From positions 57,161 to 121,160 of the forward strand of contig JAIYAX010000011.1 of NCBI GenBank assembly GCA_027488815.1: a stretch of 64,000 nt of DNA, read 5' to 3'. The stretch comes from Cytophagaceae bacterium. GTDB lineage: Bacteria > Bacteroidota > Bacteroidia > Cytophagales > JAIYAX01. Numbering within the stretch: the first letter of the stretch is position 1; every line of letters begins with the position of its first letter. Shown here piece after piece: positions 1 through 64,000 of this stretch. The position numbers and the translations under genes are program-made. The notes below the pieces were generated by a model. That model made no database searches, was not told where the DNA came from, and saw only the letters and a program-made list of their open reading frames with translations.

Positions 1-1
1 C

Positions 2-463
2 AGTGGCAAAACTGATGTCTTAATTAAAAAATTCCAGGATGCGCTTAAGCTTGATCCCGATAATGTGACTTTCAATTACTTCATGGCTGTTTTGTTCGAA
101 CAGAGCAATAAAGTAGATGAGGCCATTGCTGCTTATCAAAATACCCTTAAAATCGATAACAGTTACATCGATGCTCATACCGGTTTAGCAACACTCTACT
201 TTAATAAAGGAGCCGAAATTGATAAAAAGATCAAGAACATGGACCTAAAAGAATATGCCAAGGTAGGTGAGAAAATGGAAAAGGAATCAGTTGACTATCT
301 CAACAAAGCATTGGAAGCTTTCAAAGCAGCTAGGGATATCAAGCCTAAAGACTTGAGTGTGCTTAAGAACATTAAAATTATTTATGTGGCGCTGCGCCAA
401 GGCGAAGAGGCAAAGAAGATTGATCAGGAAATGAAAGACATCATTGCTTCAGGAGGGAAGTGA
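2..463 (+). CDS. TPR-repeat protein, C-terminal part
   Basis: The reading frame is open from the first bases of the window, so the listed GTG start at 65 is only the track's choice and the gene begins to the left. The visible ~153 residues hold tetratricopeptide-like helices: one pair around the window edge (DALKLDPDN), one around 'AIAAYQNTLKIDNSYIDAHT', and a third further on (KALEAFKAARDIKPKDLSVL). TPR arrays mediate protein-protein contacts. The protein ends in a charged helix and is followed by a hairpin terminator. The N-terminus, and so any signal peptide or extra domain, is not visible. No specific function can be given. Confidence 0.8.
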   Translation, partial: SGKTDVLIKKFQDALKLDPDNVTFNYFMAVLFEQSNKVDEAIAAYQNTLKIDNSYIDAHTGLATLYFNKGAEIDKKIKNMDLKEYAKVGEKMEKESVDYLNKALEAFKAARDIKPKDLSVLKNIKIIYVALRQGEEAKKIDQEMKDIIASGGK

Positions 464-473
464 TAGTAAGAGT

Positions 474-498
474 GGCCATCCTTGTGATGGCTTTTCTT
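474..498 (+). terminator. Rho-independent terminator after TPR gene
   Basis: A six-base-pair stem (gccatc / gatggc) with a five-base loop lies 12 bases after the stop codon and is followed by a T-rich run (ttttcttt). This would end the leading TPR transcript before the convergent flavoprotein gene. Confidence 0.6.
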
Positions 499-593
499 TG
501 TGCACTATATTTAACATAATGTAAATTATGTAACATTGTTTTTAAGCCCAATTAAAGAATGGTTGTAGAAAATAGAAAGCGCTAAACTAGCTA

Positions 594-2060
594 TTATGAA
601 TGATGTGCCGTTGAGTCAAGATTCTTACTTATCTCAAAACTGACTTCACCTGCTTGTTTCACTTTCTTTCCGGATAAACTTCCAAGGCCATCATAGGCTG
701 CATATTTATAAAGATCATGAAGTGTCGGATAGTTAAATACGGTTGCAATTACTTCATCAAGTGTGTTCTGATTTTTAACCAGCATCATCCCGTAGTGAAT
801 CAACTCAGTAGCAATTGTACCCATGATGTGTATGCCCAAAATGACCTTGCTGTTTTTATCAAAGACGAGTTTTAAAAACCCATTGTCTTTGTCACCCATG
901 ATCTTACCTCTTGCTGTATCCCTGTAGAAACTTCTGCCTATCTCAAAGCTGATCCCTTTTTGAAGTGCTTGTTCCTCTGTGATTCCTACCATAGATACTT
1001 CTGGTATCGTATATATGCCATAGGGAAATAACTCTGACATTGACTCCAAGTCTCCTGTTTTGAACATATGAGCAACCGCAATTCGGCCTTGCTCCATACT
1101 CGTACTAGCCAGAGCCGGAAAGCCGATTACATCACCAACTGCATAAATTGTTGGCACTGAGGTTTGAAATCTTTCATTTACCAATATGGCTTCCCTCTCT
1201 CCTACTTGCACACCGGCATTTTCACATTTCAATGAGGCGGACGAGCCACTCCTCCCGGCAGCAAATAAGAACATATCCACTTTTAATTCAGCTCCATTTT
1301 TTAGCGAAAGGGTCATTTCCTGATCCTCTTGCTCAGGTACATCAAAAGCTGTAATCGAATTGTTGAACAGAATTTCAACACCACTTTTGCTCATCTGATC
1401 AACAAGAGCATGGGCTATTTCTGAATCTAAAAAGCCAAGAATTTTGTCCCTGTCATTGACTATAAAGGTCTTAACACCCATTGCGGCAAAGATTGTAGCG
1501 TATTCACAACCGATTACACCTGCTCCTAAGACGCAAAGCGATTTTGGAAATCTTTGGATGTTTAAAATGGTATCAGAATCATGAACCCTCAGGCCATCAA
1601 AAGGAATATATGAAGGATGAAAAGGATAAGAGCCTGTTGCGATTAAAATGAACTTTCCATATAGTTCTTCATCTGGATTGCCTTTAATCAATATTCTATT
1701 TTGATCTAAAAAGGAAGCCGTTCCTTTGAACACAGAAATCCTATGCCGTTCAAGGTTCCATTCCACAGCTTTACCCATGGTTTCCTGAACGACTTCTTTG
1801 CGGTACATAAAGTCTTTTACCCCCACAGTTCGTCCCATGGACTTATCAACTCCGAATACCCCTTTTTGATAAACTCCGGATAAGTATAAAGCAGTTTCTC
1901 TAAGGGTTTTAGATGGAAGCGTACCTGTTTGAACACCAGCTCCTCCGAATTGAGGTTCCTTCTCAATTAAGGCCACTGAATATCCAAAATAGGCAGCTTT
2001 TGCAGCTGCTTTTTCTCCGGCAGGGCCGGAACCAATAACGATCAAGTCAAATGATTTCAT
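594..2060 (-). CDS. SthA-like pyridine nucleotide transhydrogenase (FAD flavoprotein)
   Basis: This 488-residue protein belongs to the class I pyridine nucleotide-disulfide oxidoreductases. It has an N-terminal FAD-binding GSGPAG motif (residues ~11-16), a central NAD(P)-binding GAGVIGCEYA motif, the second FAD motif (YAVGDVIG) and the C-terminal dimerisation domain (FNYPTLHDLYKYAA). Dihydrolipoamide dehydrogenases carry a CxxxxC redox pair. Here the matching segment reads GGAGVQTGTLPSK and has neither cysteine. SthA-type transhydrogenases keep only the first. The family likeness therefore supports NADPH/NADH transhydrogenation in the cytoplasm and excludes a disulfide reductase. The start codon overlaps the stop of the upstream cyclase gene by four bases (ATGA), which suggests translational coupling. 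The exact substrate is inferred. Confidence 0.8.
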   Translation of the reverse strand: MKSFDLIVIGSGPAGEKAAAKAAYFGYSVALIEKEPQFGGAGVQTGTLPSKTLRETALYLSGVYQKGVFGVDKSMGRTVGVKDFMYRKEVVQETMGKAVEWNLERHRISVFKGTASFLDQNRILIKGNPDEELYGKFILIATGSYPFHPSYIPFDGLRVHDSDTILNIQRFPKSLCVLGAGVIGCEYATIFAAMGVKTFIVNDRDKILGFLDSEIAHALVDQMSKSGVEILFNNSITAFDVPEQEDQEMTLSLKNGAELKVDMFLFAAGRSGSSASLKCENAGVQVGEREAILVNERFQTSVPTIYAVGDVIGFPALASTSMEQGRIAVAHMFKTGDLESMSELFPYGIYTIPEVSMVGITEEQALQKGISFEIGRSFYRDTARGKIMGDKDNGFLKLVFDKNSKVILGIHIMGTIATELIHYGMMLVKNQNTLDEVIATVFNYPTLHDLYKYAAYDGLGSLSGKKVKQAGEVSFEISKNLDSTAHHS

Positions 2061-3994
2061 TTTAAATTCATGATTTCGATTCCATCCCAGTCATTTGGAA
2101 AACCATTCTTAATCAATTCCCGACACCGATCCAGAAAACGATTTACTGCACCATCTTCACTGTTGATTTTCTGTATTTCAAGAAACATGGAAACAGCTTC
2201 TTCAAGCCTTCTGGATTTAAATAAGTGTACAGCTTCACCAAATTCTTTTTGATATGACTTCTTGATCTCATCGGCATCATGAAGTAACTCCACTATCTCA
2301 ATTTGCTTTCTCTTGCCTTTTACTTTCACCTCTCCCAAATACCGTGTCGTAAATTCAAGGGAGTTAGGTAAATGCTCCAAACAAGAAGTAGTAACAATAG
2401 TCGTGCAGTTGTAATGTCGGGTTAGACCTTCGACTCGGGAGGCCACATTCACAACATCTGATATCACTGTCGTATCCAGTCGCTCTTCATGACCTATGGT
2501 GCCTAAGATTAATTTGCCATAATGGATACCAATGCCAATTGAAATAGGCTCAGTGTTTGACGTTCGGTTATACTTCTCTATGGCTTTACTCATTTCAATA
2601 GCTGCTCGCATGGCTTGCAAAGGGCTTTGCGGGAACAATGCCATAATCGAATCACCTATATATTTATCTATAAAACCTCCATGTTGTTGAATAACAGGTA
2701 CAATTTCTTTCAAATAACGATTGAGGAAGTCGAAGTTTTCCTGGGGACTAAGTCCTTCAGATATTTCGGTAAATGAACGAATGTCGGTAAACATGACGGT
2801 CATGTCTCGCTCTGAATGGTCACCCAGATTCACCTCCTCTATTCCTTTCCTGTTCAAATAATGAACAAATTCATTAGGAACAAATCTGCTGTTGGCTTGA
2901 TTGATTTTTACTAATCGTTCATTCGCCATAGCTAATTCTTTGGTGCGTTCCTCTACTTTCTGCTTGAAGTACTTTAAAGTGCTGATAACCTCACTTTTGA
3001 GTAGTGTAAAGTTCTGGGTAAGCTTTCCTATTTCATCTTTTGAGCGAACAGATGGGCTTCCTTCTTCAACTGTGAAATTGCTGTCCACAAATCGGGTTAT
3101 GTATTCAGTAAGTTCTATCAATGGCTTTGTAATTTTTTTAGCCATCAGGAAGCTAATACCCAAACTCAGTAGTAGTAAAAATACTATGACCAATCCATAC
3201 GAAATTGTCATTTGCCGATACAATACAAGTTGATGTTTTTGAGTATCAACAATAAATGCTTCATACAAATTGGATAATTCTTTTACCCGGAGATCCAACT
3301 GCAGTTTTAAACCTGTGTTATCGTTTAAGCCTGTAACTCGGTCAAGTTCAACAATGCTGTTAAATGTTTTCAAATAAGATTGCAAGTAAAACCGGGTCGA
3401 GTCTTCATCTTGTATTGGCAAATCAGCGATTAGACTCCTGGCAAGAGAATTCAATTTCTCAACATATTGAATTTCATTTCTGATGATATAGTCCTTTTCG
3501 TGCCTTCTAAGCATGAGGAGGTAAGACTTATTTAACTTGCTCGTGTTCTCTAACCAATGAGCACGTTTGCGCATTTCACCTTCAAGGTTATTGTCTTTGT
3601 AACCTCGTTTTAAAACAAGCGCAGTTTCTACTTTGAACAGAGAATCAACTTCATGTAGTTTATTAAAAATCAATTCAGACGTTTCGGCATTCTTAACAAT
3701 TCCCTTGAATCTCATCTTGGCACTGATGTGCGAATAAAGCGAATCATACTCCTGCAAATTCCGGCTTGTTCCAGACACAAAGAAGTCTGGGTTTCGGGTG
3801 TCGTAATTGAAAAAACCCTGTTGCTTAGCTACAGCTTTAAGTAAAACTGTGTAGTTTTCATTGATATGATTGATTTCATCAGCAATTTCCTCTCTAGACT
3901 GCAAATAGCTTAGAGCAAGAATCAGAATGATGATGTTGAAGCAAATAAACACCAGGAACCAAAAAAGAAGCCGGTGTCTGAAGGTCGTGAACAT
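2057..3994 (-). CDS. Membrane adenylate cyclase, class III, with HAMP domain
   Basis: The 645-residue protein has a transmembrane helix at ~10-32, a long helical extracytoplasmic sensor region (~35-260), a second membrane helix (~264-285), a HAMP linker (~287-340), a coiled coil, and a class III nucleotide cyclase domain (~395-560). Both metal-binding aspartates are visible (FTDIRSFTE and DKYIGDSIM). The lysine in DKYIGD and the aspartate in VISDVVNVASR are the pattern linked to ATP rather than GTP. The last ~80 residues look helical, with a TPR-like segment. It probably makes cAMP in response to a periplasmic signal. It is the first gene of a two-gene unit with the transhydrogenase-like flavoprotein. 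A Crp/Fnr-family regulator lies in the same window, but whether it binds cAMP is not shown. Confidence 0.85.
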   Translation of the reverse strand: MFTTFRHRLLFWFLVFICFNIIILILALSYLQSREEIADEINHINENYTVLLKAVAKQQGFFNYDTRNPDFFVSGTSRNLQEYDSLYSHISAKMRFKGIVKNAETSELIFNKLHEVDSLFKVETALVLKRGYKDNNLEGEMRKRAHWLENTSKLNKSYLLMLRRHEKDYIIRNEIQYVEKLNSLARSLIADLPIQDEDSTRFYLQSYLKTFNSIVELDRVTGLNDNTGLKLQLDLRVKELSNLYEAFIVDTQKHQLVLYRQMTISYGLVIVFLLLLSLGISFLMAKKITKPLIELTEYITRFVDSNFTVEEGSPSVRSKDEIGKLTQNFTLLKSEVISTLKYFKQKVEERTKELAMANERLVKINQANSRFVPNEFVHYLNRKGIEEVNLGDHSERDMTVMFTDIRSFTEISEGLSPQENFDFLNRYLKEIVPVIQQHGGFIDKYIGDSIMALFPQSPLQAMRAAIEMSKAIEKYNRTSNTEPISIGIGIHYGKLILGTIGHEERLDTTVISDVVNVASRVEGLTRHYNCTTIVTTSCLEHLPNSLEFTTRYLGEVKVKGKRKQIEIVELLHDADEIKKSYQKEFGEAVHLFKSRRLEEAVSMFLEIQKINSEDGAVNRFLDRCRELIKNGFPNDWDGIEIMNLK

Positions 3995-4095
3995 TTGGGC
4001 AAAAGTTACCTAAGCCGTATGATAACTCCATGTTAATTAATTTATTTTATTGTTATCATTTCCTTCAATACAAACTGATTTTGTAAATTGAACTC

Positions 4096-4446
4096 ATGCT
4101 TCTTGCTATCCTATTTATGTTTACCCATTGGTTGGGTGATTTTGTATTGCAAACCAATTCAATGGCACTGAATAAACACAAAAGCATAAAGTGGCTAACT
4201 ATTCATGTTTTAGCCTATTCTGTTCCATTGACTATTGTTTCACTGAGTATGTTTGATTGGGTATTTGGATTAAAGTTCATCCTGATAAATGCTGCTTTGC
4301 ATTGGATCATTGATTTTATCACCAGCAGAGTTGCCAATTCAGTTAGAGACAAACCAAGAGTATACTACCCAATCATTGGTTTTGACCAGTTTCTTCATGC
4401 CCTATGCCTGCTGGGCTCCTATCAGTTAATGAGTGGTAGTTCCTGA
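4096..4446 (+). CDS. DUF3307 membrane protein
   Basis: A 116-residue protein, hydrophobic over most of its length, with three or four possible membrane segments. The N-terminal pattern HWLGDFVLQTNSMA and the central ALHWIIDFITSR match the DUF3307 family, whose function is unknown. The paired histidine-aspartate (HWxGDF, HWIIDF) is the family's most conserved feature. It is transcribed divergently from the cyclase gene with about 100 bases between them. No partner in the neighbourhood suggests a role. Confidence 0.75.
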   Translation: MLLAILFMFTHWLGDFVLQTNSMALNKHKSIKWLTIHVLAYSVPLTIVSLSMFDWVFGLKFILINAALHWIIDFITSRVANSVRDKPRVYYPIIGFDQFLHALCLLGSYQLMSGSS

Positions 4447-4483
4447 TGATGACTAAAACCTACTTTACTCTACGTCTACCTCA

Positions 4484-4927
4484 CTAAAATTTCAAAGGGA
4501 TTTGGGTATTGAAAAGGTTTGAAGAACCTCTTGAAAGCAATTTACCCTCCAGACTACGAACCTCGGCAGTTACATTGATCATGTTCTTTCCTTTTCGCAC
4601 GATCACAGCTTCCACAGCTACCGTTTCTCCCAACATGGCTTTGTCCAGATAGTCAATGGAAAGATTTACAGTGGTGAAAAACGTTTCATCCTGGACGGTG
4701 GCAACTGCCATACCGATGACTTCATCCATCATCGCAGCATGCATACCTCCGTGCAACATCTTGACAGGATTGGTCATTTCCGGGCGAACATAAAAATGAA
4801 GTAAAATCCGGCCTGCTTCTGCTTCTTTTAAAACTCCATTAAGCCAACGATTGAATGGAGGAGCCAAAGCAGGTGGTTCCTGGCCAATATGTTCTTTGAA
4901 ATAAGCTAAAATGCGATTAGGATCCAT
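4484..4927 (-). CDS. PaaI-type hotdog thioesterase
   Basis: About 147 residues with the hotdog-fold core 'MLHGGMHAAMMDEVIGMAV', which carries the HGG and acidic residue typical of PaaI/YbgC-like acyl-CoA thioesterases. The track starts at a TTG (4936). The ATG nine bases later is preferred. It overlaps the upstream DUF2007 gene by 11 bases, so the two are probably co-translated. The substrate is probably a small aromatic or fatty acyl-CoA but cannot be read from the sequence. Confidence 0.75.
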   Translation of the reverse strand: MDPNRILAYFKEHIGQEPPALAPPFNRWLNGVLKEAEAGRILLHFYVRPEMTNPVKMLHGGMHAAMMDEVIGMAVATVQDETFFTTVNLSIDYLDKAMLGETVAVEAVIVRKGKNMINVTAEVRSLEGKLLSRGSSNLFNTQIPLKF

Positions 4928-5156
4928 ATGTATCAATACTTGTTTCCAGTAATTTCAAGGCTGCCTCTTTGTCTTTTTCCAACACCATTAACCTCACTCC
5001 GCCAATACCTACTCCCCAATTTGCGATTAAACTACTCATGTGTGTGTCTGTGAGGTAGCAAGGAATTCCGGAAGAAAGTAATTTCCCCTCCGCCAACTGG
5101 GCTGTTTGAAGTTGGTTGAAGGTGTACAGCACGACTATTGGGTTTTGCTCCGACAA
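4917..5156 (-). CDS. DUF2007 family small protein
   Basis: A 79-residue protein with the betaalphabeta pattern of DUF2007: an initial strand (IVVLYTFNQLQTAQL), a helix with AEGKLLSSGIPCYL, and a final strand (VRLMVLEKDKEAALKLL). Members are annotated as putative signal-transducing proteins without firm evidence. It sits immediately upstream of, and overlaps, the thioesterase gene. No catalytic motif is visible. Confidence 0.75.
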   Translation of the reverse strand: MSEQNPIVVLYTFNQLQTAQLAEGKLLSSGIPCYLTDTHMSSLIANWGVGIGGVRLMVLEKDKEAALKLLETSIDTYGS

Positions 5157-5235
5157 AGGTTATGAATTATATGCCAAGTTAACAGGTTTGAGTTTCTGGT
5201 ATTGTTGATGCAAGAGTAAAATCAAATTGTTGTTA

Positions 5236-5538
5236 ATGTCTAGATTTAATGAACTCATCAATGGCAATGTACCGGTTCTGGTTGACTTTTATGCGACCTG
5301 GTGTGGACCTTGCAAAGCCATGTCTCCCATTCTTGAAGAAGTTGCAGAAGAACTTGGAAGCAAGGTGAAAATTATCAAAGTTGATGTGGATAAAAACCCC
5401 GCAGCAGCACAGGCGTATCGTGTGCAGGGTGTGCCTACCCTCCTACTGTTTAAGAATGGAAAAATACTGTGGAGACAATCCGGTTTGGTTCCAACCCATC
5501 AATTGCTACAAAAGTTGAAACAAGCCGAGTTTAACTAA
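5236..5538 (+). CDS. Thioredoxin
   Basis: A 100-residue single-domain thioredoxin with the full active site WCGPC (in [12 protein letters not shown]) and the conserved cis-proline loop (QGVPTLLLF). No signal peptide is present, so it should act as a cytoplasmic disulfide reductant. The track begins at a TTG (5227), but the ATG nine bases later gives the normal family length. Its stop overlaps the convergent TerB-like gene by four bases. Confidence 0.9.
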
Positions 5539-5966
5539 CTACCTGAATAGTAGCTCTTTGCTTTCTTTTTTATTTGTTCCCACTCCTCAACCGAAGGTAT
5601 TTCATTCTCAAAAGCCTCCAGAAGCATATCAATCACTTCAGGTTTGAACTGCAATGAGGTGGCCATGGCTTTACAGAGTTCAAGCTCACTTGGCTCAATG
5701 ACACCGTCAGCGAGGGTAATCGCAACGATATCGTGAAGAGTGCTAAGTTTTTGATGGTATTTCTCAGGCAGCTTATAGGCTTTGGTTGATGGCTCCTTGA
5801 GTATGGTATCCAAGTGGTGGTTCTTTAACCCAATTTTTTCAGCGGCTTTATGTATAAAATCTAGCTCCTGTTGATGCAAATGACCATCTGCTTTGGCCAG
5901 AAGCAATAGGTTTCTCACATGATTCTTCTTGTAACTCAGGTACTGTCTCTCAAAGAAACCAAACAT
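5535..5966 (-). CDS. TerB-like family protein
   Basis: A 143-residue helical protein. Residues ~18-45 ([21 protein letters not shown]) and ~83-100 ([17 protein letters not shown]) are the paired acidic, metal-binding-like segments of the TerB fold (the tellurite resistance family name). In most bacteria such proteins are unrelated to tellurite itself. It stands alone between the convergent thioredoxin gene and the divergent miaB gene, and no other ter genes are near. The function is unknown. Confidence 0.65.
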
Positions 5967-6070
5967 ATACTCTCCGATTTAGAGCCCGCAAAATACAATA
6001 AAATTCAAAAGGATAGAATACCGAACCTGTCAAGATGGCAGATTTATCTTTTGATTATTACCTTTGTGCT

Positions 6071-7555
6071 ATGAGTAAAGCTTTGATTGAAGACCTTTCA
6101 TTTTTGACTGAAGTCTCCAGGCAGCCTGAGCAGGAGATAAAGGTGAGTGAAGAGCAAAATTCCATGCCGGGACAAAAGAAACTCTACATGGAGAGCTATG
6201 GTTGCCAGATGAATTTTGCCGACAGCGAAATCGTTACCAGCATTTTACAGAAAGAAGGGTTTGTAACTACGTCAAACAGCCTTGAAGCGGACCTCATTCT
6301 GCTGAACACCTGCGCCATCAGGGAAAATGCAGAGCAGAAAATCAGAAACCGGCTGAAACAACTTAATCACCAAAAAGCCCAAAAGCCCGGGATGCTCATC
6401 GGAGTATTGGGTTGCATGGCTGAGCGGCTCAAAGCGCAATTGCTCAATGAGGAGCGTTCAGTTGACATGGTAGTTGGCCCTGACGCTTACCGAGATTTAC
6501 CAAGGCTGGTTGCCGAAGCACAAGGCGGACATAAAGGCGTTAATGTTTTTTTGTCACGTGAAGAAACCTACGCTGACATCACCCCTGTAAGACTGGGCAG
6601 CAATGGAGTAAGTGCATTTATTTCCATTATGAGGGGTTGTGACAATATGTGCTCATTCTGCGTGGTGCCATTTACAAGAGGGCGGGAACGCAGCCGAGAT
6701 CCCCACTCCGTAGTTGCTGAAGCTAAGGATTTGTTTGAAAAAGGATTCAGGGAAGTGACTTTGCTTGGCCAAAATGTAGATTCCTACAAATGGTCTCCTG
6801 AAACCAACACCAAATTGACCATCGAAAAATCTGTTGAGGCATCATTGATCGTCAATTTTGCTCAGTTGCTTGAGCAAGTGGCGCTTATAGATCCCAGGTT
6901 AAGAGTTCGCTTCAGCACTTCCCATCCAAAAGATATCACCGATGAAGTACTGCTTACCATAGCCAGATACCCCAACATTTGCAATTACATCCACCTGCCA
7001 GCTCAGAGTGGAAGCAGCAGTGTGCTGGAAAGAATGAACAGGACCTATTCACGGGAATGGTATTTGCATAAAATAAAAGCCATTCGGGAAATAGTAGGTG
7101 AGGATGCAGGAATATCTACCGACTCGATTGCCGGTTTTTGTGGAGAAACAGAGGAAGAGCATTTGGAAACCCTCAGTCTGATGGAAGAAGTGAAATATGA
7201 TTTTGCCTACATGTTTGCCTATTCAGAGCGCCCGGGCACGCCTGCAGCAAAAAAATACACGGACGACGTACCGGAGAACATTAAAAAAAGACGTTTGCAA
7301 GAAATCATCCAATTACAGAAAGAGCATTCAGGTTACAGAAACCAATTGGCAGTGGGTAAAGTCCATCAGGTGCTGGTAGAAGGAGACTCTAAGCGATCTG
7401 ACCTCTTTCTGACCGGGAGAAACTCAGAGAATAAAGTAGTTGTCTTCCCAAAGGAAGGCTATCGTAAGGGCGATTATGTAGATGTCCTTGTGGAACAATG
7501 TACTACAGCGACACTTATTGGGAAGGCCCTCTCCCACTCTTCTTTTGCAATTTGA
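6071..7555 (+). CDS. miaB: tRNA-2-methylthio-N6-dimethylallyladenosine synthase MiaB
   Basis: A radical-SAM methylthiotransferase that adds a methylthio group to i6A37 in tRNAs reading UNN codons. The N-terminal UPF0004 domain ([36 protein letters not shown]) supplies three cysteines for one iron-sulfur cluster. The radical-SAM motif is [10 protein letters not shown], followed by RGRERSRDP, and a TRAM domain ends the protein. The track starts at 6035. The internal ATG at 6071 ([11 protein letters not shown]) fits usual N-termini better, but either is possible. The following activator gene starts two bases after the stop, which points to one transcript. Confidence 0.93.
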
Positions 7556-7556
7556 T

Positions 7557-8852
7557 ATGGATCAGGAATTAGAAAGTACCAAAAGGCGTTTTGGCATTAT
7601 TGGCAATTCGCCTCAGCTTAACCATGCCATTCATGTTGCCTCACAGGTGGCCCCTACTGATATGACCGTGCTGATTACCGGTGAAAGTGGCAGCGGAAAG
7701 GAATCTTTTTCCAAAATCATCCACCATTTATCTGCCCGCAAGCATGGGCAGTTCATTGCGATCAACTGTGGTGCTATACCAGAAGGAACCATTGACTCTG
7801 AATTGTTTGGGCATGAGAAAGGCTCTTTTACCGGAGCTCATGAAGCCAGGAAAGGCTATTTTGAAGTCACAAATGGAGGCACCATTTTTCTTGATGAAAT
7901 AGGTGAAATGCCATTGGGCACACAGGCCAGACTACTCAGGGTACTTGAAAACGGAGAGTTTATTAAAGTGGGCTCATCAAAAGTCCTGAAAACCGATGTT
8001 CGGGTAGTCGCTGCTACAAATGTAAACCTGCTTCATGCTGTAGAAAAGGGCAAATTCAGAGAAGACCTGTATTATCGGCTTAATACCGTTCCGATTTATG
8101 TGCCTCCATTGCGAGAACGAGGAGAGGATGTGGAGTTGCTTTTCAGGAAATTCTCCTCAGACTTCTCTGAAAAATACCGCACCAAGCCCATTAAGCTGGC
8201 CAATGATGCCAAGTTGATTTTACTTAGGTATCGGTTTCCGGGTAACATCCGTCAGCTGAAAAATCTGGCTGAGCAAATGACCGTCCTTGAAATGGAACGT
8301 GAAATTCATGCCGATGCCTTAATGAAGTACCTGCCTCAGGAGTCGAGCAACCTACCCGCATTAACGACCGGAGAAAAACACTCGTCCGAGACATTCAGTG
8401 ATCGGGAGTTGCTTTACAAGGTGTTGTTTGATATGCGTCATGATATGACCGAATTAAAGAAAATGCTGCTCGATTTGTTAAGAGGTGAGCATGCTCCAAC
8501 CAGCATTCTCAACACCCACAAGGACTTCTTTCAGGGATTGGAGCCTATGGAAAACTTAGCAACCAAAGCTACTGAGCTTCCCATGGTGATTGAACAAAGC
8601 TCAAGACCACAGTCCAATGTGAATTCCATTATCAACCTGAATTCCGAGAACACTGACGAGTATGAAAAAATTGAAGATATCTCCCATGAGATAGCCGAGG
8701 ACAATCTTTCAATAGAGAAAAAAGAAAAAGAGCTCATCATCAAAGCCCTGAGCAAAAACAAAAACAAAAGGAAGTACGCTGCTCAGGATTTAGGCATTTC
8801 TGAACGCACCTTGTATCGTAAGATCAAGCAATACGAGATAGATGGGGTCTAA
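7557..8852 (+). CDS. Sigma-54-dependent transcription activator without receiver domain
   Basis: About 431 residues. The AAA+ sigma-54 interaction domain starts almost at the N-terminus, with Walker A GESGSGKES, the sigma-54 contact loop GSFTGA (GAFTGA with one conservative change), Walker B GGTIFLDEIGE, and the arginine-bearing VRVVAATN. The C-terminus is a Fis-type helix-turn-helix (RKYAAQDLGISERTLYRKI). The receiver or sensor domain that usually precedes the AAA+ module is missing, so activity may be constitutive or controlled by partner proteins. The track start at 7482 lies inside miaB. The ATG at 7557, right after the miaB stop, is chosen. A ~100-residue linker of low complexity lies between AAA+ and HTH. 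Confidence 0.9.
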   Translation: MDQELESTKRRFGIIGNSPQLNHAIHVASQVAPTDMTVLITGESGSGKESFSKIIHHLSARKHGQFIAINCGAIPEGTIDSELFGHEKGSFTGAHEARKGYFEVTNGGTIFLDEIGEMPLGTQARLLRVLENGEFIKVGSSKVLKTDVRVVAATNVNLLHAVEKGKFREDLYYRLNTVPIYVPPLRERGEDVELLFRKFSSDFSEKYRTKPIKLANDAKLILLRYRFPGNIRQLKNLAEQMTVLEMEREIHADALMKYLPQESSNLPALTTGEKHSSETFSDRELLYKVLFDMRHDMTELKKMLLDLLRGEHAPTSILNTHKDFFQGLEPMENLATKATELPMVIEQSSRPQSNVNSIINLNSENTDEYEKIEDISHEIAEDNLSIEKKEKELIIKALSKNKNKRKYAAQDLGISERTLYRKIKQYEIDGV

Positions 8853-9357
8853 ATTGTTTGTAAAATCAGGGCTGCTGTTTGTCCTGCTGTTGCCTTTACA
8901 AGGCTGCGGAGTTTATTCCTTCACAGGAGCAAATATTGACCCTGAGATTAAAACAGTTTCAATTGCCAATTTTTTCAACGAGGCCACGCTAGGGCCGCCT
9001 GATTTAAGTCAGCGGTTCACTGAAAGTTTGAAGGAATTTTTTCAGAACAACACCAATTTAAGGTTAGTGCCTTCCAATGGTGACTTGCAGTTGGAAGGCT
9101 CAATCAGCAGTTATGAGGTCACTCCAGCCGCCCCTACCGCTGATAACAGGGCCGCCCTCAATCAATTGGTCGTAAGAGTCAAAGTCAAGTATGTCAATAC
9201 CTTCAATGAAAAAGATAACTTTGAAACTGTTTTTGCCTCTCCACCGGCTACCTTCCCACAGACAGAGAGTTTGCAAGTGGCAGAGCAGAACCTCTTGCCA
9301 GATATATTAAAACAGCTTAATATTGACATATTTAATAAAACCGTAACCAACTGGTAA
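8842..9357 (+). CDS. lptE: LptE-family LPS-assembly lipoprotein
   Basis: A 171-residue lipoprotein with a signal peptide and lipobox (LPLQGCGVYSFTG). The beta-alpha pattern and the conserved 'IKTVSIANFFNEA' are those of the Bacteroidota LptE family. LptE plugs the LptD barrel that inserts lipopolysaccharide in the outer leaflet. The gene starts inside the last codons of the sigma-54 activator (11-base overlap) and ends one base before the next gene. It is a distant homologue of the E. coli protein, recognised by family form and conserved gene order. Confidence 0.82.
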   Translation: MGSKLFVKSGLLFVLLLPLQGCGVYSFTGANIDPEIKTVSIANFFNEATLGPPDLSQRFTESLKEFFQNNTNLRLVPSNGDLQLEGSISSYEVTPAAPTADNRAALNQLVVRVKVKYVNTFNEKDNFETVFASPPATFPQTESLQVAEQNLLPDILKQLNIDIFNKTVTNW

Positions 9358-9358
9358 A

Positions 9359-10774
9359 ATGACTTCCTCAGAATTTGCCTATATCTGCAAGCATCCCGAA
9401 ATCATTGCAGCCCAGTACATACAACCTTTGGAAGAAACGGCAAAGAGATTTCCCTTTTGTCAGAGCAGCCATATACTTACTGCGAAATTTTACGAAGACA
9501 TCGACGAGCACAGTGCCATAGCCAAGGAAAAGCTACAAAGAGCCGCTGTTTATTGCTCGGACAGAGCAATGCTCAAATCCATAATCGATCGTGACCCTGC
9601 GAACGTGATACAAAGTCGTCAAACAAAAGAGAACGCTCAGGAAAAGAATAGTACTACGAAGAATAAAACAGGCCGATCAAAAAAGATCGAAACCAGTGTA
9701 ATCTATACAGATGCCAATCAGATGGCAGCGTCCAAACCGGTTGCAGAGAAGCCTAAACCAAAATCATTCGGTCTTGATGTAAGAGTACCTGAAATCATCT
9801 TGCCAAATGAAAGGCTTATTCCATTCGAGAAATCTCAGCCATTTGAGCATAACGAATTGCATATCAGCAAATCAAAACTAGCTGAAAAGGCAGGCTTTAT
9901 TCCTGTGGTGGTCAATCAACCTGTTGGTGATAAGCTGTTTTCAGAGCTGTATGAAAATTTGAGGGAACTCAGGCAGCGCAAAAAGAAAGTAATGATTGCA
10001 CTCGAAAAATTGAGCAAACCGACTGTTAAGGAAGTGGCCATTCCCGTCTCTAAACCTCAACTGGTGCTTGAAAAAACAAACGTTGAAGTCGCAGCAAAAG
10101 TAGTCGATACTCCAGCAAAACAAGTTGAACCGAAAAAGCCGAAAGCAGTCGCTAAAACCAAAGATGCCCCCAAAGTGGTGCAAGAGATAGAGTTAAAGCC
10201 CATTGAGCCAAAAGCTAAAACGAAACCTCAAAACAAGGAAACAGATAAAGAAGTCCTTGTACCTAAAACCGAAAAGGAGAAAAAAACAACAACTCCCAAA
10301 GTTGTCAAGACAAAGCCGACTGACAAAGCTCCTCAAAAGCCTGTTAAAGTCACACTCAAACCAAAAGTCGAGGAACTAGGGGTCGAGCATGAGTCTGAGG
10401 ATGAAACCGATTTGCTCCTCGCCTATCTAAGTTCTTTAAAACACGAAGAAACACCACCTGAGCCCAAAGTGAGGAAAAAAGCAGCCGACCAGGTTTCAGC
10501 ATTGGACTCACAGCATCATCTGATCGATCAGTTTTTAAAGGAATTGCCCAATATCAAAACGAGAGATGTGCGCCATGCCAACCCTCAAGTTTATGAAGGA
10601 GATCTTTCAGAATCGAGCACGACCGAGGCGCATTTGGTATCTGAAAATTTGGCTAGAATTTACCTGAGACAAGGTAATAAGGAGAAAGCCCGGGAGACCT
10701 TTTCAAAGCTGATATTGAAATATCCTGAAAAAAGAGATTACTTTGCGGACGAAATAAAAAAGTTGGAAGAGTAG
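9359..10774 (+). CDS. Lys/Pro-rich protein with C-terminal TPR
   Basis: A 471-residue protein. The N-terminal ~90 residues form a compact helical segment (HPEIIAAQYIQPLEETAKRF) with two cysteines. Residues ~90-360 are rich in Lys, Pro, Glu and Val repeats and probably disordered. The last ~50 residues hold a TPR (ENLARIYLRQGNKEKARETF). No signal peptide or membrane segment is present. It sits between lptE and secG with one-base gaps on both sides, so it belongs to the envelope/secretion operon. The role is unknown. A scaffold for the Sec or Lpt machinery is only an inference from position. Confidence 0.75.
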   Translation: MTSSEFAYICKHPEIIAAQYIQPLEETAKRFPFCQSSHILTAKFYEDIDEHSAIAKEKLQRAAVYCSDRAMLKSIIDRDPANVIQSRQTKENAQEKNSTTKNKTGRSKKIETSVIYTDANQMAASKPVAEKPKPKSFGLDVRVPEIILPNERLIPFEKSQPFEHNELHISKSKLAEKAGFIPVVVNQPVGDKLFSELYENLRELRQRKKKVMIALEKLSKPTVKEVAIPVSKPQLVLEKTNVEVAAKVVDTPAKQVEPKKPKAVAKTKDAPKVVQEIELKPIEPKAKTKPQNKETDKEVLVPKTEKEKKTTTPKVVKTKPTDKAPQKPVKVTLKPKVEELGVEHESEDETDLLLAYLSSLKHEETPPEPKVRKKAADQVSALDSQHHLIDQFLKELPNIKTRDVRHANPQVYEGDLSESSTTEAHLVSENLARIYLRQGNKEKARETFSKLILKYPEKRDYFADEIKKLEE

Positions 10775-10775
10775 T

Positions 10776-11180
10776 ATGTACGCAGTTATCATCACCCTGA
10801 TCATCATTGTTTGTATTTTGCTTGTGTTAGTTGTGCTGGCACAAAATTCAAAAGGTGGAGGCCTTTCCAGCCAGTTTGGAGGCGGAGGAACTCAATTGAT
10901 CGGAGTTAAAAGAACAGGTGATCTTTTAGAAAAACTGACCTGGGGTTTTGCAATTGCATTATTGTCCCTTTCATTGCTTTCAAATTTTATGCTACCCAAG
11001 GGCCCTCAAGAAGGTGAAGAGATCAACTCAGTCAACATCGAAAGGGCGGCTGAAACACCAGACGTTGCCCCAACCAATACGCCTGCACCTGAAGGGGAAA
11101 ATGCACAGCCTGTTAGTCCTGCCCCTGCTGATGGCAGCGACCCATTCGCTACTCCTCCGGCGGAAGGAGAAAAGAAATAA
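10776..11180 (+). CDS. secG: Preprotein translocase subunit SecG
   Basis: A 134-residue protein with two membrane helices (IITLIIIVCILLVLVVLAQ and FAIALLSLSLLSNFML) and between them the SecG signature NSKGGGLSSQFGG. SecG assists the SecYE channel. The C-terminal ~50 residues after the second helix are an Ala/Pro/Glu-rich tail. Such a tail is longer than in E. coli SecG and is common in Bacteroidota. It ends the miaB-to-secG operon and is followed by a hairpin terminator. Confidence 0.92.
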   Translation: MYAVIITLIIIVCILLVLVVLAQNSKGGGLSSQFGGGGTQLIGVKRTGDLLEKLTWGFAIALLSLSLLSNFMLPKGPQEGEEINSVNIERAAETPDVAPTNTPAPEGENAQPVSPAPADGSDPFATPPAEGEKK

Positions 11181-11186
11181 ATCAAG

Positions 11187-11208
11187 AGGCCCTTCGGGGC
11201 CTTTTATG
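11187..11208. terminator. Terminator between secG and the convergent gene
   Basis: A perfect stem aggccc / gggcct closed by a stable ttcg tetraloop starts seven bases after the secG stop and is followed by ttttatgtttt. It ends the secG operon and lies only two bases before the 3' end of the convergent gene, so it may act on both strands. Confidence 0.8.
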
Positions 11209-11923
11209 TTTTAGATAGAAAGCGAACCAATAAACGCTTGGCAATAGGGATCAAAGTCTCCTGATGGGGAATGATCCTTTTCGATAAAACCAGGAAAGTT
11301 GCCGGATTTGGCAGTTCCTTTTTTGACTTGATCAGATCTAGTTTTATGTTTTCGAGATGGCTGCTCAGGCTCTTCCTGAAATGTCCAATAAACCTCATAT
11401 GAACACCCCTATAGCGCTCATCTTGCTGCTGCAATAATGAGACCTGATACTGATAAACTTCGTATTCAGGCTTAAATGGCTCCTCGATAAACAAATAACC
11501 GGCATCCTTGTAAAGTGGGGCTACACCTATTTCTGAAATCTCGATCTCCTTCTCCAGGTAATCATAGATTGTAGCTCCATAGTCCAGGTTTTGTTTGAAT
11601 TGAGGCAGGGCAAAATCAATGATCGTGTTAATCTCTTCCATCAGGTGATCATCCTGAACGATTTGTTGGTATACCAGCTTTAGCTGTTCAAAATCTGCCT
11701 TGCTGATGTGTTTGGGAAAGCTGCTTTGCAATAGCTGCTTTTGGTTTTTGATCTCCTCCAGGTTTCTGAAATGAAATACCAGGTCAGACAGCTCAGGGTA
11801 AAGAGCATATCGGTCAAACTTCTCTTTCACCTTTTGTAAATACCCCAGAAGCAGGTACTTTTTATATTCAAAATCAATCAATCCTGAAGTAACCCAATCT
11901 TTTCCAAGTGTTTCCATAAGCAT
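11204..11923 (-). CDS. Conserved hypothetical cytoplasmic protein
   Basis: A 239-residue protein without signal peptide or membrane helix, rich in charged residues and predicted mostly helical (YLQKVKEKFDRYALYP, LEEIKNQKQLLQSSF). A short Gly-Val-Ala segment occurs near residue 150 (ISEIGVAPLYKDAGYLF). I do not recognise a family. It is convergent with secG and divergent from groES. A second ATG at codon 3 is an equally good start. The gene is intact and codon use looks like its neighbours, so it is probably real. Confidence 0.65.
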   Translation of the reverse strand: MLMETLGKDWVTSGLIDFEYKKYLLLGYLQKVKEKFDRYALYPELSDLVFHFRNLEEIKNQKQLLQSSFPKHISKADFEQLKLVYQQIVQDDHLMEEINTIIDFALPQFKQNLDYGATIYDYLEKEIEISEIGVAPLYKDAGYLFIEEPFKPEYEVYQYQVSLLQQQDERYRGVHMRFIGHFRKSLSSHLENIKLDLIKSKKELPNPATFLVLSKRIIPHQETLIPIAKRLLVRFLSKT

Positions 11924-12089
11924 TAATTAAAAAAACTAAGTATTTAACGAATGAAAAGCAAAGAGAGATATACACAGACCTGAACGGGAGGTATGAAATA
12001 TTGGCAGAATGTATGACAATTGAGGCGGTCAATTGCCAATGGCATGTATTGTGCAATTAAAGAGCTGTCGATTAAAAACCATTTAAAAT
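11924..12089. promoter_or_regulatory. Divergent upstream region of groES; inverted repeat, no CIRCE
   Basis: This 166-base interval must hold the groESL promoter. I see no CIRCE operator (TTAGCACTC-N9-GAGTGCTAA). It does hold caattg-aggcggt-caattg, in which a palindromic hexamer is repeated, and nearby ttggcag / attgcca halves. Either could be a regulator site. No clear TAnnTTTG element was found. Confidence 0.35.
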
Positions 12090-14026
<1,937 letters not shown>

Positions 14027-14047
14027 CCAGCCCCAAACCTTTTCATT

Positions 14048-14086
14048 AGAAAGCCCGGTCCATTTTGGCCGGGCTTTCTTGTTTTA
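14048..14086 (+). terminator. groESL terminator
   Basis: An 11-base-pair perfect stem (agaaagcccgg / ccgggctttct) with a ten-base loop begins 21 bases after the groEL stop, followed by tgtttt. This is a strong intrinsic terminator. Confidence 0.88.
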
Positions 14087-14386
14087 ATGTCAAGCACCTG
14101 AAATTATTTAGGCCTGAGACCTAATTCCATTATTTGTCACAAATAGCTGTTTATCTGGTATTTACAAATTTTTACTTACTGTGCGACCTGTTTTTATTGT
14201 TCAATAATTAAGTTAAACAAAATGTTATTGGGGTAAACTATGGCTCTACAAAAGATTATTTTGCTCCATTCGAAGCCTATTTGGAGTTTAATACCGCTGT
14301 GGGGGTATTTGTTCCCTAATTCAGAGTTACGAGAAGTTATTCTTAAGCTTCTGCAAACATTTTAACAAATTGCGGGCGTTTTAAAA
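14080..14386. other. Intergenic region before methyltransferase pair
   Basis: About 300 bases of AT-rich DNA between the groEL terminator and the first methyltransferase. It holds one short open frame (14240-14365, listed separately). I see no clear promoter element, tRNA or insertion-sequence end. Confidence 0.5.
14240..14365 (+). CDS. Possible 41-residue small protein or leader peptide
   Basis: This ORF is too short for the supplied track. It starts at ATG 14240, seven bases after a GGGG run that could serve as a ribosome site, and encodes MALQKIILLHSKPIW and so on to QTF. It is hydrophobic with two tryptophans and a basic-amphipathic C-terminal helix. It ends 21 bases before the FkbM methyltransferase start. 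It could be a leader peptide or chance. Nothing but the uninterrupted frame and position supports it. Confidence 0.22.
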   Translation: MALQKIILLHSKPIWSLIPLWGYLFPNSELREVILKLLQTF

Positions 14387-15229
14387 ATGATCGCTAGCAT
14401 TCGTCTACTCATGTTTAGAGTTCTCAGAGCTCTTAGCATTTACATCGTAAGCCCAATTGAGTATAACTGGTTTAAAGTATTCAAAGAGCAAAAAAAGCTA
14501 GGACTTGAGATCAATAGACAGATAAATCTATCTGTAATCAGGTTTGACCTAAATGGTTCATCACTAAAACCCAAGTTCAGATCAAATAGTAGCGATATTG
14601 CTGTTTTCAGGCAGATTTTCATTTTGAATGAATACATGCCCGCTATACAAATTCTGCAATCAGTAGGAAAAGTGGTTAAAAACATGGTAGATGCAGGGGC
14701 AAACGTCGGTTTCACTTCTTTACAAGTAGCTGCATTTTTCCCTGAAGTAAAAATTCTCGCAATTGAAGCTGATCCTGAAAACTATCAATGGCTAAAACAA
14801 AATTTGGAAACTCATTTCCCCAACAGAACTACAGCTTTAAATAGAGCCTTGTGGAGCACAAATGAAGCATTAACATTTGAGAATTCGAACAATACCAACT
14901 ACTGGGCACGAAAAATGACCCCATCAGCTTCTCAAGGAGTCAATTCGATTATTGGTTATTCAGCTAAAGATATGCTTGATTATTACGGTGCTGAAACAAT
15001 AGATTTTCTAAAAATTGATATAGAGGGTGCAGAAACTGAGTTCTTTAAAGATAAAGAAACAAGCCTAGAGCTGCTAAAGAATACACGACTGATGGCTATT
15101 GAGCTTCATGGAAACGAAGTTTTTGAAAGAGTTTTAAAAGATTTGCTTGTACTGGCTGGCTTTTTTTATTTTCACTCATCAGAATCTATTATTGCCTACA
15201 ACAAGCACATTTATAGTAATAAACCATAG
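14387..15229 (+). CDS. FkbM-family SAM-dependent methyltransferase
   Basis: A 280-residue protein with the class I SAM motif I (VDAGANVGFTSLQVA), motif II acidic residue (ILAIEADPENYQWL), and the FkbM hallmark 'DFLKIDIEGAETEF' about 90 residues later. FkbM proteins O-methylate sugars, polyketides and other small molecules. In this lineage they often modify surface glycans. It has no signal peptide. It and the next gene are more AT-rich than the flanking groEL and helicase genes and sit between two housekeeping loci, which suggests acquisition. The acceptor is unknown. Confidence 0.85.
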   Translation: MIASIRLLMFRVLRALSIYIVSPIEYNWFKVFKEQKKLGLEINRQINLSVIRFDLNGSSLKPKFRSNSSDIAVFRQIFILNEYMPAIQILQSVGKVVKNMVDAGANVGFTSLQVAAFFPEVKILAIEADPENYQWLKQNLETHFPNRTTALNRALWSTNEALTFENSNNTNYWARKMTPSASQGVNSIIGYSAKDMLDYYGAETIDFLKIDIEGAETEFFKDKETSLELLKNTRLMAIELHGNEVFERVLKDLLVLAGFFYFHSSESIIAYNKHIYSNKP

Positions 15230-15233
15230 AATT

Positions 15234-16046
15234 ATGAGAACAAATCAAATAACTAATTTAATCATTTGGATGATTAAAAATTTCAGGCATAGCTTAAGGT
15301 TATTTGTACTATTACCTTCATTTAGTCGTGGATTTCATTTTTCATTAAATCACAAAGTAGCATCACCAAAAAGTCACCTTAATAGGCCACATCAAAACGA
15401 TTTAAGAACATTTTTTAACAGCCAACTTTCAGGTCGAGGGATATGGAAATGGGATCATTATTTTGAAATTTATGACCGATACTTAGCAAAGTTTCGTCAT
15501 TCTGAGGCAGTCATGGTTGAGATAGGAATCTATAGCGGAGGCAGTTTGCTAATGTGGCAGAACTATTTTGGCGAAAAAATTAAGATCATAGGTGTTGATA
15601 TTGAGCAGGCTTGTAAAGCATATGAAGGAGGCCAAATTTTTATTGAAATTGGTGACCAGGGTGATCTTCAATTCTGGGAAAAATTTAAAACAAAACACAC
15701 CAATTGCGATATAGTTATTGACGATGGTGGGCACAAACCAAATCAACAGATTAATACTTTTATTTCTCTTTTTGATACACTAAACCCAGGTGGGGTGTAT
15801 ATATGTGAAGACGTGCATGGACAATACCAGGAATTTGCACAATTTTGCCTGGGTCTATCAGCTAAACTTGGCGAAGCTATTAGCATACCTAATAGCCTTA
15901 GAGTCAAGGCAAACCATCTACAAAGGGTAATAAAAGCTGTTCATATTTATCCTTATATGTATATTATTGAAAAACTAGAACAGCCTAGAGAAGAGCTATT
16001 CTCTCAAAAAAATGGGACCGAGTGGCAACCTTTCTACGACCGATAA
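15234..16046 (+). CDS. Class I SAM-dependent methyltransferase, sugar/macrolide O-methyltransferase-like
   Basis: About 270 residues from the ATG at 15234, four bases after the FkbM stop. The track start at 15147 lies inside that gene. Visible are VEIGIYSGGSLLMW (SAM motif I), IIGVDIEQ (motif II), and VIDDGGHKPNQQ, the metal- and SAM-contacting Asp-Asp-Gly-Gly-His pattern known from cephalosporin hydroxylase (CmcI) and MycE-type methyltransferases. The first ~70 residues are basic and variable. The pair of neighbouring methyltransferases probably acts on the same glycan or small molecule. The gene overlaps the helicase start by 35 bases, an unusually long overlap for unrelated genes. Confidence 0.8.
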   Translation: MRTNQITNLIIWMIKNFRHSLRLFVLLPSFSRGFHFSLNHKVASPKSHLNRPHQNDLRTFFNSQLSGRGIWKWDHYFEIYDRYLAKFRHSEAVMVEIGIYSGGSLLMWQNYFGEKIKIIGVDIEQACKAYEGGQIFIEIGDQGDLQFWEKFKTKHTNCDIVIDDGGHKPNQQINTFISLFDTLNPGGVYICEDVHGQYQEFAQFCLGLSAKLGEAISIPNSLRVKANHLQRVIKAVHIYPYMYIIEKLEQPREELFSQKNGTEWQPFYDR

Positions 16047-18477
16047 TGCTGATCTGCTGTTCGAACAATGGTTCAAAAAAAGAAACTGGAAACCATTCCC
16101 ATTTCAAACTGAGGCCTTTCACCAGATTAAATCTGGCCATTCTGGTCTGCTGAATGCCCCAACGGGTAGTGGTAAAACCTATGCCCTTTTTATCCCATTG
16201 CTGGCAAAATTAGTTACTGAAAACCAAACGCCAGCAGGGTTGAAGATCATTTGGATCACCCCTCTCAAAGCTTTGGCCAATGACATCGCAATGGCCATGC
16301 AAACCGCATGTGACACCCTGTCTACCGGATGGAAAGTGGCCGTGAGAACTGGAGACTTATCCGGCTACGATAAAAAAAAGCAATTATTGCATCTACCTGA
16401 AGTACTTGTAACGACACCTGAAAGCTTGCACGTGATGTTCAGCGCTGCTCAACATGCTCAGTGGTTTTTAAATACCCAAGCGGTGGTAGTTGATGAATGG
16501 CATGAGCTGTTAGGCAACAAAAGAGGAACTCAAACCGAATTGGTGCTAAGCCATATCGATACCCTTCTGGATTCAAGTTCAAGGCCTCCCCTGCTTCGTT
16601 GGGGCATCTCAGCAACTATTGGCAATCTTGAAGAAGGATTACTGGCACTCATGGGTATAGGAACCGGGGTAATTGTGCGCTCTCAACAGGAAAAAAAACT
16701 AAGAATGGTTACCATTTATCCTCCTGAAAATGAAAAATTTCCATGGGGTGGTCATTTGGGCATCAAGCGTGTGGCTGAAGTTGCTTCATTGCTCAGCAAA
16801 CACAAAATGCTACTTATATTCACCAACACCAGAGCTCAATGTGAGCTATGGTACAAAGCCCTTATCGAACATGATACTGATCTCTCAGGGCAAATAGCTA
16901 TGCATCATGGCTCCCTGGACACTGAAATAAGGGCCTGGGTCGAGGATAAGCTTAAATCGGGCAAACTCAAAGCAGTAGTATGCACATCCAGCCTTGACCT
17001 TGGTGTAGATTTTCGTCCTGTTGATGCTATTGTGCAAATCGGTGGGCCTAAAGGCGTTGCCAGATTTATACAAAGGGCTGGCCGAAGCGGACACAGACCA
17101 GGAGAAGAAAGCATCATCTATTTTGTCCCAACACATTCGCTGGAGCTTATAGAAGCCTCTGCTTTGCGCAAAGCACTTGAAGAAGGCTTTGTTGAACAAC
17201 GAATCCCGGTCCAAATGGCGGTGGATGTGCTAATACAGTACCTTGTCACACTCGCAACAGGAGATGGGTTTGATGAGCAAAAACTATTCTTAGAAGTCCG
17301 TAAGACGTACGCCTACTCCAAAATTAGTCCTGAAGTCTGGAGATGGGTGCTCAATTTCATTACGACCGGAGGTGAAGCACTTGAAGAATATCAGGAATAT
17401 GCTCGGGTGCAAATGGTCAATGGGGTGTTTAAGGTTGTCGATAAGAAAATTGCTCTTAGGCATCGCTTGTCAATCGGTACAATAGTGGCCGACCCCTCAG
17501 TAAAAGTCAAATACATGAGTGGGCCATATATTGGTTCTATTGAGGAAAGTTTCATTGCCAGACTGTCTGAGGGCGACCAGTTTTGGTTTGCCGGCAAGTG
17601 CCTCAGTTTTGTCAAACTCAAGGATATGACAGCCTGGGTAAAGAAAGCGACCAAACCCAAAGGAATTGTACCGCAATGGATGGGAGGTCGCATGCCATTT
17701 TCATCACAACTGGCTTCTTTAATAAGAGAAGAGATCGAAAAAGCTAAATGGAATGAACAAGGGTCTGAGGAACGAAATTACCTTGAACCTGTATTTGAAA
17801 TCCAAAACGAATGGTCAGAAATTCCTTCCAGTCATCAGCTTTTAATTGAGCAAATAGAAACAAAAGAAGGTTTTCATGTTTTCTTCTATCCTTTTGAAGG
17901 GTATGTAGTTCATGAGTTGCTGGCTGCCTTGATTGCGTTCAGGTTAGGATTAATCCAACCCATGTCCTTCTCTATGGCCATCAATGATTTCGGGTTTGAA
18001 TTGCTTAGCGATCAGGAAATTGACCTGAATCAGGCATTTCAACAAGGCCTGCTGAATACTGAACATCTTGAAGAAGATTTGATAGCATGCGTGAACGACA
18101 GTGAAATGGCCAAAAGAAGGTTTAGGGAAATTGCCCATATCTCAGGCCTCGTGTTTCAGGGGTTTCCTGGTCAGCAGAAATCCTACAAACATCTTCAGGC
18201 TTCTACTTCACTACTTTTTGATGTGCTAAAAACCTATGATCAGGATAATTTATTGCTTACCCAGGCTTTTGGAGAAGTACTGGCTTTCCAGCTTGAAAAG
18301 GATCGACTTATCAAAGTTATAGATCGTCTTCATCAATTGCAGCCACTTATGGTTAAAACTGATAGATTTACACCTTTCTGTTTTCCGATCATGGTAGAGT
18401 TTTTGCGAAGTCGGCTGAGTTCAGAAAAATTAGAAGACCGAATTGAAAAGATGAAGCTTCAAAATAGTCTTCTCTAA
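16012..18477 (+). CDS. Lhr-like DEXH helicase of the ligase-associated DNA repair set
   Basis: An 821-residue superfamily 2 helicase. It has Walker A APTGSGKTYALF, the DExH box as VVDEWHELLGNKRG, motif III SATIGNL, motif IV-VI segments (TSSLDLGVDF, QRAGRSGHRPGE), and the long C-terminal Lhr-type winged-helix and beta-barrel portion. This form is normally found with an ATP-dependent DNA ligase, a beta-CASP exonuclease and the PdeM phosphoesterase. Here only PdeM is nearby, 1.3 kb downstream. The start lies inside the methyltransferase gene. No good later ATG precedes the first conserved block, so 16012 is kept. Confidence 0.88.
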   Translation: MGPSGNLSTTDNADLLFEQWFKKRNWKPFPFQTEAFHQIKSGHSGLLNAPTGSGKTYALFIPLLAKLVTENQTPAGLKIIWITPLKALANDIAMAMQTACDTLSTGWKVAVRTGDLSGYDKKKQLLHLPEVLVTTPESLHVMFSAAQHAQWFLNTQAVVVDEWHELLGNKRGTQTELVLSHIDTLLDSSSRPPLLRWGISATIGNLEEGLLALMGIGTGVIVRSQQEKKLRMVTIYPPENEKFPWGGHLGIKRVAEVASLLSKHKMLLIFTNTRAQCELWYKALIEHDTDLSGQIAMHHGSLDTEIRAWVEDKLKSGKLKAVVCTSSLDLGVDFRPVDAIVQIGGPKGVARFIQRAGRSGHRPGEESIIYFVPTHSLELIEASALRKALEEGFVEQRIPVQMAVDVLIQYLVTLATGDGFDEQKLFLEVRKTYAYSKISPEVWRWVLNFITTGGEALEEYQEYARVQMVNGVFKVVDKKIALRHRLSIGTIVADPSVKVKYMSGPYIGSIEESFIARLSEGDQFWFAGKCLSFVKLKDMTAWVKKATKPKGIVPQWMGGRMPFSSQLASLIREEIEKAKWNEQGSEERNYLEPVFEIQNEWSEIPSSHQLLIEQIETKEGFHVFFYPFEGYVVHELLAALIAFRLGLIQPMSFSMAINDFGFELLSDQEIDLNQAFQQGLLNTEHLEEDLIACVNDSEMAKRRFREIAHISGLVFQGFPGQQKSYKHLQASTSLLFDVLKTYDQDNLLLTQAFGEVLAFQLEKDRLIKVIDRLHQLQPLMVKTDRFTPFCFPIMVEFLRSRLSSEKLEDRIEKMKLQNSLL

Positions 18478-18558
18478 TGCCTAAAACGATTAAAACTGAT
18501 AGTTGTCATTCTTTAAACTCGCTGTACTAGTGTACTTTGTTCCATTAAACGACAAAAC

Positions 18559-19377
18559 ATGAAAATCTTTTTGCCTACTGATTTCTCCAAACAAAGCGGC
18601 TACGCAGAGCAAGTTGCGGTCGCTTTTGCAAAAATGGCCAATGCTGAAATTCACCTGTTCCATAGCGTCAAAACGCCTGTAGACTGGAAAAAGATTAGCA
18701 CCAAGGATGAAAACAAGTACCCTGAAGCAAAAAAACAGATCAGTGATGCAAAGGTTGAAATGGATGCCTTTGCGACTAAGCATAAGGAAATCAAAGTAAC
18801 CCGTGATATAGGCTACAACCTCGCACATGAAGACATCCCAATGTTTGCCGAAAAAGAAAAAGCCGATCTCATCATCATGGGTGGACATGGGGAAAGCGGT
18901 TATGACGAAGAACATCTGGGCTCACATTCACGAAAAGTGTTGAGAAACACCCGTGTTCCTCTGCTCTTGATCCGTAAAAAACCAGCAAAAACACTCCCCT
19001 TAAAGATCATCGTAACAAGTGATTTTGATGAAAAATCAGTAAAGGAACTGCGAAAAGTAGCTGATACTCTTTCTTTTCTGAAGCCTGACCTTCATTTGCT
19101 TTTTGTTAACTCACCATTGCACTTTCAAAACAGTGATGAAACAGAAAAGCAGCTTCATAAAGCAGCTAAGCTAATCGGAGTTGCTCCATCGCATTGCCAT
19201 ATTTTCAATTACAGGTTTATAGAGGATGGCATTGAACGCTTTTGTGAACTGAAAAAAGCTGACGCAGTGGTATTTATTTCGAAAAGCAAGAAAAGCTTTT
19301 TGGGTGGCCTCAACTACAGCTACACAGAAAACACCGCCGAAATGGTGGATGTCCCTGTCTTTGTTTTTAAAGCGTAA
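18559..19377 (+). CDS. Tandem universal stress protein (UspA family)
   Basis: A 272-residue protein with two Usp folds. The first (~1-140) begins MKIFLPTDFSKQS and contains ADLIIMGGHGESG followed by GSHSRKVLRNTRVPLLLI, which is the ATP-binding G-x2-G-x9-G-S/T pattern in slightly altered form. The second (~145-272) begins KIIVTSDFDEKS and lacks a clear nucleotide-binding loop. Tandem Usp proteins act in stress and redox responses by unknown means. It lies between the helicase and PdeM genes. Confidence 0.85.
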   Translation: MKIFLPTDFSKQSGYAEQVAVAFAKMANAEIHLFHSVKTPVDWKKISTKDENKYPEAKKQISDAKVEMDAFATKHKEIKVTRDIGYNLAHEDIPMFAEKEKADLIIMGGHGESGYDEEHLGSHSRKVLRNTRVPLLLIRKKPAKTLPLKIIVTSDFDEKSVKELRKVADTLSFLKPDLHLLFVNSPLHFQNSDETEKQLHKAAKLIGVAPSHCHIFNYRFIEDGIERFCELKKADAVVFISKSKKSFLGGLNYSYTENTAEMVDVPVFVFKA

Positions 19378-19407
19378 GTAGAACAAACCCTTTTACATCA
19401 AAGCAGT

Positions 19408-19415
19408 TATATTTG
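19408..19415 (+). promoter_or_regulatory. Possible -7 element (TATATTTG)
   Basis: TATATTTG matches the Bacteroidota TAnnTTTG element. It ends only four bases before the ATG of the next gene, so transcription from it would give a leaderless or nearly leaderless message. No good -33 TTG was seen. Confidence 0.25.
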
Positions 19416-19419
19416 ATGT

Positions 19420-19842
19420 ATGTTTAGGTATATCCTCTTTAGTCTCGCTTTTTTAATGAGTCAAATTACACTGGCCCAGGTGACTGGTAAAGCTGAATTT
19501 GACCTGAAAGGCTATGCAACTCATGCAGGCATCATGGTTACCTTTTGGGATGAATTCACTTTTGACTGCAAGGACACTGCAATTACCAAGGAGGATGGCT
19601 CTTTTGAAACTGACCTAAAGCCGGGCAATTATTATGTCTTTTACGAGGCCAATGGTTTTCAACAGTACCGAAATCCTGATGCTTTTATCCACAAAGACAA
19701 AACTGATCTTGGATCAGTAAAGCTTGTGCCCATTCTGATAGAGAACAACAGAAAAAAATGGAACCCTTACGGCGATAAGTGCGTCTGCAACCGTCCGCAG
19801 CATCATGGGACTACCACAGTTCCAACTTTTGGTGGAAACTAA
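19420..19842 (+). CDS. Small secreted protein with carboxypeptidase-regulatory-like fold
   Basis: A 140-residue protein with a clear signal peptide (FRYILFSLAFLMSQITLAQ). The mature part reads like a transthyretin-like or carboxypeptidase-regulatory domain (TKEDGSFETDLKPGNYYVFYEANGF). The C-terminus holds a Cys-x-Cys and paired histidines (CVCNRPQHHGT) that could bind metal, but this is not established. It is probably periplasmic or surface-exposed. The 3' end overlaps PdeM by 38 bases. Confidence 0.65.
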   Translation: MFRYILFSLAFLMSQITLAQVTGKAEFDLKGYATHAGIMVTFWDEFTFDCKDTAITKEDGSFETDLKPGNYYVFYEANGFQQYRNPDAFIHKDKTDLGSVKLVPILIENNRKKWNPYGDKCVCNRPQHHGTTTVPTFGGN

Positions 19843-20509
19843 GCCCCTAAAGTCCTATCAGTTGACAGGTTCGATTTCATTAGAACTATTAGATCAAAAT
19901 TTTATTCTTTTGGCTCAGCGTGCCATGTTCTGGTCAAATGAACGAAGTTTGCTCCTCTCTGACCTACATTTAGGCAAGGCAAATCATTTCATTCGATCAG
20001 GAATTCCTCTGCCCACAGCTATTCACGAAGCTGATTTAGGCCGACTTGAACTCCTAATTTCTCATTTGCCCGTTCAGGAAGTTATCATTTTAGGTGATTT
20101 GTTCCACAGCGATGTGAAGGAGGAGATTGAAGGATTGAAAAGTCTGATGAACATCTATTCTCATTTAAAGTGGACCCTAGTGATCGGTAATCATGATATT
20201 CTAAATCAAGAGCGATATACCAATATGGGGTTTAAGGTGCAGTACCGTGTTCACAAGCCGCCATTCATACTGCAACATGAGCTTGAAATAGATTTCCCGC
20301 AGGAAGGCTATCAGATCGTAGGTCATATACATCCCGGCATATCAATCAAAGGCAAGGCTAAACAGCAGCTAACCCTGCCCTGTTTTTATTTTGCAAAACA
20401 GTATGCTTACCTTCCTGCATTTGGGAACTTCACAGGTTGTGTTCCTTTAAAAAGAAAAGTAAGCGATCAGGCATTTGCTATCACCTCAGAAAGAGTCATC
20501 CCGGTGTAA
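19805..20509 (+). CDS. pdeM: Ligase-associated DNA damage response endonuclease PdeM
   Basis: A 234-residue calcineurin-like phosphoesterase with the full set of binuclear metal motifs: SDLHLGKANHF, GDLFHS, GNHD, and GHIHPG near the C-terminus. The layout fits PdeM, a nuclease found beside a bacterial ATP-dependent ligase, exonuclease and Lhr-like helicase in a repair cluster. Here the helicase is near but separated by two genes. The exact start is uncertain because the N-terminal ~20 residues overlap the previous gene. TTG or GTG codons at 19829-19832 and 19859 are alternatives. Confidence 0.85.
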   Translation: MGLPQFQLLVETKPLKSYQLTGSISLELLDQNFILLAQRAMFWSNERSLLLSDLHLGKANHFIRSGIPLPTAIHEADLGRLELLISHLPVQEVIILGDLFHSDVKEEIEGLKSLMNIYSHLKWTLVIGNHDILNQERYTNMGFKVQYRVHKPPFILQHELEIDFPQEGYQIVGHIHPGISIKGKAKQQLTLPCFYFAKQYAYLPAFGNFTGCVPLKRKVSDQAFAITSERVIPV

Positions 20510-20577
20510 AAAATGAGTATGGATAGGAATTGGGGTTACCCAAAAGCGGTAAATAGTATTCAACAAGTCACTGGACT

Positions 20578-21117
20578 ATGACAGATAGCGATGTTCTGGA
20601 GAAAATAAGAAGTGGAGATGAAAAAGCCCTTCAGTTTCTCTACAAAAAGTACTACCGGATGATGGTCAATATGGTCATCAAAAACAGTGGTACAGAGGAC
20701 GAAGCAAAAGACATATTTCAGGACAGCCTGATTGTACTATGGCAGAAGGCCGTAAATAAAGAATTAGTTTTGACTTCAAAGATCAGCACCTATTTGTATA
20801 GCATTTGTCAAAACCTTTGGCGCAAAGAGCTTGAAAGAAAAAGCAGACTAAGTCACGAGGAAAGAGACAGAGCGGAGTTCCCTGATGATGACAGAAAGGA
20901 ACGGATCAAATTGGTTTCTGATTGTATGGAAAAACTAGGTGAAAACTGTAAGAAAATCCTCACCTATTACTATTTCGAGGATCTTTCGATGCAAGACATC
21001 GCCGAGTTGATGGGATTTGCCAATGCAGATACCGCAAAAACCAAAAAGTACAAGTGTAAAAAAGAATTGGATAACATCATTCGAGCAAAGTATGCAGCCC
21101 ATGACTTTCTCGACTAA
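20578..21117 (+). CDS. ECF-type RNA polymerase sigma factor
   Basis: A 179-residue sigma-70-family protein. Region 2 is visible as FLYKKYYRMMVNMVI followed by AKDIFQDSLIVLWQ (-10 recognition), and region 4 as GENCKKILTYYYFEDLSMQDIAELMGF (-35 helix-turn-helix). There is no region 1 or 3, as in extracytoplasmic-function sigma factors. The next gene, nine bases downstream, encodes a single-span membrane protein that is a natural anti-sigma candidate. The target regulon is unknown. Confidence 0.9.
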   Translation: MTDSDVLEKIRSGDEKALQFLYKKYYRMMVNMVIKNSGTEDEAKDIFQDSLIVLWQKAVNKELVLTSKISTYLYSICQNLWRKELERKSRLSHEERDRAEFPDDDRKERIKLVSDCMEKLGENCKKILTYYYFEDLSMQDIAELMGFANADTAKTKKYKCKKELDNIIRAKYAAHDFLD

Positions 21118-21126
21118 ATAACAAGA

Positions 21127-21987
21127 ATGAAGAATTACTCATTTACAGAAGAGCAGATTGACCTTTTTTTAAAAGGAAAGGCAGACTCTGAGCTGTCTAC
21201 TCAGTTTCATCAGGCAATGGAAGCTGACCCTTTGTTTAAAAAGGAGATGGATTTTTTAACGCAATCCATTGAAGGTATCAAAGCCTTCAGGATTAACCAG
21301 TTAAAATCAGGCCTTGCTCAAATCCCTACTCCTCCCCTGCAACCCTGGTATTTACAGCCTGCTGCATTATGGACAATTGGCACTTTCTCAAGCCTTGGCC
21401 TGGTTGCTTCAATTGCTATTATGCTCAGTGATAAACCTGGTCCAGACCCTCAGCCTGCGAAAGTTTCAGCCCCTACGGAGATTGTACAACCTACTGAAGA
21501 ACCCAAAGCATCAACTGAGTTTACTGAACAATCCCAGCAAGCACCTGAAGATGGTCTTACACCTGAAACAAATGCAAAGAAGACATCTTCCCCTGAGCCC
21601 GTTGTAAAAGCGGAGGAAAAAGAAGTTAAAAAACGTAAAGAGCCAGGACAGCCTTCTGATCAGGAAGAATTAAACCCTCAGTTCAGTGGAGCTGATGATC
21701 GGGAAGTAGCCAGCACGCCTTCTTATACTGAATTAATTATTGAGAAAGCAGGAAAATACAACTTCCATTATCAGTTGAATGAAGGAGTGCTCACCCTTTT
21801 CTTAAAAGACCAGTCTGCACCTTACGAAGTGCTTGACATTAAAAAAGGGGAAAACCAGGGATTATACCTGTACTACCTGGGCAGATACTACGGATTGAAT
21901 CCTACTCTGGATCAGATTAACTCTCTAAAGCCGGTAATGAGAAAAAATCTCATTCAGGAATTGGAGAAGTTTCGCAAGGGAGAATAG
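21127..21987 (+). CDS. Single-span membrane protein, putative anti-sigma partner
   Basis: A 286-residue protein. The N-terminal ~60 cytoplasmic residues are helical (TEEQIDLFLKGKADSELS). A membrane helix lies at ~75-98 (LWTIGTFSSLGLVASIAIML), then a Pro/Glu/Lys-rich ~90-residue linker, and a C-terminal globular region with a beta-rich start (YNFHYQLNEGVLTLFL). The order and position directly after the sigma gene suggest control of that sigma factor. It lacks a recognisable zinc anti-sigma motif (HxxxCxxC), so the role is inferred from context. Confidence 0.65.
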   Translation: MKNYSFTEEQIDLFLKGKADSELSTQFHQAMEADPLFKKEMDFLTQSIEGIKAFRINQLKSGLAQIPTPPLQPWYLQPAALWTIGTFSSLGLVASIAIMLSDKPGPDPQPAKVSAPTEIVQPTEEPKASTEFTEQSQQAPEDGLTPETNAKKTSSPEPVVKAEEKEVKKRKEPGQPSDQEELNPQFSGADDREVASTPSYTELIIEKAGKYNFHYQLNEGVLTLFLKDQSAPYEVLDIKKGENQGLYLYYLGRYYGLNPTLDQINSLKPVMRKNLIQELEKFRKGE

Positions 21988-22108
21988 TTCCTCAATACTA
22001 CTTTTCGTAGCAACTAAACCTCATTTGCTCTGGGGGTTTCTTAGTTCTGATTTGACAATTGGGTTATATTGCTCAAATTAGTCCATCTTGGCTGCTGACT
22101 GGTAGATA

Positions 22109-22741
22109 ATGGAGGAAAGAAAAGCTGAAATCAGAAAGAAACTTGCTGTTCTGGGCCAAGACCTAGTCAATGACATCTTGGAGCATGCGGTTATCAAGGC
22201 GATTCCGGCCGGAAAAGAAATACTTAAAGAGGGCGAGTTCATCAGGTACATCCCCATCGTTCATGAAGGCTTAATTAAAGTTTTCACCCGCACACATGAC
22301 AAGGAATTGCTTCTGTACTACATACAGCCGGCAGAAAGTTGCATCATGTCATTTTCTTCGGCATTAAGAAATGAACCCGGAAGAGTAGCTGCGTTTACCG
22401 AGCAAGCATCAGTACTTGTTCTACTTCCTGTCGAACGCTTGGGTTTTTGGCTTCAGGCATACCCTAGCTTTAATCTTTTGTTTTATGAACAGTTTAACCT
22501 TAGGTATACTGAGTTAATTCATACCATCAATCAATTGCTCTATGATAAGCTCGACAAAAGACTGATGGAGTACTTGCAGGAGAAACGGGATTTAAGCGGT
22601 AAAAAAATCATAAGCCTTTCTCACCGGGAAATCGCTCAGGAATTAGGCACGGCCAGGGAAGTCATTAGCAGGATAGTAAAAAAGCTGGAAAAAGAGAACC
22701 GGGTTAGACAGTTAAACGAGGGAATCGAAATTTTACAATAG
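22109..22741 (+). CDS. Crp/Fnr-family transcription regulator
   Basis: A 210-residue protein with an N-terminal cyclic-nucleotide-binding-like beta-roll (KEILKEGEFIRYIPIVHEGLIKVF) and a C-terminal helix-turn-helix (LSHREIAQELGTAREVISRIVKKLE), which matches the Crp/Fnr DNA-binding signature. The cluster-binding cysteines of Fnr are absent, and the cAMP-contacting Arg/Ser pair of Crp is not evident, so it is likely a different subgroup. It is followed by a DUF2892 membrane protein in the same direction, an association common in this phylum. Confidence 0.85.
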   Translation: MEERKAEIRKKLAVLGQDLVNDILEHAVIKAIPAGKEILKEGEFIRYIPIVHEGLIKVFTRTHDKELLLYYIQPAESCIMSFSSALRNEPGRVAAFTEQASVLVLLPVERLGFWLQAYPSFNLLFYEQFNLRYTELIHTINQLLYDKLDKRLMEYLQEKRDLSGKKIISLSHREIAQELGTAREVISRIVKKLEKENRVRQLNEGIEILQ

Positions 22742-22824
22742 TGGTGACCACAGTCACTGTTTGCTTCCTGTTGAGGCTGTAATTTTATCCCATCATATTA
22801 AACAACTCTTAAACGATAAAAACG

Positions 22825-23034
22825 ATGAAAAAGAACATGGGCTCATTAGATCGTATCATCAGATCGATTATTGCTATTCTTGCAGTAGTACTTTACTTCT
22901 CCGGTGTGGTTTCAGGTACCTTAGGAATTATTCTGATTGTACTTTCCGGAGTGTTTCTGCTAACAAGTTTAGTCAGTATCTGTCCCCTCTATGCGATCTT
23001 TGGGATTTCTACTTGCCCGGTAAACAAGGCTTAA
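22825..23034 (+). CDS. DUF2892 (YgaP-like) small membrane protein
   Basis: A 69-residue protein with an N-terminal amphipathic segment (GSLDRIIRSIIAILAVVLYF), a second membrane helix (LGIILIVLSGVFLLTSLVS) and a C-terminal 'CPLYAIFGISTC' typical of the DUF2892 family. In other bacteria this domain is fused to a rhodanese (YgaP). Here it stands alone after the Crp/Fnr gene, which is likely its regulator. The two cysteines are conserved in the family. A role in sulfur or redox handling is inferred only. Confidence 0.82.
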   Translation: MKKNMGSLDRIIRSIIAILAVVLYFSGVVSGTLGIILIVLSGVFLLTSLVSICPLYAIFGISTCPVNKA

Positions 23035-23057
23035 GAAACCCTTCAAAGCAAAAAACA

Positions 23058-23085
23058 CATGCCTGAATACAGGTATGGTTTTTTT
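23058..23085. terminator. Terminator after the DUF2892 gene
   Basis: An eight-base-pair stem (catgcctg / caggtatg, one G-U) with loop aata is followed by gtttttttatttt. A-rich bases precede it, so it may also serve the opposite-strand pseudogene that ends 23 bases away. Confidence 0.8.
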
Positions 23086-23107
23086 ATTTTATGCAGGTTT
23101 GAATTGC

Positions 23108-24298
23108 TTACTTAATAAATGGATTGCTCCATTTTGCATCCGTGTAAATCGCAGTACCTGTAAGCATTTTCAAAAACGCAATTAGGGCTTCACGTTCGGT
23201 CTGCGTCATTTGAAGTTTTTGAGGATTTCCTCCTGGTCTTAACCTTGGATCCAAACTCGTATTTCCGCTAACTATAAAAATAGCATTGTAGTGATTCAAT
23301 AAGGAATTAAGGTTGGTCATAGCTCCGGTATGCATCAGGGGTCCATTAAGGCTTCCATCTGCCTTCAAAATATCTCGGAGCGATGGGGATCTGGTAATTG
23401 TAAAATCGTTTCCACCGCCAATTTTGCTTACAATTCCATTGTTACCGCTATCAGGGTATATGTCAAACTCAGGTGCACGGTGACAACCCTAACAACCTAA
23501 ACCTCCTCCCTGTCGGAGTCCTCCGGGTCCAAACTGTGGTGGCCCAAGGAAAAGCATCTTTCCCTGATTCTCCTGAGCTGTGAAATTGCTGAAAGGCATC
23601 ATATCCGAACCTGCTGCTGCTCTGCCCACATCATATTTACTATCGAAACTCTGAATGCTGCGAACAAACTGAGACAAACACTCTCTCATTCGAGCTTCAT
23701 TGATGATGGTATCAGAATATGCTAACTTAAGCAGCTCTTTGTAATAAGGCAGCCTTGCCAGTTTTGGAAATAAGCTATCAGATTGGGCCTGCCGATCAAA
23801 CCACCGTAACCCATCTCAGCATGGTCTTGAATGGGCATTGTGGTTTGGATTTCAAGTGTTGCAGCTCTTTCATCCCAGAAAAAGCGGGGCTCAGCAGCAA
23901 ATCGAGCATTCACCAAGCGCATAGAGTGCCTTCTGGTGGTTCCACCCTGAGCCCTTTTGGAAGCAACAAGTGAGTCGCTGAAGGCAAAGCGCTGAAAATG
24001 ACAACTTGAGCAAGAAACCGTATTGTCGATGGACAATTGCTTGTCGTAGAAAAGAACCCTTCCTAAAGTAGCCTTCGCATTTGTAATCGGATTGGTATTC
24101 GTATTGCCTCTGGTGATGCAGGAGGGCTTTGTTTGCTGTGAGTAGTTCTCCTATTGGTTGAGCTTGGTATGATCACCGAAATACTCTTTGATCCCATCCT
24201 TGTTGCCTTGGCCTATAGGCTCAAGTGCTTCATCTTCGTTCTTCTCAGAGCAGGAGAAGAGGGTCAACATCAATAAAGAGGAAAATTAAGTATCGCAT
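23108..24298 (-). pseudogene. Di-heme cytochrome c peroxidase / MauG family, disrupted
   Basis: Three opposite-strand ORFs (24036-23722, 23689-23489, 23368-23108) join into one protein once the breaks are bridged. From the ATG at 24298 it starts MRYLIFLF, then needs a frame change to LLMLTLFSC (lipoprotein signal). A TAG interrupts KLNQ*ENY near 24150. The first heme motif CSSCH is intact, with TRRHSMRLVNARF and FFWDERAATLE following. A one-base frameshift lies near 23790 (GLIG to QAQSDSLFPKLA). A TAG at 23489-23491 falls inside the second heme motif as C-stop-G-C-H. The rest is open to the end. With two frame changes and two in-frame stops it cannot make peroxidase in the normal way. Confidence 0.85.
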
Positions 24299-24456
24299 AG
24301 TATAGTTTAGTTAGTAAAGTTCGAAAGTCGAAGGTTTTAGCCAAAGCACCAATAAATGCATGTTATTCTAACGTCAATTCTTTGCTAAGTAAGTGTCAAT
24401 GAATTGGCATGTTTGTAAATTAGACTACTTTGCAGCCTTAAAATCTCAAACGAAAC

Positions 24457-25314
24457 ATGAAGAAAATCATTGTATGCCTAGTCATTATGATGCTCAGCAC
24501 CTGGAGCATCGGGCAGATTCAAACTCCTGTACCTAGTCCTGCGGCAAGCGTCTCGACCGTTGTTGGACTCACAGATGTTAAAGTAAACTATTCAAGACCC
24601 AAAGCTAAGGGTAGGAAAATTTTTGGTGCAGGTAAAGACTTCGTTGTGCCTTATGGCGAAATCTGGAGAACCGGCGCCAACCGTGGTACCATTATCAACT
24701 TTGCTGATGATGTGAAAGTAGAAGGTATTGCTGTAAAAAAAGGTGAATACCTGATTTTCACCGTTCCCAATTCATCCGATTGGACCATAATGCTTTACAG
24801 CGATATCAGCCTTGGAGGAAACACCGACAAGTATGATACCACCAAGCAAGCAGCCAAATTCAGTGTAAAACCTGAAAGACTTACAGAGCGTGTGGAAACA
24901 TTTACAATCAATATTTCAGATGTTGCAGATAACCATACCTCTGCAAAAGTGCAGCTGGCATGGGAAAACACATCGGTAAAGTTCACAGTCGCTGTTGAAT
25001 TTGAAGAGCGTGTCATGAAGTCAATTGAAGTCAACACCAAGGTGGCTCCGGGCAACTACATCTCAGCCGCTAATTATTATTTTGACAATGGGAAAGATCT
25101 TAAAAAAGCCCTGGAGTGGATCGATTTAGGGATCAGCACAGGCAATAAAGAGGCCTTCTGGAACATTCACACCAAAGCCAAAATCCAAAAAGCCCTGGGT
25201 GACAAAAAAGGAGCTATAGCTACCGCCACTCAATCACTTGAGTTGGCCAAAAAGGCCCCAAGTGATTTTGGATATATCAAGCTGAATGAGGAATTGATTA
25301 GCAGCTTAAAATAA
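24457..25314 (+). CDS. DUF2911 secreted protein with C-terminal TPR-like region
   Basis: A 285-residue protein with an N-terminal signal peptide (KKIIVCLVIMMLSTWSIGQ). The body matches DUF2911: SPAASVSTVVGLTDVKVNYS, a KIFG motif, GEIWRTGANRGTIINF and WTIMLYSD. The last ~90 residues form helices (KKALEWIDLGISTGNKEAFW) like TPR. It is a common secreted or periplasmic family of unknown function in Bacteroidota. The gene stands alone and ends at a clear terminator. Confidence 0.85.
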   Translation: MKKIIVCLVIMMLSTWSIGQIQTPVPSPAASVSTVVGLTDVKVNYSRPKAKGRKIFGAGKDFVVPYGEIWRTGANRGTIINFADDVKVEGIAVKKGEYLIFTVPNSSDWTIMLYSDISLGGNTDKYDTTKQAAKFSVKPERLTERVETFTINISDVADNHTSAKVQLAWENTSVKFTVAVEFEERVMKSIEVNTKVAPGNYISAANYYFDNGKDLKKALEWIDLGISTGNKEAFWNIHTKAKIQKALGDKKGAIATATQSLELAKKAPSDFGYIKLNEELISSLK

Positions 25315-25339
25315 ACGATTAGCAAATCAATTATTTGAG

Positions 25340-25364
25340 AAGCCCGGTAACGGGCTTTTTTTAT
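25340..25364 (+). terminator. Terminator after the DUF2911 gene
   Basis: A perfect seven-base-pair stem (aagcccg / cgggctt) with loop gtaa, followed by a run of T, lies 26 bases past the stop. Confidence 0.88.
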
Positions 25365-25394
25365 GATCGGTGCACCTCAAACAAGTCAATCCCT

Positions 25395-25402
25395 TAGCTT
25401 TG
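25395..25402 (+). promoter_or_regulatory. Likely -7 element of the ftsX operon (TAGCTTTG)
   Basis: TAGCTTTG matches the Bacteroidota TAnnTTTG promoter element exactly and ends 15 bases before the ftsX ATG. The -33 part is not obvious. Confidence 0.5.
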
Positions 25403-25417
25403 CACATTCATTCGTCC

Positions 25418-26314
25418 ATGGAAGTAAGGCCAGAGCGCATCAGAAAGAAAAATCCAGGAAACTTCCCTTCAACAGCGGTTGTCATTAGCTTAAGCTTGTC
25501 TTTATTCGTGCTGTGCTTGTTTGGTTTTTTAGCCATTCATGCCTTCAGGCTTAGCCAGGTAATTCAAAACGAGGTCGAGCTGCAGATTTACCTTTCCGGA
25601 ACATTAACTACTTCTGAAAGAGATAAAATCATCAAAGCCATCGTTCTGGAACCCTTCGTAGACCCAATTGATCGTGGAAATGCAGTTACTCTAATCACCA
25701 AAGAAGAGGCTGCTAAGGAGTTCATTCAGGAAACCGGTGAGGATTTCAGTAATTTCCTTGGAGAAAACCCGCTTAAAGACTTAATCAGGGTAAAGTTGAA
25801 GCCTGAATATGCTGACGCTGCCTCCTTATTGAAACTCAAACAGAACATTGAAAAAAGGCCCGGAATTCATGAAGTAACCTACATCGCTGGTCTTGCTGAG
25901 CAAATCAAAGAGAATCTTGTTAAAATAGGTTTGGTTGCAGCTTCCTTTGCAACGGTATTGGCCTTTGTGGCAGTGGCATTGATCCACAATACCATCAAAT
26001 TGGCGTTTTTTAGTCAGCGATTTCTGATCCGAAGCATGCAACTAATTGGGGCTACACACGCTTATGTGCAGTGGCCTTTTTTGAAAAAAGCGATGATCAA
26101 TGGGTTATTTGCTGCCTTCTTAGCCTTTTCCTTTTCTAAAATATTGGTTTTGACAGCTTATGAGCATCTGCCAGATCTCAAACCTTTGTCATACCCACCG
26201 TACGAATACATCCTCGGAGCTTCTTTGTTGCTTACCGGCATTTTACTTTCGGTATTAAGCACTTTGTTTGCGACCAGAAAGTATCTTCGTGTTTCTCTTG
26301 ATGAATTATACTGA
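25418..26314 (+). CDS. ftsX: Cell-division ABC transporter permease FtsX
   Basis: About 298 residues. The layout is that of FtsX: a short basic cytoplasmic N-terminus (MEVRPERIRKKNPGN), membrane helix 1, a periplasmic domain of ~120 residues, and three more membrane helices. FtsX with FtsE regulates cell-wall hydrolases at the septum. ftsE is not in this window. The track start (25370, GTG) is replaced by the ATG at 25418, since a promoter-like element lies between. It heads a conserved phylum cluster with DUF3098, uppP, truB and ribF. Confidence 0.88.
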   Translation: MEVRPERIRKKNPGNFPSTAVVISLSLSLFVLCLFGFLAIHAFRLSQVIQNEVELQIYLSGTLTTSERDKIIKAIVLEPFVDPIDRGNAVTLITKEEAAKEFIQETGEDFSNFLGENPLKDLIRVKLKPEYADAASLLKLKQNIEKRPGIHEVTYIAGLAEQIKENLVKIGLVAASFATVLAFVAVALIHNTIKLAFFSQRFLIRSMQLIGATHAYVQWPFLKKAMINGLFAAFLAFSFSKILVLTAYEHLPDLKPLSYPPYEYILGASLLLTGILLSVLSTLFATRKYLRVSLDELY

Positions 26315-26320
26315 ACTCTC

Positions 26321-26533
26321 ATGAACAATAAGAACAAACTTGCATTTGGAAAAATGAACTACCTGCTAATGATTGCAGGCCTTTGTGTCATCGCTTTAGG
26401 CTATATCATCATGAGCATGGATCAGGAGGAATTTGGCTTTGGAGTGCTGGGAATTACGGTTGGCCCCATCGTGCTTACTCTGGGCTTTATCATTCAGTTT
26501 TTCGCCATTTTTTACAAGCCAAAGCAATCCTGA
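26321..26533 (+). CDS. DUF3098 small membrane protein
   Basis: A 70-residue protein with two membrane helices (YLLMIAGLCVIALGYIIMSM and FGVLGITVGPIVLTLGFIIQFF) and a short linker (DQEEFGF). DUF3098 proteins are found directly downstream of ftsX in Bacteroidota, and this one starts seven bases after it. Function is unknown. A link to FtsX or cell-wall work is inferred from the conserved place. Confidence 0.8.
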   Translation: MNNKNKLAFGKMNYLLMIAGLCVIALGYIIMSMDQEEFGFGVLGITVGPIVLTLGFIIQFFAIFYKPKQS

Positions 26534-26536
26534 TAG

Positions 26537-27334
26537 ATGGATCTGTTTCAGGCCATCATCCTTGGACTTATTCAAGGACTTACAGAGTTTTTACCGGTTT
26601 CAAGCAGCGGGCACATTGAGCTAGGGAAAGCAATCCTCGGGGTAGAAATCAAGGAAAACCTTCTTTTTACAGTCATCCTGCATGGGGCGACAGCCTTAAG
26701 CACTATGGTAGTTTTCCGTAAAGAGATTTTTAACCTGTTGACCTCATTCTTTACATTCAAAACACAAACTGAAGAGTTCTCCTATGCCCTCAAACTGATC
26801 ATTTCCATGGTACCTGTTGGTATTGTGGGTCTGGCATTTGAAAGTGAGATTGAGTCTCTTTTTTCAGGAAACATTTTACTGGTAGGTGCCATGCTGATGG
26901 TAACAGGCTTATTGTTGGGATATGCTTCCCGGGCAGAGGCCAGATTTGGTGAGTTGAGCTATTTCAAAGCCATAGTCATCGGGATTGCTCAAGCGATAGC
27001 CATTCTTCCCGGGATTTCAAGATCAGGCGCCACCATTTGCACCGGTCTCCTGCTTGGAGTTAAACGACAGGAAGTATCCAAGTTTTCGTTTTTGATGGTG
27101 CTTGCTCCCATCATGGGTGCATCCTTGCTTAAGCTGAAGGATTATCTTGAAGCACCGGCTGCGTCGTCAGAACTATCCACAACGGTCATTTTAGCAGGTG
27201 CGGTCACCGCATTTATATTTGGTTATCTAGCCTGTAAATGGATGATCCAACTGGTTAACCGTGGCCGTCTGCTGTATTTTTCTTTATACTGTCTGCTGGC
27301 AGGTGGTATAGCGATCTTATTTTCCATTTTGTAA
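26537..27334 (+). CDS. uppP: Undecaprenyl-diphosphatase UppP (BacA)
   Basis: A 265-residue polytopic membrane enzyme that dephosphorylates undecaprenyl pyrophosphate so the lipid carrier can be reused for peptidoglycan and glycan synthesis. It has the two diagnostic blocks: GLTEFLPVSSSGH near residue 15 with the catalytic glutamate and serines, and PGISRSGATI near 157 with the key arginine. About eight membrane helices are visible. Overproduction of this family gives bacitracin tolerance. It lies two to three bases from its neighbours. Confidence 0.95.
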   Translation: MDLFQAIILGLIQGLTEFLPVSSSGHIELGKAILGVEIKENLLFTVILHGATALSTMVVFRKEIFNLLTSFFTFKTQTEEFSYALKLIISMVPVGIVGLAFESEIESLFSGNILLVGAMLMVTGLLLGYASRAEARFGELSYFKAIVIGIAQAIAILPGISRSGATICTGLLLGVKRQEVSKFSFLMVLAPIMGASLLKLKDYLEAPAASSELSTTVILAGAVTAFIFGYLACKWMIQLVNRGRLLYFSLYCLLAGGIAILFSIL

Positions 27335-27335
27335 A

Positions 27336-28010
27336 ATGGCGTCCGAAGGAAGTGTTCTGCTTCTTGATAAACCCCTTGGCTGGACTTCATTTGATGTTGT
27401 CAAAAAACTGCGCTGGGCCGTAGCCGACAAAAAGGCAGGTCATGCAGGCACGCTTGACCCCTTAGCCTCTGGTTTACTGATCATTTGCACCGGAAAGAAA
27501 ACCAAAGAGATAAGTCAGTTTCAAGAAATGGAAAAGGAGTATACCGGCACTTTTCTGCTTGGGAAAACAACACCTTCCTATGATGCTGAAACAGAAGTAA
27601 CCGAAGAGAAAGACACTTCATATATAAAGCCTGAGATGGTAGAAGAGGTATGCAAAGGTTTTCTAGGTCATCAGGAACAGATTCCTCCGGCGTACTCTGC
27701 TGCAATGGTCAATGGCAAAAGGGCATATTCGCTCAGTCGCAAAGGAAAAGAAGTAATACTGGAGCCTAGGTCCATCATCATTTATGAATTTGATACCGAC
27801 TGTTCAACCCTACCATTCATTCAATTCAGGGTGGTCTGCTCAAAAGGAACTTACATCAGAAGCCTCGTGCATGACATAGGCCAAAAACTAGGTTGTGGAG
27901 CCTATCTTACAGAATTGAGAAGAACACGCATAGGGAAATATAAGGTAGAAGATGCCAAAACACCTCTGCTCATGCTGGAGGAGCTCAAAGCACATGCAGG
28001 TTTATCGTGA
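27336..28010 (+). CDS. truB: tRNA pseudouridine(55) synthase TruB
   Basis: A 224-residue enzyme that isomerises U55 in the T-psi-C loop of tRNA. The catalytic aspartate motif GTLDPLASGLL and the substrate-contacting DKPLGWTSFDVVKKLR are present, followed by IPPAYSAAMVNGKRAY. It lacks the long C-terminal PUA domain of E. coli TruB, which is normal for the short form in this phylum. Its last codons overlap ribF by 17 bases. Confidence 0.95.
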   Translation: MASEGSVLLLDKPLGWTSFDVVKKLRWAVADKKAGHAGTLDPLASGLLIICTGKKTKEISQFQEMEKEYTGTFLLGKTTPSYDAETEVTEEKDTSYIKPEMVEEVCKGFLGHQEQIPPAYSAAMVNGKRAYSLSRKGKEVILEPRSIIIYEFDTDCSTLPFIQFRVVCSKGTYIRSLVHDIGQKLGCGAYLTELRRTRIGKYKVEDAKTPLLMLEELKAHAGLS

Positions 28011-28932
28011 TATATCCGAAGTCAGTTTTGACAAAAAAGCGGTAGTGACCATTGGTACCTTTGATGGGGTGCATATCGGGCATCAGAAAATCATTACCCA
28101 CCTGGTCGAAGAGGCCCGTTTGGAGGGATTTAATGCGATCGTTATGACGTTTTGGCCCCACCCCAGGCAAGTGCTTCGTCCCTATGACCCACCGGTTCAG
28201 CTGTTGTTCAGCCTTGAAGAAAAAATAGAAGCCCTAGCAGCTCTTGGTATCCATCACTTAATAATTGTACCGTTTACGTTGGCATTTGCCTCCACCTCAG
28301 CCAGTTTTTTTGTAGAAACTGTCCTGGTAAATACCTTAAAATGTGCCCGCCTGGTGATCGGTTATGACCATCATTTTGGAAAAAACCGAGAAGGGAATAT
28401 CCAGTTTTTATACCAGATCGCCCCGGCCATGGGCTTTAAAGTCAACGAAATACCGCCACAGGATATAGATGATATCGCTGTGAGCTCTACAAAAATCAGA
28501 CAGGCACTTCTGGGTGGCCAGATCAGGCTGGCAAACAGTTTTATCGGAAGGCCCTATGTGCTTGATGCCAAAGTGGTCAAAGGCCATCAAATCGGGAGAA
28601 CCATCGCTTTCCCGACTGCAAATTTAGAACTCACAGAACCACTAAAACTCATCCCTGCAAAAGGTGTTTATGCAGTTGAGGTTGCTATCGGATCAGCAAG
28701 GCACAAAGGCATGATGAATATTGGACTGAGACCAACCGTAGGAGGAGAAGAATTGCAACTGGAAGTCCATCTGTTCGACTTTAATCATGATATTTACGGA
28801 GAAGTCTTACGGGTTTTTGTACACGAGCGGATCAGGGATGAGCAGAAATTTTCTGACCTGAATGCACTTAAAAACCAGTTGATTCAGGATCAAAAAAACA
28901 TTATTTCCTATTTTGAATCAGGCAAACCATGA
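27994..28932 (+). CDS. ribF: Bifunctional riboflavin kinase / FAD synthetase RibF
   Basis: A 312-residue enzyme that phosphorylates riboflavin to FMN and adenylates it to FAD. The N-terminal nucleotidyltransferase half shows TFDGVHIGHQKII and VIGYDHHFGKNREG. The C-terminal kinase half shows GRPYVLDAKVVKGHQIGRTIAFPTANLE, including the PTAN nucleotide motif. The start is the ATG at 27994 inside the truB tail. The track's 27952 is too early. Its stop overlaps the CoA-transferase start (ATGA). Confidence 0.95.
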   Translation: MQVYRDISEVSFDKKAVVTIGTFDGVHIGHQKIITHLVEEARLEGFNAIVMTFWPHPRQVLRPYDPPVQLLFSLEEKIEALAALGIHHLIIVPFTLAFASTSASFFVETVLVNTLKCARLVIGYDHHFGKNREGNIQFLYQIAPAMGFKVNEIPPQDIDDIAVSSTKIRQALLGGQIRLANSFIGRPYVLDAKVVKGHQIGRTIAFPTANLELTEPLKLIPAKGVYAVEVAIGSARHKGMMNIGLRPTVGGEELQLEVHLFDFNHDIYGEVLRVFVHERIRDEQKFSDLNALKNQLIQDQKNIISYFESGKP

Positions 28933-29630
28933 GTAATAAAGTATATCAAACAGCAGATGATGCACTTTTCGATATCCGTGACGGTGCAGTCATTATGCTT
29001 GGCGGATTTGGACTTTGCGGCATCCCCGAGAACGCCATTTCAGCCTTGTTGAAAAAAGGCACCAAAAACCTGACCTGCATCTCAAACAATGCCGGGGTCG
29101 ATGATTTCGGAATAGGCTTACTTCTAAAAACCAGACAAGTCAAAAAAATGATCTCCTCCTATGTAGGTGAAAACGATGAATTTGAACGTCAATTACTCAG
29201 TGGTGAGTTAGAAGTTGAGTTAATTCCTCAAGGCACGCTTGCCACCCGCTGCTTGGCTTCAGGTTATGGCCTGCCAGCTGTATTTCTTCCTGCCGGTGTA
29301 GGCACCGAGGTGGCCGATGGGAAAGAGACCCGTGTGTTTGGCGACAAAACCTATTTGCTCGAGTATGCCTTTGATGCTGACTATGCCCTCGTAAAGGCTT
29401 GGAAAGGGGACAAATATGGGAATCTTATCTTTAGGGGTACTGCCCGTAACTTTAACCCAATGATGGCAATGGCTGGGAAAATCACCATTGCAGAAGTTGA
29501 GCATTTGGTCGAACCCGGAGAGCTCGACCCAAATGAGATCCACACTCCCGGTATCTATGTTCACCGTATTTTCCAGGGTAATGGCTATGAAAAAAGGATC
29601 GAGCAGAGGACAGTAAGACCCAGAACCTAA
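28929..29630 (+). CDS. 3-oxoacid CoA-transferase subunit A
   Basis: A 233-residue subunit with the CoA-binding GGFGLCGIPENAI motif near residue 24 and VFLPAGVGTEVADGKE. With subunit B it exchanges CoA between succinyl-CoA and acetoacetate or a related 3-oxoacid. It begins by a four-base overlap with ribF, an odd functional neighbour that suggests shared transcription only. Subunit B follows after 50 bases. Confidence 0.92.
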   Translation: MSNKVYQTADDALFDIRDGAVIMLGGFGLCGIPENAISALLKKGTKNLTCISNNAGVDDFGIGLLLKTRQVKKMISSYVGENDEFERQLLSGELEVELIPQGTLATRCLASGYGLPAVFLPAGVGTEVADGKETRVFGDKTYLLEYAFDADYALVKAWKGDKYGNLIFRGTARNFNPMMAMAGKITIAEVEHLVEPGELDPNEIHTPGIYVHRIFQGNGYEKRIEQRTVRPRT

Positions 29631-29680
29631 GGCTCCGTCAGAAATCAACTTTCATTTGAACCCATCATATACCGCAGCTC

Positions 29681-30343
29681 ATGCTTGATAAATTTGGAAT
29701 AGCAAAAAGAATAGCACAGGAACTCAAGGACGGCTATTATGTCAATTTGGGGATCGGAATCCCTACGCTGGTAGCCAATTATATTCCTAAAAACATATAT
29801 GTCACTCTGCAGTCTGAAAACGGTCTGTTGGGAATGGGGCCTTTTCCTTTTGAAGGAGATGAAGACGCAGATATCATTAACGCCGGAAAGCAAACGGTTA
29901 CCACACTTCCGGGCTCCAGTTTCTTCGACTCAGCCATGAGTTTTGGGATGATCAGAGCAGGCAAAGTGGATCTCACCGTGTTGGGTGCAATGGAAGTAGC
30001 CGAAAACGGAGACATTGCAAACTGGAAAATTCCGGGTAAAATGGTGAAAGGCATGGGCGGAGCAATGGATCTGGTAGCAGCGGCCAAGAATATCATTGTG
30101 GCCATGCAACATACCAATAAGGCCGGAGAGTCGAAATTATTGCCTGCCTGTACCCTACCCATTACCGGTTTGCGCTGTGTGAAAAAGATCGTTACGGAGC
30201 TGGCCGTCATCGAAGTGTTACCGAACGGTGGAGGTTTTAAACTGCTGGAAAGGGCACCTGGAGTGAGTGTGGAGCATATCAGGAAGGCAACGGCAGGAAA
30301 GCTAACAGTACCGGATGATGTGCCAGAAATGCTGATCCATTGA
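29681..30343 (+). CDS. 3-oxoacid CoA-transferase subunit B
   Basis: A 220-residue subunit with the catalytic glutamate motif SENGLLGMGPFP and the GGAMDLVAAAKNIIVAMQH block characteristic of the family. The glutamate forms a thioester intermediate with CoA. The complex probably works in ketone-body or branched-chain acid use. The next gene starts in its stop codon through a TTGA overlap. Confidence 0.93.
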   Translation: MLDKFGIAKRIAQELKDGYYVNLGIGIPTLVANYIPKNIYVTLQSENGLLGMGPFPFEGDEDADIINAGKQTVTTLPGSSFFDSAMSFGMIRAGKVDLTVLGAMEVAENGDIANWKIPGKMVKGMGGAMDLVAAAKNIIVAMQHTNKAGESKLLPACTLPITGLRCVKKIVTELAVIEVLPNGGGFKLLERAPGVSVEHIRKATAGKLTVPDDVPEMLIH

Positions 30344-31857
30344 GGCAAGAGGAAGCAAAATTCCCTATAAAAAGCTGCCTGTTGCTGGCAGGTGTTCTTC
30401 TTTCAGTACTACTTTTTGCCCAAGGCTATGTCTTTGGGTATGGCGACCTGGAAGAAATGAACTCGATCGCCATGAACATGGCCGACCCGACACTTTTCAG
30501 CAAAGACCTTTTCGTGCAGGATGCCTTGTTGATGGGCATTAATCATCGTAGTTTCTGTGCCTTCCTGATATCATTTTTGGGCTTAAGCCTGATTCCCTGG
30601 CTAGCATTTCTATGGTTTTTATTCAGCGCAGTATTGCTGTTGACAGGCTTGATCAAACTGGTCTCCACCACCACCCAAAAGCCGGTGATCATTTTTTTAG
30701 CCCTACTGGCTACCTGCCTCATCACCTATGACCTCAATCTTGGCGGGCACGATTTGTACTCCAATGGCTTCGGTGGCGCTTTACTGGCTGAAGGTCTGCT
30801 TGCCTGGGCCTGGTACTTTCTCATAAGGCAGCAGTACATACAAATGAGCCTTCTGAGCGTGGCGGCCACACTTGCTCATCCTCTTGAGGGAGTACAGTTT
30901 TTTGCCATTAGCTCCGCTTTGTTGTTGTGGTTGAGTTTTTCAAAAGATCGACTTCCCAAGGCCTGGTGGCTTTCCCTTCCTATTTATGTTTTTACCGCAG
31001 GTATTTATGTCCTATTCACCCATTTGGCTGTATCGGAGGGTCAGGAGGATGTGCAAGCCCATATCGACATGGCCTATTACTTCAGAAATCCTCATCATTT
31101 TGATATTTTGAGTTTTTCCAAAAAGGGTGCTCTGCTGATGCTCTTATTGATGGCTTTTGGACTGCCTGCACTTTGGAAGCAAAATAAACTGCTGGCAAAA
31201 GCCTGTATCATCGTGGTATTGGGGATGCTGGTTTACACTATCGGAACATTAGGTTTCAGGTTACATTTGGTCTTTAACACAGAGTGGTTCAGAACCAATA
31301 TATGGCTTAAACTCTTTCTGATCATGGCCTTAGTCAAAAGACTTGAACCTTTTATTCCTGAAAAATGGAGCCGTTTAAAGCAATCTCATGCGATTCCCTT
31401 TTTGGCCTTGTTTTTAATTTCACTTTTTTATCCTGTGGCAGAAGACAGGCAATTCCCCTGGTTAGGAACGCAGAGGAAGTCACAGGAAATAGCTTTGGAA
31501 GCAAAAAATGTACTTCCTATTGACGCATTGGTGCTTTTCCCATTAAGTGTTAACGATTTTCGTTGCTTCAGCGAACGATCCGGTTACGTAGGTATGAAGG
31601 CAATGCCTGTGCGAAAGGAAGGTATGAGAATGTGGTACAAGCGGGTGAACATGGCCTTTGAGCAGCATTTGGGTACCGGTTTACGGGGTTTTAAAATGGT
31701 GCCTTCAGCTGATCAGTTTCTGAGGCAACTGACTTATAATGAGTTGATGAAACTTAAAAAAGACGGGGTTACGCACTTGCTCACATTTGCTGAGGTAAAT
31801 TATCCGGGCCTGCGTAAATTAGCGGCCAATTCAGCTTATGTGCTCTATGAACTTTAA
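30340..31857 (+). CDS. Polytopic membrane protein, glycosyltransferase-like topology
   Basis: A 505-residue protein with about ten membrane helices through residue ~370 and a ~130-residue C-terminal soluble part. An early charged loop (YGDLEEMNSIAMNMADPTLF) follows helix 1, as in polyprenyl-phosphate-dependent GT-C proteins, but a clear catalytic DD/DE motif is not evident. The start is TTG and overlaps the CoA-transferase stop (TTGA). The first ATG in frame would remove helix 1. It may be DUF6798-like. The function is not known. Confidence 0.65.
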   Translation: MRQEEAKFPIKSCLLLAGVLLSVLLFAQGYVFGYGDLEEMNSIAMNMADPTLFSKDLFVQDALLMGINHRSFCAFLISFLGLSLIPWLAFLWFLFSAVLLLTGLIKLVSTTTQKPVIIFLALLATCLITYDLNLGGHDLYSNGFGGALLAEGLLAWAWYFLIRQQYIQMSLLSVAATLAHPLEGVQFFAISSALLLWLSFSKDRLPKAWWLSLPIYVFTAGIYVLFTHLAVSEGQEDVQAHIDMAYYFRNPHHFDILSFSKKGALLMLLLMAFGLPALWKQNKLLAKACIIVVLGMLVYTIGTLGFRLHLVFNTEWFRTNIWLKLFLIMALVKRLEPFIPEKWSRLKQSHAIPFLALFLISLFYPVAEDRQFPWLGTQRKSQEIALEAKNVLPIDALVLFPLSVNDFRCFSERSGYVGMKAMPVRKEGMRMWYKRVNMAFEQHLGTGLRGFKMVPSADQFLRQLTYNELMKLKKDGVTHLLTFAEVNYPGLRKLAANSAYVLYEL

Positions 31858-32668
31858 ACGATTTCTAGCAGTCAGCCTTCTTCTTTCTGTTGGCCTGCTT
31901 TTTTCTAGCGGATGTGACCGTGATAAGGACGGCTCAGTGACGGACATCAACGTCTTTTCAAAAAATGATGACAAACAATTGGGTGCTCAGGTTGCTGCTG
32001 AAATAGACGCAAATCCAAGCCAGTATCCCCAATTAGACTCTGCCAACAATGTGGCTGCCTACCAGTACATCTATAGCATGAGGGATCAAATACTGAACAG
32101 CACCGATTTGCAATTCAAAAACGACTTTATCTGGCGCATACGAATCATTCGTGACGACAATACACTCAATGCCTTCTGCACTCCCGGAGGCTACATTTAT
32201 GTTTACACCGGACTGATCAAGTACCTTGACAGTGCTTCAAACCTGGCCGGAGTACTGGCCCATGAGATAGCTCACGCAGATAAAAGACATTCGACCGATG
32301 CCCTTACCCGCCAATATGGCATTAGCGTACTTCTCCAGATTGTTCTTGGAAACAACCAGGGCACTCTAACTCAAATCGCCAATAACTTGCTTAGTCTAGC
32401 CTACAGCAGAAATGCGGAGACCCAGGCAGATGAATTTTCCGTACGTTACCTCTGCAGCAGTAGCTTCAATGCTGATGGGGCTGCGGGCTTTTTCCAAAAA
32501 CTGATTGATTCAGGGAACAACTGTGCGACTGCCTTTTTTAGCACACACCCATGCCCAGATAATCGTGTGGCAAACATTAGAAATCAGAGGCTTACCCGAA
32601 ACTGCGGCACCAAACAAGAGCCTTTGCAGCCGCTGAGTTATGCCGGGTTTAAAGCCCTTCTCCCTTAA
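31847..32668 (+). CDS. M48-family metalloprotease lipoprotein
   Basis: About 273 residues with a lipoprotein signal peptide (LLLSVGLLFSSGC) and the zinc-protease motif LAHEIAHADKRH. The third ligand glutamate sits in AETQADEFSVRYL. The N-terminal domain ahead (SVTDINVFSKNDDKQLG) fits periplasmic BepA/LoiP-like proteases that look after outer-membrane proteins. Two ATGs (31838 and 31847) are possible, the second being nearer the signal peptide. It overlaps the previous gene's stop. Confidence 0.85.
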   Translation: MNFKRFLAVSLLLSVGLLFSSGCDRDKDGSVTDINVFSKNDDKQLGAQVAAEIDANPSQYPQLDSANNVAAYQYIYSMRDQILNSTDLQFKNDFIWRIRIIRDDNTLNAFCTPGGYIYVYTGLIKYLDSASNLAGVLAHEIAHADKRHSTDALTRQYGISVLLQIVLGNNQGTLTQIANNLLSLAYSRNAETQADEFSVRYLCSSSFNADGAAGFFQKLIDSGNNCATAFFSTHPCPDNRVANIRNQRLTRNCGTKQEPLQPLSYAGFKALLP

Positions 32669-32688
32669 AAAGGAAAAGCTGAACTTGC

Positions 32689-32820
32689 CTAGAGGCTAAG
32701 TAAAACGCCTACTTCAAAGGCAATAAAGGCCATCGCAACTAAAATCACGACCAGGCCTTCAACAAGTCTCAAAACCATCGGATTAGAGCTCGTTCTCAAT
32801 TGATACATCATCTTTCTCAT
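32689..32820 (-). CDS. 43-residue putative membrane protein (not in ORF track)
   Basis: A short gene found by reading the gap between the M48 and nuclease genes. It starts at ATG (32818-32820) and encodes MRKMMYQLRTSSNPMVLRL, then a hydrophobic helix VEGLVVILVAMAFIAFEVG, and ends VLLSL. A basic N-terminus and single helix with an inside-positive pattern make it a plausible single-span membrane protein. No homologue is known to me. Its tail-to-tail position with the M48 gene and AT-rich upstream DNA support a real unit. Confidence 0.5.
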   Translation of the reverse strand: MRKMMYQLRTSSNPMVLRLVEGLVVILVAMAFIAFEVGVLLSL

Positions 32821-32955
32821 ACAACGGTTGTTTTAAGTTTAAAACTTACATTGAACCAATTGGAACCGAATTTTGCAAAAGCCTTGCCAAATTCAAAGAA
32901 ATGATTTTCCACATTCAACAGAATGTGAAAAGAGCGATCAATCTTTTAAAAAAAT

Positions 32956-33975
32956 CTAAAAACTTACATGTAAAAAGACCGGAAAATGGTCGCTGTAACC
33001 GCCTTGATACCTTCGTCCTGCATAGGTTCTGTAGGGCCGACCAACTGATTTTTCTTGCTTGTCTTGCAAAAAATGAGGCCTAAATACTTGAAATTTAAGC
33101 ACTTTCATCCTGCTTGAAGCGGCTTTTTGAGGCTGGTAATACAGAATTTGGTCAAACATATTCCATTTGCCACGGTACTCCAGGGAGCCTATGGAGTCGG
33201 GAATCCATACAGCAACTGAAGGGTTCTGCCATTTGGCCGTGATGGCCTGATTTAGATTTAGCAAGCTGCTGTCTACCGGATCATCGTTAAAATCTCCCAT
33301 CAGAAAAAAGCTGGCTTCGGGCTGCTGAGCACGAATGGATTGAACCGCATCTTTCAACTGATTGGAGGCAACCATCCGCTTCGGAACGGTCTTTTCCTCC
33401 CCTCCTACCCGTGATGGCCAATGATTGACAAAAAAGTAAACTTTGGACTTGCTTTTCCACTGCCCACCCACCATCAAAATATCTCTGGAACCTTTTTCAT
33501 TTTCCTCGTCACCTGTATTGACTGGAAACAATTTGGTTTCTGAGGGTTTGAAAACAGCTGCCTTATAAATGAGAGCCACATCAATACCTCTTGGGTCAGG
33601 TGAGTCAAAATGGATGATTTCATAGCCTTTGGTACTTAAAGCCGGGCTGAGCAACAGGTCCTGGAGCACTTTCCTATTTTCGACTTCACATACGCCCAAT
33701 ACCTCTGGTCCATCAGCATCCCCCAATTGCTGTATGACTTCTGAAAGGTTGGCTAGTTTTTGCTTATAGCGATCCGGAGTCCACTTTTTTTCAGAGTCAG
33801 GTAAAAACTCATTGTCGTTTGAATGGGGATCGTCATCGGTATCAAATAAATTTTCAAGATTGTAAAAAGCAATCGTATGAACTTTTGCTTTTTTGCCTTG
33901 CTGAGCAACCAAAGGAAAGAAGTTGATCAACACGATCAAGGATGAGGCAGCAAATCGAATGAACACTTTTTCCAT
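32956..33975 (-). CDS. Secreted endonuclease/exonuclease/phosphatase-fold protein
   Basis: About 339 residues from the ATG at 33975. The track's start at 34047 is a shadow extension. An N-terminal signal peptide (RFAASSLIVLINFFPLVAQ) leads to the EEP fold: AFYNLENLFDTDDDP, GVCEVENRKVL (metal glutamate), FFVNHWPSR, FFLMGDFNDDPVD and the C-terminal SDHFPVFLHV. This family hydrolyses phosphodiesters (DNase I-like). It should work in the periplasm or outside. It is divergent from gldC. Confidence 0.85.
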   Translation of the reverse strand: MEKVFIRFAASSLIVLINFFPLVAQQGKKAKVHTIAFYNLENLFDTDDDPHSNDNEFLPDSEKKWTPDRYKQKLANLSEVIQQLGDADGPEVLGVCEVENRKVLQDLLLSPALSTKGYEIIHFDSPDPRGIDVALIYKAAVFKPSETKLFPVNTGDEENEKGSRDILMVGGQWKSKSKVYFFVNHWPSRVGGEEKTVPKRMVASNQLKDAVQSIRAQQPEASFFLMGDFNDDPVDSSLLNLNQAITAKWQNPSVAVWIPDSIGSLEYRGKWNMFDQILYYQPQKAASSRMKVLKFQVFRPHFLQDKQEKSVGRPYRTYAGRRYQGGYSDHFPVFLHVSF

Positions 33976-34047
33976 GTGAGCAATTTGACCAGGATTTTCA
34001 AAAGCGAAAAACAAAACTGAATTTGCGCCTTCATTTATTTTCCACAA

Positions 34048-34389
34048 ATGAAAAAATCAGAAATCACCTTTAGCATTACGCTTGATCATAACAATATTCC
34101 GGAAACGCTTAGCTGGCAAGCAACCGATAGCCCTGAAGGTGCAGCACCTCAACAGGTAAGAACAGTAGCCATTTCCATTTGGGATCACTTAAGCCAGGGC
34201 ACCATGAAAATTGACCTTTGGACAAAAGAAATGGAAGTGCCTGACATGAAGCGCTTTGTGATTGATAGTATAGGTGGGCTCGGAGAATCTCTTAAAACTG
34301 CTACTGGTGATCAGTTGATGCATCAGCAAATCATGGCACTATGTGACAGTCTGATGGATCATGTAAAAAAAGAAGGGAAGTCTGCTTAA
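34048..34389 (+). CDS. gldC: Gliding motility protein GldC
   Basis: A 113-residue protein that reads throughout as GldC: KKSEITFSITLDHNNIPETL, then LSWQATDS, TVAISIWDHLSQGTMKIDLW and KEMEVPDMKRF. GldC is cytoplasmic and is part of the set linked to gliding and type IX secretion in Flavobacterium johnsoniae, where its loss weakens motility. In that organism gldC lies with gldB. Here it is alone, between the nuclease gene and convergent lpxB (four-base overlap). Confidence 0.9.
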   Translation: MKKSEITFSITLDHNNIPETLSWQATDSPEGAAPQQVRTVAISIWDHLSQGTMKIDLWTKEMEVPDMKRFVIDSIGGLGESLKTATGDQLMHQQIMALCDSLMDHVKKEGKSA

Positions 34390-35513
34390 GCTCTTTTTTT
34401 GCCGGACTTAAGGTAGCCCAGCATCAGTTCAGCTGTAATTTTAGAAGCACCCGATTTTCCCATTTTAACTGCAAGTGTATCATAATCAAGCAATTGCTTT
34501 TTCCTAGTTAAACTTTCGGGTTGGATTTTACTCAATTCTTCAATCACTCTTTTGAGGTGGTATTCCTTCTGGATCAACTCTGTCACCACTGCGCCTTCAG
34601 CAATAAGATTGACCAGTGAGATATACTTTACTTTGATGAGCATCTTAGCTAAAAAATAAGAAATCGGACTTGTTTTATATACCACTACCTGAGGTACTTT
34701 AAGCAATGCTGTTTCCAATGTTGCGGTACCACTTGTGACAAGGGCAAGCTTACTTCGGGTAAGCACTTCGTATGCCTGATCATAGACTAGATGAACATTT
34801 TTCAACCCTAAAGCCGGGGCATAAACCTCTGAGGGCACATTACTCACCCCGGCGATGATCAGATGATATCCGGAAAAATGCTGCGCTAGTCCAGGAACCA
34901 TTGAAACCATAGCACTGATCTCCTGATGCCTGCTTCCCGGTAATAAGGCCAGCCAAGGTTTGTCCTCGGGAAGTTGTTGCTTTTGAGGCATTTGAGGGTC
35001 TGAATGAAAGTCAGCAATGGCATCAAGCACGGGATTGCCTATATAGTCTGCCTCCATTCCGAATTTGGCAAAAAAACTCTTTTCAAAAGGTAGAATTACA
35101 AAAAGCCGATCGACAGTTTTTTTTAGCTTGTAAGCCCTGGAGGTATTCCATGCCCAAATCTTTGGAGTGATGTAGTAGTACACCGGTATTCCGGCACCTT
35201 TAAGCTTTGCCGCAAGGCGCATGTTAAATCCGCCGTAATCAATCAGAATGACTACATCAGGCTTCCATTGCCTGATCTTCTCGTTGGTAGCTGAAAGATA
35301 GCCCAGAATTTTAGGCAATTTGAACAAGACCTCGGCAAAACCCATGACAGCCAGACGTTCATAGGGTAGAAAAAGGCGGGCTCCTGCTTCAGTTGATAAC
35401 GCTCCCCCAATGCCTTCAATTTCAGATTCCTGATCCTGCTTTCTGAGTTCTTTGATCAGGTTAGAGGCATGCAGATCCCCTGATCGCTCTCCTGCAACAA
35501 AAAAGTACTTCAT
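34386..35513 (-). CDS. lpxB: Lipid-A-disaccharide synthase LpxB
   Basis: A 375-residue GT-B glycosyltransferase that joins UDP-diacylglucosamine and lipid X to form the lipid A disaccharide at the inner membrane. The N-terminal signature FVAGERSGDLHASNLI and the C-terminal LALVTSGTATLETALLKVPQ are family hallmarks, with YYITPKIWAWNTSRAYKL near residue 117. It follows the TlpA-like gene by six bases on the same strand. Confidence 0.95.
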   Translation of the reverse strand: MKYFFVAGERSGDLHASNLIKELRKQDQESEIEGIGGALSTEAGARLFLPYERLAVMGFAEVLFKLPKILGYLSATNEKIRQWKPDVVILIDYGGFNMRLAAKLKGAGIPVYYYITPKIWAWNTSRAYKLKKTVDRLFVILPFEKSFFAKFGMEADYIGNPVLDAIADFHSDPQMPQKQQLPEDKPWLALLPGSRHQEISAMVSMVPGLAQHFSGYHLIIAGVSNVPSEVYAPALGLKNVHLVYDQAYEVLTRSKLALVTSGTATLETALLKVPQVVVYKTSPISYFLAKMLIKVKYISLVNLIAEGAVVTELIQKEYHLKRVIEELSKIQPESLTRKKQLLDYDTLAVKMGKSGASKITAELMLGYLKSGKKRA

Positions 35514-35519
35514 GGTAGC

Positions 35520-36974
35520 CTATTTGGCACCACTGCTTTTTTCACGCTCCTTGTCCCTCAGGTAAAAATCAATCAGCTCAGAAATTCGGTCGATTTCGAT
35601 CTGTTTGGCGATGATTTTCTTTTTGCTGTCGAGTACGAATACTCTTGGGGTAGCAGGGATATCATAATCTCTTCTGAATTCCGACTCATAGTTGGGATCC
35701 CATCCATTGATCCAGTCCAGATTCTCACTTTGAATAAAGTCCCTCCATTTCTTTTCTTCAGTGGCGATATCTATTGCAATCACTTCGATATCAACACCTT
35801 TGGCTTTCATTTGATCATAAGCCTTTTTCAGTTTGGGAGTCTCCTTTTTGCAATGCCCACAGTCGGGATCATAGAAAAACAACACCACAAACTCTTTGGG
35901 CAGGCTATACAAATTGACCTTGGTTCCTTTGTCTGTTGTCACCTTAAAAGGAGGTGCAGGCTTGTCAAGAAGCGTCTTCCTGAATTTGTTGGCCTGATCT
36001 TTCATTCGGTACAGGTTAGTCTCATCAACCCAGGAAGCAAGGCCTGTCGCATAGTATTTATCAACAATGTGCACATAAACTGCATCCATCCCCATCAGAT
36101 TGGATTTTACATATTCATTGAGGATGTAGACCACCAGATACCTGAATATATCCGTTCCCGGACGGGTTTTAGAGATCAGGTAATCGGTTTCATATATCAC
36201 ACTATCAGGAAGTTGTAAAACCAGATTTTTAAGGTAATACTCTACTTTCTTGTTGAAGATGGGAGTGCGGATCAGTCTGTCATCCCCAAAGTCCATACTG
36301 TCAAAAAAATGGGATTTGAAATAACGGTAATTGAAAGAACTATCAATGCTGCCATCTGCTTTCCTGGGTGGATCTGGCACAATGGGGTCATCCATCATTT
36401 TGAAAATCTTGGAGATCAGTGTACCCTGGTTTTGATCGATCAATTCACGACGGAAAACCTTGAGCGCCGAGTCAATTCCACGCAACTGATTACGGTAATA
36501 AGCCATGGAATCAGGCAGAGATTCAAACTGCTTCAGCTTGTCGGTAATGCGGGCACCATCGGTTTGTATGCTGATGACTTTACCCAAATGCTGGTAAAAG
36601 ACTGTATTTTCAACTGAGTTCTTGATCTTCATGGACTTGATCGGATCTTTTAGATCTGTCTCGATGCTGAAGGTCGGCTCGTTGATGATGACTTCGAAGT
36701 ACGTTTTATCCGGGAAGATCACCAGGTAAATCCCTCCGGTGAGCGGATCCTTGCCCTTGAAAGTAAAGCGGCCTTTGCTGTCCACTCGTGCGCTGTCCTT
36801 GAGGTAAGTGGCTCCTGCGAAGTAATTACCCAGTTTTACGACAGTGTCTTGCAGACCTTTTACATAAAAGTCGTATTTGTAGCCCTGAGCTATACTCGTA
36901 TGGCTCAGCAGAAAGGCAAAAAGCAGTAATACGAATAGCTTTACTCCTTTTGTCTTATCCAAAGTACTCCACAT
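35520..36974 (-). CDS. Periplasmic TlpA-like thioredoxin with DUF4369-like N-terminus
   Basis: About 484 residues. A signal peptide (KLFVLLLFAFLLSHTSIAQ) is followed by a DUF4369-like beta domain (DTVVKLGNYFAGATYLKD), a helical DUF5106-like middle, and a C-terminal thioredoxin fold whose active site is DCGHCKKETPKL (CxxC as CGHC). It probably acts in periplasmic disulfide exchange or cytochrome maturation. The track's start at 36992 is a TTG. The ATG at 36974 is preferred. The upstream QueD-like gene overlaps it by about 20 bases. Confidence 0.85.
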   Translation of the reverse strand: MWSTLDKTKGVKLFVLLLFAFLLSHTSIAQGYKYDFYVKGLQDTVVKLGNYFAGATYLKDSARVDSKGRFTFKGKDPLTGGIYLVIFPDKTYFEVIINEPTFSIETDLKDPIKSMKIKNSVENTVFYQHLGKVISIQTDGARITDKLKQFESLPDSMAYYRNQLRGIDSALKVFRRELIDQNQGTLISKIFKMMDDPIVPDPPRKADGSIDSSFNYRYFKSHFFDSMDFGDDRLIRTPIFNKKVEYYLKNLVLQLPDSVIYETDYLISKTRPGTDIFRYLVVYILNEYVKSNLMGMDAVYVHIVDKYYATGLASWVDETNLYRMKDQANKFRKTLLDKPAPPFKVTTDKGTKVNLYSLPKEFVVLFFYDPDCGHCKKETPKLKKAYDQMKAKGVDIEVIAIDIATEEKKWRDFIQSENLDWINGWDPNYESEFRRDYDIPATPRVFVLDSKKKIIAKQIEIDRISELIDFYLRDKEREKSSGAK

Positions 36975-37371
36975 AATTTTTAGGTGTTTCAACTAATTTA
37001 ATTCGATGCAATTTCGCCCTTGAGTTTTGAGCTGCCAGCTCTTTTTCAAGGATTTTCCAAATCTCCATCACCAGTATCTCACAACTCGCCAGCTTGTCTT
37101 TCATAAAGTCAACATCCAGATTGATGTTTTTATGATCCAGACGATCAACTATGCTGCTTTTAATGAGCTTACCCAATACTTTCAGGTCAATCACAAATCC
37201 AGTGTCCGGATCGGGTGTCCCTTTGACAGTGACGATCAGTTCAAAGTTATGCCCATGCCAGTTCTCATTGGCGCAGGGTCCAAATACTTCTTCGTTCTTC
37301 TCCTTCGACCAGTTTGGGTTGTAAAGCTTATGGGCAGCGTTGAAATGCTCTTTCCGGGTTACGAAAATCAT
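36955..37371 (-). CDS. 6-carboxytetrahydropterin synthase (QueD/PTPS family)
   Basis: About 138 residues from the ATG at 37371. Zinc-binding histidines are in EHFNAAHKL and ENWHGHNFEL, and the catalytic cysteine is in the FGPCANEN segment. In QueD the enzyme makes the precursor of queuosine from dihydroneopterin triphosphate. In PTPS it makes tetrahydropterin. The CxxxxxHGH arrangement fits QueD. No queC or queE is nearby. A promoter-like element (TATATTTG) lies 28 bases upstream. Confidence 0.9.
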   Translation of the reverse strand: MIFVTRKEHFNAAHKLYNPNWSKEKNEEVFGPCANENWHGHNFELIVTVKGTPDPDTGFVIDLKVLGKLIKSSIVDRLDHKNINLDVDFMKDKLASCEILVMEIWKILEKELAAQNSRAKLHRIKLVETPKNYVEYFG

Positions 37372-37398
37372 CCTTGAATATGAGGTGATGTATAACTG

Positions 37399-37406
37399 CA
37401 AATATA
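37399..37406 (-). promoter_or_regulatory. -7 element of the queD-like operon (TATATTTG)
   Basis: On the minus strand the sequence is TATATTTG, an exact match to TAnnTTTG, ending 27 bases before the ATG of the QueD-like gene. It probably drives that gene plus the TlpA-like and lpxB genes. Confidence 0.5.
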
Positions 37407-37469
37407 GGCAGTAAGTTGGGCCAATGGTGATCCATGTGAACAGAACTCATGGATAGCGCAAGCTTTTCC

Positions 37470-37477
37470 TACCTTTG
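37470..37477 (+). promoter_or_regulatory. -7 element before the epimerase operon (TACCTTTG)
   Basis: TACCTTTG matches TAnnTTTG and ends 21 bases before the ATG at 37499. The track's TTG start at 37475 falls within this element, which supports the later ATG. Confidence 0.5.
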
Positions 37478-37498
37478 AGACTTATTCTTTTATCGATC

Positions 37499-38470
37499 AT
37501 GATCATAGTTACAGGTGCAGCAGGTTTCATAGGTAGCTGCTTATGTCATTATCTCTCAAGTCAATTTTCTGAGCCTTTGGTAGCTGTCGATGACTTTAGC
37601 AGACCCGATAAATCAGAAAACCTGAATGGCCTGCAGCTTCATGCACGTGTGGACAGAGATCAATTTATGTCCTGGCTTAAACTGAATGGGGCAAACGTTT
37701 CCTTTGTTTTTCACATCGGTGCCCGCACTGATACAACGGAATTTGACATGGCTGTTTTTGAGAAGCTGAACATCAATTATTCAAAAGATCTTTGGAAATG
37801 GTGCGCCGACCATCAAGTTCCTATGGTTTATGCATCATCGGCAGCAACCTATGGCTTGGGTGAGCTCGGCTACGTTGATGACGAAGGAATAGTAGACCGG
37901 CTGAAGCCATTAAACCCCTATGGTGACAGTAAAAACCTGTTTGATCAATGGGCCATCAGGCAGGAAAACACCCCTCCTTTCTGGGCCGGATTGAAGTTTT
38001 TTAATGTGTATGGGCCAAATGAATACCACAAAGGCAGGATGGCCTCCGTCATTTTTCATGCTTTCAGGCAAATCGAAGCCACGGGGCAAATGAAGCTGTT
38101 TCGAAGCCACCGGGCAGACTACAGCGATGGTGGGCAAAAAAGAGATTTTGTATATGTGAAAGATGTGCTTTCTGTGTGCAGGTACATGTATGAAAAAAGG
38201 CCTGCGAATGGGATCTATAATTTGGGAAGTGGGATCGCAAGAACATTCCTTGACCTGGCTACTCAAACCTTCAAAGCAATGGAGAAACCTGTGCAAATCA
38301 CATTCATTGATACTCCTGAGGATATCCGTGACAAATACCAGTATTTCACGGAGGCAGATATGGGCAAACTGATCAGATCAGGATACGAACTGCCTTTTCA
38401 TTCGCTGGAGGAAGGTGTGCATGACTATGTGATCCATTATTTGATGAAAAACCAATACTATCGCTCATGA
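37499..38470 (+). CDS. ADP-glyceromanno-heptose 6-epimerase (HldD-like)
   Basis: A 323-residue short-chain dehydrogenase/epimerase. The N-terminal Rossmann motif is VTGAAGFIG. The catalytic Ser/Tyr/Lys are in YASSAATYG and NPYGDSKNLFDQW. HIGARTDTTE and KFFNVYGPNEYHKGRMAS are typical of HldD. It turns ADP-D-glycero- into ADP-L-glycero-manno-heptose for the LPS core. It heads a run with an M48 protease and a transporter (ATGA overlap). Confidence 0.88.
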   Translation: MIIVTGAAGFIGSCLCHYLSSQFSEPLVAVDDFSRPDKSENLNGLQLHARVDRDQFMSWLKLNGANVSFVFHIGARTDTTEFDMAVFEKLNINYSKDLWKWCADHQVPMVYASSAATYGLGELGYVDDEGIVDRLKPLNPYGDSKNLFDQWAIRQENTPPFWAGLKFFNVYGPNEYHKGRMASVIFHAFRQIEATGQMKLFRSHRADYSDGGQKRDFVYVKDVLSVCRYMYEKRPANGIYNLGSGIARTFLDLATQTFKAMEKPVQITFIDTPEDIRDKYQYFTEADMGKLIRSGYELPFHSLEEGVHDYVIHYLMKNQYYRS

Positions 38471-39702
38471 GCCCTCAGAATTGGCTGTTGATTATAATTG
38501 CTCTGGTCCTTTTCGATTTTGTCTGGAACACTTTTCTAGGGCTGTTGAATCAGTTATCTAAACCCGCACAACTGCCTCAGGAGTTGGATGGACTGATGAC
38601 TGAAGCCGAGTTTGCAAACGCTCAGCGTTACCAAAAAGAACATTTCAATCTGGATCTGTTGTCCTCTTGTCTAGGCATTGGGCTTACGTTGCTAATATTG
38701 TTCAATGGCTGGCTTGGGGAATGGGCTGATTATTCCCGGACATTAATTACAAGTCCTCAGTTTTCATTCTTGTTGTTTATTGCAGTACCTGCCTTGCTTT
38801 CTGACCTTATCGGATTGCCATTTGCTCTATACTCAACTTTTGTAATTGAGGCCAAATACGGATTTAACAAGACAAGTCCCGGGCTTTTTGTGATCGATAA
38901 GCTGAAAGGCTATGCAATGGCCATGTTGATTGGTGGTGGTCTGCTTTTGTTGCTGTTCTGGTTGATCAGCACCCTTGGCTCCCAGTTCTGGCTTTGGTTT
39001 TGGCTCATCGCTTTTTTGCTTATCGTGCTGCTCAACACGTTTTATACTTCCTGGATTTTGCCTTTGTTCAACAAACTTAGCCCCTTGCCGGATGGTGAAC
39101 TGAGAGATGCCATTGTCGGTTATTGCCAATCTGTGCAATTTCCACTCTCTCAGTTGTTCGTGATGGATGGCTCAAAAAGAAGCACCAAGGCCAACGCCTT
39201 CTTCTCAGGATTGGGTAAACAAAAGAAAATTGTTCTCTACGATACCCTCACCCAAGGCTACAGCACAGAAGAAATAGTAGCAGTGATCGCCCATGAAACA
39301 GGGCATTACCAAAAGAAACATATTTATCAGGGCCTGATTTTCTCCTCTCTTCAAATGGGTATCATGCTCTATTTGCTGGGATTTTTGATTGGAAGCACGG
39401 AGATCAGTCAGGCCCTAGGGGCCAAAGATGCCCATATTGGGCTCAACCTGATTGCCTTCGGATTGCTTTTCAGCCCATTGCTGATGTTGATCGGGCTGGC
39501 CGGCAACCTCATGAGCCGTAAGAATGAGTACGAGGCTGACCGATATGCCAGGGAAACGTTTGGCGCAAAGGCATTGGTCACGGCGCTCAAAAAACTTCAC
39601 AAAGACAGCCTGAGCAATCTCAGTCCTCATCCGCTCTATGTGTTTTTCCATTATTCTCATCCCAGTCTTTTGCAGAGGATCAGGGCTCTGAACCAAGCCT
39701 AA
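38467..39702 (+). CDS. Ste24-like M48 membrane metalloprotease
   Basis: A 411-residue protein with membrane helices over residues ~1-190, then the zinc motif VIAHETGHYQKKH and the third ligand in NEYEADRYARE. The N-terminal membrane half and KYGFNKTSP loop match the Ste24/CAAX prenyl protease type. Bacterial members probably process membrane proteins. It overlaps the epimerase gene by four bases and the transporter gene by one. Confidence 0.88.
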   Translation: MSPQNWLLIIIALVLFDFVWNTFLGLLNQLSKPAQLPQELDGLMTEAEFANAQRYQKEHFNLDLLSSCLGIGLTLLILFNGWLGEWADYSRTLITSPQFSFLLFIAVPALLSDLIGLPFALYSTFVIEAKYGFNKTSPGLFVIDKLKGYAMAMLIGGGLLLLLFWLISTLGSQFWLWFWLIAFLLIVLLNTFYTSWILPLFNKLSPLPDGELRDAIVGYCQSVQFPLSQLFVMDGSKRSTKANAFFSGLGKQKKIVLYDTLTQGYSTEEIVAVIAHETGHYQKKHIYQGLIFSSLQMGIMLYLLGFLIGSTEISQALGAKDAHIGLNLIAFGLLFSPLLMLIGLAGNLMSRKNEYEADRYARETFGAKALVTALKKLHKDSLSNLSPHPLYVFFHYSHPSLLQRIRALNQA

Positions 39703-40931
39703 TGCCTGCAAGGATCAAGAAAGTGTTAATTGAGGCCTACAGCGGTCTGGCCAAAGAGGTATGGATACTTTCCGCTGTGATGTTGATCAATCGGGTGGGC
39801 AGTATGGTTGTGCCCTTTCTAAGCGTTTACCTTGCGGCATCCTTAGGCTACTCTTACTCTCAGGTTGGTTGGATACTGAGCATATATGGAATAGGGTCCA
39901 TAGCCGGCACCTTCATTGGCGGCTGGTTGACGGATCGCTGGGGACATTACCGGTTACAATCCATCAGTTTGTTGTTGTCAGGGGTATTTCTGCTCATTTT
40001 GTCTCAGCTCAAAGACTTTTTGCCTTTGTTGATCGGTGTAGGATTGTTTAGCATCATCTCAGAGACTTTAAGACCTGCAAATGCCAGTGCTATTGCATTT
40101 TACGCCAAACCGGAAACACTTACCCGCTCCTTTTCCCTTAATCGCATGTCTGTGAACTTGGGCTTTTCCATGGGCCCGGCAGCCGGTGGTTTTTTAGCCT
40201 CTATCTCCTACCAATGGCTATTTTTGGTTGATGCCATCACCTGTATGGTGGCAGGCTTGCTCTTTATTTGGGCGCTGAGGCCTGCCAAAGGGGCGGATGG
40301 AAAGCGCTTGAAACATGAGATTGCAGCGAAGGCCCCAAACTCAAAAGCCTACAAAGATCTCCGATTTCTGTTTTTCGTTGTGATGGTCGTGCTGTTTGCA
40401 ATCTCCTTTATGCAATTGCTTGTTACGCTACCACTTTATTATAAACAAGAGTATCAACTCAGTGAATTTCATATCGGCTTGTTACTTGCTCTCAATGGAG
40501 CCATCGTATTCTTTGCTGAAATGCTGCTCGTGTATCTGCTGGGTGAGAAAGTCAAGCCTTCCCGGCTCATCTTGCTGGGCACACTGCTCAATGGGCTTTC
40601 TTTTTTAATGCTTGGACTCTGGCAGGGCATTCCTTTGCTTGTGATGAGCATGGTCGTGTTGAGCATAGCGGAAATCTTGGCCATGCCCTACATGGCCTCC
40701 CTTACGGTGAAACGTGCCGGTGCGGGAAGTACTGGCAGCTACCTCGGCTGGTATGCTGCGGCTTACTCCATTGGTCATGTGTTAGCTCCACTTTTAGGAA
40801 CCAATATGGTCAAATGGGCCGGATATGATGCCCTTTGGTACACTTGCTTTGGCATATGCCTGCTTTCGATGCTGGGTTTTTATGCCGTCCTGAAAAAATG
40901 GGAACCGGCCTATAAAGAAAAAGGCCTCTGA
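39702..40931 (+). CDS. MFS transporter
   Basis: A 409-residue major facilitator with 12 apparent membrane helices. The motif A-like loop after helix 2 is seen as FIGGWLTDRWGHYRLQ. Substrates of this group include drugs and sugars, and none can be assigned. The start overlaps the protease stop by one base (TAATG). The stop codon lies within the inverted repeat that probably ends the rplI transcript from the other strand. Confidence 0.85.
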   Translation: MPARIKKVLIEAYSGLAKEVWILSAVMLINRVGSMVVPFLSVYLAASLGYSYSQVGWILSIYGIGSIAGTFIGGWLTDRWGHYRLQSISLLLSGVFLLILSQLKDFLPLLIGVGLFSIISETLRPANASAIAFYAKPETLTRSFSLNRMSVNLGFSMGPAAGGFLASISYQWLFLVDAITCMVAGLLFIWALRPAKGADGKRLKHEIAAKAPNSKAYKDLRFLFFVVMVVLFAISFMQLLVTLPLYYKQEYQLSEFHIGLLLALNGAIVFFAEMLLVYLLGEKVKPSRLILLGTLLNGLSFLMLGLWQGIPLLVMSMVVLSIAEILAMPYMASLTVKRAGAGSTGSYLGWYAAAYSIGHVLAPLLGTNMVKWAGYDALWYTCFGICLLSMLGFYAVLKKWEPAYKEKGL

Positions 40932-40941
40932 AAAAGAGGCC
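40911..40941 (-). terminator. Terminator of the rpsF-rpsR-rplI operon
   Basis: Stem ggcctc / gaggcc (40923-40928 with 40936-40941) with a seven-base loop is followed in the minus direction by tttttcttt. It overlaps the stop codon of the convergent transporter gene. Confidence 0.7.
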
Positions 40942-40975
40942 CTTTACGAGTATAACAAACTAACTTGATGATTTC

Positions 40976-41419
40976 TTAATCAGCTACTACCCTGAATTTC
41001 ACCTCGTGCTTCACTTCTTTGTGAAGATCAAGTGTAGCACTGTAGTCTCCCAGCATCTTGATGTCGCCTTTCAGATTGATGTTTTTACGATCGATCGAAA
41101 AACCTCTGTTTTTCAAGGCATCAGATATTTGTAGGGTGGTGATGGCTCCGAAAATCTTGCCTGTCTCTCCTGCTTTTGCCGGGATTTCAAGCAACAGGTC
41201 TCCGATTCTGGCTGCAAGTGCCATAGCGTCCTGCTTGATCTTTTCCGCTTTGTGGGCTGCCTGCTTCACATTCTCAGAGATCACTTTGCGATTTGAGTCT
41301 GTAGCCAGAATGGCAAGGCCTTGTGGCAATAAATAATTACGGCCATAGCCGGGGCGTACCTTTACAATATCGTTTTTGTAGCCCAGTCCTTTGATGTCTT
41401 CTTTTAAAATCAGTTCCAT
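40976..41419 (-). CDS. rplI: 50S ribosomal protein L9
   Basis: A 147-residue protein with the L9 N-terminal signature: MELILKEDIKGLGYKNDIV followed by GYGRNYLLPQGLA, a long connecting helix (~45-75) and the C-terminal domain (GKIFGAITTLQISDAL). L9 binds 23S rRNA near the L1 arm. It is the third gene of the rpsF-rpsR-rplI operon. Confidence 0.97.
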   Translation of the reverse strand: MELILKEDIKGLGYKNDIVKVRPGYGRNYLLPQGLAILATDSNRKVISENVKQAAHKAEKIKQDAMALAARIGDLLLEIPAKAGETGKIFGAITTLQISDALKNRGFSIDRKNINLKGDIKMLGDYSATLDLHKEVKHEVKFRVVAD

Positions 41420-41428
41420 GATTCAGAA

Positions 41429-41680
41429 TTATTTAAGGCCATCAGCTACGTAGGGCATCAAAGCCAAATGTCTTGCTTTTTTTACCGCCTGAGCTACTTT
41501 GCGCTGGTACTTCAGGCTGGTACCTGTCAGTCTGCGGGGCAGCAATTTACCTTGCTCATTTACAAATTTGAGTAGGAAACTGGCGTCTTTGTAGTCGATA
41601 TACTTGATACCGTTTTTCTTGAAACGGCAGTATTTCTTTTTTACTTCGGTGTTATGCACCGGTTCGTTTACGAGTGTCAT
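41429..41680 (-). CDS. rpsR: 30S ribosomal protein S18
   Basis: An 83-residue protein with the S18 core: [18 protein letters not shown], then [20 protein letters not shown] and [19 protein letters not shown]. It binds S6 in the small-subunit platform. The start overlaps the S6 gene by four bases. Confidence 0.97.
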
Positions 41681-42045
41681 GCGGCTACTTCTCTTACAGG
41701 TTTGTTTTTCTCAAATGCACCGGAACGTCTTTTTTCATTGTACTGCACGGCATACTTATCCAGTGTAGTGGTCAGAAATCGCAACACTCGCTCGTCACGA
41801 CGATACTCGGTCTCCAGTACCGATACAGAAGAGCTTTTGCCCTTAAATTCAATCAGCGCATAAAAACCTGTGCTCTTTCCTTTGATCGGATACGCCAGAC
41901 TTTTGAGACCCCAATTTTCATCGTTGATCAGTTCGCACCCCTGATCGGTCAATACCTTTTTGAATTTTTCGACGGCATCCTTTGTCTGTGCTTCGGACAA
42001 AACGGGTGTTAGGATGATGACCGTCTCATAGTTTTTGATTTGCAT
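41677..42045 (-). CDS. rpsF: 30S ribosomal protein S6
   Basis: A 122-residue ferredoxin-like S6: [18 protein letters not shown] at the start, [20 protein letters not shown] in the middle, and a charged C-terminal tail. It is the first gene of its operon. In many bacteria the S6:S18 complex binds its own mRNA leader. No such fold can be confirmed here, although an inverted repeat lies upstream. Confidence 0.97.
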
Positions 42046-42081
42046 AAAAACCGTTTAAGACTTGTTTTTTTAAATGGAGCG

Positions 42082-42098
42082 CAAAGATAGTGCTTTGC
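42082..42098 (-). promoter_or_regulatory. rpsF promoter (TATCTTTG) inside an inverted repeat
   Basis: On the minus strand TATCTTTG (42089-42082) matches TAnnTTTG, 37 bases upstream of the rpsF ATG. It lies inside gcaaag-atagtg-ctttgc, a perfect six-base inverted repeat that could be an operator or simply arise from the repeated core. Confidence 0.5.
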
Positions 42099-42102
42099 TT
42101 AT

Positions 42103-42140
42103 AAATAAAAAAGCCTTCCCCTAAATTTTAAGGGAAGGCC
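42103..42140 (-). terminator. Terminator of the coiled-coil protein gene
   Basis: An eight-base-pair stem (gccttccc / gggaaggc in plus-strand terms) is followed in the minus direction by tttttta, about 19 bases past the stop of the gene at 42159. Confidence 0.8.
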
Positions 42141-42158
42141 ATGGGATGAACAGCTCAA

Positions 42159-43091
42159 TTACTTCACAACAAACTGCTGGCTACCGATATTGGCTCCTTC
42201 GCAGAAGATCTCAACCGTGTGTTTTCCTTTCTTGTAGTCGCTTCCTTTTTTGTAGACAAATTCAACGTTGGGCTTACGGTTGTCAAAAAGGATGTCCTGC
42301 TTGGCGGTGTAATACATGTCGTTTCCGTCGGAATTAAAAGTTCCGGCACCGGCTGCAAGGTCGTACAACACCGCACCATCCGGTTCCAATAGTCTGAAAT
42401 ACAAGGTCTTGGTCTCCATCTTGGCGACTTTGTTATCCCCAATGTTGAAGTTGATCTTCAGGCGATCCAGGTCTTTTCCTTTGAACTCGATTTGGGTTTT
42501 GCTTTTGTTAAGGCGCTCCTTATTGCTCTTGGTTAACGCTGCCAGTTTAAAATTCTCAGCCCTCAACACAGAAGCCATCTCGACCTTCTTGTCCAGCTCT
42601 TTCTTCTCGGTGGTCAGCTGATTTACAGACTCGGTCAGTTTTACTTTTTCCTGTTTCAGACCCTGATTTTCATTGTTAAGCTGCTCATTGGCTGCTTTGA
42701 GCTGAGCGATTTCCTCGTCTTTTTGGGTGAGCATAAGTTTCAAGGCTCCGATTTCCTCTACAAACTTCTTGTACTCAGCACGTGCACGACGGGCATCTCT
42801 CTGGTACTTGAGAGCAGTTTGTTCCAGTTCACGCATCTTTTCTCCCATGCGGGTGGTATCACCGCCCAGCTCTGCGATTTGCTGAATTTTCATCTGAAAC
42901 TCATTTTTCAGACTGTCAAACTCGGTCTTGAGGTCAACAATCTCAGCCTCCTTTTGTACGATGATGGTTTTTTGCTCTTTGTCTTTCATTGATCCCATGA
43001 TCCATAGTCCGGCGTTGATCAGGGCAAGCACGATGATCAGGATTATGAGCAGAAGTCTTGATCCTTTTTTGGGTTGTTCGGCAGTGTTCAT
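42159..43091 (-). CDS. Membrane-anchored coiled-coil protein
   Basis: A 310-residue protein with one N-terminal membrane helix (LLLIILIIVLALINAGLWIM) followed by a long coiled coil (~40-200: KEAEIVDLKTEFDSLKNEF, EEIAQLKAANEQLNNEN). A C-terminal beta-rich domain follows (KINFNIGDNKVAKMETKTLY to FCEGANIGSQQFVVK). It probably faces the periplasm. The C-terminal domain recalls Bacteroidota proteins of unknown function. It lies downstream of the 138-base repeats, which form its upstream region. Confidence 0.75.
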   Translation of the reverse strand: MNTAEQPKKGSRLLLIILIIVLALINAGLWIMGSMKDKEQKTIIVQKEAEIVDLKTEFDSLKNEFQMKIQQIAELGGDTTRMGEKMRELEQTALKYQRDARRARAEYKKFVEEIGALKLMLTQKDEEIAQLKAANEQLNNENQGLKQEKVKLTESVNQLTTEKKELDKKVEMASVLRAENFKLAALTKSNKERLNKSKTQIEFKGKDLDRLKINFNIGDNKVAKMETKTLYFRLLEPDGAVLYDLAAGAGTFNSDGNDMYYTAKQDILFDNRKPNVEFVYKKGSDYKKGKHTVEIFCEGANIGSQQFVVK

Positions 43092-43836
43092 AGGTTTGTT
43101 TTCGCTTTTGATACTGGTTTAAGTTGTGGAATTAATCCGCAAATATCATCATTATCATGAAATTAACGAATTTGTACTATTGGATAACCTGCGCATAGGC
43201 CTGGCAGATGGATGGGTTTGTTGGCATTTAGAGAGCTTTCCCTTTTTTGTTCGCCCAAAAAAGGGAGAAAAAAGGGCGCAAACAGTAGAACCAAGCTCTT
43301 TAAGTGGCTTTAGGGTTGTTAGTGGATAGCTGATGTTTTAGACTTGAAAACAAGTGATGTGTTTGAAGGAGGCTATTCCCTTTTTTGTTCGCCTAAAAAG
43401 GGAGAAAAAAGGGCACAAACAGAAGAACCAAGCTCTTTAAGTGGCTTTAGTGTAGTTAGTGGACAGCTTATGATTTAGACATGAAAACAAGTGATGTGTT
43501 TGAAGGAGGCTATTCCCTTTTTTGTTCGCCCAAAAAAGGGAGAAAAAAGGGCGCAAACAGCAAAGCCAACCTCCCCGCTAAACGCTCTTTGCCTATGCTT
43601 GCAAGTACAGTTTCCGGGTGTTGGGGTCAGATGGTGGGCATCAATTGCCATCAGTATTTCATTTCTTGGATTTATTCGTTTTCGCTCCTCCGGAACCTGT
43701 AAAACCCCGCCTCCCACAAGCCTCGGTTGGCCGCTCTGCTGTTTGATCCCAGCCCACAAATTCGACTTCAATGCAGTTCATTGTTTATGACCTATTTATA
43801 TTTCAATTGCAAGTCAATAGCGGCAATAAGAATGAA
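43092..43836. other. 745-base gene-free region
   Basis: This interval holds the 138-base tandem repeats (listed separately) and, from about 43561 to 43836, about 275 bases with no coding frame I trust. The listed ORFs here (43126, 43475, 43481, 43491) read repeat sequence and have no recognisable domain. No tRNA or insertion-sequence end is seen. Confidence 0.7.
43240..43560. repeat. Tandem 138-base repeat, 2.3 copies, with internal inverted repeats
   Basis: Copies start at 43240, 43378 and 43515, giving periods of 138 and 137 bases. The third is cut after its first ~46 bases. Each begins cccttttttgttcgcc, then caaaaaaggg, so the first 26 bases form a 10-base-pair hairpin. A further gaaaaaagggcgcaaac can pair with ttcgccc in an alternative stem. 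The spacer between copies 1 and 2 and between 2 and 3 shares aagctctttaagtggcttta and aaaacaagtgatgtgtttga, with a few changes. This looks like a dispersed structured intergenic element amplified locally. Confidence 0.85.
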
Positions 43837-45306
43837 TCACTCCACCACCAACTTATGCGTACTGCTCTCCTTGGCATTGGAAAATCTTAGGAGGTACAAG
43901 CCCTTGCTTAGGCGACTAAGGTCGATCATTTGCTGTGGCTCAGCAGTCAATATTCCGGTTTGCAGAGTTCGCCCTTGCAGGTCATGAATTTCATACTTGC
44001 CGGGACGGGAGTTTTGAAGGTAGGCATGCCCTTTGGCGGGGTTGGGGTAGATGGAAACACTAACCTCATGAATGCTTTCATCTGCAAATCCAACAGTTGT
44101 GTTCACTCCCCAAATCCTAGCAATTCCTGGTCTCCATATGTTGCCATATCGGCTAAATCTGCCTACAACAATTACCTTATTATCCGACTGTAAGGTTAAA
44201 TTTTCACCTGCTCCAATTGGCGTCATAAACACATTGAAAGTAGTATCTTTTTGACCATTGCTTTGGAGTAAGTACACAATCAAGGCAGAACCATTTAGCG
44301 TGGCTGGATTATCTCCGGTAATATAGACTCTTCCATCGCTTAACGGTAAAATTCCATAAACTCCAGGAAATGCACTGGTACTTGGATTGGAAAAAATCGA
44401 AAAAGTACTGTCTACAGTTCCATCTACATTTAATCTAACCAGCGTATTGGCTTTTATTCCATTATAGTTGTTAAACCAACCTCCAATCAATAATTTTTGG
44501 TCTGCCTGAAGACTACTTGCCCAAATCGTACCATTAGCTCCAAAGCTTATATAATAGGTACTATCCAAAATGCCATCAGAATTTAAGCGAATTGCGTGGT
44601 AATTATTTAAACCAAGACTCGGAAAACGACCTATCAGTATGATCTTTCCATTTGCCTGAATGGCAATATCGGATACAAATCCAAGTGAATCAACAAAATA
44701 AGAAAATGAACTGTCAAATTGTCCATTTTGATGTAACCTAAAAATACTTTTTATTACAACAGATGAAGAAACAATAATTGTTTGAGTTACTACGATCTTC
44801 CCGTCTGACTGTAACGCTGCTGAACTGACTTTATTTGAATTCAAAGCAGGTTGAAACGTCGTATCCAAGCTTCCATCGATATTAAATCTGATAATCCCCT
44901 TTCCCGGAAGCCCATTTACCTGCGTAATTGTACCTGCCAATAAGACTTTGCCATCCGGTTGAAGAATTAAATCACTAAAGGAATTACCACTAAATGTATT
45001 TTTTGAGTTAAAAACCGTGTCTGGAGTTCCATTTTCTTGTAATTGAATAAAGCAACATTTTGAGATTCCATTGTAGGTACCAAACTCACCAGCAACCAAA
45101 ATTTTTCCATTTGGGCGAGTAGCGACAAGGTTAACATAGCTATTAGAATTAAAACCAGCTCCAATAGGGTATTGATTGATGTTTGATAATATGCTGTGCG
45201 CAAAACCAAAATTGAAAGTGGTGTCTAACTCACCTGGTTGGCTGAATTGAGCTCTTGATTCTATCCAAAGAATTAAAATCAAGCTGAAGATAAATAGTCT
45301 TTTCAT
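43837..45306 (-). CDS. Delta-60 repeat protein with T9SS sorting domain, short form
   Basis: A 489-residue secreted protein. A signal peptide (RLFIFSLILILWIESRAQ) is followed by FSQPGELDTTFNFG and then seven delta-60 repeats of ~50-57 residues, each with a core such as LQPDGKVLLAGTITQVNG. The C-terminal ~75 residues are a type IX sorting domain with SIYPNPAKG and SKGLYLLRFSNAKES followed by HKLVVE. Seven such repeats would close a seven-bladed beta-propeller. The protein shares its N-terminus (FSQPGELDTTFNFG) with the 1528-residue paralogue at 58852. Ligand or enzyme activity is unknown. It probably sits on the cell surface. Confidence 0.88.
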   Translation of the reverse strand: MKRLFIFSLILILWIESRAQFSQPGELDTTFNFGFAHSILSNINQYPIGAGFNSNSYVNLVATRPNGKILVAGEFGTYNGISKCCFIQLQENGTPDTVFNSKNTFSGNSFSDLILQPDGKVLLAGTITQVNGLPGKGIIRFNIDGSLDTTFQPALNSNKVSSAALQSDGKIVVTQTIIVSSSVVIKSIFRLHQNGQFDSSFSYFVDSLGFVSDIAIQANGKIILIGRFPSLGLNNYHAIRLNSDGILDSTYYISFGANGTIWASSLQADQKLLIGGWFNNYNGIKANTLVRLNVDGTVDSTFSIFSNPSTSAFPGVYGILPLSDGRVYITGDNPATLNGSALIVYLLQSNGQKDTTFNVFMTPIGAGENLTLQSDNKVIVVGRFSRYGNIWRPGIARIWGVNTTVGFADESIHEVSVSIYPNPAKGHAYLQNSRPGKYEIHDLQGRTLQTGILTAEPQQMIDLSRLSKGLYLLRFSNAKESSTHKLVVE

Positions 45307-45439
45307 GATGATGGAAACAAGTGATTAAGCTCGACTTTGTTCCTTTACTCAAAATTCACCTTACGTTAATCTATATGCAATAATTTCTTTTCCCGATTCT
45401 CGGGCAAATTTTTTAGTGAAAACAAGGGAAAATGCCACA

Positions 45440-45472
45440 AAAAAGGCCTCCAGATTTCCTGAAGGCCTTTTT
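45440..45472. terminator. Symmetric terminator downstream of methyltransferase
   Basis: A ten-base-pair stem (aaaaaggcct / aggccttttt) with a 13-base loop, placed 101 bases past the end of the methyltransferase gene and upstream of the delta-60 gene. It has T-runs for both directions. Confidence 0.75.
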
Positions 45473-45572
45473 CCCAATAATCGCTAAGTGCGTTTTCTAC
45501 AAAAGTGCATTCTGATTATTTCAGAAAAAAAGAAAACCAACCTCTTGCTCTACAGCTCTGCCTTCCTATCCG

Positions 45573-46355
45573 CTAACTGCGTAGAAAAAAGTGCTGCCTG
45601 TTCATTCCTTTTCGCTTCATCAACACCCCCATCCTACCCAGATCAAGCGAGAGGTCAAATACATCATACTTCCTTATTATATCCCAGGCTTCCTGCATTC
45701 CGGGTGACCAATGAATATCGTCCAAAACCAGCACTGCATGTTCACTTAGTTTTGGGATCAGGGCTTCCACATAGGCAAGGGTGGGCTCCAGTCGATGATT
45801 GGCATCCAAAAACACAAAGTCAAGCTCAGGCAAATGGTGTAAGTCGGAGTGTAAAAAGGCTTCGATGGTTGTGTGGAAAAGTTTAATGTTTGTCTTTCCT
45901 TCCTGTTCAAACAGTTTCCTGGCTCTGAGGGCCGTTTCCTGATCTCCTTCAAGAGTGTAGATTTTAGTATCGGGACAGGCATCGGCCAAGAGCAAGGTGC
46001 TCAGCCCCAGTGAGGTTCCAAGTTCCAGTATCACCCTAGGCCGGTGAAATGCTATCATTATGGCCATACGTTGTCTCCAAAGCTCAGGCAGTTCCTCTCG
46101 TTGCAGAATGATCCTTGTAGATTTAAGTCGATACCCTCCTGCCCCAAAATCCCTCACCCGAAATGGTCCTCGGTCTTCTAGAAGGATTTCTCTGCGCTGC
46201 CGGTCTTTTTTGACAAGTTCCATCGGGCATCTGGACTTGATGACCGATCCATACCATTCAAACAAAAAGGGAGAATGCAATCCATGCTCATCAACAGCTC
46301 TTAAACGGTGAAGAATCCAGGCCTGTAGCCTGAAAACCAAGGTACTAAGCCTCAA
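45573..46355 (-). CDS. Class I SAM-dependent O-methyltransferase
   Basis: A 260-residue protein with SAM motif I VILELGTSLGLSTLLLA, acidic motif II (IYTLEGDQETAL), LDFVFLDANHRLEPTL (metal-aspartate region) and VLVLDDIHWSPGMQEAW. This is the order seen in catechol- or caffeoyl-CoA-type O-methyltransferases. Its start is TTG, in a TTGA overlap with the apaG stop. The N-terminal ~75 residues (WILHRLRAVDEHGLHSPF) are a fused segment of their own, found in Bacteroidota homologues. The substrate is unknown. Confidence 0.8.
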   Translation of the reverse strand: MRLSTLVFRLQAWILHRLRAVDEHGLHSPFLFEWYGSVIKSRCPMELVKKDRQRREILLEDRGPFRVRDFGAGGYRLKSTRIILQREELPELWRQRMAIMIAFHRPRVILELGTSLGLSTLLLADACPDTKIYTLEGDQETALRARKLFEQEGKTNIKLFHTTIEAFLHSDLHHLPELDFVFLDANHRLEPTLAYVEALIPKLSEHAVLVLDDIHWSPGMQEAWDIIRKYDVFDLSLDLGRMGVLMKRKGMNRQHFFLRS

Positions 46356-46738
46356 TTGAGTTTAAATGGAACCACCATGGTGAATTCCGGGATGTTGACC
46401 TTAAGTTGCTTTCCATCTACTACCCTCTCCATCGTATAGTAGCCGTACATTTTACCCAGCCCTGACTTCAGGTTGCAACCTGACACATATTCATGGCTTT
46501 CACCCGGCTCCAATACAGGCTGTTGACCAACTACGCCTTCTCCTTCTACTTCTCTCACGGTATTGTTGGCATCATGGATAAACCAGTGCCTCCTCAACAG
46601 TTGAACGGTGTATTCACTACAGTTTTCAATTGAAATGCGATAGGTGAATACAAAATGCTGTTGTATAGGTGATGAATAGTCCGGTAGGTATTCGGTCATC
46701 ACCGACACTTTTACTCCGTTGGTAATTTCGGTAGTCAT
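46352..46738 (-). CDS. apaG: ApaG family protein
   Basis: A 128-residue beta-sandwich protein. VKVSVMTEYLPDYSSPI, YRISIENCSEYTVQLL, LEPGESHEYVSGCNLKSGLG and GYYTMERVVDGKQLKV are ApaG landmarks. ApaG is linked to Co/Mg efflux phenotypes in enterobacteria but its biochemical role is unclear. It is co-directional and overlaps the methyltransferase gene. Confidence 0.9.
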   Translation of the reverse strand: MTTEITNGVKVSVMTEYLPDYSSPIQQHFVFTYRISIENCSEYTVQLLRRHWFIHDANNTVREVEGEGVVGQQPVLEPGESHEYVSGCNLKSGLGKMYGYYTMERVVDGKQLKVNIPEFTMVVPFKLN

Positions 46739-46818
46739 GTGTCTAACCTGGTCATTAACGTGTTAAAATTAAAAAATAGTTGATCAGCAACCAATCTATA
46801 TGTTAGAACAGTAAAAAT

Positions 46819-46826
46819 TAACTTTG
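46819..46826 (+). promoter_or_regulatory. -7 element upstream of ung (TAACTTTG)
   Basis: TAACTTTG matches TAnnTTTG and ends nine bases before the ung ATG at 46836. The track start (46824, TTG) overlaps this element, so the later ATG is the better start. Confidence 0.45.
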
Positions 46827-46835
46827 GGTTTATCT

Positions 46836-47522
46836 ATGGGTAACGAACGCATAAAACTGGACCCCGCCTGGAAGCAATTGCTTGATAATCAATTTGATGA
46901 GAGCTATTTCAAAGAGCTTATCGGGTTTGTAAAAGAAGAATACGTAAGGTCAAAAGTGTACCCTCCCGGCCGATACATTTTCCGGGCTTTGGACCTTTGC
47001 CCCCCTGATCTGGCTAAAGTGGTGATCCTGGGACAAGATCCCTATCATGGTCCGGGACAAGCAAATGGTTTGTGCTTCAGTGTAAACGAAGGCATTCCTC
47101 ATCCGCCATCCCTGCAGAATATTTTTAAAGAGCTGGCCCGGGATCTCCAAAGTACCAAAAGAGTATCCGGCGACTTGGGTGACTGGGCCGCTCAGGGTGT
47201 CTTGCTGTTAAACGCTACCCTGACTGTGAAGGACTCTCAGGCAGGCAGTCATCAGGGCAAAGGTTGGGAGAGTTTTACCGATCAGGTCATTCAACGCCTG
47301 GCAGCTCACAAAGAGCATCTCGTCTTCATGCTCTGGGGCAGCTACGCTCAGCAAAAGGCAGCACTGATCGATCGGAGCAGGCATCTGGTACTGGAGTCAG
47401 CACACCCTTCGCCCTTCTCGGCACACCGGGGATTTATGGGCTGTGCACATTTCAGCAAAGCAAATGCTTATCTTGCAGAGCATGGCATTAAGCCAATCGA
47501 ATGGAATAATTCAACAGGATGA
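46836..47522 (+). CDS. ung: Uracil-DNA glycosylase (family 1)
   Basis: About 228 residues. The catalytic GQDPYHGPGQANGLCFSV with the water-activating aspartate and the C-terminal HPSPFSAHRGFMGCAHFSK with the essential histidine define family 1. It removes uracil from DNA. It begins a three-gene run with an aldo-keto reductase and an AlkD-like protein (stop/start overlaps of 4 and 23 bases). Confidence 0.96.
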   Translation: MGNERIKLDPAWKQLLDNQFDESYFKELIGFVKEEYVRSKVYPPGRYIFRALDLCPPDLAKVVILGQDPYHGPGQANGLCFSVNEGIPHPPSLQNIFKELARDLQSTKRVSGDLGDWAAQGVLLLNATLTVKDSQAGSHQGKGWESFTDQVIQRLAAHKEHLVFMLWGSYAQQKAALIDRSRHLVLESAHPSPFSAHRGFMGCAHFSKANAYLAEHGIKPIEWNNSTG

Positions 47523-48553
47523 AATACAAGTTTTTAGGTAAAAGTGGGCTTCGGGTTTCTGAGCTATGCCTCGGTACCATGACCTTTGGTACAGAGTGGG
47601 GATATGGAGCCGATGAGGCAGAGGCCATTCTTCAAATGCAGGCTTTCACTGAAGCGGGTGGCAATTTTATTGACACGGCAAACCGGTATACGGAAGGCAG
47701 CTCTGAGCGTATCATTGGCAACTTTATCCAGTCGCAGCGGAATAAATACGTTATTGCCACCAAATACACCCTTTGGAACAACCGTGAAGACCCAAATGCC
47801 CACGGGAACCACCGTAAAAACATGGTTCATTCCCTGGAAGGCAGCCTGCAACGGTTAAAAACCGATTATGTTGATGTGCTCTACCTGCATATCTGGGATT
47901 TTACCACTCCTGTGGAAGAAATCATGAGAGGCATGGACGATCTGGTTCGATCCGGAAAAGTTTTGTACGTAGCGATTTCCGACACTCCAGCCTGGATCGT
48001 TTCACGGGCTAACACCCTTGCCGAATGGAGGGACTATGCTCCATTGCTGGCACTTCAATGTGAACTAAGTCTTATTCAGCGTAGTCCGGAGCGGGACCTC
48101 ATACCGATGGCCGATTTTTATGGGATGACAGTGACCGCCTGGGCGCCCTTAGCGGGAGGAGCCTTGAGTGGTAAATACCTCCATGCCGACGCCAAAGGAA
48201 GGGTGCCTGAGCACAGCCTTCGGCGCAGTGAGCGTGCCAACCAAATCGTGAAGAAAGTGGTGGAGATTGCCGGCGAAACTGAGATGAGTGCTACTCAGGT
48301 GGCTTTATGTTGGCTGAGGCAGAAATACGCCAATGTGATACCCGTGATCGGAGCCCGAAATACCCTTCAATTGAAAGAAAGTATGGCTTGTCAGGATAAA
48401 AAGCTAACTGAGCAGCACCTCCAAAAGTTAGATGAGGTGTCCCGAATAGAACCCGGCTTCCCTCACGACTTTCTGCAAAGCGATGGGGTGAAAGATGCCA
48501 CATTTGGAGGTTTGATCCATCGGCTGCAACATGACCGATTCCCCAAACTTTGA
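47519..48553 (+). CDS. Aldo/keto reductase
   Basis: A 344-residue TIM-barrel NADPH oxidoreductase. The catalytic tetrad is visible: Asp and Tyr in NFIDTANRYTEG, Lys in VIATKYTL, and His in YLHIWD. The C-terminal VIPVIGARNTLQLKESM forms the NADPH loop. The substrate is unknown. It is tightly packed between ung and the AlkD-like gene. Confidence 0.9.
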   Translation: MKYKFLGKSGLRVSELCLGTMTFGTEWGYGADEAEAILQMQAFTEAGGNFIDTANRYTEGSSERIIGNFIQSQRNKYVIATKYTLWNNREDPNAHGNHRKNMVHSLEGSLQRLKTDYVDVLYLHIWDFTTPVEEIMRGMDDLVRSGKVLYVAISDTPAWIVSRANTLAEWRDYAPLLALQCELSLIQRSPERDLIPMADFYGMTVTAWAPLAGGALSGKYLHADAKGRVPEHSLRRSERANQIVKKVVEIAGETEMSATQVALCWLRQKYANVIPVIGARNTLQLKESMACQDKKLTEQHLQKLDEVSRIEPGFPHDFLQSDGVKDATFGGLIHRLQHDRFPKL

Positions 48554-49214
48554 TCTGAGCCAGCTTCGGCAACGACTGCAACAGGCTGCTGATGAGGAAA
48601 AAAGGGTTCAGATGGAAAAATACATGCGCTCGCTTTTTCCGTTCATGGGCGTACAAAAGCCAATTCGTCAGGAATTGACCAAAGACTGGATCCGACAGCA
48701 GGCCAAATCCGAAACGCTTTCCCTACGAAAAACGATAAAAATCCTCTGGGAACAACCTGAGCGTGAGTTCCAGTACATCGCCATGGACTTGATGCAGCAG
48801 TCAAAAAGTTATCAAGCGACAGACTGCCCGGAATGGCTCATGGGCTACGTCCGGGATAAATCCTGGTGGGACACGGTCGACTTTCTGGCCTCTCATCTGC
48901 TTGGAAAGCATCTGTTGCTTTTCCCCCAGCTAAAAGGGGACTTGCTACGCAATTGGGGCCAGCATGAGGATAAATGGGTATGTCGGAGTGCCATCATTGC
49001 TCAGCTAGGCCATAAGCAACAAACAGATCTGGATTTGCTTTCCGAGCTCATCGAACTACACAGGGGAAGTGGGGATTTTTTCATCCAAAAAGCGATTGGC
49101 TGGGCCCTGAGAGAAGTCGCTAAGCGGCAGCCAATATGGGTGCAGGACTTTTGTGACCGCCATGCGCTGAAACCCCTCAGCCGAAGAGAAGCCCTAAAAA
49201 AAATTAAAAACTAA
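48531..49214 (+). CDS. AlkD-like DNA alkylation repair protein
   Basis: A 227-residue all-helical protein of the AlkD/AlkC HEAT-repeat type. The start KYMRSLFPFMGVQKPIRQEL, the central WWDTVDFLASHLLGKHL and DKWVCRSAIIAQLGHK, and the C-terminal FIQKAIGWALREVAKRQP match this family. Members excise alkylated purines without base flipping. The gene overlaps the preceding reductase by 23 bases. Confidence 0.88.
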   Translation: MTDSPNFDLSQLRQRLQQAADEEKRVQMEKYMRSLFPFMGVQKPIRQELTKDWIRQQAKSETLSLRKTIKILWEQPEREFQYIAMDLMQQSKSYQATDCPEWLMGYVRDKSWWDTVDFLASHLLGKHLLLFPQLKGDLLRNWGQHEDKWVCRSAIIAQLGHKQQTDLDLLSELIELHRGSGDFFIQKAIGWALREVAKRQPIWVQDFCDRHALKPLSRREALKKIKN

Positions 49215-49457
49215 GTCCTAGCTGTTGAAAATTCAATGATCTGATTTTCTGACAGTTAAAAGTTGATGGATTTTTTCGTTTACCGCCTCTTTCTTACATC
49301 AGCCTTTGCTTCGTATCTTGTTTGTGCTTTCCTCTAAAAAGGGATAAAATTTGTTAACAGTTTCTTTTTTGGCGATTTAGGTATCAGATTGCTGCTGAAC
49401 CAATCACCTTAGGGGAGTAAATGATATTAACCGGTATAATTTCTTACACGAGCAATT

Positions 49458-49937
49458 ATGGATGGACCTGAAGACAAGGGCGGACAAAGTGTAGATGAGC
49501 TCAAATTGCTCATGCAAAAAACCAGTATCGCCATTGCCAAAAACAGGCAATCGCTGGAGATCACCCGTGTGCAAATAGAAAAAACCCGGAAGGCCCTTGA
49601 GGACAAAGAGAACTTTGGGCAAATACAGGAACTGGTAGCAGAAAACAAGAAACTGATCGAACAGAACAGACTGGAAATATCGGAGATGCATCTGTTGATG
49701 AATGAATATCAGCAGGCTTTTGATGAGCTTCGCAGACGACAATTGCAAATTCAACAGTCCTCTTTCAAGCTGTTGCCTTTGGCTGAAGAAAAAAGCATGT
49801 TCATCCGGAGAACACCTTCCGTTTTCGAAGACCTTGATTACCTGGAAAGCCTGCTCAGGCACTATGAAGCCAAGGAAGATTATGAAAGCTGTGTGCTGAT
49901 ACGGGACAGAATCAAACTGCTCAAAAACGCTGCATAA
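49458..49937 (+). CDS. Coiled-coil protein with C-terminal UVR-like motif
   Basis: A 159-residue protein. Residues ~10-100 form a coiled coil (TRVQIEKTRKALEDKENFGQ). The C-terminal LLRHYEAKEDYESCVLIRDR resembles the UvrB/UvrC (UVR) interaction motif. It may therefore bind a UVR-type or Clp-related partner (McsA-like), but no enzymatic domain is present. It stands ~240 bases downstream of the AlkD-like gene and ends at a strong hairpin. The role is unknown. Confidence 0.7.
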   Translation: MDGPEDKGGQSVDELKLLMQKTSIAIAKNRQSLEITRVQIEKTRKALEDKENFGQIQELVAENKKLIEQNRLEISEMHLLMNEYQQAFDELRRRQLQIQQSSFKLLPLAEEKSMFIRRTPSVFEDLDYLESLLRHYEAKEDYESCVLIRDRIKLLKNAA

Positions 49938-49972
49938 AAAAAGAAGGCCTCTGAGCCAGCCTTCTTTATCTT
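49936..49972. terminator. Bidirectional terminator
   Basis: An eight-base-pair stem (aagaaggc / gccttctt) with a ten-base loop. T-rich bases follow in both directions (ctttatcttt on plus, ttttttt on minus). Confidence 0.82.
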
Positions 49973-50287
49973 TAAATCAATTAATCAAATAGACTATAGT
50001 GGCGTAATCAGGGCCGCTACAGGTGCCGTTGTGATTGCTTTCAGGAAAGTCACCATTTTATCGCTTTCTCATGGACTAAGGTCTTTATTCAATTGAAATG
50101 TTTGTCCAGACTTAACAGAAGGCATTTTACTTACTATTAAATAAGCAATCCTAATGAATGTTAAGCCTGAAGATTTACTCCTTACGCCTATTCCATTCTG
50201 TTCAGATGTGGACAAATCAGCTCATCTATGAATGTCATCTCACTCCAGGAATTATGTCCTCAAAACGCCCTTTGCAGACCCTGAGCT
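49967..50287. other. Gene-free region holding a coding remnant
   Basis: About 320 bases between the UVR-motif gene and the secreted protein gene. Apart from the minus-strand remnant at 49994-50174 (listed separately) I see no gene, RNA or repeat. Confidence 0.6.
49994..50174 (-). pseudogene. Short decayed coding remnant, cytochrome c peroxidase-like C-terminus (tentative)
   Basis: On the minus strand a frame reads SGQTFQLNKDLSP, then an in-frame TGA (50069-50071), then ESDKMVTFLKAITT and APVAALITPL to a TAG. The pattern 'E-x-x-x-[ML]-V-x-FLKA[IL]T' is the usual ending of di-heme cytochrome c peroxidases. Upstream it runs into a TAA at 50175. With no start and an internal stop, this is a remnant at best, and the family call rests on ~15 residues. 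Confidence 0.4.
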
Positions 50288-51184
50288 TTACCCTGGAAAT
50301 AGAATAAACTGATAGCTGTTTGAAGCAAAAGCCTGGAAAACTGTCTCCAGTTTTTTATTCCAAAAGTCTTCGGAATCGTCTACAAAACCTGTCTTTTTTG
50401 AAACATCAATGACCAGCGGTTTCCACTCTATCACCAATCCTTCCTGAGGAAAAGAGGTTGACGACAGCCAAATGCTCGTAGGCAGATGCAAGGACATCGC
50501 TGCTTCAAGCCAGCCCTGACGACCATCGGGCATATATAGGCTATGCATATCCAGCATGAATTGACCTCTGATTCCTATCTCAAGGTCTCTACGGGTTTGT
50601 TCTGCAATATGAAATTTTCCATAATGAATGCGGATGCCTTGGTTTTTCTCAAACAACTGGATCTGAAAACTGAAGGTATCCGCAGTTGACTGATAAGTAA
50701 AGAAGTCTTTAAATGAGGTCTGCACCCACTCGATCACAAATACACGTTGCCCCGGTTGACCAAGACACTTGGAGCGTATCTGGCTAAAACTCCTCTGTTT
50801 GACCTGATGGGGGGCCAGGTCGGTTCCCATTGCCGAGATTATTCCTTCTACATCCGTATCAGTCAGTTGACTGAGCGGCCTGGCAGAAAGCACATTAAAC
50901 TCATTGGAATGACCGAATGAAACAAATCCGTTCTCATGAATGATCAAGCTGTCGTATCCTTTGCCGTTGAAATAGAAACGAAATCCGATTGGAGTATGGT
51001 TCTGATACACATAGTCATCAAACAGCGGGTACCGGGTGGCTTGGGGACTGTTTGCAATTGATCGGTAGGGCAATTTGTGTATTCGGTGTTTGTATGCCGA
51101 GACTTCGGTTTGACCTACAGTTAAAATACCCAGGAGCAACAGGCTGAACAAGGGTAAGTAAAGATATGTGATGTACGTTTTCAT
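50288..51184 (-). CDS. Secreted beta-rich protein of unknown function
   Basis: A 298-residue protein with a signal peptide (ITYLYLPLFSLLLLGILTVG). The body is beta-rich, with segments such as IGFRFYFNGKGYDSLIIHEN and FVIEWVQTSFKDFF that recall the lectin-like or NIDO-like beta-sandwiches seen in surface proteins. No type IX sorting motif ends it (it stops in NSYQFILFPG), so it may be periplasmic, or the C-terminus may have been lost. I do not recognise its family. Confidence 0.6.
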   Translation of the reverse strand: MKTYITYLYLPLFSLLLLGILTVGQTEVSAYKHRIHKLPYRSIANSPQATRYPLFDDYVYQNHTPIGFRFYFNGKGYDSLIIHENGFVSFGHSNEFNVLSARPLSQLTDTDVEGIISAMGTDLAPHQVKQRSFSQIRSKCLGQPGQRVFVIEWVQTSFKDFFTYQSTADTFSFQIQLFEKNQGIRIHYGKFHIAEQTRRDLEIGIRGQFMLDMHSLYMPDGRQGWLEAAMSLHLPTSIWLSSTSFPQEGLVIEWKPLVIDVSKKTGFVDDSEDFWNKKLETVFQAFASNSYQFILFPG

Positions 51185-51305
51185 GATGCTTTGATTTGTT
51201 GAAGCAAATCAATCTGATCAAAGCCGGGCCAAAAAAAGGAATGCTATGAATGCCTCTGAAACAGGAATGAGCGCCTAAAAGGGCTGCCTCAATGATGTGT
51301 GAACA

Positions 51306-53102
51306 TCAAATAAAATCTTTGCTTTGTGACACCAGCTCAGCCCTGTACAGGGTTAGGATGCTTGACTTAGAGACGAAGCCCATGTACTTTCCATCCTGTA
51401 CTACGGGCAAGTTCCAGGCTCCGGTTTCTTCAAACTTTTTCATGACATGCCCGATGGAACTCAAGGCCTCAAGGCATGCCGGAGGTTCCTGGCAGAGTTC
51501 AGCAATGCTGTATTGCTCATACAACTCTGGCTTGAACATCAAATCTCGTATACCTTCCATCAGGATAATCCCTTTCAATTGTTGACTCTCATCAACCACC
51601 GGAAACACATTGCGCTTACTGATGGAGATGGCATGAATCAAATCTTTTAACCGACCTTCAAAAGGCACAGGGTAAAAGTCAGTTTCCAGAATTTTATGGA
51701 GTTGCAGGTTTGCAAGGATGTTTTTGTCCTTGTCATGGGTGAGCAAATGTCCTCTTTTAGCCAGTTTTCGCTTGTCCAGCGGGAAAGGTTGTTTGTATTT
51801 GACCAAAGCAAATGTACTGACAGAGACCAGCATTAAGGGCAGAATCAAGTCATATCCCCCTGAAATTTCGGCGATCAGAAATACCCCAGTCAAAGGGGCA
51901 TACATGATTCCGGAAACCATTCCCGCCATTCCAACTAAAGTGAAGTTTGAAACCGGAAGCTTAATCCAGCCAGTGGCATTGATCAGGCTGGCGAACAAGC
52001 AACCAATTAATGCTCCACTAAACATGGAAGGTGCAAAATTGCCGCCATTGCCGCCTGCATTAACTGTCATCGCCGCTGCAATCACTTTGAAAAAAAGCAG
52101 CAAGCCCAAAAACAAGACAGGTGCAAAAGGTTGATTGACCCAGTCAGAGAAAAGGCTGGCCTGAAGGAATAAACGCAAATCTCCGGTTGCCATGACTTTA
52201 ATATCCTCATAACCTTCTCCAAATAAAGGAGGGAACAGCAAGCAAAGTACACCTAAAGCTACCCCACCGATGATGGCTTTAATATAGGGTCCTCGCTTTA
52301 TCCTAAGGAAAAAAGCCTCTACCCCTAGATAAACTCTGGCATAATACAAGCTGAATACACCGATGGTAAGTCCCAGAGTTAGGTAAAAGGGTATATCATG
52401 GAGACTGAAAAATTCCTGTAATGAAAACCGGAAAAGGGCCTCTTCAGAAAGGAAAAATCTGGAACATAATGCCCCCGTAATGGCTGAAAGTATAAGGGGG
52501 ATGAGTGCAGATACCGTAATATCAGTTAGCAACACCTCAATTGCGAACAAAATACCTGCTATGGGTGCGTTAAAAACCGCAGCTACGCCCGCTGCCGCCC
52601 CGCAAGAGAGCAACAAGGTTCGATCCCGGTAGTCGAGTCTATAACTATTGCCATAATTGGAGCCAATGGCTGAGCCCGTCACCACAATGGGAGCCTCCAA
52701 GCCAGCGCTACCTCCTAAGCCCATGGTAATAGCACTGGTAAAAACCTGAGAATACATTTGCTGAAATGCCAATAGACTAGAACCTTTGGCTATGGTATAG
52801 TGTACATAAGCCGTCCCCTTCTGAAAACTTGATTTGAAAAAGGTCTGAACTACAAAGACCGTCATCACAATGCCAAGCGGCGGTAAAACCACATACAAAT
52901 AACCTTGGGTAGTAAAACTCAATCTTCTGGAGATCAAATCGTGAATTAGTGAGACCATTGTTTTGAGGCAAACGGCAGCCATACCGGCACTTAGCCCCAC
53001 CAAAACTGCACTTAGCAAAAGAAACTGCTTGTCATTGAGATACAACTTTCTCAAATGATTGAGGTAAACATGCAGTTGGTTAAAAACTTTCTTTTTCCAC
53101 AT
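51306..53102 (-). CDS. ClC-type chloride channel with C-terminal CBS domains
   Basis: A 598-residue protein with an N-terminal ~430-residue ClC core. The channel/exchanger motif GLGGSAGLEAPIV (residue ~140) holds the gating glutamate in the GxExP position. AAAMTVNAGGNGGNFAPSMF is the second permeation region. Two CBS domains follow (~455-590; FPVVDESQQLKGIILM, WNLPVVQDGKYMGFV), which likely bind adenine nucleotides and gate the channel. It starts one base after the priA stop on the same strand. Confidence 0.9.
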   Translation of the reverse strand: MWKKKVFNQLHVYLNHLRKLYLNDKQFLLLSAVLVGLSAGMAAVCLKTMVSLIHDLISRRLSFTTQGYLYVVLPPLGIVMTVFVVQTFFKSSFQKGTAYVHYTIAKGSSLLAFQQMYSQVFTSAITMGLGGSAGLEAPIVVTGSAIGSNYGNSYRLDYRDRTLLLSCGAAAGVAAVFNAPIAGILFAIEVLLTDITVSALIPLILSAITGALCSRFFLSEEALFRFSLQEFFSLHDIPFYLTLGLTIGVFSLYYARVYLGVEAFFLRIKRGPYIKAIIGGVALGVLCLLFPPLFGEGYEDIKVMATGDLRLFLQASLFSDWVNQPFAPVLFLGLLLFFKVIAAAMTVNAGGNGGNFAPSMFSGALIGCLFASLINATGWIKLPVSNFTLVGMAGMVSGIMYAPLTGVFLIAEISGGYDLILPLMLVSVSTFALVKYKQPFPLDKRKLAKRGHLLTHDKDKNILANLQLHKILETDFYPVPFEGRLKDLIHAISISKRNVFPVVDESQQLKGIILMEGIRDLMFKPELYEQYSIAELCQEPPACLEALSSIGHVMKKFEETGAWNLPVVQDGKYMGFVSKSSILTLYRAELVSQSKDFI

Positions 53103-53103
53103 G

Positions 53104-55632
53104 TCACACAGGGTCTACATCAAATATAATCTCTGCGGTACGATAACCCTGCTGCTGTTGCACCTTCCTGCAGGCTTGATATAGCTGCCATTTGAGCTCA
53201 TGAAGCCCTTTTTCTTCTCTTTTGATCTTGATCAGAATGTCCTGAAGGTACTTGTTCTTCAACCTGGCAATGGGTGGTTCTTCAGGTCCAAGTAGAACAA
53301 GTCCGGGATGAATGGCCAGATCCCGGGCCAATATGTGTGCGCAGCTTTTACAGGTTTCTTTGTCCTTGTGTTTGATCGTAATCCTTAACAAACGGGTATA
53401 GGGCGGATAACCAAATTCTTTTCGCTCAGACAATTGTTCATCCATGAAGGCCTCCACATCTCCTTTGTGGAGTGCCTGATACACTTCATGCTCCGGGTCA
53501 AAGGTCTGAACGATGACCCTACCCGGCAAGTCAGCCCTCCCTGCCCGGCCGCATACCTGCATGAGGGTTTGAAACGTATGCTCCTGGGCCCTGAAATCCG
53601 GAAAAAACAGTAGCCTGTCAGCGTTGATCACTCCCACCAAGGTCACATTAGCCACATCCAGCCCTTTGGATACCATTTGTGTACCGATCAGAATATCCGT
53701 TTCGCCACTGTTTAAATGCTCTAAAATCTGCCTGATAGCATGTTTGCCACGGGTTGTATCTGTATCCATTCTTCTGATTTTTGCCTGAGGGAAGAGCACC
53801 TGCAAATGCTCATCCAACTGCTCGGTACCATAGCCCACCGTTCGGAAATCCTGATGCATGCAGACCGGGCATGATGCCGGAGGCGTGGTTCGGTATCCGC
53901 AATAATGGCAACGCAATAGGTTGATTTGCTGATGATAGGTGAGGCTTACAGCACAGTTTTTACAGGTAGGGATGTGCTGGCAATGCTGGCACTGTAGCCA
54001 ATGCGCATAGCCTCTCCTGTTATGAAAAAGGATGGTTTGCTGCTTCTTTTCGAGGTTGGAGCGAATGGCCTCAGTAAGTGCAGCCCCAAACTCAAATTCA
54101 AGACGACCTTCTCTCCTGTCTAAGCCCAAGTGACTGAATACCAGATCAGGCAGAGGTCTGTCATTGTAGCGCTCCAAGAGGTTTACCTTTAGCCATTTGC
54201 CTGTTTTGCAAAGCAGCAGGCTTTCCGCTGAAGGAGTGGCCGAGCCCAATAAAACCTTAGCTCCATGCAAGTTCGCCAACATCAGAGCGGCATCACGTCC
54301 ATGGTACCTTGGTGCAGGGTCTTGTTGTTTATAGCTGCTGTCATGCTCTTCATCAATGATGATCAGTCCCAACCGTTCAAATGGCAGGAAAACTGAAGAG
54401 CGCACACCCACCACCAGATCAAATCTGCCTGCTTGCAGGCCATGATAAAGCTCCACTCTTTCATTATCGCTAAACCGGCTATGGTAGACCCCAAGATAAG
54501 TTCCAAATCGCTGTTGCAACCGCAATGTAATCTGAGTGCTCAAGGCAATTTCCGGCAGCAAATACAACACCTGCATACCTGCATCCAGAGCTTTGCTGAT
54601 CAGATGCATGTAAATCTCGGTTTTGCCGCTTCCGGTTACTCCATGAAGCAATACCGTTTTTTGATGACTGAAACCTTCCTGAATCTGATCCAAAACCAAC
54701 TGCTGAGAAGGCTTAAGCTCCGGCAATGGCAAGATTGGGCCACTGTAATCAGCCACTCTGGACCTTACTTTGCTTTTTTGTACCAACACTTCCTGCTCCT
54801 TCAGTTTGTCTAAAGCCGAAGACGATAACCCAGCCTCTTTTAGTTGAGACTTCATGATGCCTTCTTGCCATTGCCCCCGCAATTGCGACATCATCCATAA
54901 GACCATATCCTGCTGCCTTGGCTTCTTTGCCAGTGCTTCAATCAGGGCTTCAATCGCATCAGGATCCTGGTATTCGGAATTAAAATAGATCCATTGCTCC
55001 AATGCCGGGCTGTATTTATCTTCCAACTCCTCCTGCAAGCGAATGGCTCCTTGTCGCACCAAAGCTTTAACCACCTGGCTTATATCGTTTTTTTTCAGCC
55101 ACTTACATGCTTCAGCATAAGTCAGAGGACTCTTTCGGAGCTTATGGAAAAGTAAGTCTTCTGTTGGTGTTATAATGACTTTTGAAGGATCAAATACTTC
55201 CTCGGCATACAGAACGGTTCCAGAGGAAAGTTTTAGGCCTGCGGGCAAGGCTGCCTGAAGCACATCTCCCCTATTGGCCAGGTAATAGCCTGCTATTCGC
55301 TCCAAAAACTGCAACTGATAAGAGTTAAGGACAGGCTCTTCGTCTAGCAGTGCCAATACTGATTTGATGGATAGGCCTTCCACAGGTTCTGCTATCAGGC
55401 TAAGAATGACCCCGGTGTAAATTTTAGCTAAGCCAAACTGAACCACTACTCGGGAACCTGGCTTTGCATGGGCCAACATTTCCTGAGGCAAACGATACGT
55501 GAAGGCCTCCATGAAAGGTAAAGGCAACAACACTTTTATTAAGCGGCCTTGATCAAGATCTAAAGAGCCTTGTATGTTATCGGCTGACTCCAAATTATTC
55601 AAGTGATGAATTGCCCGCCGAATTTTGTGCAA
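53104..55632 (-). CDS. priA: Primosomal protein N' (PriA helicase)
   Basis: An 842-residue replication-restart helicase. It has an N-terminal 3'-binding domain, Walker [36 protein letters not shown] (DEEH box), a zinc-binding block ([13 protein letters not shown] and [17 protein letters not shown]), and the helicase core [20 protein letters not shown] with QVCGRAGRA. It remodels stalled forks and reloads DnaB. The start overlaps the upstream DUF255 gene by 38 bases. A later start is possible because the usual PriA N-terminus begins near residue 30. Confidence 0.95.
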
Positions 55633-57637
55633 GCAGGTTCATAAGCGCTGACAAGGTATGCACGGGTTGAAGGCAAGCTCCCTGAGTGCATAGGTAGTAA
55701 GTAGGTTTCCCCTGAATTGGGCCTTTATGGGCAGCAGGCCCAGCTAATTGCTCTTCACGATATGGAAAAAGGCTGAGTTGAGGCCAATACTGTTGGAACA
55801 AAGCGAACTCTTCCTCTTTTTGCAGGCCGGCAAAGACAAGCTCATACGCAGGTAAAAAAGCCGAAGCATGCACTGTACCCCAATAAGACATGTATCTGGG
55901 CTCAGCCTGTATCAGATGAGCGACGGCTTGAACCATGTGGGTAGCCTTATCGATATAGCTTTGCCGGGAAGTACATCTGCCATACCTCAGGAGCGCATTG
56001 GCCATCAATGCGTTGGCCGAAGGAATGACGTTGTCAAACAACTCTTTCTTATTGGTAATGAGCTCAGTAGACCTCTCTGAATAATGAAAAAATCCATCTT
56101 CAGGGTCATAAAACTGTTCCTCTACAAATCGTATGGTTTTTTCTGCTTCAAAAAGGAGAGAAGGTTCTCCACTTAGTTCATACAGATCGAGGCAAGCGAG
56201 CAGAAAAGTAGCATAATCCTCCAGAAAAGCTTTGACGGGTTCAGCTGATGGCCTTAGCGTGCGGTACAAGGCTCCATTCAAGGCTTTATACTCCTTCAAC
56301 AGGGTGGCAAAGGCCTTCTGAGCCATTTGTAAATAAGCAGGATCAGCAAAGGCCTTATAGGCTTCACAAAGTCCTGAAATGGTAAGAGCATTCCAACTAA
56401 GCAATAACTTATGATCGAGACCCGGTCTAACTCTATTTTCCCTTGCCTGCATGATGGCCTGCCGGGCATGATCCAGCTTTTGATCAAAGTCCATAATGCC
56501 TTTCTGTGCAGCAAAAACCTCGGCCCTGACTTTAGGAAAAAGAATATTGTTGCCTTGCTCCCAATTCCCTTTGGCTTCACATCTGAAGTATTCAACAAAA
56601 AGAGCTGTGTCCTCTCCCCAAATCCGATCTAACTCTTCAAAACTGAACACATAGAATTTTCCCTCGACACCTTCTGAGTCAGCATCTAAAGAACTGTAGA
56701 ACAGCCCATTGGGTGCCATCAATTCACGAACCAAAAACCCTATGCTCTGTCGTACTACCTTTTCGTAGAGGGGGTCTTTGTAGTTGCGAAAAGCTTTGCT
56801 GTACAGGCTGATGAGTTGGGCATTGTCGTACAACATTTTCTCAAAATGAGGGATTTGCCAGGCAGAATCAACTGCATATCGGGAGAATCCCCCTCCTGCC
56901 TGATCGTAGATGCCACCCAGCGCCATTTTCTCCAGAGTTAATCGGATGATCTCATCAGCTTTAGGCTCAGCCAGATAATGGGAACAAAGCAGCATGTATT
57001 CATATATGCAGGGCATCGGAAATTTGGGTGCCGTACCAAGCCCACCATCAAGGGTATCCAACTGATCATGCAACAAACGGACACTATTCAGCATCAATTC
57101 CTTTTCCTCCAGTTCGGTTCGAGCACTCCCCACCTGGTACTTCTCCAACTCCGAACGCTGCAAGGCTTTGGTCAACTGATCTGCACTTTGCATCACCTGA
57201 TCATGTTCATTTTTCAAGGCTAATTGAACACCTTCCAGCACCTGCATCCATTGTGACTTGGGGAAATACGTTCCACCATAAAAAGGTCTGCCATCGGGTA
57301 GCAGAAAAACATTCAAAGGCCAACCTCCTCTCATCCCCATTGCCTGCACAGCATCCATGTACACCTGATCCACGTCAGGTCGCTCTTCACGGTCAACCTT
57401 GATGTTAATGTAATACTTGTTCTGAAGAGCCGCAACCTCTTCATCTTCAAAGCATTCGTGCTCCATGACATGACACCAGTGGCAGGCAGAATAACCAATG
57501 CTGAGCAGAATTACCTTGTTTTCCTGTTTCGATCTTTCCAATGCCTCTGCGCCCCAGGGCAGCCAATGGACGGGGTTGTAGGCATGCTGTTGCAAATAAG
57601 GGCTATTCTCATGGATGAGTGCATTCGCCTGTTGCAT
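55595..57637 (-). CDS. DUF255 thioredoxin-domain protein (YyaL/SPATA20 family)
   Basis: A 680-residue protein. The N-terminal thioredoxin-like domain holds [17 protein letters not shown], a CxxC-type motif (CHWC), and [14 protein letters not shown]. The rest is a six-hairpin-like alpha/alpha toroid ([17 protein letters not shown]). The family is conserved from bacteria to humans, and its enzymatic role is not firmly set. It has no signal peptide and is the second gene after the GSCFA gene with three bases between. Confidence 0.9.
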
Positions 57638-57640
57638 GGT

Positions 57641-58615
57641 TTATGGGGCTAATTTTTCGAGGGCAATCCGTTCTTCCTCCACCGGCAATTTACTGGAGAT
57701 CGACTTTAAATCCGTTCTCAGTTGCTGTAAAAACTGCAGATAGCTTTCCGTTCCGGGAAATCTGGGGCGATGGTCTAACCTCATTTTGATGCCCATCCAT
57801 TCCTCAATCAACTCTTGAGTTGACGAACTAAAAAAGCAGGATGAGAAATGGCTTGCAATATAGGCCACAGCCCTTTGGGAAGGATGTATAAGATCATCAG
57901 CATAATATCTATAATCTCTCAGATCGTCCACCATCAGCTCATAAGCCGGGTAATAATGCACAAAGTCGCTCTCCCTGCTTAATTCGTCACAAAGCACTCT
58001 TAGCATCGATTTACTGAGTTGATTGTCTTCCATGCCATCCTTGACATGCCTTACCGGACTTACCGTTAGGATCACATGAGCCTCAGGCCGAGTAAGATGC
58101 CATTGACGAAGGAAGCTACTGAAGCCAGATTTCATGTCGCTTATGGAGCTGAGGGTTTTTCTGAACTGTTTTGCCGGAAGTTTATGGCAATTGGCTACTA
58201 CATGAGGTGTTTCACCAAGCTCATAGGCCCATGAGGTTCCCAAAGTGATCATCAAAATGTCAGCTTGCATTAGTGCGCTTTGGAGGCCTGAAAGCACTTC
58301 TTCCTTAAGCTTGTGATGCTGTAGAGGGTCAGGATGGGAGAACTTTGAATGGAAATTGACATCCTGAAAAAGTCCCTGATGCTCAAAAGTGAATGACCGG
58401 GGATCGTAACTTCCTTTAAGTGCATGATTAAGCAGATATACCAAAGCCAGCGGATGGTAGATGCTTCCTGTCGGGTTCACGTCTACCTTGAACTTGCGGT
58501 CGTAAAGCCAAAGACCCAGTTCGTCTGCAAAGCATGAGCCTAGGGTAAGTAATTGGTGAGGATGGACAATTTGAAAAGGGTAAGGCCTTGGCCCAAGAGC
58601 GGTTCGATCAAGCAC
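57641..58615 (-). CDS. GSCFA-domain protein
   Basis: A 324-residue protein whose N-terminus carries the eponymous LLTLGSCFADELGLWLYDRK, followed by the IYHPLALVYLLNHAL segment. GSCFA proteins are related to SGNH/GDSL hydrolases, and the conserved Gly-Ser could hold the nucleophile. It starts at GTG. It probably acts on surface glycan or lipid, but this is inference. It leads the minus-strand unit GSCFA-DUF255-priA-clC. Confidence 0.85.
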   Translation of the reverse strand: MLDRTALGPRPYPFQIVHPHQLLTLGSCFADELGLWLYDRKFKVDVNPTGSIYHPLALVYLLNHALKGSYDPRSFTFEHQGLFQDVNFHSKFSHPDPLQHHKLKEEVLSGLQSALMQADILMITLGTSWAYELGETPHVVANCHKLPAKQFRKTLSSISDMKSGFSSFLRQWHLTRPEAHVILTVSPVRHVKDGMEDNQLSKSMLRVLCDELSRESDFVHYYPAYELMVDDLRDYRYYADDLIHPSQRAVAYIASHFSSCFFSSSTQELIEEWMGIKMRLDHRPRFPGTESYLQFLQQLRTDLKSISSKLPVEEERIALEKLAP

Positions 58616-58851
58616 GACACAAGATAGAAAGCTTAGTCAAGAACTAAAAAAATGGAAAGCTGCTTTTCAAATTGGATCAGCATCCTGTCTATGCCTTTCC
58701 AATTTAAACATGACTACAATAAAAAAGTCATTTTATGATGGCATGACATCAGTAATCAAAAGAAAAGACCAGTAGACTTCAGCTCAAAACAAAGGCTTTA
58801 CAGATTCTACTACTATGCTGGGATCAATTTCACCCTTCAAAAGTTCAGCGG

Positions 58852-61800
58852 CTACTCCTTCACTACTTTGCGCACATAGGTTTGGCCCTTGAGGGTGATT
58901 TTCACAAGGTACATTCCGCTGGCCAGGTCATTCGTGAAGCAACTGGCTTCACTTGCCTCACTAAGGCCAGATAAGTGCACTACTCCCCTCAAATCCATGA
59001 TTTGATAATTGAACGGGCTTTGGGCTGTGATCCTTAGTTCGTTTTGGAAAGGTATTGGGAATACTGACCAATCAGTTAATGAATTTGCTGAACTGGTCTC
59101 CAAGCCCGTTACGATAAAGTTAATCGCATTTGAAATGCCAATGCAGCCCTGTGGACTGGTTACTCTTAAGGTGTATAACCCTGATTGGGTAGGTAAAAAA
59201 TTCAAACTCGTAGCTCCAGTCACAATCGCTCCATTAAGTAACCACTGGTAACTACCTGGAAGTGAATTTGCTTTCAACGTGTCTCCAACCTGCAGAATGT
59301 TGACAATAGGCAAGGAATTGACCAAAACCGTGACGGAAGTTCTCGTGCTGCTTTCACAACCTGCTACACTGACAGAAGCGACATGGTAGGTAGTGGTGGT
59401 GGTTAGTGATGGAGTGATATAGCTCGCTACTCCATTACCTCCAGCCAAAGGACTGCCTCCCGTGCTGGCTGCATAGAAGCGGTAGTTCGCTCCGCCTGCC
59501 GTTGGGGTAATGGTGGCGGTAGTACCTGAACAGATCGCTGCCGGAGCAGGGGCTGTGGGAGCAGAAGGTAGCGGATTGACAGTTACCGTCACCGCTGTTC
59601 TCGTGCTGCTTTCACAACCTGCTACACTTACCGAAGCTACATGATAAGTGGTGTTGGTTGTCAAGGTTGGTGTGGTATAGCTCGCTATTCCATTACCTCC
59701 TGTTAATGGACTGCCTCCCGTGCTGGCTGCATAGAAGCGGTAGTTCGCTCCGCCTCCAGTTGGGGTAATGGTGGCGGTAGTACCTGAACAGATCGCTGCC
59801 GGAGCAGGGGCTGTGGGAGCAGAAGGTAGCGGGTTGACTGTTACCGTTACGGCTGTTCTCGTGCTGCTCTCACAACCTGCTGCACTTACCGAGGCGACAT
59901 GATAGGTCGTAGTGCTGCTGAGGGTTGGGGTGGTAAAGCTAGCTACACCATTCCCTCCTGCCAAAGGACTGCCACCTGTGGAGGCTGCATAGAAACGGTA
60001 GTTAGCTCCGCCTGCCGAAGGGGTTATTGCTGCTGTGTTTCCTGCACAAATGGCAGCTTGAGCTGAAACTGTGGGTGCAGAAGGGAGTGGGTTCACTGTC
60101 ACCGTAACCACTGTACGTGTATTGCTCTCACAACCTGCTGAATTTACCGAGGCCACGTGGTAGAATGTGTTACTACTCAAAGTGGATGTGGTAAAGCTGG
60201 CCACTCCATTGCCGCCTGCCAGAGGACTTCCCCCTGAGGAAGCCGCATAGAAGCGGTAGTTCACTCCGCCTGCCGAAGGGGTGATTGTTGCTGTGTTTCC
60301 TGAACAAATGGCAGCAGGAGTTGAAACGGTGGGTGCCAAGGGTAACTGGTTGACCATTACAGTTACCGAGGTACGAGTGCTGCTTTCACAGCCTGCTGAA
60401 TTTACTGAGGCCACGTGATAGATGGTGGTGCTGCTCAAAATGGGTGTGGTAAAGCTGGCCACTCCATTGCCTCCTGCCAGAGGACTGCCTCCTGTAGAAG
60501 CCACATAAAAGCGGTAATTCGCACCACCTGCTGTAGGGGTGATTGTAGCTGTATTCCCTGCACAAATTGGGGCGGGAGCCGGAACTATGGGGGCAGGAGG
60601 TAACGGATTGACAGTTACTGTTATAGTAGTTCTCGTGCTACTCTCACAGCCTTGAGCACTTACTGAGGCCACATGATAGGTGGTGGTGCTGCTCAAAGTG
60701 GGTGTGGTAAAGCTGGCCACTCCATTGCCTCCTGCCAGAGGACTGCCTCCTGTAGAAGCCACATAAAAGCGGTAATTCGCACCACCTGCTGTAGGGGTGA
60801 TTGTAGCTGTATTCCCAGTACAAATAGCTGACGGGGTCGGAGTTGTGGGGGCTGAAGGCAAGGGATTGACAGTTACAGTAACAGAAGTTCTGGTGTTACT
60901 CTCGCATCCTTGCGCAGACACAGAGGCTATGTGGAATGTAGTGGTATTTGGGAGTATAGGTGTTATAAAGCTGCTAACAAGATTACCCCCAGGTAATGGA
61001 TTTCCCCCTGTAGAAGTTGCGTAGAAGCGATAGTTCACTCCCCCTGAAATAGGGGTGATCGTGTTAGAAGTTCCTGCACAAATAGCTGCCAAAGCCTGTA
61101 CTGTAGGGGCTAAAGGTAAGGTTAAGCATTCTGGAGAAAATATACGAGCAATCCGGCTTCGAGATGTGCCATCGAAATTTAAGAAATCTCCACTGATAAC
61201 CAACTTATTATCAGGTTGAAGGGCAAGGGAATTAACAATACTACTCGCCCCTAAGCTGGGACCAAAAGTAATATCTAAGCTGCCATCTGAATTAAGACGA
61301 GCTATCCGATTACTTGAAGTACCATTGTAGCTTGTGAATTCCCCACCTATGAGCACCTTGTTGTCTTGTTGAATAGTTAATGTCCAGACAGTACCATTCG
61401 CCCCTGTTCCTGGGTTGAACGTTGAATCAAGGCTTCCATCAGCATTTAAACGTACAATTCGGTTGCGGGGAATACCATTATAACTACTGAATTGTCCCCC
61501 TATGAGTATCTTTCCATTAGGTTGAAGAGAAAGATTTCTCACAACTGGAGAAATTGGACCATCAATACCTGTACCAGGATTAAAGGTGGCATCTAGAGTC
61601 CCATTTACATTTAGGCGACAAACAGAGTTGCGAGCTGTGCCATTATAGCTAGTGAAATCACCCCCAATGAGTACTTTCCCATCGGACTGGAGTAAAAGCG
61701 AATAGATAACTGGAGAATTTGGCCCATTTACCCCTGTTCCAGGGTTGAATGTGACATCTAGGCTTCCATCTGAATTCAAGCAAGCTACATGATTGCGGAT

Positions 61801-63438
61801 AGTTCCGTTATAGCTGGTGAACCAACCCCCGACAAGTACTTTTCCATCTGGTCGAAGAGCAAATGACCAGACTATGCTATTTGCCCCTGTTCCCGGGTTG
61901 AAGGTTGAGTCAATAGTGCCATCCGCATTCAATCTTGCGATACGGTTTCGAGAAATGCCATTAAAACTTGTAAAATTTCCTCCAATAAGTACTTTACCAT
62001 CAGGTTGAAGGGCCATAGAAAAAATCGTATTGTTTACTCCTATGCCAGAGTCAAACGTAGAATCTAAGCTGCCGTCCATATTCAGTCGAGCGATACGGTT
62101 ACGGAATTTGCCATTGGCAAAACTAAATTCACCTCCTATTAATACCATGCCATTTGGTTGACGAATAAGGGCAAAAATCCTACCGCTCGCTCCAGAGCTG
62201 GGATTGAATGTTTCATCAATATCACCATTCGAATTTAGGCGTGCAAATCGATTGCTTGAATTGTCATTATAACTTGTAAAATTACCTCCAATAAAGACCT
62301 TACCATCGGGTTGCAAAGTGAGGGAATAAATAAAAGGAAATGATACCCCACCAATACCCGTATTGGAGTAGAAGCTGCTATCTAAGCTACCATCTGAGTT
62401 CAAACGGGTGAGACATTTTTTAGGAATATTATTATAACTAAGGAATTCACCTCCAATTATTATTTTGTTATCAGGCTGAAGAGCCAGAGTCCTTATAATA
62501 CCGTCCGCCCCTATACCAGGGTCGAATGTTAAGTCTAGGCTTCCATCAGCATTCAATCGGGCTATCCGATTACGTGGGGTGCCATTATAATTGCTAAAAA
62601 AGCCTAAAACAAGCATTTTACCATCAGGTTGTAACACTATAGATTCAACTATTCCGTTAGCCCCATTTCCTATATTAAACGTGGTATCTAGACTACCATT
62701 GAGGTTCAATCGGGCTAAACTATTTCGTGTGACACCGTTGTACCTTGTAAAATCTCCACCAATGAGAATTTTACCATTTGATTGAAGCGCAATACATCTG
62801 ACCACATCATTTGCTCCTGAGTCAGGATTAAATGATAAATCAATGCTGCCATCCGGATTAATTCTAGCAGTTCGAATGCGTGATGTGCCATTGTAACTTG
62901 TGAAATTGCCTACTATAAGTACCTTCCCATCGGATTGAATAGCGATAGAGTTGACTGAGTTATTTACACCGATAGAGGTATTGAATGTGGCATCTAAACT
63001 ACCATTTGCATTCAAGCGAGCTATTCTGTTTGAGGGAGAACCATTATAACTATTGAAAAAACCCCCAATTAAAACCTTGCCATCAGGTTGAAGGGCAAGA
63101 GAATTTACCCAATTATTTGCACCTATGCCTGGGTTGAAGGTGTCGTCTAGGCTACCATTTGGGTTAAGACGTGCAATTCGATTTCGTGCTTTACCATTGT
63201 AAAAAGTGAAATCTCCTCCGATCAATACCTTGCCGTCAGTTTGACGAACTGATACATTGATTTCAAAATTCGCACCTTCACCGGGCACAGGGTTCGCAGG
63301 ATCAGTAAAGAAACTATGGGGTCTTCCGAAATTAAAAGTAGTATCCAACTCCCCCGGCTGGGAGAATTGGGCTTGGGCGGTAAAGCACAACAAGATGCAA
63401 TGGCTGAGCAGGATGAATAAAGTTTGGGGTTTCATCAT
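58852..63438 (-). CDS. Giant T9SS surface protein: 14 delta-60 repeats and 7 Ig-like repeats
   Basis: A 1528-residue protein with a signal peptide (LFILLSHCILLCFTAQAQ) and the paralogue N-terminus FSQPGELDTTFNFG. Fourteen delta-60 repeats (core LQPDGKVLIGGNFTSYNG) fill residues ~50-775, about twice the number in the short paralogue at 43837. Seven 86-residue Ig-like units follow, each with two cysteines (ICSG and GCES). A last module without a second copy precedes the sorting domain (SVFPIPFQNELRI to YVRKVVKE). It should be exported by type IX secretion to the cell surface, where it may act in adhesion. No enzyme motif is seen. Confidence 0.9.
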   Translation of the reverse strand: MMKPQTLFILLSHCILLCFTAQAQFSQPGELDTTFNFGRPHSFFTDPANPVPGEGANFEINVSVRQTDGKVLIGGDFTFYNGKARNRIARLNPNGSLDDTFNPGIGANNWVNSLALQPDGKVLIGGFFNSYNGSPSNRIARLNANGSLDATFNTSIGVNNSVNSIAIQSDGKVLIVGNFTSYNGTSRIRTARINPDGSIDLSFNPDSGANDVVRCIALQSNGKILIGGDFTRYNGVTRNSLARLNLNGSLDTTFNIGNGANGIVESIVLQPDGKMLVLGFFSNYNGTPRNRIARLNADGSLDLTFDPGIGADGIIRTLALQPDNKIIIGGEFLSYNNIPKKCLTRLNSDGSLDSSFYSNTGIGGVSFPFIYSLTLQPDGKVFIGGNFTSYNDNSSNRFARLNSNGDIDETFNPSSGASGRIFALIRQPNGMVLIGGEFSFANGKFRNRIARLNMDGSLDSTFDSGIGVNNTIFSMALQPDGKVLIGGNFTSFNGISRNRIARLNADGTIDSTFNPGTGANSIVWSFALRPDGKVLVGGWFTSYNGTIRNHVACLNSDGSLDVTFNPGTGVNGPNSPVIYSLLLQSDGKVLIGGDFTSYNGTARNSVCRLNVNGTLDATFNPGTGIDGPISPVVRNLSLQPNGKILIGGQFSSYNGIPRNRIVRLNADGSLDSTFNPGTGANGTVWTLTIQQDNKVLIGGEFTSYNGTSSNRIARLNSDGSLDITFGPSLGASSIVNSLALQPDNKLVISGDFLNFDGTSRSRIARIFSPECLTLPLAPTVQALAAICAGTSNTITPISGGVNYRFYATSTGGNPLPGGNLVSSFITPILPNTTTFHIASVSAQGCESNTRTSVTVTVNPLPSAPTTPTPSAICTGNTATITPTAGGANYRFYVASTGGSPLAGGNGVASFTTPTLSSTTTYHVASVSAQGCESSTRTTITVTVNPLPPAPIVPAPAPICAGNTATITPTAGGANYRFYVASTGGSPLAGGNGVASFTTPILSSTTIYHVASVNSAGCESSTRTSVTVMVNQLPLAPTVSTPAAICSGNTATITPSAGGVNYRFYAASSGGSPLAGGNGVASFTTSTLSSNTFYHVASVNSAGCESNTRTVVTVTVNPLPSAPTVSAQAAICAGNTAAITPSAGGANYRFYAASTGGSPLAGGNGVASFTTPTLSSTTTYHVASVSAAGCESSTRTAVTVTVNPLPSAPTAPAPAAICSGTTATITPTGGGANYRFYAASTGGSPLTGGNGIASYTTPTLTTNTTYHVASVSVAGCESSTRTAVTVTVNPLPSAPTAPAPAAICSGTTATITPTAGGANYRFYAASTGGSPLAGGNGVASYITPSLTTTTTYHVASVSVAGCESSTRTSVTVLVNSLPIVNILQVGDTLKANSLPGSYQWLLNGAIVTGATSLNFLPTQSGLYTLRVTSPQGCIGISNAINFIVTGLETSSANSLTDWSVFPIPFQNELRITAQSPFNYQIMDLRGVVHLSGLSEASEASCFTNDLASGMYLVKITLKGQTYVRKVVKE
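59010..59205. repeat. 196-base block shared with the edge paralogue (copy 1)
   Basis: Bases 59010-59205 and 63805-64000 match at 193 of 196 positions, without gaps (I count three substitutions). The block encodes the module just before the sorting domain of both surface proteins. The flanking ~158 bases toward the stop match far less well. Confidence 0.92.
59340..61133 (-). repeat. Seven 86-codon tandem Ig-like repeats
   Basis: Within the large surface protein, seven units of 258 bases (86 residues) repeat from residue ~768 to ~1367. Marker blocks such as GGANYRFYAASTGGSPLAGG and AGCESSTRT followed by TVNPLPSAPT recur at fixed spacing. The two units nearest the C-terminus are almost identical in DNA (for example gcatagaagcggtagttcgc at 59470s and again 258 bases on), while the N-terminal unit is more divergent. 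This shows recent expansion at one end. Confidence 0.9.
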
Positions 63439-63456
63439 TATAGGTCACAAATGAAT

Positions 63457-63487
63457 CAAAAGTAAAGATTTGCATCAATCATATCAA
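63457..63487 (-). promoter_or_regulatory. Promoter of the giant surface protein gene
   Basis: On the minus strand TTG (63487-63485), 20 bases, then TACTTTTG (63464-63457) matches the Bacteroidota -33 / -7 arrangement with normal spacing. The ATG at 63438 follows 18 bases after the -7 box. Confidence 0.55.
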
Positions 63488-63646
63488 TACACCTAACTAG
63501 GAATTATAAATTAAATATATAACGCAATATTTACTCTTAGTTCTATTTTTTTAAGTACAAACCTTAACCTTAGGTCATTATAATGAAAACCCTAAAATCA
63601 TGTAACTTTCAATCCCAAACTTTAAACACTATCCTAAACATCCCTC

Positions 63647-64000
63647 CTACTCCTTCACCACTTTCCGCACATAGCTTTGACCATTTACCGTGATCTTCAG
63701 CATGTACATGCCAATGGCCAGGTTTTCCGTAAGGCAGGTGGCTTCGGTATTTTCGCTGAAACCCGATAGTTGCACTACACCCCTTAAATCCATGATTAGA
63801 TAACTGAACGGGCTTTGGGCTGTGATCCTTAGTTCGTTTTGAAAAGGTATTGGGAATACTGACCAATCAGTTAATGAATTTGCTGAGCTGGTCTCCAAGC
63901 CCGTTACGATAAAGTTAATCGCATTTGAAATGCCAATGCAGCCCTGTGGACTGGTTACTCTTAAGGTGTATAACCCTGATTGGGTAGGTACAAAATTCAA
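63647..64000 (-). CDS. C-terminus of a third T9SS surface protein (cut by window edge)
   Basis: The frame is open to the window edge, so the ATG in the track is not the true start. The visible 117 residues hold the same pre-CTD module as the 1528-residue protein (GLYTLRVTSPQGCIGISNAI) and a type IX sorting domain ending SYVRKVVKE. The first ~65 residues are virtually identical to the neighbour, while in the last 48 residues 34 match. The gene continues beyond the window. Its length and repeat content are unknown. Confidence 0.85.
   Translation of the reverse strand: MNFVPTQSGLYTLRVTSPQGCIGISNAINFIVTGLETSSANSLTDWSVFPIPFQNELRITAQSPFSYLIMDLRGVVQLSGFSENTEATCLTENLAIGMYMLKITVNGQSYVRKVVKE
63805..64000. 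repeat. 196-base block shared with the giant gene (copy 2)
   Basis: This is the second copy of the 59010-59205 block (193/196 identical). It runs to the window edge, so the true length of the shared segment is unknown and may extend further into repeats. Confidence 0.9.

Follow-up and report, generated by a model that had tools for sequence, protein, structure and literature searches.

Organization of the tandem array

The window, i.e. the whole stretch of DNA analyzed here, comprises 64,000 nucleotides of a Cytophagaceae bacterium genome (contig JAIYAX010000011.1). It contains an intergenic tandem array between two minus-strand genes. One of them (42159-43091) encodes a coiled-coil protein with an N-terminal membrane segment and a sub-threshold DUF7491 match, and the array lies in its upstream region, as stated in the original prediction, at a distance of about 147 nt. 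The other (43837-45306) encodes a DUF5122 beta-propeller protein with a Por_Secre_tail domain (type IX secretion tail), and the array is situated beyond its 3' end. The predicted repeat of about 138 bases was recovered by Tandem Repeats Finder at 43238-43560 of the plus strand (period 137, 2.3 copies, 93% matches), with head-to-tail copies starting at 43238, 43375 and 43513 and hence spaced by 137 and then 138 nucleotides. The ORFs reading through the array gave no Pfam match, in line with the earlier view that they are not credible genes. A second tandem array, in which a 258-bp unit is repeated about six times, can be observed at 59339-61016 of the window, inside a single minus-strand ORF (58852-63438, 1528 aa) that probably encodes a repeat-domain surface protein.

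Copies 1 and 3 share, letter for letter, the core TTCCCTTTTTTGTTCGCCCAAAAAAGGGAGAAAAAAGGGCGCAAACAG, from which copy 2 has diverged. This core is composed of an 11-bp hairpin (S1) with the six-base loop TTCGCC, a short A-rich linker and the strand GGGCG, which is complementary to CGCCC, a stretch made up of the last loop bases and the base next to the loop. In copy 1, S1 (TCCCTTTTTTG, loop TTCGCC, CAAAAAAGGGA) spans 43239-43266 and matches the covariance model with 57.6 bits, the window copies being part of that model. Its predicted pseudoknot or competing stem, which is backed by covariation in the family, joins CGCCC (43252-43256) to GGGCG (43274-43278) across an A-run, and the energy model prefers pairing of the first strand with the third over S1. 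In copy 3, S1 (43514-43541) is likewise 11 bp long, and the corresponding knot stem, with the same family covariation, joins CGCCC (43527-43531) to GGGCG (43549-43553). A further stem, P2, follows the knot strand. In copy 3 it is a long-range arm formed by CAAACAGCA (43554-43562) and TGCTGTTTG (43737-43745; p=0.02), and since copy 3 carries this arm of its own, the whole feature extends to about 43745. In copies 1 and 2, P2 amounts to only 6 bp and is weak alone (p=0.21 in each), pairing CAAACA with TGTTTG at 43279-43284 and 43360-43365 in copy 1 and at 43416-43421 and 43497-43502 in copy 2. The middle copy appears to be decaying: its S1 (43377-43403; 41.1 bits) is down to 9 bp, and its second stem is broken (CGCCT/GGGCA), the knot strand GGGCA at 43411-43415 mismatching the loop.

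The original prediction of two full and one partial copies was thus correct as to three units, the third of which, having its own arm, is more than a partial copy. The opening hairpin exists as well, with 11 bp (copies 1 and 3) or 9 bp (copy 2) in place of the proposed 10, and the competing cgccc/gggcg stem holds for copies 1 and 3 and fails in copy 2. Two hairpins of at least 11 bp are present in the real intergenic region, whereas only one of 200 dinucleotide shuffles contained any. A perfect 9-bp inverted repeat, CGAATTTGT at 43167-43175 and ACAAATTCG at 43756-43764, may mark the outer ends of the feature or may be due to chance.

A terminator scan of the array of cores found no terminator. 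The sole hit of the scan (43630-43652) falls within the copy 3 arm and is matched by what shuffled sequences yield. Moreover, there is no T-run after the S1 hairpin on either strand, the plus strand being A-rich there instead. The genes on either side are most likely little affected by the array.

Conservation of the predicted fold

In the alignment of 49 cores, 95.9% of the S1 cells are standard pairs. Double-change cells numbered 54 vs 14.8 in shuffled alignments, the covariation score was 0.295 vs 0.092, and shifted controls collapsed. G-U pairs in S1 numbered 2 when read on the plus strand vs 8 on the minus strand.

The pairing of the loop with the downstream strand was analyzed at positions that the search pattern does not jointly fix. 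As the linker is variable and MAFFT therefore sets the knot strand out of register, a script was used to count knot pairs from the anatomy of each core. The loop pyrimidine (Y, T or C) tracks the downstream purine (R): C was found with G in 9/10 and T with G in 1/45 lineage-distinct types (Fisher p=1.5e-8). Additionally, a T at the loop position N accompanies an A in the downstream strand (p=4.4e-5). Both loop versions occur together, each with its matching partner, in the Nitrospirota genome JdFR-86 and in genome G227. At the level of sequence, this covariation supports a pseudoknot or a stem that would alternate with S1. The two intact window copies agree with the family in all these elements, having S1 with its T-run and A-run, an NTYGNC loop, and the family knot pairing YGNCC/GGNCR in the form CGCCC/GGGCG.

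A covariance model without fixed core letters revealed, in two other genomes of the order, copies whose mid-stem T-A pair is replaced by C-G or A-T, in the forms CTTTTCTTTTG/CAAAAGAAAAG and CTTTTATTTTG/CAAAATAAAAG. Mid-stem variant copies with CTTGTCC/GGACA are found alongside copies with CTTGCCC/GGGCA. In these two genomes (G004 and G054, loci L322-L337) the copies are dispersed, with CTTTTATTTTG or CTTTTCTTTTG in S1, and an enlarged-loop subfamily, TCATTGCCA, is also present. The A-rich third strand mostly repeats the 3' strand of S1 (A6 or A5, AAAGAAAA). One form has the third strand CAAAACAAAAG beside CAAAATAAAAG, so that strict copying of the S1 3' strand is not required.

P2 was tested in 47 entries (one per lineage and the three window copies), of which 33, copy 3 of the window among them, were positive at p<=0.05 with about 2 expected. 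It is located directly after the knot strand and is typically 9-10 bp long; its sequence differs in almost every lineage, and its loops range from 8 to 174 nt. The compensatory changes inside single genomes, together with the recurrence of the fold across at least seven phyla, point to selection on the structure itself.

Distribution of the family

The 22-nt core CTTTTTTGYTYGCCCAAAAAAG was found in 96 exact stretches among 84,980 species genomes, distributed over six phyla. The carriers in the Bacteroidota include Xanthocytophaga, Taibaiella, Chitinophaga MAGs, Agriterribacter, Ferruginibacter, Segetibacter and Rikenella; those in the Bacillota are two Oscillospiraceae and one Phascolarctobacterium; the others are two Nitrospirota, one Latescibacterota, one Ignavibacteriales and one gammaproteobacterial MAG. 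About 0.1 exact matches would be expected by chance, an estimate that assumes equal base frequencies and is raised by the T and A runs, for which reason we prefer the reversed-pattern control on a class sample. In that sample, 13/395 genomes were positive within one mismatch, and the reversed pattern gave one match. Two viral contigs also contain the core.

A sister form, CTTTTCTTTG, referred to here as the proteobacterial form, is present in Aeromonas, Burkholderia and Pseudoalteromonas, and the megaplasmid of Ilyobacter (Fusobacteriota) has six dispersed, near-identical copies as CTTTCTTTG. These four genera are represented by named isolates and do not belong to the Bacteroidota; among the remaining records there are several MAGs, which could be mis-binned. 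The core and the sister form together cover at least seven phyla. The sister-form consensus had no match in 50,697 phage records. Tandem arrays were also observed in Taibaiella (spacing about 187-199 nt) and in two other sampled genomes.

The 3.37-Mb genome of the window contains no second site according to BLAST, a pattern search with three mismatches and the covariance model, apart from one doubtful relic at C1:86305-86341, which was detected by BLAST and the pattern search and not by the covariance model. The many dispersed copies anticipated for this genome therefore did not appear; three were found, all at one place. The relatives used for comparison were 58 other genomes, all from other families of the same order.

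Genomic context of the copies

Most copies are intergenic and lie beside unrelated genes. The adjacent genes include no recurrent family, and no autonomous partner was found among them. Among the 57 copies with both neighbours known, 6 are in divergent and 18 in convergent gene pairs, and their orientation relative to tandem genes is even (17 to 16).

In Xanthocytophaga, the core is embedded in gene-free elements of 335-434 bp with inverted ends CATGAGTCATCCCGAAT, which were seen in this genus only. Each of the two Xanthocytophaga genomes (G039 and G023; e.g. L245-L291) has about 80-95 matches to this inverted end, and none of the matches listed formed inverted-end pairs at gene-size spacing. 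At two orthologous sites the element is present in one Xanthocytophaga species and absent in the other. Both element-free sites hold a short hairpin, and one keeps the outer CATG ends; an internal deletion or a replacement, rather than a simple insertion, is possible there. Target duplications, which had been suggested as a check on mobility, were not observed: none of at least 4 bp was found around 32 Xanthocytophaga copies. Palindromic extension of the flanks, as would result from insertion into hairpins, is weak, with 20/500 shuffles equally high.

Rearranged copies were also noted. In X. flavus (L158, core 3464-3485, minus strand), the left half runs on into its own reverse complement, which identifies this copy as a fold-back deletion product with the core at its centre. 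A unit between two CAAAAAAG repeats has been lost independently at four loci (L045, L073, L103 at 2484-2505, and L120), and this loss fuses the S1 3' strand with the knot strand (CAAAAAAGGGC). At three Taibaiella loci (L102, L103 and L166), mutually similar ORFs of 110-207 aa are made of the tandem repeats and are likely spurious calls.

Comparison with known repeats

No family of Rfam 15 matched above the gathering threshold or at loose thresholds; one Burkholderia locus matched an sRNA family, mainly upstream of the core. The family is thus absent from Rfam 15, and the tripled array is an unusual member of a group of folded intergenic repeats that crosses phyla. Among the open-licence papers searched by sequence string and topic, there was no relevant one on the core or the sister form. 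An earlier description of the proteobacterial form by others may exist.

ERIC is a folded intergenic repeat of about 130 bp without a gene, and in these respects it resembles the units described here. Unlike ERIC, the family spans many phyla, and the sister-form core consensus was missing from all 5,426 E. coli genomes searched. The Xanthocytophaga elements are similar to MITEs in being gene-free, in having terminal inverted repeats and in the two orthologous sites lacking the element, each with its short hairpin. They differ from MITEs in that no target duplication was seen and no autonomous partner was found; moreover, the inverted ends are not conserved between genera, whereas the internal fold is conserved across phyla. 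At the array in the window, the 9-bp inverted repeat is the sole candidate for such ends.

REP sequences, including BIMEs and REPINs with their RAYTs, are likewise short palindromic extragenic repeats with a gene-end bias and local arrays. REP super-families are defined by a GTAG or CGTC tag left unpaired at one palindrome end (PMC3733652), whereas the S1 flanks read GCTT and GAAAA; the family also has no linked RAYT, and its unit is larger and includes both a knot strand and a distinct stem of variable sequence. The R-family repeats of P. fluorescens are intergenic and prefer tail-to-tail gene pairs, as do the copies studied here, but by their published description they are strain- or species-specific (PMC2718517).

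Interpretation of the array

We interpret the array as three copies of a non-autonomous, structure-conserved mobile interspersed repeat of the REP/ERIC/MITE kind, whose fold would serve as a recognition signal, and assign to this reading a probability of about 0.6. It was the option of the original prediction that fared best, owing to dispersal, intergenic placement beside unrelated genes, inverted ends in one genus, and the two sites without the element in that genus. Each copy would consist of the S1 hairpin and P2. The S1 loop would pair with a strand lying immediately 3' of the hairpin, beyond an A-rich linker resembling the S1 3' strand, and P2, which comes next, is free in sequence and loop length. 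Copies would be moved in trans by a putative enzyme that reads the folded single strand. The array itself may go back to one insertion in this genome that unequal recombination or replication slippage then amplified in place, its middle copy now decaying. Counting against mobility are the lack of any transposase found, the absence of target duplication, the hairpins in place of clean joins, the single site in the genome of the window, and a knotted fold whose conservation across phyla would also fit a functional RNA.

The main rival is a dispersed functional RNA, such as a small RNA or 3'-UTR element, whose pseudoknot core and P2 would work at the transcript level and whose dispersal would be a secondary matter. 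The retention of fold rather than sequence across phyla speaks for it, as does a core that stays intact while the outer sequence diverges, and the cores of copies 1 and 3 have remained identical. We nevertheless judge it considerably less probable than a mobile repeat, because the copies show no sense or antisense preference relative to their neighbours, Rfam has no such family, and no promoter-like site turned up in a sigma-70 scan, whose model leaves out the promoters of Bacteroidota. A terminating or mRNA-stabilising cassette at gene ends, also raised by the original prediction, would account for the favoured gene ends, the depletion of divergent pairs and the short terminator-like hairpin that replaces the element at the two orthologous Xanthocytophaga sites. 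Such a position bias is expected of any tolerated insertion, however, and with the negative terminator scan of the cores and an A-rich plus strand after S1, with no T-run on the minus strand, this explanation appears improbable, and its terminator version was not borne out for this array.

Mobilisation as a REP by a RAYT (Y1/HUH) transposase could be considered given the short, intergenic, arrayed palindromes and the Y1_Tnp genes in the genome of the window. The link was rejected: the two Xanthocytophaga genomes, the richest carriers, have no Y1_Tnp match, the core was not found in the loci around the Y1_Tnp genes of 14 genomes, and no GTAG or CGTC tag lies beside S1, so that we hold this origin to be very unlikely. 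Least credible of all is a purely local duplication of a chance hairpin; the single genomic site would suit it, but a family present in other phyla has matching core letters, loop motif, knot partner and arm, and the 13/395 positive class genomes and the 96 exact core stretches contradict it.

Beyond the mobile repeat as such, it is a tentative and rather doubtful suggestion that the family forms an uncatalogued cross-phylum class of elements that combine a conserved three-strand fold (the hairpin and knot, the third strand being A-rich) with a second stem free to vary, and that would be moved between unrelated bacteria by a folded-single-strand mechanism without target duplication. Short folded repeats are usually bound to a genus or family, whereas the fold described here is recognisable in at least seven phyla. 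Such a range suggests that a mobilising or host factor, or else an RNA, is itself widespread, and the covariation yields an exact prediction, namely that a swap in the loop would need the matching swap in its partner strand.
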